Below are positions 1 through 64,000 of a stretch of 64,000 bases of DNA, piece by piece. Location: contig NC_079213.1 of assembly GCF_029633865.1 (NCBI RefSeq), positions 97,837,978-97,901,977 of the forward strand, read 5' to 3'. Position 1 is the stretch's first letter, and each line of letters begins with the position of its first letter. The stretch comes from Lampris incognitus (taxonomy: Eukaryota; Chordata; Actinopteri; Lampriformes; Lampridae). Under the pieces are notes generated by a model, which was not told the origin of the DNA, made no database searches, and saw nothing but the letters and a program-made list of their open reading frames with translations. The position numbers were made by a program, and so were the translations under genes.

Positions 1-690
1 GGGCATCAGAGTGCACTCCACCAGGGGGATTGCATCCTCCACAGCTTTGCACGAAGGAATCGTGGTGGAAGACATTCGCACTGCATCTTCGTGGTCGTCC
101 CCTTGCTCTTTCATTCCCTTTTATTTACGAGATGTCTCCTAATTTTTTATGACTCATTCTGGACTGCGTATACTGACTTAATGATTGATTTCATGGATTC
201 AGCTGTGTACTCTCCATTTTGCACAGGTGTATGGAGAGTAGTTTCGTTTACCCCTACTCTGCTCCTCGCTGAACTGTTAGTGTGTAACCGTCGTCTCTAC
301 TTCCTTACAGCAGTAGGCGTTATTGTGTCAGCCTTCTTCCCCACAAGAATGTTAGATATTATTCTATGTTGTGTCACTGGGCACGTATGGGGCTTTGTGG
401 GGCGCCATTACGCACTAGGCAATGGCAAGGCTTGAGGAGTTTTTTTTGTATTGTGGTGAAATAGGTGTATATTTGTGCTTGCATTACCAGACCCAGTGAC
501 ATAGACCATATCCTGCTTCACCCCTAACCCACTAACAAAGCCTTAAAAGCTCATAAACACACCATAGTCAGAAGAATGACTTCCCAACTTGAGAAATGGG
601 ACCACCCGAGGAGCACGTGAATACATTATTATTAATTATGATGTACAGTTGTCCTGAAAGCACTGTTGAGCACTTTAGCACTGTCTTTTG
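1..690. other. Unassigned sequence, no gene recognised
   Basis: A 114-codon plus-strand open frame (91-435) is hydrophobic and Cys-rich. It has no motif I recognise and no splice or promoter context, so I treat it as chance. Nothing else stands out before the LINE remains that begin near 800. Confidence 0.4.
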
Positions 691-804
691 GTAAGATATT
701 TAAGAACCAAGAGGGATCATATATATGGAAGGTGTTTTTAGAGGAGGCAATTTATAAATGTGGTGGGTGTTGGGGAAGTGGAGTGTATATATAGCTGGAG
801 TAAG

Positions 805-2021
805 GTATGTTGAGTGGAGTGTCTGAGTTTTACAAGGAGGTGCTGGGAGCGTGGGGAGAGTTTTTGAAATGTGTGCAGTACGAATGTAAGAATGTGAAAC
901 ATAGGGGGGAACAACCAGTATTTCTAAATCCAAAAATTACAGTTGAGGGGAACACAATTTATTACAGGGTGACTTAGAGAGCAGGGTTTAGGAAGATAAG
1001 GGATCTAGTTAATGAGTATGTACAAGGGTTTATGAGGGCACAAGTAGTGGTAGATGAAGTGAGGGGAAGGGGTGATAAAATGTGGTTGGGAACAGCGAAG
1101 AGGATGATGGGGAAGATCAAGAAGGGATGCCGAGAGAATGGGTCAGTATGATTCAGAGAGAGACTGTGTTGGATGAGGAAGGGGAGACAGAAATGTATGT
1201 GGGAGAAGGAGAGAGGGAAGTGAGTCTGATGACTGTGAAAACGAGAGTGATCTATAGTTGTTTAAGCGGGGAAGAAGTGAGAAGACCGGCTGTGGAGAAA
1301 GTGGTGGGAGAGGGTTATGAATGAGATGGATGTAGGGAGGATATGGAGGAATCTGAGAGTGAAATGGAACAGTGTTGAATGTGAGAATTTTGGCTTCTTA
1401 TTAAGGCAAAATAAGGTGTTCAGTAATTTAATAATTAGTGAGTCTGGTGTGAATGTGAAGAAAGAATGTGATGCGTGTGGTGTGGGAGTGGAAACATTTA
1501 TGCATGAGTTTGTTGAATGTTGTAAGCTGGAGGTATACATGTTGAAAATGAAGGAATTAAGTAGATGTTGGAGAGGTGGATTCGTTGACAGAATGGAATG
1601 GAGAGAATTGTGGTTGTTTGGGGTGACTAGCAAAGTGAAAGGATGTAATGTTAATTTATTAAATTGTGTTTTAAGCCATGCAAGGTTTGCTATCAAGCTA
1701 AGGAGGAATATAGCCCATTATCAAAAGAGGAAACCCGAGGTTTGGAATATTTTTAAAAGTATAATGGAAAGAGATGTTAACATGTTATATGTTAGTGAAG
1801 AAGAGTTTATTTTTGTGGAGATTTGTGGAGGGAAGCACTTTTATTGTGATTGGGGGAGGAGGGAGGGTGATGTTGAATTCTGGTTAAATAGTGTAGTGTG
1901 TATGGTATGTATTCTTTGTTTGATTTCTTTGATTTGGTGGGGGTCTGTAGGCTGGAAGCCATGCCAAAGCCTACGGGTTACCTCACTATTTTCTGTCTTG
2001 TTTCTGTGTTTTAATTTTTAA
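805..2021 (+). pseudogene. Decayed 3' part of an L1/Tx1-type LINE ORF2
   Basis: The translation is that of the region downstream of the reverse transcriptase in fish L1/Tx1 LINEs, broken by several frame changes. From about 805 one frame reads FYKEVLGAWGEFL, then EQPVFLNPKI, then AGFRKIRDLVNEYVQGF, with a stop inside. After a shift the frame at 1317-2021 is open for 234 codons. It begins near GRIWRNLRVKWNSVE and carries a zinc-knuckle-like block CDACG...HEFVECC, matching the zf-RVT region that follows the RT. No RT or endonuclease is seen upstream within the window, so the copy is 5' truncated or continues outside. No function is expected. The clade (L1/Tx1 rather than another LINE) is inferred from the motif style. 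Confidence 0.6.
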
Positions 2022-2800
2022 TTCTTATCCCCTTTGATTCTGTAGAGTTCGATGGGTTTGTGAAACATTTTAATATATGTATGTTGGATTCTGAATGTTG
2101 CACTGACCTTTTTATTTTTATTGCACACATGCAAATTATCTTGAGTAATTGATGAGGTCTGCTTTAAAGCTAGAATGCGGGACTTATACATATAAATGAA
2201 CGTCCGTTTCATTCAAGCTCTTGCCAAAGGGGTTCAGACAATGCTGATTAAGCCTATAACCACCAGGTGAATCTCTCTATTTTGCAGTATACTTGAGTTT
2301 TGAAATCTGTTCTCTGTGGTGACTTTCCCACGTTGGAGCACCAGTAATGATGCATTTTCCGTCAGCCAGTAATGATTGCTTTGCCAAATCCAGATGTTGA
2401 AACAAATTTACACTGATTTTATGAATGTATGTGTGACGTTTTTGGCTCAATGTTGAACATATGTTTGAAAGAATATGTGTTATTAAAGTTTATTTGAATA
2501 AAGAGGATTTTTTTATTAAAAGAAAAACAAGGACAGAGAAATTTTTTTGTCAAATGTAGATGGTCAACTAAAAGACCACATATTGTTCAATTTAAGATGA
2601 AACTTAATTATTATTTTGAATCTCTGCGAAATGTTAAAAACAGAAAAGCCATTAAGACTGAAAATATACGATGCCTTTAATGTATTTAATCCCCCCCATT
2701 GTCCCCTGCTGTATTGTTTATAGTTTTTTATTTATATGTTTATGTTCTCTTTGTAATATTTCAAATTGGATTTAAATAAAGTTTTCTTAAAAAAAAAAAG
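2022..2800 (+). other. AT-rich non-coding stretch ending in AATAAA plus poly(A)
   Basis: No coding signal is seen. An AATAAA hexamer at 2775-2780 is followed by an A-run at 2789-2799. This is consistent with the 3' UTR and tail of the LINE upstream, or with a separate retroposed 3' end. Confidence 0.4.
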
Positions 2801-2940
2801 CTTTGCCAAACCCAAATTCCGTGTGACGAAAGCATTTGCATTGCCTCTGACTGGCTAACCCTAACCGTACCCTAACCTTAACCGATCAGAGGCAGAATTC
2901 CCGGAGTGCAGTTGAAAAAAACAAAACAAAACAAGAACTG

Positions 2941-3415
2941 GTAGGCCACAGAACATCAACGAGAAGTCCATCACAAATTTGTTGATTTTAAGAAAGTCTT
3001 CGACAGAGTGTGGCAACAGGCTCTATGGAAAATCATGATAAAACATAACACCAATTAACACCTTGTCCAAGTTATCGAAGCTCTTTATAAAGATTTGAAA
3101 AGCGCAGCGCTAGTGGACAGCACACTCAGTAACTGGTTCATTACAACAGTAGGAGTGAGATAAGGTTGTTTACTGTTACCATGCCTTTTCAATGTATACC
3201 TTGAAGAGATCGTCACCAACACTATGGAGGGTTTTGAACCAACTCTCAAAATCGGTGGAAGAAGAATCACAAACCTTCGCTTTGCAGATGAAATAGATCT
3301 AACTGCCAGCAACAGGGAAGAACCAGCTGAAATAACCAGAAGACTGAACAAGACGGCCAAGGACATGGGTATGTTGATCAGTACTCAAAAAAGCCAAATC
3401 ATGAAATTGGTATGA
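2941..3415 (+). pseudogene. Reverse transcriptase fragment of a second non-LTR retrotransposon
   Basis: About 475 bp translate, with stops and frame changes, as the palm of a LINE reverse transcriptase. The order is FVDFKKVFDRVW (motif A region), then a degraded GCLLPCLFNVYLEEI block (motif B), then GGRRITNLRFADEID, where the usual FADD catalytic pair reads FADE, and then a helix region ending in STQKSQIMK. The style resembles RTE/Jockey-type endonuclease-RT proteins rather than the L1/Tx1 copy upstream. The altered FADD motif and the internal stops show it is dead. Both ends are undefined. Confidence 0.7.
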
Positions 3416-3889
3416 ATAGACCGCACACAGAGCACTCACATTACTCGAAGAACGAAACCCGGTACACTGCAGTACACACCAGCAAAACACCAGCCACCAA
3501 TAGCCAAGTAGCTATCAGCTAACAAGCCAAACCAACCTGTTATCAACCTGTAGACCTATATCCCCGTTTTTAACCTCAACACACACCATAAATGCATTCA
3601 CTAACTTCCCTTCTAGCTAGCTTAGTTTTACATACATACGCAACCATCTGTTTTAAGTGAGAAGTTAGCACCGTGCAGCTATTCTGCACGTAGCTGTATG
3701 TCCGTGGCCTACTTCTAAACCCAGCAACAAGCGGCTTTTCCCGAGCAGAATTCAACTCAATTGTGCCTCTTCTCACAAACGTTATGCTTGGATGTAACTC
3801 GCTACTGACGTCTAATCGCTAACCGGTTTTATCAAACATGAATATGCATTTAATCTTCAAATAAATTGCAGACGAGCACCCCAAATTAT
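3416..3889. other. No gene recognised
   Basis: This is mixed-composition non-coding sequence. Read on the minus strand just outside 3890, it contains a TTTGGGGTGCTCGTC-like string that resembles a retroelement primer-binding site (see the LTR entry). Confidence 0.3.
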
Positions 3890-5937
3890 GTTACGGACTG
3901 GTCGGGTCTAGGGGTTAAGGGTTAAACATGCAATACCAGTCCTAACCTGGAGTGTATAGAAAAGATGGAAACGAGGGAAGAAACAAGAAGAAGGACTGAT
4001 TTCCAAGATGAGAGAAATAGCGGAGGTGGGCTAGCTTACCGAGGTAGCAGGCTAGCAGTTAGCAGGTCCCTCTGAAAAGGTCTCGGCCGCGTGGGTCCCC
4101 GCTTCCGTAAGCGGCGGACACCGTCTTGGTATTTTAGTTCAGTTTCGGTTGATGGCTGATGGCTCCTCAAAAATTAACGAAAATTGGTTTTCTTCAAAGT
4201 CCTTCAAAGCTGGAATGGTGTGAACCTGTATCACGTTCTCAACGTGGCGCATCCTGAAGCGTTCACGCAACCTCCCGCCATTAACTAACTCCAGGAGACG
4301 CACGCGCGCCTCACAGTGACGTCCTCTTATAAAACCTGCTTAACCACACCTCCAACCGTTTCTCAACGAAAACGAGTCCAAGTATGTAAGTGTAACCTGC
4401 ACGACAGGGGAATGGGCCTATGCTTGCGCAGGGCCAGTTTACAGTCTAATGTCTAAGTTCAGTGGAGATTGGTGTAGGTTTTTTTCTAGACCTGATTCTA
4501 GTACTCACCCCAAAGACAACACACACACTCGTGGGTATAGTTTACAATAAAAAAACCAATTTATTTCAACAGTTCAAAGTAAAGTTATTTCAATATCAAT
4601 ACTAAATTAGATGTGTTATATATATTTATTTTTTTTTACTCTATTATACTTTTTAAAAGTTCTTCCTAATATTCTATTTATTGTCTATATCTATCAATAT
4701 TCTATTTTATACCCTTCTAATATATTACTTATGCAGCCATATTCTACACTAACAAATTAAAGAAAATAATCCAAAATAAAGTATGAGTGCACTCAAAGAA
4801 AATAATAAAGAAAAGAAAAGGGGGAATGATTCAGTCTTCCAATCTGTGCAAGGTGCAATGTCCAGATCCTACCACAATCACAGGGGCAAGTTAATGTAGA
4901 GGCGATGATGATGAATCCAAATCCAGGGCGATGATGGGGGCAATCCAAAGGGGGTATCCAAGGGTTCCAAAAGGGTGTAGGAAGGGGGGTTGTTCGGGGT
5001 ACTAAAAAACCAGTCTGCACAAAATTGTACAGATTCCTTATTAATTGCAATCTCTATCAAACAATTACAAACAAAATAAAAATACCCAAATCTAGAGTCA
5101 ATTCTCAGAATTAAATCATTTCCTACATATAACTAATATGCGGCTGAATGACAACAGCCTATTGCTGTAAGAACAGTTAAAAACAATGTCATCGCAGCCA
5201 GGCTGCGGCACTATCAACGTGAATTCACGTCTAGCTGGCTGCTATGGGTTCCATGCATGCCATGTAGCCCGAGTTGGCTCGGTGGCTAGTGGCAACTGGA
5301 GCTTACAGTTTTTTTTAACAACAAGCATATTATTATATTAAAATGTCTAACATTCCTACATCAAATAAACCCTATGGACCGGGTGTCCTGACTGGTTTTA
5401 AAGCTCTGAATCATATGGGAACTGCTAAGGATCATAGATATACGTTTTAGCTGGGTTAGCTTAGCTTAGCAACCAATGGAAAATGTCAGTCTTTAGATTT
5501 CAAGATTTTAAACTCTTATCTCACCAGGATTCCAGCAGCGTACAAAACACAAGAGAAAAGAGTCTTCCTTCTTCCTTCAACGGGAGATCATCTGTCTTTG
5601 GATAAAATCAAGATATCCTACGTAAATGGCTATGATTACATGGAACACAGAAAGCTGTTTACTTTTTAGCTTTGGCTAGCGGCTCACCAAGGAAGCTTCG
5701 TGGGAGGGATCTTATTTGTCGTAGTTCAAATGTCCTGTAGCTCAAATATCCGTAGTTCAAATATCAATAATTCAGGTATCCATAGTCAAAGTTGTCCGTA
5801 TTTCTAAATATCCGTATTTCTCTTCTCTATTGTCGACGGTTGTTTGCATGGTTTAAACTCTGTAGCTCGTGTGCCTCCTAGAGGCTACTCGTGGAACTTA
5901 CATACGTCACAGGGTACATGTAATCATGTGGGTTACA
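3890..5937 (-). repeat. Candidate long LTR of the minus-strand gypsy element
   Basis: Read on the minus strand, a purine-rich tract (AGAGGGGGAGAA) follows the end of the pol-like frame and is immediately followed by TGTAACCCACATG. A plausible matching end, GTCCGTAACA, lies at 3890. The TG...CA limits fit an LTR of about 2 kb. No second LTR is available for comparison, so this rests on termini and position only. A degenerate short tandem array (units like GTAGTTCAAATATCC) lies at about 5718-5820. Confidence 0.35.
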
Positions 5938-5974
5938 TTCTCCCCCTCTAAACCGCATCAGTCTCTGCATGCGT

Positions 5975-7126
5975 CTAAACACTGTATGGTCTTGCAGAGG
6001 GCACTCTAGAAGAATCAGGGACATTTCTGCCCACACTTTCGAAAAATGAGGCCATGGCTAGGACTAAAGGTCTTCCTAGTTCACCATAACAGAGTCTCTC
6101 AGGGGGATGTCTTTCTCTGATAGATCTTCTGATCGGTTCGCTCTCAGACGGGTTTCCGTCAGACAGGTCAGCCTGGCCTGTCACACCAGTGGGCGGTGCA
6201 CTCTCGGGTTCAAGTGGGTTGTTTTCAGGTGAACGTCCTTCAATAGGTCCAAATTGAGGTACAACAGTAGTAGATGATGCGGGGTCTCCCTCAGGTAAGT
6301 GTCTTCGAACAGGTTGAGAGAATTCCTCTGTGACTACTTCTGTCTCACGCCCAATTGGTTTCTTTTCAAGTAACTGATTGTGAACAGACTCAGGGGTATG
6401 GGGTACTTCACTAAGGAGTGGACTATCAGATTGGGAGAACTCCGACGGACTTGGATTCAACCCGACTGGGTTCAACAGTTCCGTGGCACGTGCTAGAGGG
6501 GTGGCCTGTGTGGTTGTCCTAATGCTTTGGGGAAACCTTGTGGAGATCTGTGGATAGCAATCCTCATCCTCGTCACTGCTGGGCATATCTGGGTCAACAA
6601 TATTGTCTTGCCTGGTCTGCTGCGAGACTGTTTCCCTGCGTCTCAGCCTCCTTGTTGGTAAGTTTGTGTCAGGTTCTGAGACTTTATCTGTAACAGGTAG
6701 AAAGCCGCAGGGCAGAAGAAGGTCTCTGTGAAGGGTACGGTGTGGACCTTCACCCTGTTCTTGCTTGACGACATACACTGGGCCATCTCCCATCCTCTTC
6801 ACCACAGTATGGACTTCCTTTTCCCATCTGTCCGCAAGTTTATGTTTTCCTCTTAAATTGACATTCTTCACCAGGACTCTATCTCCGGTAACAAGTTCTG
6901 CGGCTCTGATCTTTTTATCAAACCTGGCTTTATTCTTCTCTCCCATCTTCTTAGAGCTTTCAGAAGCAAGTGCATAGCTGTCTTGGAGGCGCTGTCGAAG
7001 ATGTTTAACATACTCTGAATGCGACTTGAATCCAATTTGGTCTGGTGTAAGGCCTTGGCTGTCTACCAAACAACAATTCATATGGAGAGTAGCCTGTGGT
7101 GTCATTTTTCGTGCAATTGTATGCAT
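5975..7126 (-). pseudogene. Gypsy pol C-terminus (integrase GPY/F region plus tail)
   Basis: This 383-codon open frame starts inside what was a polyprotein, so its first Met is not a true start. Residues about 55-125 hold a basic segment, KARFDKKIRAAELVTGDRVL, followed by RGKHKLADRWEKEVHTVV and a PVYVV block. That is the usual layout of the integrase GPY/F domain that follows the catalytic core in Ty3/gypsy elements. The tail of about 240 residues is acidic, Pro/Ser/Thr-rich and low in hydrophobics. The DDE core is absent upstream and the pol reading is interrupted, so no active integrase is encoded. The open frame of over 1.1 kb suggests a fairly recent insertion. Confidence 0.75.
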
Positions 7127-7440
7127 GGACTAGCGGTTTGACAAAGTCCCTCCAATGATATTTATCCTTGTCTTCTAGCGCTCAGTGCGGTCAGGCTGAA
7201 TCTGAGAAAGCACACCACCTGGACCGTAATCAGAAGTGTCGGTCGACACCACAGTAAGAAGTTCAGGGTCGAAGAAAGCGAGAGCTGGACTGTCCACTAA
7301 CAGTTTTTTTCATAGCATGGAAACTGCGCCACGCTTCTTTTGACCAAGTGAACTCGTTGTCTTGGCGAATGCAAGCCCGTGGCGGCTCCACCACCGTAGC
7401 AAAGTTGGGGATGAATTTGTTATGCCACGACAAAAGTCCC

Positions 7441-7825
7441 GAAAAAGGGGTCAGCGGTGGTGTGGCGGACTAAGCATCGGCTTTGTGTCGATGCAGTTGC
7501 CCACTGGGGACCGGGGTTCGCGCGCCCCGGTCTCGTCGGATCCGACTATGGCCGGATTCGATGAAGCAACAATCATTGGCAGCGCTGTCTTCGGGAGGCG
7601 GGCGGAGTCGGTTTGTGTTCGTCACATGAATGCGTCTCTGTGTGTGTCGGAAAAAGCAGTGGTTCGGCCTGGATTGGTGGTGTGGCGTCTCCTTCCAGAC
7701 TGTCGGCCGGAGAGATGCAGTTGGCGAACGCATGCAGTACGAGGGTGGGTGTCTGAACTAGAATAGGGAGCGATTGGCCACTAAATCGGGAGAAAAAGGG
7801 AAAAATCAGAAATAAATTTAGAGGA
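7441..7825 (+). mobile_element. tRNA-derived SINE, family B, copy 1
   Basis: A 9-bp TSD (AAAAGTCCC) lies at 7432-7440 and 7826-7834. The head resembles a pol III promoter, with GGTGTGGCGGACTAAGC (A-box-like) and GGGGTTCGCGCGCC (B-box-like). The 3' end is AT-rich (GAAAAATCAGAAATAAATTT). Two other copies occur at 19893-20288 (+) and 56441-56826 (-). It splits the gypsy RT/RNase H region. Confidence 0.8.
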
Positions 7826-7935
7826 AAAAGTCCCAAGAAAGATCTCAGCTTGCCTGCATCAGTAGGAGCTGGAGCATGTAGAACGGCAGCGATGTGGTCC
7901 TCGACTGGTTGAATCCCATCCTCGTCGCCAATTTG

Positions 7936-8458
7936 TTATGTTTGGATGTGTGTTGTGTAAGCAGTGTATTTATAAGCAAGTATAAGTAAGTAAGTAAAGC
8001 ACGGAGCACATTACTGGCGATCAATCGTTTCTTCTTCTCTTCTGACTTACTTTACACGCAACAGGGCATTCATAACATTGGTGTCGCCTACTGGCGTATG
8101 CATAGAACACAACATGGACATACACGACTAACCAACCTTTTGGTGTAGCTTTTCCTCGTTGGAGCGCACTGAAAGAAGACAAGGGATTGAGGGCAGACAT
8201 GGATGTCACGTTACTGCTCTTGGACAGGTTGGTATTTGTAAAATATTTGGAGCAGGCTGTGTAGCTATTACATTTACTCTACTTAACTAATGGATAGTTG
8301 TCTTGGAACTGTGGAAATGTCTTTGTATTTTTTGCAACTACTTTGGCAATTATTTCTGAACACGAGCCAACAGTGTTTGTGTAATTACTCTCACTGCCAG
8401 AAGGGGCGAGACAACAGTTTCGCACTGCAGGTTTAACCAGCAGCCTTAAATGAATGAA
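7936..8458. other. No gene recognised
   Basis: This is non-coding sequence between the gypsy remnant and the old repeat hosting the Academ-like element. Read on the minus strand, TAACAAATTGGCGACGAGG near 7918-7937 resembles an LTR end followed by a primer-binding site. It could mark a deletion junction in the gypsy element. Confidence 0.3.
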
Positions 8459-8483
8459 AGCATGTAACCCATCCTATTGTATA
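8459..8483. repeat. Old teleost repeat (family C), piece 1 of 3
   Basis: GTAACCCATCCTATTGTATA matches the start of the family C copy at 55192 (TTTAACCCATCCTAGCTGTG). The repeat resumes at 15236 after the Academ-like element and again at 19674 after the LINE. Confidence 0.65.
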
Positions 8484-8993
8484 TAGTCCATGGGCCAGAC
8501 GATATTTCGGTACACTCAAGGTGGCAAAACTTACTTATAATTTTTGAAAGGATCCATGTCTGTAGATGATATTTTGGTATGATAACCATTCCTGAGTGGC
8601 AGCTGTATCACAGTTATCAGCTCATGAAGTTAACCACCCGCTAAACTAAATTGCATTTTAGACGCTGGTGCATATCCTGGTTTAGCCTCATGGTCAGGAC
8701 ATTTTTCAATGTTCTATAATATTCATTCAAGCCCTGTTGTGGATATTTCTCACAAATATAGAGGTCACTTGAGCTCTTCAACCCGTCAATAACACACATC
8801 TTTCTGCAATTTTCGCCTAAACTATATACTTTCTTTTAGCCCTGTGGCATCTAGGAATATCAGGGACACAAAACACAAACACTGGAATACTCACAGGACT
8901 GTAAAGATTCAGGAAATGTATAATATACCCATACTATTTCATTGTGTGAGGTGATTGTGAGCCTTAAATGAGAACTAGACCAAAGCCAGTTAG
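8484..8993 (+). repeat. Left terminal inverted repeat of the Academ-like element
   Basis: About 510 bp, pairing with 14655-15235. Recognisable shared blocks are ACACTCAAGGTGGCAAAAC, GGCAGCTGTATCACAGTTAT, GTGGATATTTCTCACAAATA and CTAGACCAAAGCCAGTTAG. Identity looks high, with small indels. Confidence 0.85.
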
Positions 8994-9300
8994 GTCACAA
9001 ACTGGTCTCTATACATTTGTTTAAATACACAATCAAAATACATGATAAAAAGGAATACCATAGTGAGGTAATGAACTATTTTAATATTTTAAACAACATT
9101 GACATTTACATATACTTAGTCAATGATACATGTAATCCCATATCATTAGTGGGTATATGTAATGGTAATGGGTAGGGTAATGGGTATATGTGAATATGGT
9201 TACATTATTGTTATCAAGCTCTGGGTAACCAAGTCCAGAATCAACATCCTGTGCATCAATAGACTACTACCACAGTAATACCATCAGAATCATCACACTG

Positions 9301-9918
9301 TCATTCATCAAACTGCTCGTTTCTCTCATCATCTGACTCCCCAAGTTCAAAGTCCAGTTCTGGACCATCCTGCTGTGTTTGGTTACTGCAGGTCTGTAAC
9401 CTGCACATGTCTGTGCATGGAAGTCCATTTGACAGGCACATGCAGCTTGGCATTTTGCATGAATGCACACACTTGCATGTTAGCATTTCCAAGACCACAT
9501 CTGGTGCAGGTGGGGAGCGCATCCAGTAAATGGCCAGCTTGCCTTCATCGTCTGTCCATCCATACTCAGTAGGGCTTGGCACCACAGGGTTAGCCTGCAG
9601 ACAGCACTTCCATATTGCTGCCTGATAGTTGGCTCGTTGAACATGCATAAAGAGACAGTCTCTACATGGTGGCAGCTGGCTGGACTCAACCTCTCCCCTT
9701 TTGGTGCAGAAGAGCTGGTAACGCAGTTTGTTCACCTCAGCAGTGCTGCTATTAGCAACATACATCCGACAGGTGAACTGCTCAATTTTCTGGAACAGCT
9801 CATCACTCACATTCCATGTCTGTCCCAGTTGACTAAAAGTCTCTTGGCAGGAAGTGTGCTTTCTCACTATCTTCAGGGCATTCAGCTTCCCTCGACCAGC
9901 GAATGCACTGACAGTGTC
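9301..9918 (-). pseudogene. C-terminal continuation of the Academ-like protein (shifted frame)
   Basis: After the 4-bp insertion near 9919-9925 the reading resumes here with DTVSAFAGRGKLNALKIV, the natural sequel to the TGC that ends the good part of the upstream frame. Together these form the helix-two-turn-helix-like GCD...G.GK.NAL segment of a FEN/XPG-type nuclease. The piece has about 205 codons. Its second half holds a cysteine cluster (CKCVHSCKMPSCMCLSNG, then CTDMCRLQTCSNQ), a probable zinc-binding CXC-type tail, and it ends in an acidic stretch (ELDFELGESDDERNEQ). The stop is at 9301-9303. It would be translated only if the upstream frame were uninterrupted. Confidence 0.7.
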
Positions 9919-12900
9919 GCACGCAGCCTGTGAAGGCATGTAAGCCAATTAGGCTGTCACAGATGCTGTCTCCAAGTGAACTTGCCAGTTTGGTGATGTC
10001 GACAAACCGTGTGCGGTTCTGAGTCCCACACTTCTGGTAGATGGGACAGGTGATGTCCTTCTGGAAGCCAAGACAAAGCCCCATGACATCAGTGTCCTCA
10101 GCTGTGATGATAACTGACTTTGAGCTGACTGCTCCTGCATGCAATGCATGCAGGAGCAGACGGGTGTCAGCTTCTTCATGTGTGGAGTGCAGTTCTGCTG
10201 CTTCCTCACACCCATCTTCTGTCAACTTGTAGCAGGTTTCCTCACAGGTCATGTACAACACCTTGCCATGCAGCATAGCTCTGTATCGTGGGAGTTTCCA
10301 CTCTTCCACCACAAACTTGATGAGACTGGTCTTGTTGGAGGAACTGCACAGAAATATTCTCCACTGCTGGACGTGGTGTCCCCCTGCAAGATTCTTGTAC
10401 TGGAGAGTGATGTCTCCACCCCGGTTCAGTCGTTCAGCATCTTTGATCGAAGTCTGGTGATAGACATCAAAAACAACATCAATCCTCCCACTCTGTGCTC
10501 CCTCATGGAGGACCTGGGTCAAGGCTGACTCTGCCACCTGTGCAAAGGTTTTGTTGTTGCCATTCATTTTTTGGACCAGGCTCATCCCATCAATGATGGA
10601 AGTAGATGGGATTGGGATGTCTTCTGCAGGAGATACATTCTTTTCAAGCTCTCTGGCAAGTGCAGCCTTGTTTGTTTTTCGTAAGGAGCCATCAGCATTT
10701 GCCAGTGCCCATGGTAGTGGGCCCAATGGGTAGGCAAGGACATCCTTCAGATTCACCTTCCTGCTTTCAGCCACCAGGATCATGTGACTGAAAAGGTTTC
10801 TATCTGCCTTCAGAACCACATCCTGTGCTTTCTTTCCATGAGCTTGTTTTGTGCTGACATTGGAGAATATTTTCAGACTTTGCTTGGTCATCTTGTCGTG
10901 GAATTTCACAGGTGGTGGGTCTGCATCTAACCTTGTTTGCTGGAATGCTTGGTAGGCCTCTTCTCCTTTCTCAAGAGCTCTCAAGAGATCTATGGTCACA
11001 TCAGGTGGAGCCATGTTGCCAGTGGAGAGGCTAACCAAATCAATGTCATCAGGGGACATAGGATTGAGCCAGTTATTCTCCATAAGGTCCATGAGAGACT
11101 GGACATCTGCTTCATCTCTCTTGATCCTTGGACTCTGTAGATCTGGATGAGACCATTTGCACCTGCCTTGACCTGTCAGGTCTCTCAGCTGTCTGAGGTA
11201 CATGCTTCTATACTCAGCTGTGAGATAATATTTGGTCACAGCTCCTGGCTTCAAGCTGAATCCCTTTGTCCCTCCAGCTGTTTGGGTGTCTTTGTTCACC
11301 GTTTCTTCTATAGCTTGGTCAACAGGGATTCGGCCAAAGGGATTGGTGGAGCCCAGTTGGACTGAGAAGCCTCCTTCCATGAATTCTGTGTACACATCTG
11401 GGTGTGTGATGGGCAGCTCAGACATCTGGGCGTAGTAGTAGGGGAGGTAGCGTGCATAATTCATCCTGTCATAAGCAAAGCACCATGAGATCATTGCTCG
11501 AATGCTAGCCAAGTGTAGCATCCAGTCTCCCTCTCTGGATGCTCGGATGAGCCCCAACAAGATTTCAACCATGTCCAAATAGGACATCCAGAAGTTCGAG
11601 AGGCTGCCGTTTCCGACTCTAAGGGACTCACGGTAGACTTCAAATAGATCCATGATGCGTGTACAAGAGCTGTTCTCGAGGACCTCCTTCAAAGCATGTT
11701 GTGAGACTTCTTTCCCAAGGCTGTCAATGGTCTTCAGTGTCTCATTCAGGTGAACCATGTCATTCCTGTGAGTTTCTTCCAACCAGGACAGGAAACCATT
11801 CAAGGTCAGTCGCATGAGAGCCTCATACAGGAGCTTGTGTAGTCGCACTGCCCTGTTGTACTTGCGGCCATCCATAACACCAGCAATTGAGCCTTCTGCA
11901 ATCATGCCAGACTCAATGCAGAGGTCTTTGAGTCCAGCATCTTGGAAACGCTTTCCTATTATTGCCAGCAGTGTGCAGATGGTGTGGAATACCCCAAGCC
12001 TAATGATGATATCATGGAACTTGTCATGGTGTTTCCATGTGATCTCGACAGCCTTCGCATACAGGGCTTGGTCAAAGACACAGACAATCTTCCTCAGGCC
12101 TAAGCACTGCATGATGCTCAGTGACTGGTTAAGCACCTCGTTGACAGTAGACATTTGTGTCACTGGAGCATTGATGGTAGGCAGATAGCCTATATTGTCG
12201 GGGATGACCGTCATCTCTCCTCGAGTCAGGATGTTGAAGCCTGTCCAGCTGCTGACTGACTGTTCTTCTTGTTGTGACATGCGTGCTAGGACCCAAAGAA
12301 GGTTTTTCTCTCTGGCAAGCTTAGTATTGGCTGCAGTATCGGCATCTGACTTTTTGCTTTGTGGTGGCCCTACCCGTTGTCCAGCATTGTAAGTTGGTAA
12401 CATTGGTGGGGGTCCATCAATGCTTCTCTTCTTTGTTTTGGGAACAGTGGGCATGGGTTGGACAGGAAGTGGGTTGACTGGCTTTGCTTGCACAGCAATC
12501 CCATTGACTCTGTGAGATGTTCCCTCACCATTGACAGTTTCTTCAAGACGGTCGATATTGTCCCAGGCTAAAGTTGTGAATATGCCAGGATGGATGTTAG
12601 CTGGAAGGGCAATGCCACTCCCTGATGATGAGAGTTTCTGGAGACACAGGGCAGTGTTGATCTCTTCCATCTGTGAATAGGACACACTGTGACCAAGTCG
12701 GTTGAGGATGTTTATCAACTCTACATTTCCTGTCAACGATTTGACACTGAATGGCAGAACAATGTGCTTGGAAGGCTTGGTATTTCCACATGTCACTGCA
12801 TATACTATGTCATGGCCAAATGACTGCAGAAGGCACTGCACTCTCTGGGATGCATGATCAGGATCATTTGAGCCTGTGAGTAGAGAGTACAGGAAGATAA

Positions 12901-13981
12901 TGAGCGACTCTGGAATGGTAGGACATTCTGCTTCTGGTTTGACTTCAGGCGGCCAGGTTTGAGGAACATCTTGACTTTTAATGTCTGCTCTCAATTTGAT
13001 GGCTGCTTTGGCTATAACATCTTGTGCACTGACACTTTTCAGGGTCTGCAGCTCCCTTTTGAGAGACTGATTTTCTTTGGCAAGTTCCCTCATGGACAAG
13101 TTATCGGGATAGAGGAGGAATTTTCCTTTCTCATCAGGGAATATCTGCAAGGCTCCAGCAAACTCACTCTCCAGGTTTCGCCTTATGTGCTTCTTGGTTG
13201 ATTCCTTGACTTGGGCAATGCCTTGGGAGTTCATTGAAGCTACCAGTCTAGAAGAGAGATCAGTCATTGTCATCACTTGAGGATTGCCAAAAAGCTCCAT
13301 CCTGATGAAGAGGAACAGCTCATTGTATGCCTTATTCACATCAGCTTCATACTGGGCTGCAGCATCATCATCTTCATTGCTGGCAACCTCTCCTTTGGAA
13401 ACCTCTTCTTTGGTGTAAAGTCTATAGCATGACCTGTGGTAGTGCCCTTCAGCTGCTACAAGGTCTCTTCTCACAATGGCAAGGATTCTGCTGTCCCTTT
13501 TCTTTGTGGCTGCACTCCTGATCTTTGCATCAGCTCGCAGTTCTAGACACTGCACCAGTACTTCTCTCGTATTCTGTCTCTTGGAATATTTGCTGTTTTT
13601 CTGACAAAATATGCACTCTGCATCATAAGTCCTAGATGTACTTGGAGCATGTCGAGCTACTCTCTTAGATTGTTTCTTTTCAGCAGAGACACAACTTTTC
13701 TTTTCTTTTGCAAGGAGGCCATCAAGAATTTGCTTCATAGTGAAGATACTGCGACACTTTCTGTGGTAGTAGATTGCTGGAATCTGTCCCTCAGGAATGT
13801 CTTTTGCCAGTTTCAAAACTGGTGCATGATTTCGTATCTGAGCTGCCCTGAGCAGAGTTCTCCATGAGTCGACACTTTGTAGTGAAACCAGCTTATCTGT
13901 ATCATCAGAACAGTGGATAATGCACTCCACCCGTGGGCGCTTTGGTATTGGGTAAAAACCTGCTTGTTCACCAGTGGCCAT
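9833..13981 (-). CDS. Large Academ-like transposase: paired zinc knuckles, RNase H-like core, FEN/XPG-like nuclease
   Basis: This 1382-codon ORF is the element's main protein. Two N-terminal zinc-knuckle-like modules come first, with matching HRKC and HRSC ends: CIIHCSDD...YYHRKCRSIF (residues about 20-80) and CIFCQKN...HYHRSCYRLY (about 120-190). A coiled region follows near 300-330. The middle has acidic motifs AWDNIDRLEET and VFDQALYAKA, then FHTICTLLAIIGKRF and EGSIAGVMDG, likely the DNA-cutting core (inference). Residues about 1166-1353 follow FEN/XPG order: IDVVFDVYHQTSIKDAERL, HEEADTRLLLH (1268-1278), AEDTDV (1294-1299) and LHAFTGC (1347-1353). The last 29 residues are out of frame because of a 4-bp insertion; the true sequel is in 9301-9918. 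The start Met at 13981 opens a sensible protein directly inside the right TIR. Such proteins are typically seen as uncharacterised multicopy genes in fish. Confidence 0.75.
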   Translation of the reverse strand: MATGEQAGFYPIPKRPRVECIIHCSDDTDKLVSLQSVDSWRTLLRAAQIRNHAPVLKLAKDIPEGQIPAIYYHRKCRSIFTMKQILDGLLAKEKKSCVSAEKKQSKRVARHAPSTSRTYDAECIFCQKNSKYSKRQNTREVLVQCLELRADAKIRSAATKKRDSRILAIVRRDLVAAEGHYHRSCYRLYTKEEVSKGEVASNEDDDAAAQYEADVNKAYNELFLFIRMELFGNPQVMTMTDLSSRLVASMNSQGIAQVKESTKKHIRRNLESEFAGALQIFPDEKGKFLLYPDNLSMRELAKENQSLKRELQTLKSVSAQDVIAKAAIKLRADIKSQDVPQTWPPEVKPEAECPTIPESLIIFLYSLLTGSNDPDHASQRVQCLLQSFGHDIVYAVTCGNTKPSKHIVLPFSVKSLTGNVELINILNRLGHSVSYSQMEEINTALCLQKLSSSGSGIALPANIHPGIFTTLAWDNIDRLEETVNGEGTSHRVNGIAVQAKPVNPLPVQPMPTVPKTKKRSIDGPPPMLPTYNAGQRVGPPQSKKSDADTAANTKLAREKNLLWVLARMSQQEEQSVSSWTGFNILTRGEMTVIPDNIGYLPTINAPVTQMSTVNEVLNQSLSIMQCLGLRKIVCVFDQALYAKAVEITWKHHDKFHDIIIRLGVFHTICTLLAIIGKRFQDAGLKDLCIESGMIAEGSIAGVMDGRKYNRAVRLHKLLYEALMRLTLNGFLSWLEETHRNDMVHLNETLKTIDSLGKEVSQHALKEVLENSSCTRIMDLFEVYRESLRVGNGSLSNFWMSYLDMVEILLGLIRASREGDWMLHLASIRAMISWCFAYDRMNYARYLPYYYAQMSELPITHPDVYTEFMEGGFSVQLGSTNPFGRIPVDQAIEETVNKDTQTAGGTKGFSLKPGAVTKYYLTAEYRSMYLRQLRDLTGQGRCKWSHPDLQSPRIKRDEADVQSLMDLMENNWLNPMSPDDIDLVSLSTGNMAPPDVTIDLLRALEKGEEAYQAFQQTRLDADPPPVKFHDKMTKQSLKIFSNVSTKQAHGKKAQDVVLKADRNLFSHMILVAESRKVNLKDVLAYPLGPLPWALANADGSLRKTNKAALARELEKNVSPAEDIPIPSTSIIDGMSLVQKMNGNNKTFAQVAESALTQVLHEGAQSGRIDVVFDVYHQTSIKDAERLNRGGDITLQYKNLAGGHHVQQWRIFLCSSSNKTSLIKFVVEEWKLPRYRAMLHGKVLYMTCEETCYKLTEDGCEEAAELHSTHEEADTRLLLHALHAGAVSSKSVIITAEDTDVMGLCLGFQKDITCPIYQKCGTQNRTRFVDITKLASSLGDSICDSLIGLHAFTGCVRHCQCIRWSREAECPEDSEKAHFLPRDF

Positions 13982-14654
13982 ATTCAGTCAGTTTTCACCT
14001 GCCACATACAAACAAATACATGTAACTTAGGTGTATGAACACTACTAAAACAAAGTTTACTTTGCTTCACCAGCGTCATATTACCATTATTTATCTTACA
14101 TAGCCACAAATAGATACATTACCTAGTTGTTATGCAACAGCTGTATTTTGTCCACATGAGGCCGCTAAAATCAACACAAGATGAAAGTTCCTCGTAGCCA
14201 CTTTAACTAATCATATTAACATATACATTAAAAGAACATGCTAACATTATGGGAAATTAGCTTACAATCGTCTCCAGAGTGAGACAAGAAGATAGATACC
14301 AGTTTCCTCTATATATGTTTAGTAGAAAGCTATCTGGCTGTTAGCCTAGCTTAGCACAATGAATGGAAGTACACAGTACTGGTTATCCTTGGTTGTTGGC
14401 CAACTAAGAACTGTCCCAGAGTTTAAGCTAGGCTAATCAGTACCAGGGGTGTTGAAATGCTATATTTGTAAAAATCTGGGCAAATACACAATCGTGAGAG
14501 GCACAGAAACAGGTTTCCTGAAAGAAAAATGAAATAGCTGCTCATTTGGAAAGGTTATCATGTATTATTTTACTTCTGTTAGTGTACCAAATAAAATGGC
14601 ACCAGTGAAGTTGTGTCACCTTGGGGGATATCGATATCTGGTCTGACCCATGGA
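13982..14654. other. 5' leader region of the Academ-like element
   Basis: Non-coding sequence between the ORF start and the right TIR. It probably holds the element's promoter. A degenerate second copy of the terminal motif (GACCCATGGACTAAC) lies at 14645-14657. Confidence 0.4.
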
Positions 14655-15235
14655 CTAACTGGCTTTGGTCTAGTTAGTTTCTTAGTAATAATGCCCTTCT
14701 AATTTAAGGTTCACAATCACCTCACACAATGAAATAGTATGGGTATATTATACATTTCCTGAATCTTTACAGTCCTGTGAGTATTCCAGTTTTTGTGTTT
14801 TGTGTCCCTGATATTCCTAGATGCCACAGGGCTAAAAGAAAGTATATAGTTTAGGCGAACACTGCAGAAAGATGTGTGTTATTGACGGGTTGAAGAGCTC
14901 AAGTGACCTCTATATTTGTGAGAAATATCCACAACAGGGCTTGAATGAAAGCTAAGAAGGTCCCCTTTAAAATGATACCAAAGACAATATTATAGAACAT
15001 TGAAAAATGTCCTGACCATGAGGCTAAACCAGGATATGCACCAGCGTCTAAAATGCAATTTACTTTAGGGGGTGGTTAACTTCATGAGCTGATAACTGTG
15101 ATACAGCTGCCACTCAGGAATGGTTATCATACCAAAATATCATCTACAGACATGGATCCTTACAAAAATTATAAGTAAGTTTTGCCACCTTGAGTGTACC
15201 GAAATAGGAAATTTTGGGCTCTGGCCCATGGACTA
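14655..15235 (-). repeat. Right terminal inverted repeat of the Academ-like element
   Basis: About 580 bp, inverse of 8484-8993. It has extra bases near 14950-14990 (AAGCTAAGAAGGTCCCC...) that are absent on the left. Confidence 0.85.
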
Positions 15236-15322
15236 ATAGGAGCAGTGGGCAGTTGCAGCGCCCAGGGACCAACTCCAGTTCTTCTTTCCATTGTCTTGGT
15301 CAGCAGCACAGACAGGAGTATT
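15236..15322 (-). repeat. Old teleost repeat (family C), piece 2 of 3
   Basis: GGAGCAGTGGGCAG...GGGACCAACTCCAGTTC...CTTGGTCAG...GCACAGAC matches 55216-55300 of the intact copy. It ends in AGACAGGAGTATT (15310-15322), which is repeated at 19674-19686 beyond the LINE. Confidence 0.8.
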
Positions 15323-15710
15323 TTTTTTATAACTTTGTTCATTGGATTTTCAACATCATCGGTATTTACAAAATAATCGAACTGGAAATTTATGTTTGGA
15401 ATACAAAACAACAAAAAACGAAAACAGAACATGGGACAAAATCATAACAATGATAAAAAAGAAAACAAAAAACAAAATACCATTGTCGTTGTCCTAGTTC
15501 AATAAATTCAGACAGTATATTTCACTATGGGTGTCCTATACACATACCAGGTCCTTTGCATTACCGGAATGTGTCGTGTCCTCAACCTCATCCAGTGAGG
15601 ATAAGAATACAGGCTACATATAGAACTGGTTATACATCACTCTGGAACTGCAGGGAGATGTAATTGCTTAACATGAGAAAAGAAGGGAGTCCACATTACA
15701 CAAAATGTGT

Positions 15711-16717
15711 TTATGGATCCTCTAAGAGTCTAAGTGGATGTCTAATTTTTTCCAGCTTGATGCAATTTAAAACAGCTTTAATCCGGACAGCATGGAAAGG
15801 GGGTGCCGGAGATTTCCATCTAAGCAAGATCAATCGCCTCGCCAACAGGGTGACAAAGGCAATTATGTCCTTATTCATTTTGGTCAGTCGTAATGTGGGT
15901 GAGGTAACCCCAAATAGGGCAATGAGTGGGTCTGGTTCAATCTGTGTGCCGCTTATTTCAGAGAGTGTGTTAAATATATCTTCCCAAAAACTAACAAGAG
16001 ATGGGCAACCCCCAAAACATATGAACATGATTTGCAGGGGATTGGTTACACCTTACACAGTTAGGGCTAACATCTTTGTAAATTTTGGATAATCTCTCTT
16101 TGGTCCAGTGAGCCCTGTGAATGAGTTTGCATTGGATGAGGCCGTGTCGGGCACAAACAGAGGAGGTGTGTACCCTTTTGAGTGCCTCTACCCATAATTT
16201 GTCAGGTATTTCCTCACCCAGTTCCACCTCCCATGAAGATTTAACATCGTTGAATGAGGTGGCCTGTAGAGACCAAATTTGTCTATAGGCTATTGTCAGG
16301 GTACTTTTCAGAGTAGGAAGGGGGGTAAGAAAAGTGTCAAACTGTGTCACTAGGAAGAGTGGGGAATTGAGGATCTATGCTGCAGATATAACTCTGGATC
16401 TGTAACTACCTAAAAAAAAAAATGTCTGGGAAGCCCAAATTTGGTTGAGAGCTGCTCAAATGTAGGAAATGTATTATTAATATAGAGATCTCTGAACCTT
16501 TTAATACCAAAACCAGACCACATTGAGAAAGCACTGTCCACCATAGATGGGGGAAAGCCGGATTTGAGGCCACCGGGGCATAAAAAGAAGTTGTCTGAAA
16601 CCCAAAATGGCATCTAAATTGGTTCCAGATCCTCAATGTTGTTTTGACACACATTTTTAGTGAAGAAGTGATGAGGGCCTGTAATGGAAAAGTGAGTGAG
16701 GGAAGACAATGATGCAT
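15711..16717 (-). pseudogene. LINE ORF2 C-terminal region (zf-RVT and tail)
   Basis: Frames at 16406-16717, 15991-16350 and 15711-16028 continue the LINE ORF2 with shifts between them. The middle frame has DKLWVEALKRVHTSSVCARH, IQCKLIHRAHWTKERL and a CVRCN...HMFWG knuckle, typical of the domain after LINE RTs. The last part runs FWEDIFNTLSEISG and LIALFGV. The frameshifts make it non-functional. Confidence 0.75.
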
Positions 16718-18098
16718 ATGAGGCGGCCTCCATCTCTAGCCAAATTGGGGGTGTGGATATTTCTTTGCTCTGCAACCAGTACTGAATGGTCCTGAGATTA
16801 GCAGCCCAGTAGTAGGACCTGAAATCTGGTAGCGCTAGGCCTCCGTCTGACTTGGGCCTCTGCCAGAGCTGCTTTCGCATCCTAGGAGACTTTTCATCCC
16901 ATATAAAAGGTAAAATTAGGCCATCAATCTTTTTAAAAAAGTTATTGGGAAGAGAAATCGGCAAGCATTGAAAGAGATATAGGAATTTAGGGAGGGTGTT
17001 CATTTTAATAGAATTAATTCTTGCGACTAAAGAGAGGTGCAGCAATGACCAGCATTCTAAATCGTCCTTAGTATGGGTTAAAATGGAAACAAAGTTGGCC
17101 TGAAAGAGGTTTTCAAGTCTGTTTGTGACATGTACACCGAGAAAGGTCAAAGTATTATGAACCGTTTTAAATGGAAAGTTATGTAGAGAGAAACTTTTTG
17201 CGGCCACATTAAGTGGCATCACTTCACTTTTACTAAAATTCAGTTTATACCCTGATAAGTGACCAAAGGATGTGAAAGTGGCAAGAGCCGGAGGGACAGA
17301 AACAGAAAGGTCGGATATATATAACAATAAATCATCTGCATATAGACAGATTGTGTTCGTTTCCGTGTCTAATTATACCTTTAATGAGAGGACTGGAACG
17401 AAGTTTTATTGTCAGGGGTTCTATGGCAAGGGCAAATAGCAAGGGACTTAAAGGGCAATCCTGGCGTGTTGACCGTTGCAGGAGAAAATACCCCAATTGA
17501 GTGTTATTGTCCCTGACAGAAGCTTGGGGGGGATGAGTACAAAAGTCCTCTCGAAGTAATGAATTTGGAGCCAAAGCCGAATTTGTTTAGGGTGTAAAAA
17601 AAGGTATTTCCACTCCACCCGGTCGAATGCTATCTCTGTGTCTAGGGATATGATGGCCTCGGAAGTGGTTGTGATAGAGGGATTATATATATATAATATT
17701 AAACAACCTTCATAGATTAAAGAATGAGTGTCTGTTCTTAATAAATCCTGTTTGATCAGGGGAGATAATTGTTGGGAGAACTGTTTTGAGACGTGCTGCC
17801 AGAAGTTTGGCTAGAATTTTATAGTCAACATTTAACAAACTAATTGGATGGTTTGATGCGCAGTCAAGAGGGCCTTTGTTTTTTTTTTAAGGATAAGACA
17901 GATAGTTGCCTGGGTGAGAGTCTGTGGGCGAGTGCCATTTACAAATGCTTCATTGTACATTTCAATTAGAATAGGGACTATTTTGGAAAACAACTTTTTG
18001 TAAAACTCTGCTGAATAGCAGTCAGGTCCAGGACTTCTCCCAGATTGAAGGGAACTGACAGCGTTAGACAATTCTTCGACGGTGATCGGTTGTTCCAA
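16614..18098 (-). pseudogene. LINE ORF2 reverse transcriptase (broken)
   Basis: The motifs appear in order on the minus strand. At 18098-17832 are ELSNAVSSLQSGRSPGPDCY and the ATICLILKK block. At about 17574-17332 are QDCPLSPLLFALAIEPLT and LIKGII. The frame at 17327-16614 starts inside the catalytic region at LYISDLS and continues with GYKLNFSKSEVMPLN, the NTLTFLGVHV block and IWDEKSPRMRKQLWQRPK. The pieces lie in different frames with stops between them, and the sequence between 17832 and 17574 has lost its frame, so no active RT is made. Confidence 0.8.
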
Positions 18099-18521
18099 TT
18101 TTTTACCATATTCTGGCTGCCCAAGGGCACATTAAGAGAGTGGACGAAAATCATTTAGTTCTGATGCATCTGCCTCATGTTCAGAAGTGTATAAAGACTG
18201 GTAGAATCTCTTGAATTCATCATTGATACCCCTAGGGTCTAATAATATCCCAGATGATGTGCAAATTTTAGGAATCTGATGTGATGATGTTACTTGGCGT
18301 AATTGGTGGGCTAATAATTTACCAGCTTTGTCCTCTTGTTCATAATAAGTGCTCCTAGACTTTGCAAGCAGTTATGTGACCTCATCTGTTAATAATGTAT
18401 AAAGCTCTGCTTGCAAAGTTAAACGCGCCTTATATATATGTCTGGAGATGGTGAGACGGCATAAATGTCCTCCAATTGGGCAATACAGCATGTCAGCACA
18501 AGTTGCCTATCCTTTTTAAGT

Positions 18522-19456
18522 TTATTCACGTGTGCAATGTAGGAGATAATTTCGCCTCTGATATAGGCTTTCAAAGTTTCCCAGAGAGTAGATGCAGATA
18601 TACGTATCTGGGGTTCTATTTGTAGCAGTAAAAAAGTCAATTTGGTCCGAAGCAAATTTGATAAAATTTTCATCACTGAACAACTGAGTGTTTAATCGCC
18701 AAGGTGGTCGCATGTTATCAACAGTTTGAAAGACTACTTCCATAATAACAGGGGCATGGTTAGATATAACAATTGGGTTGTATGAACATGAGGATATGGA
18801 GTTCAGAATTCTATCATCTACAAGGAAATGGTCTATTCGTGTAAAAGAGTGGTGATTCGGTGAGAAAAAAGAATATGCTTTGCCAAAGATCCGAGACTGC
18901 AAATTCAGACATAAAGGATCGAACATCCCTACCTGAGGTTGACAATGTGGTAGACTTAGTGGAGGATCGGTCTAACTGTGGGTCTAGCCAACAATTAAAG
19001 TCACCGCCTAAGATCAGCATATGGAAGGACATATCAGAGAGTGTAGAGAAAACCAATTTAAAAAAAATCACCATTGTCCCAGTTGGGAGCGTAAATGTTG
19101 ACGAAAAGTACATTTGTATTGAACAGCTTACCGCTGACAATTACGTACCTACCACTGAGATCAGCAGTCACATTGGAACAGGTAAAAGGTACTGATTTGT
19201 GAAATAAAATAGCCACTGCTCTTGCCCTACTCTGAAATGAGGAATGAAACACCTGGCCCATCCATCTACACCTAAGACTCAAGTGTTGTGATACCTTGAG
19301 GTGAGTTTCTTGGAGGAACATGATGTGAGCTCTCAATTGGTGAAGATGGTGGAGTACTTTACTGTGTTTAAATGGGTTGTTGATGCCTCTGCAGTTCCAG
19401 GTAATGAAATTAAAGCCATTTCCTCCTGTTGGATGAGCTACACCAGGCTGAACCAT
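18522..19456 (-). pseudogene. LINE ORF2 apurinic-like endonuclease (broken)
   Basis: The start Met at 19456 begins the ORF2-like reading: FNFITWNCRGINNP (the N-terminal Asn motif), IMFLQETHL (catalytic Glu), VNIYAPN, then after a shift LILGGDFNCWLDP (GDFN), and after another shift TRIDHFLVD and VISNHAPV, where canonical SDHAP reads SNHAP. This is the EEP-fold nicking endonuclease used for target-primed reverse transcription. Two frame changes and the altered SDH motif make it inactive. Confidence 0.8.
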
Positions 19457-19673
19457 GTCTTAAAAGAGAGAGGACGTGTAAAGAACAAAGCGCAATATAA
19501 ACTAAAGAACTTCATCGACCATGGTAGTACAAATTTAAGATACAAAAACAAGTAACAAAATACAAGAGACATATAGATAAAAGCTACATACAAACAAAGA
19601 GGAAAGTGCCCCTTCCCCCCCAAACCTCCCTTGCCAAAGCATCTCCCCAACTGAGATGCAAACAAAACCCTGA

Positions 19674-19868
19674 AGACAGGAGTATTAATCCTAACATGCA
19701 TGTCTTTTGGATGGTTGGAGGAAACCGGAGCACCCGGAGGAAACCCACGCAGACACAGGTAGAACATGCAAACTCCACACAGAAAGGACCCGGGACGGCT
19801 TGGGGTTCGAATCCAGGACCTTCTTGCTGTGAGGCAACAATGCTAATCACTGGGCCACCTAGCCACAA
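19674..19868 (-). repeat. Old teleost repeat (family C), piece 3 of 3
   Basis: AACATGCATGTCTTTTGGATGG, GGAAACCCACGCAGACAC, AACATGCAAACTCCACAC and GACCTTCTTGCTGTGAGG match copies at 24140-24310 and 55318-55512. On the minus strand the end reads as a tRNA-like head (CTCACAGCAAGAAGGTCC, then GGATTCGAACCCC). Confidence 0.8.
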
Positions 19869-19892
19869 AAGCTATGTTAAAATCTATTTTCA

Positions 19893-20288
19893 GTAGTCCG
19901 TGGGAGTGTAGCGGTCTAAGCATCGGCTTTGTGTCGATGCAGTTACCCACTGGGGACTGGGGTTGGCGCCTCGGTCTCGTCAGATCCGACTATGGCCGGA
20001 CTCGACAAAGCAGTAATAATTGGCAATGCTGTCTTCGAGAGGGGGGCAGAGTCGGCTTGTGTTCGTCACATGAATGTGTCTCTGGGAGTTTCGGAAAAAG
20101 CAGTAGTTCGGCCTGGAGTCGCCTTGTCACGAAAGTGGCGAGGCGTCTCCTTCGAGACTGCCGGCCAGAGAGATGCAGTTGGCAAACGCATGCAGTACGA
20201 GGGTGGGTGTTTGAACTAAAAGAGGGAGCGATTGGCCACTAAATTGGGAGAAAAAGGGAAAAATCAGAAATAAAATTAAAAAAAAATG
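19893..20288 (+). mobile_element. tRNA-derived SINE, family B, copy 2
   Basis: Matches 7441-7825 through most of its length (TAAGCATCGGCTTTGTGTCG, GACTATGGCCGGA, AACGCATGCAGTACGAGGG, GAAAAATCAGAAATAAA). The flanking 8-bp repeat TATTTTCA lies at 19885-19892 and 20289-20296. Confidence 0.8.
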
Positions 20289-20550
20289 TATTTTCAAAGA
20301 ATGAAACAAAACCACTCATGCTGCCTGATAATGTTACTATTGTGACCCCACAATATTAATATTTTCATGTCCACAGCATGACTAAATCCAATGCACTCTA
20401 AATTAAATTCCCTCCAAACTGACAGGCCTGTTGCTGTATTGGTCTTGTTTTCTTTTTTAGCTAACTTCATCATCACTCAGTGCTGTTTGCCCTCATGGGT
20501 ATATATGGGTTTTGCACATATTTACATTTGTACACACAGATACAAATTTG

Positions 20551-20553
<3 letters not shown>

Positions 20554-20606
<53 letters not shown>
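20554..20606. repeat. (TA)n microsatellite
   Basis: About 27 uninterrupted TA units, followed by the LINE fragment. Confidence 0.95.
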
Positions 20607-20610
<4 letters not shown>

Positions 20611-20629
20611 CTATATAAATATTTTTATA

Positions 20630-21560
20630 TAGTGTTAGGTGCTAGATTGTTTGTTCTGTATATCAATGACTTATGTAAGGTATCAAGTCTATTGAAATTA
20701 ATTTTATTTGCGGGTGACACAACCATTTTTTGTTCCGAGGAGAATTTGCAGGAGCTTTTGGAGTTGATCACAGCTGAAATGAAAAAGTTAAAAATGTGGT
20801 TTGACAGAAATAAATTATCATTAAATCTGAACAAAACTAAGTTTATGTTATTTGGAAATCGTAAAATAGACACACAAGCAGAAATAATGATCAACAATAT
20901 TAACATTGAAAGAGTATATGAAAATATATTTCTGGGTGTGATACGTGACCATAAAATCTGCTGGAAATCTCATATATAAGATTAGTGAGAACAAAAATGG
21001 CAAGGAGCATTGGAGTTCTGGGAAAGGCAAGGCACATTCTGGATCATAAAGCATTGTACATTCTGTATTGTTCACTTGTATTGCCTTATTTTAATTACGA
21101 CGTGGAGGTATGGGGGAACACCTACAAAAGCAACCTAGAATTGTTATGTGTACTACAATAAAGAGCAATAAGGATAGCAAACAATGTAGGATATGGGAAC
21201 CACGCTAACAAACTGTTTTTAAATTCACGGGCTATGAAGTTCATGGACCTAGTAGAATTTAAGACTGCACAAATGTTGTACAAAGCAAGATATGATCTAT
21301 TTCCTGGCAACATACTATAACAACTGTTCTCAGATGGAGAGAGGGTGTTCAATTTAAGGGGAAAATTAAATTTTAAGAAACATTGTGTTCGTACCACTGG
21401 CAAAAGTAGGTGTATTTCAAATTGTGGGGTAAGTTTGTGGAATGGTTTAGATGAAGAACTTGAGGAAAGCACAAGTTTAAATCAATTCAAAAAGAGGTAC
21501 AAAAAATTTGTTTTAAAGAGATACAAGGATGAAGAGGAGGTTTCGCTCCTCTCATGACTG
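20630..21560 (+). pseudogene. CR1/Rex1-like LINE fragment (RT C-terminal half and tail)
   Basis: The frame to about 20979 reads LGARLFVLYINDLCKVSS, then LFAGDTTIFCS in place of FADDTT, MWFDRNKLSLNLNKTKFMLF and FLGV, the RT motif B to D region of CR1/Rex1-group LINEs. It then shifts frames. The end of the protein is readable at 21345-21557 (ISNCGVSLWNGLDEEL, LNQFKKRYKKFVLKRYKD). The altered FADD motif, the stops and the missing 5' part show an inactive copy. Confidence 0.75.
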
Positions 21561-22698
21561 TGACACCCATGGGGGATTCTGTTATTGTTGTTTTTTGGAA
21601 ATTATTGTTATTGTTTTCTTTGTTTTTGTTGTTTTATTGTTTTTTTATTGCTTTAATTGAGTCATTGTGAGATAGATATTGAGAATGACATACTCTGATG
21701 TGTAAAAAACCCCTAAATTTATTATTTAGGTTTATTAATTGAGCATTAGAGAGGGGCAGGAAATTATAAGTAGTAACTTCTTCTTGCTCCTTTTCGAACA
21801 TATATTTGTTGGATTTTCTATTGAACGTTTTTTTGTTGAATTCTTCTGGTTTTATTTTTATCATTTGTTGCTGTTTTTTGTTTTATTTATATTTGGTCAT
21901 TTTTTCTTTTATTTTGGCATGTTCGAGATAAAGACATTTGACGTATCAATCTATCTATCTGTGTGTGTGTTAGTATGTGTATTTGTGTTGTCAGTGTTTT
22001 AATTGGCATGTCCATGTTGAAATCACCTTTAAACGAAGTTGAGGAAATATACCAACATCTTCCATCTTCCTGCATTAAGACTGTCATTTCCATCTAGTGC
22101 TTTTAAATCCCTGATACTCTTTTCTCTGCAGGACTGGAATGAACGAATTCTTCATTCTGGCAGAATGATGACCACAACTGGCATGAAAATATGTGGTTGG
22201 GTTTTCTTTTTTCTTTCTTTTCAATTTTTTTTTTATTCATCCTCTCACTTCATGTGCAAAGACGCAGGGTCCAATTTTTCCCCCCACGAATTTGCACAGG
22301 CAAGCGATGGCCTTTTAAATGATTAATTTTTGCCCCACACATTTCCAAACTCTAATCTTAACTTAATTTTACAAGCTCTTTTATTTACATAAAGAGGGGT
22401 TTTTGTGGGGAGGGAGTGGGTGAGGTAGAGGGGCATTTTAAAAACAATATTTCATCAAAAACAAGACATTTCTTCAATGGGAAACCATTTTCCTTCCCTA
22501 GCCCACATCAAATAAATAAAACTGCTTTTTTTTCCAGTGAGGTTTTGGTTAAGAGTTGCCTGTGAACATCTATATAAACTGAACTAATGGCTACCGCAAA
22601 ATTGGTTGCTGTATGGCTTCCTGTTTGTACTGTCTGCCGCACACAATTTATATTAAGTTCACGTCATGTGCTGGGATTCTCCCTCGCCTGTTACCTAC

Positions 22699-22700
<2 letters not shown>
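21561..22700. other. No gene recognised
   Basis: AT-rich non-coding sequence with T-runs. The start may be the LINE 3' UTR (the region to about 21960 is very T-rich and ends in a CTAT/TGTG short repeat). Confidence 0.3.

Positions 22701-22774
<74 letters not shown>
22701..22774. repeat. (CA)n microsatellite
   Basis: About 37 CA units; it produces spurious Thr-His and Val-Cys frames. Confidence 0.95.
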
Positions 22775-22779
<5 letters not shown>

Positions 22780-23930
22780 CACCAGCAAAGACATACAGAC
22801 TGATGGGTGTATATAGGCAGTCCACTCATTATAGATGCCCACATAGCATGATTTGTATTGCAGGCAGTCATGGTTCAGTTTTTCCCCTCTCTGCTCTCCT
22901 GTCAATTTAGCTGGACTTCTTTTTCTGTTGTTTCTGTCCTCAGAGAGTCAATCTGTCAAGTGTGCGGCAGTACGCTGGCTGCCCACTAAACACAGGCCTG
23001 CTAGCCATCTCACAGCCCCGTGAGTCTGGCTTTCAATCCCCGCTACAGCTTGCAAGGCCACTGCCATAAATCAAGCGTATCCATCACCATGACCTAAAGA
23101 AAGTTTGATAATTTCATGTTATGGAGCCACTGTGTCTCTATTCAAGGTGTGGCAGCACAGGGCTTTTTTTTTTTGTCCATGTCTCTGGACTCAGCCAGTG
23201 TGTCTTCATCTCCTCGCTGTTAATCGATATGCACAGAGACATCTGTTAAGTGAAAGCTCTTGTCTGTATGGGTTGGGCTGCATCAACATTACCACGCTTT
23301 CCTGCAGACTCACTGCACGACATAGAAGTTGATGTCCAAGCACAGTCTTCTGATCTCTGGGAAAGATAAGCCTCTGAGAAGAATGATGAGCTAGGTTTCT
23401 CATGTCTGAAGTTTGCAGAGGATGGAAGCGTGGCCTGGTGGTTAGAGAGACTGGTTCCCATAATGGCCTCAACTTACGGCTCGAGTGCAGCAGTGTCAAT
23501 TAAGGGACATCAATCTATCAAATGAGCCAAAAACACCGAGTTTGTTTTTGGTCTACTCGGTCTGTTTTTTCATCAAGTTGGAAAGGGTGCAGGGTCTTGC
23601 TTCCTATTCACCGCAGCCAGAACTTAATTCGCTTTCTCCTTTAAAGTAAATCTCTTTCAAATCCAATAATGCTTTTGTATCCCAAAGTGAATTTCATACA
23701 GCTTGGCCAGCAGGTTATGAAACACACATGATATCGGGGGCAATGACGCAGTAAAACAGGACATTTTGAACATGTCCTATTAGATTTGATCTGGGCTGCT
23801 TTCATTCAATAACCTTTTTCCCACACTGCTGTGTGCCCTCGTCCTTCGACACCCGTGGATGCATTGGATAAAACCCAAACTCCACGGGACCTTGTTGGGC
23901 AGCAGAGCTGAGCTGAATCAGTATTATTGA
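22775..23930. other. No gene recognised
   Basis: Unique-looking sequence. I looked on the minus strand for missing 3' exons of tmem59l (a transmembrane segment followed by a cytosolic tail) and found none. Confidence 0.3.
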
Positions 23931-23934
23931 AATT

Positions 23935-24310
23935 TTCACCCATCCATTCAATCCACTATCCAAACTGCTTATCCTGCTCTCAGGGTCACAGGGATGCTGG
24001 AGCCTATCCCAGCAGTTATTGGGCGGCAGGGGGGGAGACATCCTGGACAGGCCGCCAGGCAATCACAGGGCCCACACACACACATACACACACAGATTCA
24101 TACCTAGGGACAATTTAGTACAGCCGATTCACCTAACCTACATGTCTTTGGACTGTGGGAGGAAACCGGAGCCCCCGGGGGAAACCCACGCAGACACGGG
24201 AGAACATGCAAACTCCAAAGAGGACAACGCCCCAAGGTTCGAGTACCCCAGGGTGCGAACCCAGGACCTTCTTGCTGTGAGGCGACCGCACTAACCGCTG
24301 CGCCACCACT
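23935..24310 (-). repeat. Teleost interspersed repeat (family C relative)
   Basis: It contains CCAAACTGCTTATCCTGCTC, GGATGCTGGAGCCTATCCC, CTACATGTCTTTGGACTGTG, AACATGCAAACTCC and GACCTTCTTGCTGTGAGG. The 3' half is shared with the repeats ending at 19868 and 55512. On the minus strand the end looks tRNA-like (GGTTCGCACCC). Confidence 0.75.
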
Positions 24311-24702
24311 TAATCAGAAATTATAAAATTATAAAATTAAAATGTTTACATATTTTACTATTTTATTCTATCATTATTACTACTTCTACCTCTTTTAAAA
24401 CACAAAAATGACAAGTGTGTTTGTGTAAAGACTAACATTGTATAACATTTAAAGCCATAGTTTTTCTCCATCATAACACACATAGGAAGACAGTAATCAA
24501 TGAATTTACAGCATTTACGGGGTTCATTAGGTGATGGCCATCAGGACAGAGCCGCCACATGGTCATATTTACCAAGCACGCCATGTCAAATGCATGTAAC
24601 TTTGATTTAACGAGACCCTTAAGCCTCTCAGCCAAGGACCTTTCCTATGAGTTATGAAGGTTCGAGCGAAAAGGAAAAAAGATAAATCAACACTCACACC
24701 CA

Positions 24703-24854
24703 AGACTGCTAATCTTTATCTCCACACTATTTAATTGCAAAATGCTGTGATGGTGCAAGATGATGTTTGGCATCCGTGTTGCACTATTATTCAAAGTCCA
24801 GCCGTCTGTTTTTTCTCCAGCTGTTGTTCTCCTGCCGTCCCATGTGTTTTGTGA
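24703..24854 (+). repeat. Direct repeat of about 150 bp, left copy (flanks a SINE)
   Basis: The run from ATCTCCACACTATTTAATTG to CATGTGTTTTGTGAC recurs at 25300-25452 with a few substitutions and a 10-bp indel. The SINE lies exactly between the copies. Confidence 0.9.
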
Positions 24855-25287
24855 CCCCCCCCCTTTTTTCTCCCCAATTGTACCCAGCCAATTACCCCAC
24901 TCTTCCGAGCCGCCCCGGTCATTGCTCCACCCCCTCTGCTGATCCGGGGGGCTGCAGACTATCACATGCCTCCTCCAATACATGTGGAGTCACCAGCCGC
25001 TTCTTTTCACCTGACAGTGAGGAGTTTCGCTAGGGGGACGTAGTGTGTGGGAGGATCACGCTACTCCCCCCAGTTCCCCCTCCTCCCCCAAACAGGCGCC
25101 CTGACTGACCAGAGGAGGCGCTAGCGCAGCAACCAGGACACATACCCAACATCCGGCTTCCCATCCACACACGGCCAACTGTGTCTGTAGGGACGCCCGA
25201 CCAAGCCGGAGGTAACACGGGGATTTGAACCGGCGATCCCTGTGTTGGTAGGCAACAGAATAGACTGTCATGCTACCTGGACACCCC
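24855..25287 (-). mobile_element. tRNA-derived SINE, family A, copy 1
   Basis: On the minus strand it starts with a GTCCAGGTAGCATGAC head, then a B-box-like GCCGGTTCAAATCCCCGTG, TACAGACACAGTTGGCCGTG and CCTGACAGTGAGGAG-type body, and ends in GGGGAGAAAAAAGGGGG. The same family recurs seven more times in this window. Confidence 0.85.
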
Positions 25288-25452
25288 AAAACTGCTCATT
25301 TGTATCTCCACACTATTTAATTGCAAAATGCTGTGATGGTGCAAGATGCCGTTTGGCATCCGTGTTGCACTATTATTCAAAGTCCAGCAGTCTGTTTTTT
25401 CTCCAGCTGTTGTTCTCCTGTTAGTCTCCTGCCGTCCCATGTGTTTTGTGAC
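25288..25452 (+). repeat. Direct repeat of about 150 bp, right copy
   Basis: See 24703-24854. It differs by GATGCC for GATGAT, CAGCAG for CAGCCG, and an added TTAGTCTCCT. Confidence 0.9.
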
Positions 25453-25856
25453 TTTACTGGTACAGTAGTGCTACTGGGACCTGTAGACTGCATAGGAGAC
25501 TGTTCCCTTCAGTGAAATAAACACACAATTTATCGCATTACAATTTGAAAGAAGTCTGCAGCAATGGCAAGGATGTCTAAATGCAAAAGAAGCCATGCTT
25601 CGGGATATGGAGGAGGAGGAAGAATCTGATGGGTGTTCATTCATTCAGGGATAATGCACAAAATAACTTTATCGAGTAAGTTTATAAGTTCATCTGTCAA
25701 CTCTACTAACAATTATAAAAGCTGAAAGGCCTGTTGTGGTGGTGTGTGCGTGAATTCCTTAGGCCTTTTAAAATGATTGAATGGTGATGTGCACATGTAA
25801 TAAAATTGTGTTTCCTTGTTCAAACAAGAAACAGAATATGTTTGTTTCCTCGTACC

Positions 25857-26230
25857 TTTTTTTCTCTTTTTTTTGTGGATTTTTTGCCCCTTTTTCCGGG
25901 GAGGGCTGCAGAACTACCACATGTCTCCTCTGATACATGTGGAGGAGGAGACAAGCCCACCTGATAGACGCAAGAAGCCAGCCGCTTCTTTTCACCTGAC
26001 AGTGAGGAGTTTCGCCAGGGGGACATAGTGCGTGAGAGGATCACGCTATTCCCCCAGTTCCCCCTCCCCCCGGACAGGCACCCCGATCAACCAGAGGAGG
26101 CGCATACTCACATCTGGCTTCCCACTCGCAGACATGGCCAATTGTGTCTGTAGGGATGCCTGACCAAGCCGGAGGTAACATGGGGATTCGAACCGGTGAG
26201 CCCCATGTTGGTAGGCAACGGAATAGACCG
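25857..26230 (-). mobile_element. tRNA-derived SINE, family A, copy 2
   Basis: Body blocks GGGGAGGGCTGCAGAACTAC, CACCTGACAGTGAGGAGTTT and ACCAAGCCGGAGGTAACATG are present. The central part around 26095-26105 is shortened. The 5' head near 26230 is incomplete. Confidence 0.85.
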
Positions 26231-26826
26231 ACTCATGTCATTTTTAACTTTTTGAACAATTGTGACTGACACGTTTTTTGCACTTTATGAATCGACTGTG
26301 AAGCACGTCTCGTTTCCGTGTTGTTTACTTTACTTGCAGTAACTGTCATCAGATTGAGTGACTCTCAGTTTAACTGGTTGGGCTATTCCGGCAGACATGT
26401 AATAGTTGCAATTAACAGCCTCTTTGTCTTGAAGCTCCATGCTGGCTAAGAGACCTTTTGTAAGTGAATCAGGCCCATTTCCTAATGTGAGCCTACAAGG
26501 TACACACTGTATCAATACTTACAATGAATTACAGACATGACAATATTGATAGCTTTTCATTGTAATCGTAAAATGTAATTAGCAAAACGACCAATTATTT
26601 CTCAACATCCTTTGTTAATTGTGATGAGACGCTGCTAATTACACAATAGTTTTAGGACATACATCACAGTGAGCGGTTCTTGTGTTAAACAGAAAACTCC
26701 ATAATCACTCACTTAAAGCCACACTTGACTCTGTTGCTGATATAATGTAGATAATGAGAGTCCAAAGATCAACAAAACTAAGCTGTACAGTTTAAACTTG
26801 GGTATGGTGTATGAATCAACGCCTAA

Positions 26827-27476
26827 TGCTACGTTCAGACCAAAGGCGGCGCGAATTTTTTGGGCGGCGCGAATGCATGCAAAGTCAATGGGAGGAGGCG
26901 AATGGGCGGAATAATTCGCGGCGAAATTACGGGCGGCGCGAATTGGGCGAATCGAGCGACGAACGCGCCTTCGCGGGAGTTCAAAAATGTCCAACTCGGG
27001 CGAATATCTCGCCAGGCGATAGCCAATCACCTTCAAGTAGGGTTAGAACCCGCCTTCATGTTGGGAAAGAATACACGCCCCCTACCCAGAATTCTTTTCG
27101 GACGCCGTCCAAACGCAACTCCTAAACGAGCCGGTGAAATTCGCCAAGCTGGGCACGTCTCCGGTTTATGCTCTGAACCCAAACAGAACACTGACGCCGG
27201 TTTCGGCGGCGCAAGTTGATATAAAGCAGAGCCACCGCAACTGATCTCTGTCGCTCATCCATGATGATCACAAGTAAACACAAACTGCTCGTGTGTGGTA
27301 TTTGTTGTGTGCGGTCTAGCAAACTTGCTAGCAGCGTTGGTGTAACTAGACTGCTTGTTGTGACGTCAACACAGCGAATTCGCGTTCCGTTCGAACACAC
27401 CTGGCGGAGCTGGCGGCCAAACACGGGCGAAAAAAGCGGCGCGAACTCTCTCGCCGCCTTTGGTCTGAACGTAGCA
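26827..27476. mobile_element. PIF/Harbinger-type MITE, 650 bp, TAA target duplication
   Basis: The ends are TGCTACGTTCAGACCAAAGG (26827) and the inverse CCTTTGGTCTGAACGTAGCA (ends 27476), a perfect 20-bp match, and the inverted similarity continues inward (GCGGCG). TAA flanks both ends (26824-26826 and 27477-27479). A 3-bp TWA duplication is typical of PIF/Harbinger. The interior is GC-rich with GGCGGCGCGAA-like direct and inverted motifs and has no transposase. Confidence 0.85.
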
Positions 27477-27697
27477 TAACACAAATGCAGTCCATAATCC
27501 ACACAAAATCCTGTTTTGATCCAAAGCTGCCCGAACCACGACAACATACCTTGGGAGCAATGAATTTACCAAGCAATAAAATGTAACAGCCAGACTGATG
27601 AGGAAATCTTTTTATCAGGTAAAATGATGACAATGAACACGCCACATGACATATAAGACCTGCCTGTCTAGCACATAGAGTAAAAGGTTCTCCTTAC

Positions 27698-27850
27698 CTG
27701 GAAGACCACCACCTTGCCATCGTCAGCCTGCAGGTAGAAAGTCCAGGTGGAGGAGATGAAGCTCTGGGCAGAGCTGACGATGTCATTGCACCAGCTGGAC
27801 ACAGCCTCCATGACAGTGGGGGGTTTGGGACGGTGGGTCAGGGCCTTCAG
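27698..27850 (-). CDS. tmem59l: tmem59l exon 4
   Basis: Acceptor TTTGCAG and donor GTAAGG. 51 codons with [19 protein letters not shown] and [11 protein letters not shown], the best conserved part of the TMEM59 family. Confidence 0.9.
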
Positions 27851-27902
27851 CTGCAAAGAGGACATGATACCATCATAAGGGTACAGATCTGTTGGCACAC
27901 CG

Positions 27903-27989
<87 letters not shown>

Positions 27990-30900
27990 GCATCTCTTCA
28001 AAAAAAATCCTGAATCGTTCTGAACCTGATACACACAGTCATTGATATGTGAAGTCACAGAGTGCTGAGTGACCATTCTCACCTTCCTCCTCTTGATCTC
28101 AGGTTCAGACGGTTGGCTAGCACAGCCGGTGCTGCAGGCCTCCTGCTCCAACAGCTTAATATATGCCTCCTGGCAGGCTATGCAGAGAGAGGGGAGAGAG
28201 AGAGAGCGATAGAGAGAGAGCACGCAATGGTCACAATAATTCAGCAGCAATACCTTTTAAGCCAACTAATGAATATGAAGAAAAAAAATCAAAAATAAAG
28301 ATGAAGATGAACAAAAAAAGAGAAAAAGACAGGGACGGGTAGAGAGAGAGAGAAACTGAGAGAAAGGAGTATTGTTGGTGAGTGAATGCATGAGAGAAGG
28401 AGCATGAAAGAAGAGCGTAAAAGCCAAATGGGGTGAAGAAGTCAAATGGAAAATTCAGAGGAACAAATGAGAAAGCCAGTGGGAATAGATTTCATAAGAG
28501 GGAAAGGAGAAGGAGGAGGATAGCCTGTTGAGAAGTACTGAGAGAGACAGAGGGTGGTTTCCATACCATAAATTTGTGTATATATCTGTGTGTCCATATA
28601 TGTATGTGTATGTGTGTACATCTAAGCGTGTGCCAAGTGTATGTGCATGAAAGTGTGTGAGTCCAAGTGTGTTTGTGTGTATCAGATGGGGGATTATCTG
28701 CACATCCGCTGTCTAGATTGCAAATCACACCATTGATTTCCAATACAGCAGCCCAAACAGGACGATGAGTCTAATGCAACCAGACGCTACCCACCAAATC
28801 TGCCAATTTTCTCTAACACCAAGTAGGGAAAAGAAAGGGATGCAATCTTTGGAACGGAGGCAGTGTTTGACGTTAAATGAGGGCCACAGCTAGAGTCACC
28901 ATTATTTCATCAAAAACATTATTTGCACTGATTTTGTTGTACCTCCAGCTAAGAACTGGAGTATTTATGAGCTACAAGGCTTTGTTACCCAGCCAAAGAA
29001 AGATAAGAGTGATGGAGTGAGTGGAGACATTCTGGATCTCTGCAGGTTTGGGTATGGCATTAGCATTAGACACACTTACTACAGCCCCTCAGTTACCCCC
29101 CGACCCTGTAAATCAGAAAGACGGTCAAACTAGTTCCATAGGAGAGGCAGCCGGAGTGTCTCACCTCCCTGACACTCCTCCCTGCTGGTGTTAAAGCCAG
29201 CATTGCCATTGACAAACTGGCAGATGGAGTAGAGACGGCAGCCACGGTGACAGGCGTTCATTATAGACTCCTACGGACCAGACCAGAGAAGGACAGGGAG
29301 TCAGAGAGAGAGAATAAAAAGTGCAAAAGAAAGAGAGAGAGAGAGAACAATATACAAGGTTAAACATCCTGTCTGCACTCTTGCATTCACTTTAACCTAT
29401 GATATTTGGGTTGCGGAGCAGCCGTTGTATTATAGCTTGCCATTTTTAGAAGTGTCGCCACTGAGATGATAGGTAGCTTTCAGTGTTGGCCAGAAGAAAC
29501 ACATAAAAGTGTGGCCAGCTGCAAAAACTTGTGCCGGGCAATGGTGTGGCGAGCAGGGGGTGATTTACTTCCACTTACCCCTCTGCCTTCTCTCTGCGAA
29601 AGAGCACAACAGCGCCCACCTGTGACCTCTGAGGGGAAAAGCAAGGAGATGCCTTGCCCGTGACTATGAATGGTTCACGGGCCTTTATTGCAGTGTCAGG
29701 GCATGTCGTCGCCATCCTTTACCGCGTGTCGCTGCGAAAAAAAGGGACTTTATCCGACCTGTGGTAACGGTGTCTTATTTTGTGGGCATTTGCTTGTTCA
29801 ACCCAAAAGCCCAATTGTGCAATAACTGTCAAAACTCAACATCTGTGCAGACACGCACAAAGTGCTACAAGTTTCTTATCTTTTTTTTTTTGCATAACGA
29901 CTGCATGCTTGAAAGCGGGTAGTTCTGCAGAGTTTTTGCCACCGTGATCAATTTCGCAGCTCTTCTCTGCCCTGCGTGATGTCTGAACCACACCTGAGGC
30001 GAGCAGAAGATGAGGAGGTGGGAGAGGGGGGAGAAAAAAAACACATCCAGCACAAGAAATCTGGGCAACGTTTTGAGCTACACGAAACTCCCTGAGCTAC
30101 AATTCATCGCCACGGACGGTCCTATTTAGTCAGGCTCCGCGTGACCTTTACCGTATAGTCTCGCACACTGCAGACGCTGCATAAACCAACAATAAGAAAT
30201 GATGCTTGATTTAGCCTACAATGCCTTTCAAGCGCATGCATGCTGCTGCTATCACTGCTTCTCCGTCGCATAGCCTACCAAGCGGGGGGGGGGCACGGAT
30301 AGACAACTAATTATAATTTAAACAAAAAACAAAGAGTGAGCCTAGTTGATTCCTAAAATCCTTTCAGAAGCAAGGGGATTTTTGTGCGCCAAGTGTTTGA
30401 CGAGGTAGTGGTGCACAAGGCAATGAACTGCCTCTATATTTTCGGCCTACAGCTGTGCAGCATATTTGTCCGTCAGGACGCAGCGGAAAATCCGAGCCAG
30501 TCTTGCTGGCTGGCACACGGCTACAGCCCGTTGTTTTTCAGCGTTTATCCGGAGATATCTGTGATTATCCATTCAATCACAAAATAACTGTCTGGTGTTT
30601 CCTACACCGCATCGCATCCTCGTCGCAGACGCTGCCATGTCGGGCGGCCGCGGCTCTATTGAGGTGTCAGCTCGGCTGCTGATGTCTGTGCAGTTTAGGC
30701 GGCCTATACAACGTAAATCCGGCAGGACGACTTACTTTAGCGGGGCTTTTGTTTCTGATGGCGAGCTGGCATTGCTTTTTGCAGTAATTGATGTCACCCA
30801 GTTGGTTGTCAAACAGATCCGAGGACGCCGCCGCCAGCCCCGCAAGAAACATCGAGACGAGAGCGAAGAAGGCGCACATCCTGCCGCCGGACCAGAGCAT
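27698..30900 (-). CDS. tmem59l: TMEM59-like (brain-specific membrane-anchored) protein, 5' four exons
   Basis: TMEM59L is a type I membrane glycoprotein of the Golgi/endosomal system, related to the autophagy-linked TMEM59. The four exons join in phase (0, 1, 0, 0) and give 173 residues. Residues 1-25 are a signal peptide ([20 protein letters not shown]), then [15 protein letters not shown]. Exons 2 and 3 hold paired cysteines: [28 protein letters not shown] and [14 protein letters not shown]. Exon 4 ends [20 protein letters not shown] and VVVFQ. This is close to what I recall of human TMEM59L. Exon 4 ends with a sound donor, so the transmembrane segment and tail must lie further along the minus strand; I did not find them. 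The gene is head-to-head with crlf1, as in human. tmem59 itself is the alternative, made less likely by the synteny. Confidence 0.85.
27906..27986. repeat. (GT)n microsatellite in tmem59l intron 3
   Basis: About 40 GT units, 55 bp upstream of exon 4 on the minus strand. Confidence 0.95.
28083..28177 (-). CDS. tmem59l: tmem59l exon 3
   Basis: Acceptor TGCATAG and donor GTGAGA. It reads (G)[16 protein letters not shown], then [16 protein letters not shown]. Confidence 0.88.
29165..29270 (-). CDS. tmem59l: tmem59l exon 2
   Basis: Acceptor CCGTAG and donor GTGAGA. 35 codons plus one base: [20 protein letters not shown] onward, with four cysteines and an N-glycosylation sequon (FNTS). Confidence 0.88.
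30736..30900 (-). CDS. tmem59l: tmem59l exon 1 (start codon, signal peptide)
   Basis: The start ATG is at 30900-30898. There are 55 codons, ending AAA before the donor GTAAGT (30735 downward). GC-rich surroundings and a following (ATG/CAT)n tract in the presumed 5' UTR agree with a first exon. Confidence 0.85.
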
Positions 30901-31065
30901 CTCGACGCCGTCGCACCGCTTCAGATTCGGGCAGTAAAAGGTCCCTCTGTGGCCGCCGCCGTTCCGCCGCTTGTCTTGATGTTACTGACTCAGCCTTGAC
31001 TCTATCTGCTCCTGTGATCTTCTCCTCGGCTCCGTCCGTGCTCTTCGTGTCGTCACTCAGACCAT

Positions 31066-31067
31066 CG

Positions 31068-31103
<36 letters not shown>
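31066..31103. repeat. (CAT)n trinucleotide repeat
   Basis: About 12 units upstream of the tmem59l start codon. On the minus strand it reads as an Asp run in a frame that is not the gene's. Confidence 0.9.
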
Positions 31104-31770
31104 CCACCAACGCGCACACGCAGCGCCCCGCCACCCAACCCGCGTTTATTTAGTAGTGCGGACTATTGTACACTGCAATGCATAACCCGGCAACGATGAC
31201 ATTCATAAAAACACAGCAAAGGTGGTTGATCCTCCGGCCGGGGTTCGGCTTCGAGTGAGCAGATGCGCGATTTTAAGTGTTTATTGCATTATCGATCTTC
31301 CACACAAATCAATGTGACGATTATCGGATAAAGTTAAAGACCCTCTACGTCCGGCGGCCGCGGTTGTTCCGAAATGAGTGACACGTCAGAATGTGTGACC
31401 CTGCCGCTGGCTGTTAGACACAGTGAAATTGGCTGGATCCAGGCACTGGGTTGTAGACGGCTAAGTTTAGTTATGGTTCAGCGTTATTAAAATTGGTATT
31501 ATTGGTATCCGCCGAAATAGGGTCACGTGCTCTGACGGGTCACATACTTTGGCGCCACACCGGTATTTAAAAAAATCATTATCGTCTCACCTGAGGAAAC
31601 GATTACACGCAAAATCACAAATATATCTTTTATGTCAAACTAAACCCAGTTTAGTGGCCATCCATTACAGCCAATAGTTATAAAAGTTAATTATGAATAG
31701 TTAATGCAAACAAAAAACACAAAAAATGTGATTACGCTTCGTGTTCTATTGAAATATGTAATTCGTACTT

Positions 31771-31831
31771 TCTGTGTGTGTGTGTGTGTGTGCGTGTGTG
31801 TGTTTGCGTGCGTGTGTGTGTGTGTGTGTGT
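31771..31831. repeat. Imperfect (GT)n repeat
   Basis: GT units interrupted by GC and TT, 410 bp upstream of the crlf1 start. Confidence 0.9.
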
Positions 31832-32242
31832 TGGGGGGGTGACGTTGTGCTGGGAGGGGACAAATTTGGAAGCAATCATAACTTATGACTGTGTAGGAAG
31901 ACAAGGGAGGAGCGTAAAGTATCAACTTGAATGTGTTGGCTGTTTGAGGCGTGCACCGCGCAAAGCCACACCGGAGCCAGAACAAACCTTGTGTTTGTGT
32001 TCCTCTGCAGTGAACTTGCTGTTTTAGACCTTCCGCGGGGACTTCAGATCACACCGGATCTGCGAGTAGTCCTGGAAGAGAGACTGAGCAGCCCTCGGTG
32101 TGGACTGACTGTGCTTGCCGCCGCGCGCGTTTGTCCCCTCCAACTTTTGCCTCTTCTCTTGTCACGTCTTGGAAATCGACCTGGAGGAGAAGGACAGAAG
32201 AAAGGAGCAGGAAAGAGAGCAAGAGACCCGGGACTTTGAACC

Positions 32243-51203
<18,961 letters not shown>

Positions 51204-51513
51204 CGCCCGCTAAATGCCACCGAGGTGTTTAATTCAAGAACCATGAAAACCAACAGACGCCGTGCGCGAGGGGGCCGGCTGTGCGAGAGGTCCATCCTCC
51301 TGGATTTGGGATATTGCAGGTTTTTTTATTATTATTATTATTATACAAACTTGACATTAGTTTGCAGGAACCCATGCGAAACAGAGAGGAGAGCTGAAGC
51401 GAGACAGCCCAGCGTCATTCTGTGACTCCACTGGCCTACCAGGATTATGATGAAGTGGAGTCTTCCACCATATCAGTTTTTTTTAGAGCTGTTTTACAAG
51501 AACACAAATGTAT

Positions 51514-51624
<111 letters not shown>

Positions 51625-51869
51625 AATTACATCTTCGGTTACTGCACTGTTTGTTCCAGAACGAGCACACAACAATTCTGTGCTGTTTTGAGCATCAGCA
51701 AGAGAAGCGAGTCTCGCCACTCTGATGGTGGAGCCTCATCAGAACACACAAACACTTCATATTTTACTCAAGCCATCTAGAAAGATAAAGCTAGTCGTTG
51801 GTTTTCATGGGAAGACATGTTTGCCAAAGAACTCATTTTACCGACACAGTGGTCTAATACTTTTGTATA

Positions 51870-52137
51870 CTCCCCCCCCCCATTTTCTCCCCAATTGTAC
51901 TTGGCCAATTACCCCACTCTTCCGAGCCATCCCAGTCGCTGCTCCGCCCCCTCTGCCGATCCGGGTAGGGCTGCAGACTACCACATGCCTCCTCCGATAC
52001 ATGTGGAGTCGCCAGCTGCTTCTTTTCACCTGACAGTGAGGAGTTTCGCCAGGGGGACGTAGTGTGTGTGAGGACCACGCTATTCCCCCCAGTCCACCCC
52101 CTCCCGAAACAGCGCCCCGACCGACCAGAGGAGGCGC
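51870..52137 (-). mobile_element. tRNA-derived SINE, family A, copy 6 (5' truncated)
   Basis: The 3' half matches the family on the minus strand. The tRNA-like head is missing beyond 52137. Confidence 0.88.
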
Positions 52138-52665
52138 TTCATCTGAGGTTAGATCATGTCGTCCAGACTTTTATTTCTGGCTCTTAAGTCATTCTTCAGT
52201 GGGAGAGCTGTGGAGAATGATTAGTCCATAAAGGTGTACCACACATAGAAAAACCAATATGGCAAACTTGCGGCGTTGCAAGCTTACTAACTTGTGTAGT
52301 GTGTCGTGTTGTTAACAGCAATTAAAACCTAAATTGTTGGGGCGTCCGAGTAGTGTGGCGGTCTATTCCGTTGCCTACCAGCACGGGGATCGCCGGTTCG
52401 AATCCTCGTGTTACCTCCAGCTTGGTCGGGCGTCCCTACAGACACAATTGGCCGTGTCTGCGGGTGGGAAGCCGGATGTGAGTATGTGTCCTGGCCGCTG
52501 CACTAGCGCCTCCTCTGGCCGGTCGGGGCACCTATAGAGCTCCGGTAGTTGACGTCACGCAATAGTCGAAATCAAAACACCGCCATTTTGGCAGGAAAGC
52601 GGGCCTATCGCTGGGCAAATGACTGCTAGCTAGCAGCAAGTCTCTTCGCCTGCTGTATTTATACA

Positions 52666-52899
52666 GTGAATATGGTGGCTAGCTGTTGTGCGCCAGGACG
52701 CCAGAACAGTCGCGGACAAGTGAAAGAGAGAGCATTTGATCGGATTCCTAAAGATCCCGAAAGGCGACATAAATGGATTACTGCCATAAAACGTGCTAGA
52801 AGCAAACAGAGGAAAACTGAGCGATGGGACCCCACAAGCAACGGATTCCGCTTGTGTAGTGACCACTTCATATCAGCTACAGAATACAACACTTCCTAA
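52666..52899 (+). pseudogene. THAP-domain N-terminus of an ISL2EU-type transposase
   Basis: The likely start is the second Met, MVASCCAPGRQN, where the C2CH THAP zinc module begins. FDRIPKDPERRHKWITAI (the conserved Pro and Trp) and GFRLCSDHFIS (the closing Cys-x2-His with Phe) follow. This is a complete THAP DNA-binding domain of about 75 residues. The frame ends 8 residues after the domain, and no DDE catalytic region follows within the element, so only the first exon or an internally deleted gene remains. A host THAP gene is unlikely because it lies between transposon ends inside a SINE. Confidence 0.8.
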
Positions 52900-53317
52900 C
52901 GTCAATATATTATTTATTTAACAGGCTTTTATTACGGTTTCTGACAATTTTATTTTACTAAAAGGCAAGTTCGACCTATGCATCATAGCGTGGATTTTGC
53001 GGGGCTAACAAAGGCTAATATAAAAAAAACTAAGCCTGTTGTTGACCAAAACGTGACTGGACATTTTCTATTTACCTATGTTTTAGGGGAAAAGAGTGAT
53101 TCCTCTGTTACCCGACTACGTCCCATCCTTACAGTAACTGCTGTTTATCATAAAGGTTTATCATAAAGGTATAATTTAATGTATGAGGTGGTGCCTTTCG
53201 AATTGCATTCACACAGTGATAATGTAGTTAAGTCTCGGTAAATCGGAGATATAGACTAGCTAACGCTACATACAAGTTATGACACCGATTACATTACGCT
53301 GCTTATGCTAACTAACA

Positions 53318-53677
53318 TTAAGTGACACTTACCCTTCCAGTGACGAGAAAGCAATTTTTAGTCGGTAGACTCCAAAGCTGAATATTTGTCACGAATCCAG
53401 AATTCGTCCATTTGTACCCCTCCAGGCTTTTGTAGGCTTTCAACGACTCCCCAGAGTAGGACGAGGGAAAGTTGATCAGGTGTCTGGATAGGTACTGCAG
53501 GTCTGAAACGTTGCCCGTTCCGGCTGTTTCAGTACTCGTGAAAAGCCCCTCTCCGGGGGTATCATAAGGGTCAGTAATGTTTGATCTGTCGGGTTTCGCG
53601 ATATAGCGTTCAATGTCTCTGGAATTAAAATGCGCAGTGAACTCTGGCGGCATGAAATCGTTGCTGGCGCCATTCAT
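53318..53677 (-). pseudogene. N-terminus of a YqaJ-exonuclease-partner type transposon protein
   Basis: 119 codons read inward from the element's right end: MNGASNDFMPPEFTAHF, DIERYIAKPDRSNITDPYD, GEGLFTSTETAGTGNVSDLQ, YLSRHLINFPSSYSGESLKA and KNCFLVTGRV. I recognise this as the leader region found in fish proteins that continue into a SWIM-type zinc finger and a YqaJ-like recombinase/exonuclease domain. Those parts are absent here. The match is from memory of unnamed fish proteins and needs a search. Confidence 0.6.
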
Positions 53678-54023
53678 TTTTGTTCAGTGCACACGCTCGT
53701 CTTCCTGCCAACATGGCCGTGTAAACACTAGTCACGTGACTTCCGGAGCTCTATGCGGGGGGGGCGGGGGGGAATAGCGTGATCCTCCCACGCGCTACGT
53801 CCCCCTGGTGAAACTCCTCACTGTCAGGTGAAAAAAGAAGCGGCCGGCGACTCCACATGTATCGGAGGAGGCAGGTGGTAGTTTGCAGCCTTACCCAGAT
53901 CGGCAGAAGGGGTGGAGCAGCGACTGGGACGGCTCGGAGAATAGGGTAATTGGCCAAGTACAATTGGGAAGAAAAAAGGGGGGGGGGCATAAAAAAAAAG
54001 ACCCAACCAAAACCTAAATTGTT

Positions 54024-54514
54024 AACTGCTCAAGTGACCAATAATATAAAAATACTATATTGTGTAACCTCCACGCAGTTAATATGTGGGCTATTTCTAA
54101 AGCACACCAATAACAACGTAGGCTGGTTCAGCTGTCTCCCAGTGGAACAAGTTACCGCTTTATTATACTGTAAATACTGTATTTTATCTAAATTGACTTT
54201 GAAGACTTTTTTTAAATGTCCTATATTTTTGTAACAGTATATTTAAGGAATCTTGATTTTTCTTTTAAGTTATATTCTTTTATTAATAACGGCTCTAAAA
54301 ATGTCTAAATGTCCATAAAACATTAAAAGAACAAAAACTTGTCTTGTAATGTGTTTTTATTGTTTAAAAAAAATCTTCACACTCAGGTATCCGAAAGACA
54401 TGAGCAAGCTTCGTCCGAATGATTTATTTAAAATGTCACATCAGATTATTTACACATTTCATCTTAACACAAGATGACTTTGCTGAGACATGTATTCATA
54501 CAAACATGCATGTA

Positions 54515-54515
<1 letters not shown>
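54024..54515. other. AT-rich non-coding, probably 3' UTR of the minus-strand gene
   Basis: Lies beyond the stop codon of the gene at 54748. TTTATT strings on the plus strand (AATAAA on the minus) occur near 54357 and 54421. Confidence 0.4.

Positions 54516-54518
<3 letters not shown>

Positions 54519-54562
<44 letters not shown>
54519..54562. repeat. (CA)n microsatellite
   Basis: About 22 units, within the presumed 3' UTR of the minus-strand gene. Confidence 0.95.
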
Positions 54563-54566
<4 letters not shown>

Positions 54567-54747
54567 TGCATCAGAAATGACCCCTGGGTAAAATGAGACT
54601 GCGGTACTGAGCAGGGTGGAGCCAGAGGGGGATCGATAAATGCAGCGGATGAGTTCAAGGCAGAAGTTGCAGCAGCAGAGAGGAGTCGATCCATCAATCA
54701 CCATGTGGCGATCTAGGAGAGTAGCGGACTTCCTGGGAGACGGCACG

Positions 54748-54820
54748 TCAGTCACACTCCTCAGAGTCATACTTGAAGTCCTGCATGATCTCACTCAGAG
54801 CCTCTTTGGTCTTTATGATG
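54748..54820 (-). CDS. rex1bd: Probable rex1bd last exon
   Basis: Acceptor CTGTCCAG; 23 codons and stop TGA at 54748-54750. IIKTKEALSEIMQDFKYDSE is charged and helical. Confidence 0.7.
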
Positions 54821-57800
54821 CTGGACAGGCAGGGGAGAAGCAGAGAAAGAGCGGAGGGGAGAAGCAGACAGAGAGCGGAGCCTCACATTTAGTTATAGGG
54901 TGACCACTGTGCATTAAGTAAGCACACACTGGAGATTATGTCTCTAACTCACTGACCCCCCCCCCCCCGTTTGTGATGAAGTGATCTGATTGGCCGAGAG
55001 CCATAGTTACTAAAACATCATGGGAGCTCCATCACTTCAGCGGTATTATTCCACTTCCAAAAGCTGATTTCATCGACTTCTGATTTCACCAGCTGTCATC
55101 AAGAGGCCATGTTAAAAGTGGATGTTTCAAAATTTTAATTTTTTTCATTTTGAGATACTTTATTGATCCATGTGGGGAAATTACGCTCTGCATTTAACCC
55201 ATCCTAGCTGTGTAGCTAGGAGTAGTGGGCAGCTGCCGTACAGCACCTGGGGACCAACTCCAGTTCATCTTGCCATGCCTTGGTCAGGGGCACAGACCCC
55301 TATGGAGTCTTAACTCTAACATGCATGTCTTTTTGATGGTGGGGGAAACCGCAGCATCTGGAGAAAACCCACCGCAGACACGGGGAGAACATGAAAACTC
55401 CACACAGAGGATGACTTGGGATGACCCCCAAGGTTGGGCTACCCTGGGGTTCGAACCCAGGACCTTCTTGCTGTGAGGGGACGGCGCTAACCACTGTGTC
55501 ACCGTGCCACAGATACCCAATAAATATCCAGACAGCTTGACTTAGACAATGCACGTGCATGTGTGCACACACACACACATGCCACTAGTGAAGCAAGCAG
55601 GCTTTTCTGATGCTAACGCTAACACATATCCTACAACACCCACACCTTCTTCTCTAACTGGACAAAGAACAGTATTGTACCGATTAGCTTACACAAGCAA
55701 AACCAGTATGTATAAAAGCAGAAAGCTCTACATAAACTAGTTTATATGCTCGCAACATTTGTCTTCACTTTACTGCTCAGAATGTGACATCGTTACTTAG
55801 CTGCACAGCAACAAGTCACTACAGTTTTTGGTGGAAGAAATTGCAAATATTGAAGATATATTTTAAACAAAGTTTTAGGTCCTTTTTTTTTTACAGTGTA
55901 AAAAATTTGTGTAAAAGCAATAGAACACCTCAGGTGGTGTGTTATTGTGAATAAAATCACAGCTGTGATCATCAGGGGTGGGACGTACTGGGTCGAATTC
56001 CAAATCGTTCGATATGGTCCTCACGGTTCAAGACGCTCCCCATTTCGCAAGATCATGTGTTATTAACTAGAACGACCAGGATTTCACTCCTACCTAAAAT
56101 GGCTGCCAGTTTTTAAACCCTATATTCTGTCAAGATAAATACCCAATTGAGATATTAATCCACTGCATATGTTAGTATGTCTGTTAGGAAACGACTGACA
56201 CCCAAATTAACATTTTAACAACTATAATATTGTAGCAAATTCAGGCGGCAGCCGGGACGCGAACCCGGGTCTCCTGCACCACGGGCGACTACGTTAAGCA
56301 GTCAACTAATGGGTCCGACCCGTTAGCCAACGAGCTAGTGAGTTTACACATCCATGATTGTTACAGTACTATTTTTTCAAACAATTTAAAATCGCCGCTG
56401 TCCAACGCCTGTAAATACTGCAACGCCTCGATGGTAGTCTATAAATTTATTTCTGATTTTTCCCTTTTTTCTCCCAATTTAGTGGCCAATCGATCCCTAT
56501 TTTAGTTCAAACACCCACCCTCGTACTGCATGTGTTCGCCAATTGCATCTCTCCGGCTGGCAGTCTCGAAGGAGACGCCTCCCCACTTTCGTGACAAGGC
56601 GAATCCAGGCTGAACCACTGCTTTTTCCGACACACACAGAGACGCATTCATGTGACGAACACAAGCCGACTCCTCCCCCCTCCCGAAGACAGCATTGCCA
56701 ATTATTGCTGCTTCGTGGAGTCCGGTCATAGTCGGATCTGACGAGACCGGGGCGCGAACCCCGGTCCCCAGTGGGCAGCTGCATCGACACAAAGCCAATG
56801 CTTAGACCGCTACACCACCGTGGACCCCTCGGTGGTAGTCTGCGTCTGAAACGGCGGCTGTAACCAGATATGTTGGAAATACCTGAAAAACGGAAAACAC
56901 ATATTGTTAATCTAATGTAACGAGGCCTATAAAACGTGAAATGTAAAAAAAGAACTGAACGTTGTGAAAGAAATGATGTGAACAACACACGTCCTATATA
57001 GTGACATGACGCGCAAATTACGCACGGTCATTTTGACCGCTCATAGTCGTTTTAGGTAGATCTTGTAACTTTTTTGTGTGCAATGGATCTAAAACTAATT
57101 TTAATGCAAATATATACAATTTTAGGAGCATTCTGGGGGCGGCAGGTCTGTTTTTTCCCCACAAAGTTATTAAACTTTGAAAATGTTGCTCTGTTAGTTT
57201 AAAGTTTTAAAGTAAAGTAAAAATTGTGTCACACAAGATAGCACAAAATGTTGTTAGAACTTTTGCACTTGCATTACGTGTGAATACGTGCCTTGACAAT
57301 GCCAAAATGTTGGGCCTAATTCTTAAAATAGATTAAAAATAGAGAACTGCAATGCTGTTTTGTCTCTTGCTTACCAAGGCGTCCACTGCATCGTATTGCA
57401 TCGAAATCGTGAGAGGTATCGAACCGTGAGATTTGTGAATCGTCCCACCCCTAGTGATCATCTACAGCACTCGCCTTTGGCTTGCGCCCGCAACCAAATA
57501 TATTCTCTGCACCACTGCTCTTTATCGCCTCTTATTTCACCTCTGTATATAGTCAATCCTTGTGCATATATCTGAAGATTGTTGTGTTGTTATTCTATAT
57601 TAAGTACACTGTGAGAGCCACAAAACTGGAGTCAAATTCCATGTGTGTGCAAACCTACATGGCCAATAAATAAAATCTGATTCTGAACCAAATCATAGCC
57701 CTAATATATGTATTTGCATTAACACACTCCCTCTCATGTTCTCTGGCTAAAATACAACACATTCCTGTGCGAGACACAGAACCACCACATCATAAGTGGC

Positions 57801-57940
57801 AGTCCAGTAGTGAATTGGGGTGGGGGTGGGGGGGGTGATAACTGTTCTTACTCTTGCTTGATCTCTTGAATCTTTTCCTGACAGCCTTCGTCCTCAGGGT
57901 GATCCTGCGCCCTCTGTTTGGCCAGCTGCAATTTGGCTGT
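54748..57940 (-). CDS. rex1bd: Probable rex1bd, last two coding exons seen
   Basis: Two minus-strand exons splice in phase to a helical C-terminus: TAKLQLAKQRAQDHPEDEGC, then QEKIQEIKQDIIKTKEALSE, then IMQDFKYDSEECD and stop. The sites are acceptor CAACAG, donor GTAAGA and acceptor CTGTCCAG. I do not recall the REX1BD sequence well enough to confirm it. The name rests on synteny: in human, REX1BD is next to CRLF1 and convergent with it, as here. REX1BD is a poorly characterised small coiled protein with a Rex1-B domain, a name that comes from an algal DNA-repair gene. Upstream exons were not found in 58-64 kb, which is full of hAT insertions. Confidence 0.55.
55145..55512 (-). repeat. Teleost interspersed repeat (family C), uninterrupted copy
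   Basis: It runs from GATACTTTATTGATCC through TTTAACCCATCCTAGCTGTG, GGGACCAACTCCAGTTCATC and AACATGCATGTCTTTTTGATG to GACCTTCTTGCTGTGAGG. This copy shows that the three pieces at 8459, 15236 and 19674 were once contiguous. Confidence 0.88.
56225..56350 (-). repeat. tRNA-like segment inside the hAT element
   Basis: GGGACGCGAACCCGGGTCTCC and GTCCGACCCGTTAGCCAACG resemble the B-box/acceptor half of a tRNA on the minus strand (GAGACCCGGGTTCGCGTCCC). It looks like a SINE head rather than a functional tRNA, since no clean cloverleaf is seen. Confidence 0.45.
56441..56826 (-). mobile_element. tRNA-derived SINE, family B, copy 3, inside the hAT element
   Basis: TSD CCTCGATGGTAGTCT (56426-56440) versus CCTCGGTGGTAGTCT (56827-56841), 14 of 15. 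Full-length on the minus strand. Confidence 0.9.
57465..57690 (+). mobile_element. 3' tail of a non-LTR retroelement
   Basis: CTCTTTATCGCCTCTTATTTC..., CTGGAGTCAAATTCC, TACATGGCCAATAAATAAA and CTGATTCTGA are typical of a common fish LINE/SINE 3' end. There is no coding part. Confidence 0.55.
57852..57940 (-). CDS. rex1bd: Probable rex1bd penultimate exon
   Basis: Acceptor GTCAACAG, donor GTAAGA, 29 codons plus two bases. The phase agrees with the last exon. Confidence 0.65.
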
Positions 57941-57989
57941 CTGTTGACAAGGTGCATCAGAAAAGACATACGCAAAGACATTCATCAGT

Positions 57990-58650
57990 GTCTGGTAGCT
58001 ACAAGAGGAGTATGATGAAAATAGTAATTATGTCATTACAGTGACAATACTGCCAGAAAGCAGAAGAGAAAAGAGTAGGTGTTGGGACACGTCACTGTCG
58101 CCTTCATTAACGATGGTATGTGGACTGTTCAAGAATGTGGAGAGCCATTACATTTTAGCACCAGTCTGACTCGGTCTGTCCGACTGTGACGAGAGAGGGC
58201 AAGAGATGCTTCCTAGACATGGAGCAACTCGTTAAAACATCCCACCACAAGCGTGACGATGCCATTTATAAATCTTATATTTTGACTAGCACGAAACCAA
58301 AACAAGAAAAATTAAATCGTTTCTATTTACCATCCATTTACAATAGTGGTGTTAAAAAATGCAAAGGGACGAGGATATGTCAGCACAAGAAAATGTGTTG
58401 TTCTATAAAGACGCCAATGGCAAATGTACCTTAAAACCTTTGCCCAGTACACTTTAATTAAGATCGCCATAAGAACACTGCCCCCTTGTGGTAAATAGTC
58501 TAAGTTACTGGACAGCAACAGCTGTTGACCTCAAAAGCTTAATAAATAATAATTACACAGGCGGTTTAATTATTTATAAATATTTGCAAAATGGCAAAAA
58601 GGTCAGGTTTACCAACCCGCTACCTTCCTAGGCCCACGTAGTGCCACCTG
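57990..58650. other. No gene recognised
   Basis: Searched on the minus strand for further rex1bd exons without a convincing hit. The plus-strand 82-codon frame at 58186 has no known motif. Confidence 0.3.
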
Positions 58651-59669
58651 CACACACACCGGTGTTAATTTTGTCAGCTATTTTTTTTATTTAGTCTTAG
58701 TCCTGTGTCGGATGTCCTTGTTAGATTTTATCATATCTAGTCAACCTCATCCTGTTTTTTTTTTTTTTTTTGATTCGAGTTTTAGTTGACTAAAAGTCTG
58801 GGCATTTCAGTCTCATCTTAGTCAAAGAAAACCCTAAGTACTTTATAGTATAGTTTATAGTATAGTTTTAGTCAATGAAAACTTTACATTTTAGTCTTTT
58901 TAGCCATCAGATTATTACTGATTAACATTTCAGTAAATCTAGTCAAGCCAAAACCAATTATTTTTTTTGTCATTTCAGTCTTATTCAACATATTTTATCG
59001 TGTCATTATCTGATGAAAAATACATGTTGAAGGATGAAGAAGGCAGCGTTGCAGAGTGTATCTGGTCCGATGGCATTAATTTAAGGAACACGTCCAGACA
59101 TGGAACATGTTCTGATCTCATACTCATTTTCAACCGCCACGATTCAACAACCGGGGCCCAATACTCTCTTTAAAAACTACTAACAATGACAGATGCACAG
59201 ATGATAAACGGTCTGAAACCAAATTTTTGCTTGCCCAAAGTACACGACGAAGTTACCGTTCTGTTCTGAACAACAGAAATAAAAGCAATTAGTCTAATAA
59301 AACTGAAAACTGTACACACACCAACTGCAATCTGCTTTGCTTGCATTAAAAAAATAAAAATAAATAGATCTAAGGTTGGCGTTAACAAGAAAAAAATGGT
59401 GCCCCACGCACTTAATAACGAATTAATAATATTAATATTAATAAGACGAATATAATGTTGACAAATTTGCTGTCTAGCAAGTTCATATGGCATCAATATT
59501 CAAGGTTAAACAAGGCAAGATTTGCTCGAATAACAACAACCGTGATAAGGTGCAAATAAAAAGCATGTGTGTGTCTGTGTGTGATTGTTTTGTGTTGTTG
59601 AAAGTGAAAACTGAAAAAGAAAACTACAACCAAAACAATCTCTGGTAGCCATCACACTGTTTAGATTTT

Positions 59670-61130
59670 GTTTAGCTTTAGAAAAGCACTTCTTTCCAAT
59701 GTGGTTCTTGCTCTGTTGCGGCGGCCGCCTGTGAGGTCACCAGTTAAACTGAAGACACGCTTGGCAAAGGCTTGTTATGCTGGCATTGCCAGAAGGTCCA
59801 AGGCCAGAGATTTCACATGTGCAAACAGTGCAACTCTGATAAGTCCAAAAATCCATAACAAATTCCTCAGTGTTAGCATGGGAAAGCCCTTCTTTGTATT
59901 TCTGAATCTCCTGCCTGATAGAGGTCTGACGTCCGGGGCCTCGATGGACAACTGGCACCGAAAAGTCTCTGAAGCCTCTGTATCCCCAATTTCTTCTTAC
60001 TCATCAGTCACCTCCTCTTGCAGTCTTAGTGGCACACTATGAGTAATGTAGTCTTCAGCCTTTTTTAGAAGATTCTGAATTTTTTCATCATCATTTTCAA
60101 TAAGGGCTTCAGCTGACACACTGGGGTCAACAAAATATGCAGCTGCAGAAAGAGGCCATGACATCAAGGAAACAGCGGACACGTTGCTCCATATTTGCAC
60201 CCATCTTCTGTGCCAGTGTAGCTACGTCCTTGTAGTTCCTTCCATGAGCTGGGGAGAACTCAGACAGGTGACTCCTCAAGTCCAACAGTGTGGGCACAAC
60301 AATGGATAGGGAATTGGTGTCACTTTCAAGCACCTTCATGTGTTCTGCAAATGGAAGGAGCAAGTGTCCGAAGATAGCCACCTTCTGCCACTCACCGGGT
60401 AGCAGGCAGTCCGAGATCATGATGTCAGCTACCGATGTAAGATAGTCCTTCACTTTAAGAAAATGAGAGATTATCAAATAAGAACTGGACCATCTGGTAG
60501 GACAGTCTTTGATGAGGAAGAGTCCACACTGTTAAAGCAACCACTCTGTGGCAACAAATGATTGTGATACAGTTTCACCACCTGCCTGACTTTATCCAGC
60601 AGTGGTTTGATTGTGTGTTCCCTCTGGATCATCTTGACCACAAGCTGAAGGGTATGGACCACGCAGGGGCTCCTTTCCAAGGTTCCGTACCTAATGGAAA
60701 GATGAACAGAGAACACACTTTTCATAAATCCCCCAAGAAGAATTAATTTTATACATTAGCACATAATTTATCACAAGAAATATTAAAAATGCTGATTGCA
60801 GATCAAATTTTAGGAGAAATGTCTAAAACAGTGAATAGTCACAGAATGTGGAAGGACTGTGCATTGGGTTTTGTGTTGGGCACACACGTCACATGTATAA
60901 GCATTCTAAAATACACAAGTATATAAATGACGAACATCATGCACACACGGACCTTTTGTCTTCTGTTCTCTGATATTCTTCATTGATATCCTGGGGACTT
61001 GCCCTCCTCAGACCTGGTGTCTTCTTCACCGTTGCAATGAAAAGCAGCAACCATGTTGCTTCCATTATCAGTAATAATGGTAATTTTTTTTTTTTTGGAT
61101 CCCCCATTCTTCTTGTACACTCATCCACAA
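59670..61130 (-). pseudogene. hAT transposase, catalytic and C-terminal parts (broken)
   Basis: Minus-strand order: ITDNGSNMVAAF near 61080 (the hAT second-Asp motif), then SPCVVHTLQLVVKMI and LLDKVRQVVKLYHNH (60725-60474). Next come GEWQKVAIFGHLLLPFAEHM and LESDTNSLSIVVPTLLDLRS (60477-60127), then AAYFVDPSVSA and the region before the dimerisation domain (about 60200-59737). The pieces occupy different frames with stops, and an A/T run interrupts the first. It resembles ZBED-type hAT proteins. No active enzyme. Confidence 0.75.
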
Positions 61131-61185
61131 GAGTAGGGGAGTATGTGTTCAGCTTTATTATATCATATTAAAATAACAAGTACTG

Positions 61186-61627
61186 GTTGTCCGGGTAGTG
61201 TAGCGGTCTATTCCATTGCCTACCAACACGGGGATTGCCGGTTCAAATCCCTGTGTTACCTCCGGCTTGGTCGGGTGTCCCTACAGACACAATTGGCTGT
61301 GTCTGTGGGTAGGAAGCCGGACGTGGGTACATGTCCTGGTCGCCACACTAGCACCTCCTCTGGTCGGTCGGGGCGCCTGTTAGGGGGGGGGGGGGGGGGG
61401 GATAGCGTGATCCTCCCACGCGCTATACCCCCTGGTGAAACTCCTCCATGTCAGGTGAAAAGAAGCAGCTGGCTACTCCACATGTATCGGAGGAGGCATG
61501 TGGTAGTCTGCAGCCCTCCCCGGATTGGCAGAGGGGGTGGAGCAGCGACCGGAATGGCTCGGAAGAGTGGGGTAATTGGTCAAGTACAGTTGGGGAGAAA
61601 AAAAAAAGGGCGGGGGGAATTAAAAAA
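61186..61627 (+). mobile_element. tRNA-derived SINE, family A, copy 8
   Basis: TSD AAGTACTG at 61178-61185 and 61628-61635. Full-length with a long G-run at 61384-61400. Inserted in the hAT remnant. Confidence 0.92.
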
Positions 61628-61699
61628 AAGTACTGATTGCAAAAAAGGAAGCTCTGAGCCCCTTTTTAGACCATATATCTACGCCAATGGTTATTTTGT

Positions 61700-62239
61700 G
61701 GTTATCCAGAGTTGAATCAAGTGCAACTGGACTTGGTGTATATCCGTGAAGACGTTTCGCCTCTCATCCAAGAGGCTTCCTCAGTTCATGCCTTTCTGAC
61801 TAGACCAAGCTAGTCTGACTGGCTGGTGATGAGACTCAGAATTTATCCTCTTTGGAGTCGTTGTCAGAACTATAGATGTCCATGGCTCTTTGTGTTCCGA
61901 TATTTACCAACGCCCGTCGCTAACAGAGCCTTAGATATGAGTGGCTCTTTTGTGTACCGATGTTTGGCCGTGCCCGTCGTTATCGGAGCTATTGATTTTC
62001 ATTTGTTTGAGAGAAAGAAACGATGTTGGTAAACATCGGAACACAAAGAGCCATGGAGATCTATAGCTCTGACAACGACTCCAAAGAGGATAAATTCTGA
62101 GTCTCATCACCAGCCAGTTAGACTAGCTTGGTCTCGTCAGAAAGGCACGAACTGAGGAAGCCTCTTGGATGAGAGGCGAAACGTCTTCACGGATATATTC
62201 CAAGTCCAGTTGCACTTGATTCAGCTCCTTTGGATAACC
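61700..62239. repeat. 540-bp fold-back inverted repeat
   Basis: The arms 61700-61911 and 62024-62239 pair almost throughout (GAATCAAGTGCAACTGGACT, GAAGACGTTTCGCCTCTCAT, CCATGGCTCTTTGTGTTCCG and their inverses). The loop (61912-62023) contains partial copies of the arm end (GGCTCTTTTGTGTACCGATG). The GACGTTTCGCCTCTCATCC motif is common in fish retroelement tails. Confidence 0.9.
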
Positions 62240-62262
62240 ATGACCTGGATGAATGAGAACAT

Positions 62263-62463
62263 TCACAGACTTATTTTGTGGTATTCTTTGTGTTGAGCCT
62301 TAATGTGTCTCTTTAGGTTTGTGGTATTCTTACTAGCTATTCTATGGCCACATTGCTTCACTTCTGATAAAACAATGCATTCGGTTTTTTTCACAGCCCC
62401 ATTGTACCACAAATGGGCCCAAATATCAGCTCGTTTCTTTCTCTCAAGCCCTGTTGTTGTCAT
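62263..62463 (-). pseudogene. BED zinc finger of the minus-strand hAT transposase
   Basis: RKKRADIWAHLWYN (the aromatic BED start), a degraded CxxC (CIVLSEVKQCG), then SKNTTNLKRHIKAQHKEYH, the classic end of a BED finger. It is cut off from the rest of the transposase by the SINE and fold-back insertions. Confidence 0.75.
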
Positions 62464-63090
62464 TATATAACGTTAGCTACTCCTCACTGTGCTAGTGTAG
62501 TCCTCATATGGTGCATGCAAAACAGGAAACGAAACCGCTGCACATGCCATCCAATGAACAAGACATTTGGATTGTAATTAATAACAAAAAAGTCTAATAT
62601 TTTTTCTCATTTTTTTATCAATGAAAATAAAAGGAGATTTTGGTAAAGTTTATTATTATACTACATTTTAGTCTTGTCTTTATTCGTCAACAATATTGCA
62701 TGTTGAGTTACAGTCACAGTGACATCAGTGCCGTCTCGTCACTGTCTCGTCTTAGTCATGGAAAAAAAAGGTCGTTGACGAACATATTTAGTCATAGTTT
62801 TCGTTAACAAAATTAGTTCACACTACTGCTGTCACATTATATTCGAATATCGAATTTAATTTCGAATTTGCATAAAAACATGAGATTCGAATGTAAATGG
62901 GGAAATTCGAATTGAATAAATAAATAAATAATAAATACATTGATTGTACTTTAAAATTATTAATTAATCAATGTCAAAAATGCCAAAAGTGGGCTACGGC
63001 AAGAATTCCAGCTCTAATTACCCATAAGTCCATTACCCATAAGTCCATGGAGCGGAAACGTAGGCCTAGGCTGCAGCCAGAAATGAGAAA

Positions 63091-64000
63091 ATGGAGGAAT
63101 TTGGTGCTGCCGACAACGAGCCCGATGATCAGCATACCAGAAAGATCGTCACTCCAGAGAATCTTAGGAGTGCGATTTGGAAACACTTTGGTTTTTGGAC
63201 TGTAAATGGAAAGACTGAAAACAAGGACAAGGTAATATGCAAACTATGTGAGCGTGAACTAGCATACCATAGTTCCACGACCAACCTACATGCAGTTCCA
63301 TCATCCGGCCGAATACAAAGAACTGCAGGACCCTGCTGGTGCGTCTGCTGCTGCTAAACAACCCAGGCTGACAACGTTTTTCTCACCTTCAGCTGCTCTG
63401 TCCTCTACACGAAAAGAGGCGATCACTTCACAACTCACCAAATTCATATGTAAAGACATGCGGCCAATAAGCATCGCGGAAGGTGGAGGCTTTAAAGATT
63501 TTCTCCGTGAAATTGAGCCACGTTACACTATCCCGAGCAGAACCACAATAACTAAAAACATTGTGAAACTCTACGATACTACTCGTGAAAATGTACGCCA
63601 GATACTAAGCGATAAGGAAATTGCACTCACTACAGATGGGTGGACGTCTGTAGCCACAGACTCTTATGTTACAGTTACAGCACACGTAATGTCGGAGGCA
63701 TGGGAACTGAACGATTTTGTCCTACAAACGAAAGACTTGGGAAGTAGCCACACTGCAGAAAATGTCGCGGAGTGCATTTCTGGCACACTGAGGGATTTTC
63801 ACATTCCCCGTGAATCGGTGATCGCAGTCACAACAGACAATGCACATAACTATGTGCATGCAGCTGTGGAGAGGTACCTCGATACCGTTAACATACCTTG
63901 CATGGCACATACAATCAATCTAGCTGTACGTAAAGGGCTAGCCGTCAGAGCCATAGACACGACACTTAGCAGGCTAAAGAAAGCAGCCGCACATTTCGGC
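63091..64000 (+). pseudogene. Second hAT transposase (ZBED type), runs off the window end
   Basis: Starts at MEEFGAADNEPDD. The BED finger follows: IWKHFGFWTVNGKTENKDKV, CKLCERELAYHSSTTNLHA. A single frame change near 63290-63300 is needed; after it the frame is open to position 64000. That stretch reads HHPAEYKELQDP, KQPRLTTFFSPSAAL, ALTTDGWTSVATDSYVTVTA (the first catalytic Asp region of hAT), VIAVTTDNAHNYVHAAV (the second Asp region) and IPCMAHTINLAVRKGL. This is the usual hAT order, and the alpha-helical insertion and C-terminal dimerisation domain should follow outside the window. One indel in over 300 codons suggests a fairly young copy. The 5' end may lie in the AT-rich sequence near 62830-62935. 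Confidence 0.82.

Follow-up and report, generated by a model that had tools for sequence, protein, structure and literature searches.

Organization of the element and its giant protein

The window, i.e., the whole 64,000-nucleotide stretch of Lampris incognitus DNA that was analyzed, contains a DNA transposon of 6752 bp (8484..15235), the coding strand of which is the minus strand. Its two 16-bp ends are identical, with TAGTCCATGGGCCAGA beginning at 8484 and the reverse complement of this sequence finishing at 15235; the two copies of the target-site duplication (TSD), ATA, lie at 8481..8483 and 15236..15238 (no strand assigned). Relative to the open reading frame (ORF), the 3' terminal inverted repeat (TIR) occupies 8484..8993 and the 5' TIR 14655..15235, both annotated on the minus strand. 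The repeats pair in three blocks: 8503-8723 with 14986-15206 (99% identity), 8722-8974 with 14697-14949 (98%) and 8973-8993 with 14655-14675 (100%). In the majority sequence of 21 compared copies, the TIR alignment, gaps included, measures ~580 bp for the 5' TIR and 548 bp for the 3' TIR, the latter being longer than its counterpart in the window copy. The boundaries, matching ends, ATA flanks and TIRs of over 500 bp claimed in the original prediction were thus all borne out, with exact coordinates. Hairpin folding of the element ends revealed nothing unusual (z of -1.30 and 0.24). A further end with one mismatch, at 19894, was judged by eye to be the edge of a tRNA-SINE-like repeat and was discarded.

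A divergent internal copy of the left end, TAGTCCATGGGTCAGACCAG, is located at 14638..14657 (minus strand), no more than 3 bp from the internal boundary of the 5' TIR, and TAGTCCATGGG was found at this position in 21 of 21 copies. Taken over its whole stretch, the similarity exceeds shuffled sequences by a narrow margin (411 versus a maximum of 391 in 300 shuffles; 167 versus a maximum of 162 in 100 shuffles in a second comparison); the candidate carries weight because 15 of the 16 terminal bases are identical and because it lies at the TIR border. A right-hand counterpart was sought and none was found, 232 of 300 shuffles scoring equally high. All 21 copies appear to carry an older, divergent left end at this border of the 5' TIR.

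The giant-protein ORF (9301..13981, minus strand) is distributed over two frames in the window copy, 13981-9833 and 9948-9301. The first comprises 1384 amino acids from stop to stop, or 1382 from the ATG, as had been predicted, and the predicted continuation is a frame of 215 amino acids; the break is caused by a 4-bp insertion near 9918-9928. The frame is unbroken, at 1555-1558 codons, in 4 of the 21 copies (L009, L024, L026 and L027), and the protein is 1558 amino acids long in the last three of these. Changes in the ORF among copies look neutral: singletons include 194 nonsynonymous changes, 59 synonymous changes and 12 stops, and the corresponding numbers for shared changes are 23, 8 and 4.

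Two Cys/His modules, CIIHC ... YHRKC (13742..13930) and CIFC ... YHRSC (13412..13618), lie near the N-terminus, and a Cys-rich tail (9385..9480) lies at the C-terminus, all on the minus strand. Both modules, described earlier as zinc knuckles with matching HRKC and HRSC ends, are present; their mutual alignment, however, is limited to the ends (a score of 49 versus the best of 44 in 500 shuffles). The tail, which had also been noticed, has eight cysteines in the window copy, L009 and L024, and seven in L026 and L027. Between these parts, a presumed DDE transposase core is placed by its motifs at 11303..12565 (minus strand), the candidate acidic residues being those of WDN, VFDQ and DQAIEE. Single-sequence searches of the protein against Pfam, PHROGs, NCBIfam and PDB returned nothing significant, and the RNase H-like core proposed earlier received no support from them; the libraries searched likewise gave no match to Academ. 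Scans of viral contigs and of phages, which require either a short peptide to match exactly or tblastn to give a hit and so overlook remote relatives, matched nothing; among prokaryote genomes, 10 stretches matched a pattern and none was a relative by tblastn, a comparison that remote relatives would likewise escape.

Genomic copies and insertion sites

The exact 16-bp ends occur 1323 times in forward and 1318 times in reverse orientation in the 1.48 Gb genome, and the same pattern read backwards has no match. By extrapolation, the family makes up ~0.4-0.6% of the genome. The compared copies differ from the majority sequence by 0.27-0.56%; apparently, the family is abundant, young and recently active. 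The first 100 end sites listed, all from contig C1 and exact over 16 bp, gave 44 pairs, of which 35 span 6773-6793 bp. Only one of the 44 pairs is shorter than 3 kb, and therefore short internal-deletion derivatives are rare in this contig C1 sample.

A perfect 3-bp TSD flanks 18 of the 21 compared copies, with sequences including CCA, CCT, TGT, AGA, AAA and CTT, so the prediction that other copies would also have duplications of exactly this length stands. One copy has a mismatched TSD (1/21) and two have none (2/21), and these cases count against the explanation that we favor below. The two TSD-less copies, L013 and L014, are separated by 29 kb and oppositely oriented; an inversion between them was suspected, but their flanks, inspected by eye, fit crosswise at one junction only and do not establish it.

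Empty sites were recovered for three copies (L015, L022 and L024), the joined flanks of which match uninterrupted repeats. The flanks of L015 align without gaps to two such repeats in the window, at 61709..61839 (plus strand), with one ATA at the insertion point, and at 62097-62236 (minus strand); L022 and L024 are inserted in the same repeat, so that each provides the empty site of the other. For the window copy itself, a candidate empty site at 55190-55297 was too weak (79% match, gaps at the junction) and was not accepted. L019 and L020 agree in 19 rare variants and in two of their stop codons, yet their TSDs differ (TGT and AAA); broken copies thus seem to have been moved in trans.

The FEN/EXO1-like nuclease segment

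The acidic motifs of FEN and EXO1 nucleases have known roles. In the giant protein, a FEN/EXO1-like domain is assigned to 9778..10606 (minus strand), from IIDG to beyond GRGK, with the frame broken in the window copy; all FEN/XPG motifs named in the original prediction were found in the order given there, i.e., both the ordered acidic residues and the G.G...A segment that characterize the superfamily are present. The six nuclease motifs that we looked for are all kept in the four unbroken copies.

The best supported part is 9859..10174 (minus strand; EAD ... EDTD ... GCDT ... GRGK), on which an exon alignment and a profile comparison converge. The C-terminal part of the domain aligns with EXO1-like exons of the same genome via E-A-D, ED.D, GCD and G.G...A, and 1 of 1000 shuffles scored as well; EXO1 was picked for this alignment after the likeness had been spotted by eye and, rather than FEN1 or XPG, is the only host nuclease that was aligned singly. 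In hhalign, residues 1240-1400 matched a mixed profile, built from 12 archaeal FENs and the FEN1-, EXO1- and XPG-like exons of this genome, with P = 6.8e-4 (0 of 200 shuffles), the match being the GCD...G.G...A stretch of only 51 columns. For residues 1111-1260, the score against the same profile did not stand out from shuffled sequences (52 of 200), and in the N-terminal half of the nuclease the motifs IIDG and VVFD are recognized by eye only. With 74 archaeal FENs as the sole profile, the result was suggestive (3 of 150 shuffles equally high). A genome search with PF00867 (XPG_I) matched five places among nine scored candidates, and none of the five loci contains the element. An AlphaFold2 model of the nuclease region of the window copy, made from one sequence, had a pLDDT of 33 and was not usable. 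Overall, the predicted FEN-type C-terminus is supported as a FEN/EXO1-type segment, specifically in its C-terminal half. The element resembles host EXO1, FEN1 and XPG in these residues (all four motifs for the EXO1-like exons, GCD...G.G...A for the mixed profile); in contrast to the host enzymes, it joins the nuclease to a presumed transposase in one protein, and its nuclease is too divergent for PF00867.

Classification and possible mechanism

Kojima is said to have treated AcademX, in 2020, as a lineage of the Academ superfamily. The nuclease of AcademX is of the XPG type, and Academ elements carry a Cys8 zinc finger. PMC10045372 ascribes to AcademX an encoded nuclease and a TSD of 3-4 bp, and to AcademH a TSD of 9-10 bp and a helicase. 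The element has a 3-bp TSD, within the AcademX range and corroborated by the empty sites, and shares a nuclease with AcademX via the C-terminal half of that domain, PF00867 having no match in it; neither Pfam nor NCBIfam listed a helicase family with an E of 10 or less, in a scan of the giant protein that misses most matches above E ~0.1. The element most likely belongs to the AcademX lineage, in which case it would share its superfamily with AcademH but differ from that lineage in its TSD of 3 bp and in having no helicase family listed. The Academ assignment suggested earlier gains from the TSD and the nuclease, the element being set beside Academ by description. The claim of a poorly described kind is not supported, because the combination of a nuclease and a 3-4 bp TSD is already in print for AcademX (PMC10045372); the element is probably a further member of a described kind. 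It is large, has TIRs and is not far above the mean length of curated bivalve Academ elements, 5.6 kb according to PMC10294476, and what sets it apart from AcademX is the older end that lies buried where the TIR stops.

A FEN-type nuclease might instead have been acquired independently by an undescribed superfamily or by a different known one whose TSD is 3 bp, e.g., PIF/Harbinger, and that no Pfam family recognizes the giant protein would agree with this. PIF/Harbinger TSDs are of the TWA type, however, and those of the element (CCA, CCT, TGT, AGA, AAA) are not; the eight-Cys tail of some copies would fit the Academ finger; and the nuclease with a 3-4 bp TSD is that of AcademX in PMC10045372, so we regard such an origin as unlikely. 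Kolobok lineages, including KolobokP, likewise combine a transposase with an added nuclease, but the nucleases are His-Me, DEDDh or PD-D/ExK and KolobokP has long direct repeats (PMC9587614). The TSD of Kolobok also differs from that of the element.

The family shows more than 1300 exact ends in each orientation, TSDs of 3 bp and precise empty sites; the copies compared diverge little, and some are unbroken. We consider it probable that this is an autonomous, recently active transposon, most likely AcademX, in which a DDE core cuts and joins, a FEN/EXO1-type nuclease trims flaps, and broken copies are moved in trans. The centrally located transposase would be directed to the terminal repeats by the N-terminal Cys/His modules, excise the element and join its ends to the two target strands with a 3-bp stagger. 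Afterwards, the C-terminal nuclease may trim 5' single-stranded flaps at transposon-target or donor junctions, so that gaps could be filled and sealed, and protein from unbroken copies would mobilize the broken ones. For the unusual excision or hairpin-processing step suggested earlier, no evidence emerged.

Alternatively, the site of action of the nuclease could be the donor break instead of the element ends; it would work like EXO1, resecting 5' ends after excision and steering repair to the sister chromatid, so that the full element is restored and each jump is a net gain. The direct resemblance to EXO1-like exons of the same genome, the rarity of short derivatives (1/44 pairs) and the >1300 ends in each orientation would be compatible with this. 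However, likeness to EXO1, the sole host nuclease aligned singly, does not settle the substrate, the 44 pairs come from one contig and from ends exact over 16 bp, and full-length copies can predominate in recent bursts of other elements too; we find this quite unlikely. That the segment has lost catalysis and persists as a remnant, or that it is a related fold serving DNA binding only, is highly improbable: the N-terminal half lacks profile support and the neutral-looking ORF changes reveal no selection on the nuclease, but the acidic motifs stand in order in the window protein and recur in all four copies with an unbroken frame, and the residues shared with EXO1 align.

Literature searches among open-licence papers listed no biochemical study of the nuclease of an Academ element. 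The teleosts surveyed in PMC4746887 contain little Academ DNA, 0.01-0.02% in zebrafish, medaka and stickleback and none in tetraodon, versus the extrapolated share of this family. With its unbroken, near-identical copies, its exact ends and the empty sites identified, the family makes it possible to test what a FEN/EXO1-type nuclease does for the transposon that carries it. A very doubtful extension is that the element brings its own end-resection nuclease, that resection at the donor break leads to the whole element being copied back, turning cut-and-paste into faithful net gain, and that the buried end reflects longer ends grown around the old. If true, resection would explain the many near-full-length young copies and few short derivatives, and the buried end would mean that longer termini can arise in such elements outside the former ones.

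The transposon and its copies

The transposon occupies 8484-15235 of the window (6752 bp, ORF on the minus strand), where the original prediction had placed it. The near-perfect ends proved identical across all 16 bp, with TAGTCCATGGGCCAGA at both termini; the ATA repeat at both flanks was confirmed, as were the long terminal inverted repeats (TIRs), whose arms inside 8484-8993 (3' TIR, relative to the ORF) and 14655-15235 (5' TIR) are 98-100% complementary in three blocks. The 1.48 Gb genome contains 1323 forward and 1318 reverse exact matches to the 16-bp end, versus 0 for a reversed-reading control pattern; thus, the ends are far beyond chance. Copy pairing, which detects only ends exact over 16 bp, covered the first 100 sites in the list of ends, every one of them on contig C1. 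It yielded 44 pairs, spanning 6773-6793 bp (35 pairs), 5853-6580 bp (4), 2502 bp (1) and >7 kb (4), and left 12 end sites without a partner.

Other repeats are present in the window. A tRNA-derived-SINE-like repeat has three copies (7455-7822, 19898-20280 and 56450-56825; 88-92% alike in blocks), one of which begins next to TAGTCCGTGGG, a mimic of the transposon end. Retroelement-like fragments flank the transposon, both on the minus strand, resembling by eye an integrase-like tail (5975-7129) and part of a LINE reverse transcriptase (16614-17372). Also by eye, a 356-codon open frame (44631-45701, minus strand) is Tc1/mariner transposase-like, and an open frame reaching the window edge (63263-64000, plus strand) is ZBED/hAT-type transposase-like. 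Tc1-, LINE-, hAT- and tRNA-SINE-like frames and repeats of this sort suggest a fish host.

We compared the window copy to 20 further copies from the first 24 listed end pairs; because four pairs (5853, 6327, 6580 and 17954 bp) were omitted, this set is biased toward full-length elements. The 21 copies differ by 0.27-0.56% from their majority sequence, with a mean pairwise difference of 0.78%; the TIRs are more divergent (0.52-0.53% from majority) than the ORF and UTRs (0.29-0.35%). A target site duplication (TSD) of 3 bp, as anticipated for other copies, is perfect in 18 of the 21, has one mismatch in copy L011, and is absent from the remaining two, L013 and L014. These two are neighbours in opposite orientation, and an inversion between them is possible.

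In the empty-site test, the two flanks of every element in the 21-copy set were joined with one TSD copy and compared to the window and the copy sequences. The joined flanks of copy L015 align gaplessly across the junction with window positions 61709-61839 (98%) and 62097-62236 (96%). Copies L022 and L024 sit in the same repeat, with insertion points ~37 bp apart; for either copy, the joined flanks align without gaps to a flank that is uninterrupted in the other (95 and 99 of 100 bases). In these three cases, the net gain at insertion is the element plus exactly 3 bp. No clear empty site was found for the remaining copies within the same sequences; the joined flanks of the window copy match a doubtful candidate (79%, gaps at the junction). 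Window positions 61709-62227 form an inverted repeat (203-nt arms, 96% complementary, 113-nt spacing), another copy of which harbors L015.

The encoded protein and its nuclease segment

The ORF is free of stops and frameshifts in 4 of the 21 copies (L009, 1555 codons; L024, L026 and L027, 1558 each), all of which retain the six nuclease motifs. P0001, the protein of L026, contains two Cys/His modules, CIIHC...YHRKC (about residues 18-80) and CIFC...YHRSC (about 122-190), then the motif IIDG (1129), followed in the originally predicted order by VVFD (1169), EEAD (1269), EDTD (1295), GCDT (1352) and GRGK (1361), and a Cys-rich tail C-terminal of GRGK. The central region, with the candidate acidic motifs WDN (473), VFDQ (635) and DQAIEE (888), is presumed to contain a DDE transposase.

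The nuclease segment was unrecognised by every family library searched. In a PF00867 search of the genome, 9 candidates were scored and 5 matched; by eye, three of the five loci are XPG-, EXO1- and FEN1-like exons, and the transposon is present at none of the five. With a profile built from 74 archaeal FENs, the nuclease segment scored P=0.026 (3/150 shuffles as high). A mixed profile, consisting of 12 of these FENs and the XPG-, EXO1- and FEN1-like exons of the Lampris genome, matched residues 1240-1400 at P=6.8e-4 (0/200 shuffles as high) over 51 columns, with GCD...G.G...A in register, and residues 1111-1260 scored no better than shuffles (52/200). The EXO1-like exons were selected for direct alignment after the likeness was noticed by eye; this alignment spans E-A-D, ED.D, SLGD, GCD and G.G...A.K..R and was equalled by 1/1000 shuffles. 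These similarities support a FEN/EXO1-type segment in the C-terminal part of P0001, and a full FEN/EXO1-type fold of the nuclease appears likely, albeit unproven.

Probable movement of broken copies and a putative older end

Several copies share ORF-breaking mutations. L019 and L020 (36 kb apart, TSDs differing) have two stops in common, as well as 19 rare variants; a frameshift is common to L015 and L016 (134 kb apart, TSDs unlike), a frameshift to L013 and L014, and a stop at codon 713 to L016 and L022 (~4 Mb apart). Read most simply, this pattern means that protein provided in trans carried broken copies to new positions; a possible alternative source of the common mutations is gene conversion between neighbouring copies. 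The top five pairs by rare variants in common (L013/L014, L015/L016, L019/L020, L024/L025 and L025/L026) are all neighbours, 29-134 kb apart, which suggests local jumping; the ORF-breaking mutations common to the members of each of the first three pairs point to broken copies having jumped locally, or else to gene conversion. Singletons in the ORF comprise 194 nonsynonymous, 59 synonymous and 12 stop changes, and variants common to several copies 23, 8 and 4, respectively; with expected fractions of 0.70, 0.26 and 0.04, the changes are near neutral expectation, in line with evolution after insertion.

The inner border of the 5' TIR (ORF orientation) lies within 3 bp of the start of a second, divergent left end, TAGTCCATGGGTCAGA, identical to the true end at 15/16 bases; patchy similarity continues for ~130 bp past it, and TAGTCCATGGG is found at this border in 21/21 copies. 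The longer stretch scores 411, barely higher than the best of 300 shuffles (391), and a right-hand counterpart of the buried end was sought and not found. The most economical interpretation is that an older end came first and the present long TIRs were added on its outer side.

Joining mechanism and classification

The TSDs and the empty sites support joining with a 3-bp stagger. In our preferred reading, the nuclease would act at the joints, clearing 5' flaps; a bolder one is that it may resect the donor break. Hairpin processing by the transposon finds no support in this analysis.

As described in PMC10045372, TSDs are 3 or 4 bp in AcademX and 9 or 10 bp in AcademH, two lineages of the Academ superfamily, the difference being tied to the encoded nuclease and helicase. 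The transposon agrees with AcademX, as characterised there, in both TSD length and nuclease, and by these two features it is a probable, not proven, AcademX member. Extrapolated from the C1 sample, the family would make up roughly 0.4-0.6% of the Lampris genome, if that sample holds genome-wide, versus the figures for Academ in PMC4746887 of 0.01-0.02% in zebrafish, medaka and stickleback, and none in tetraodon.
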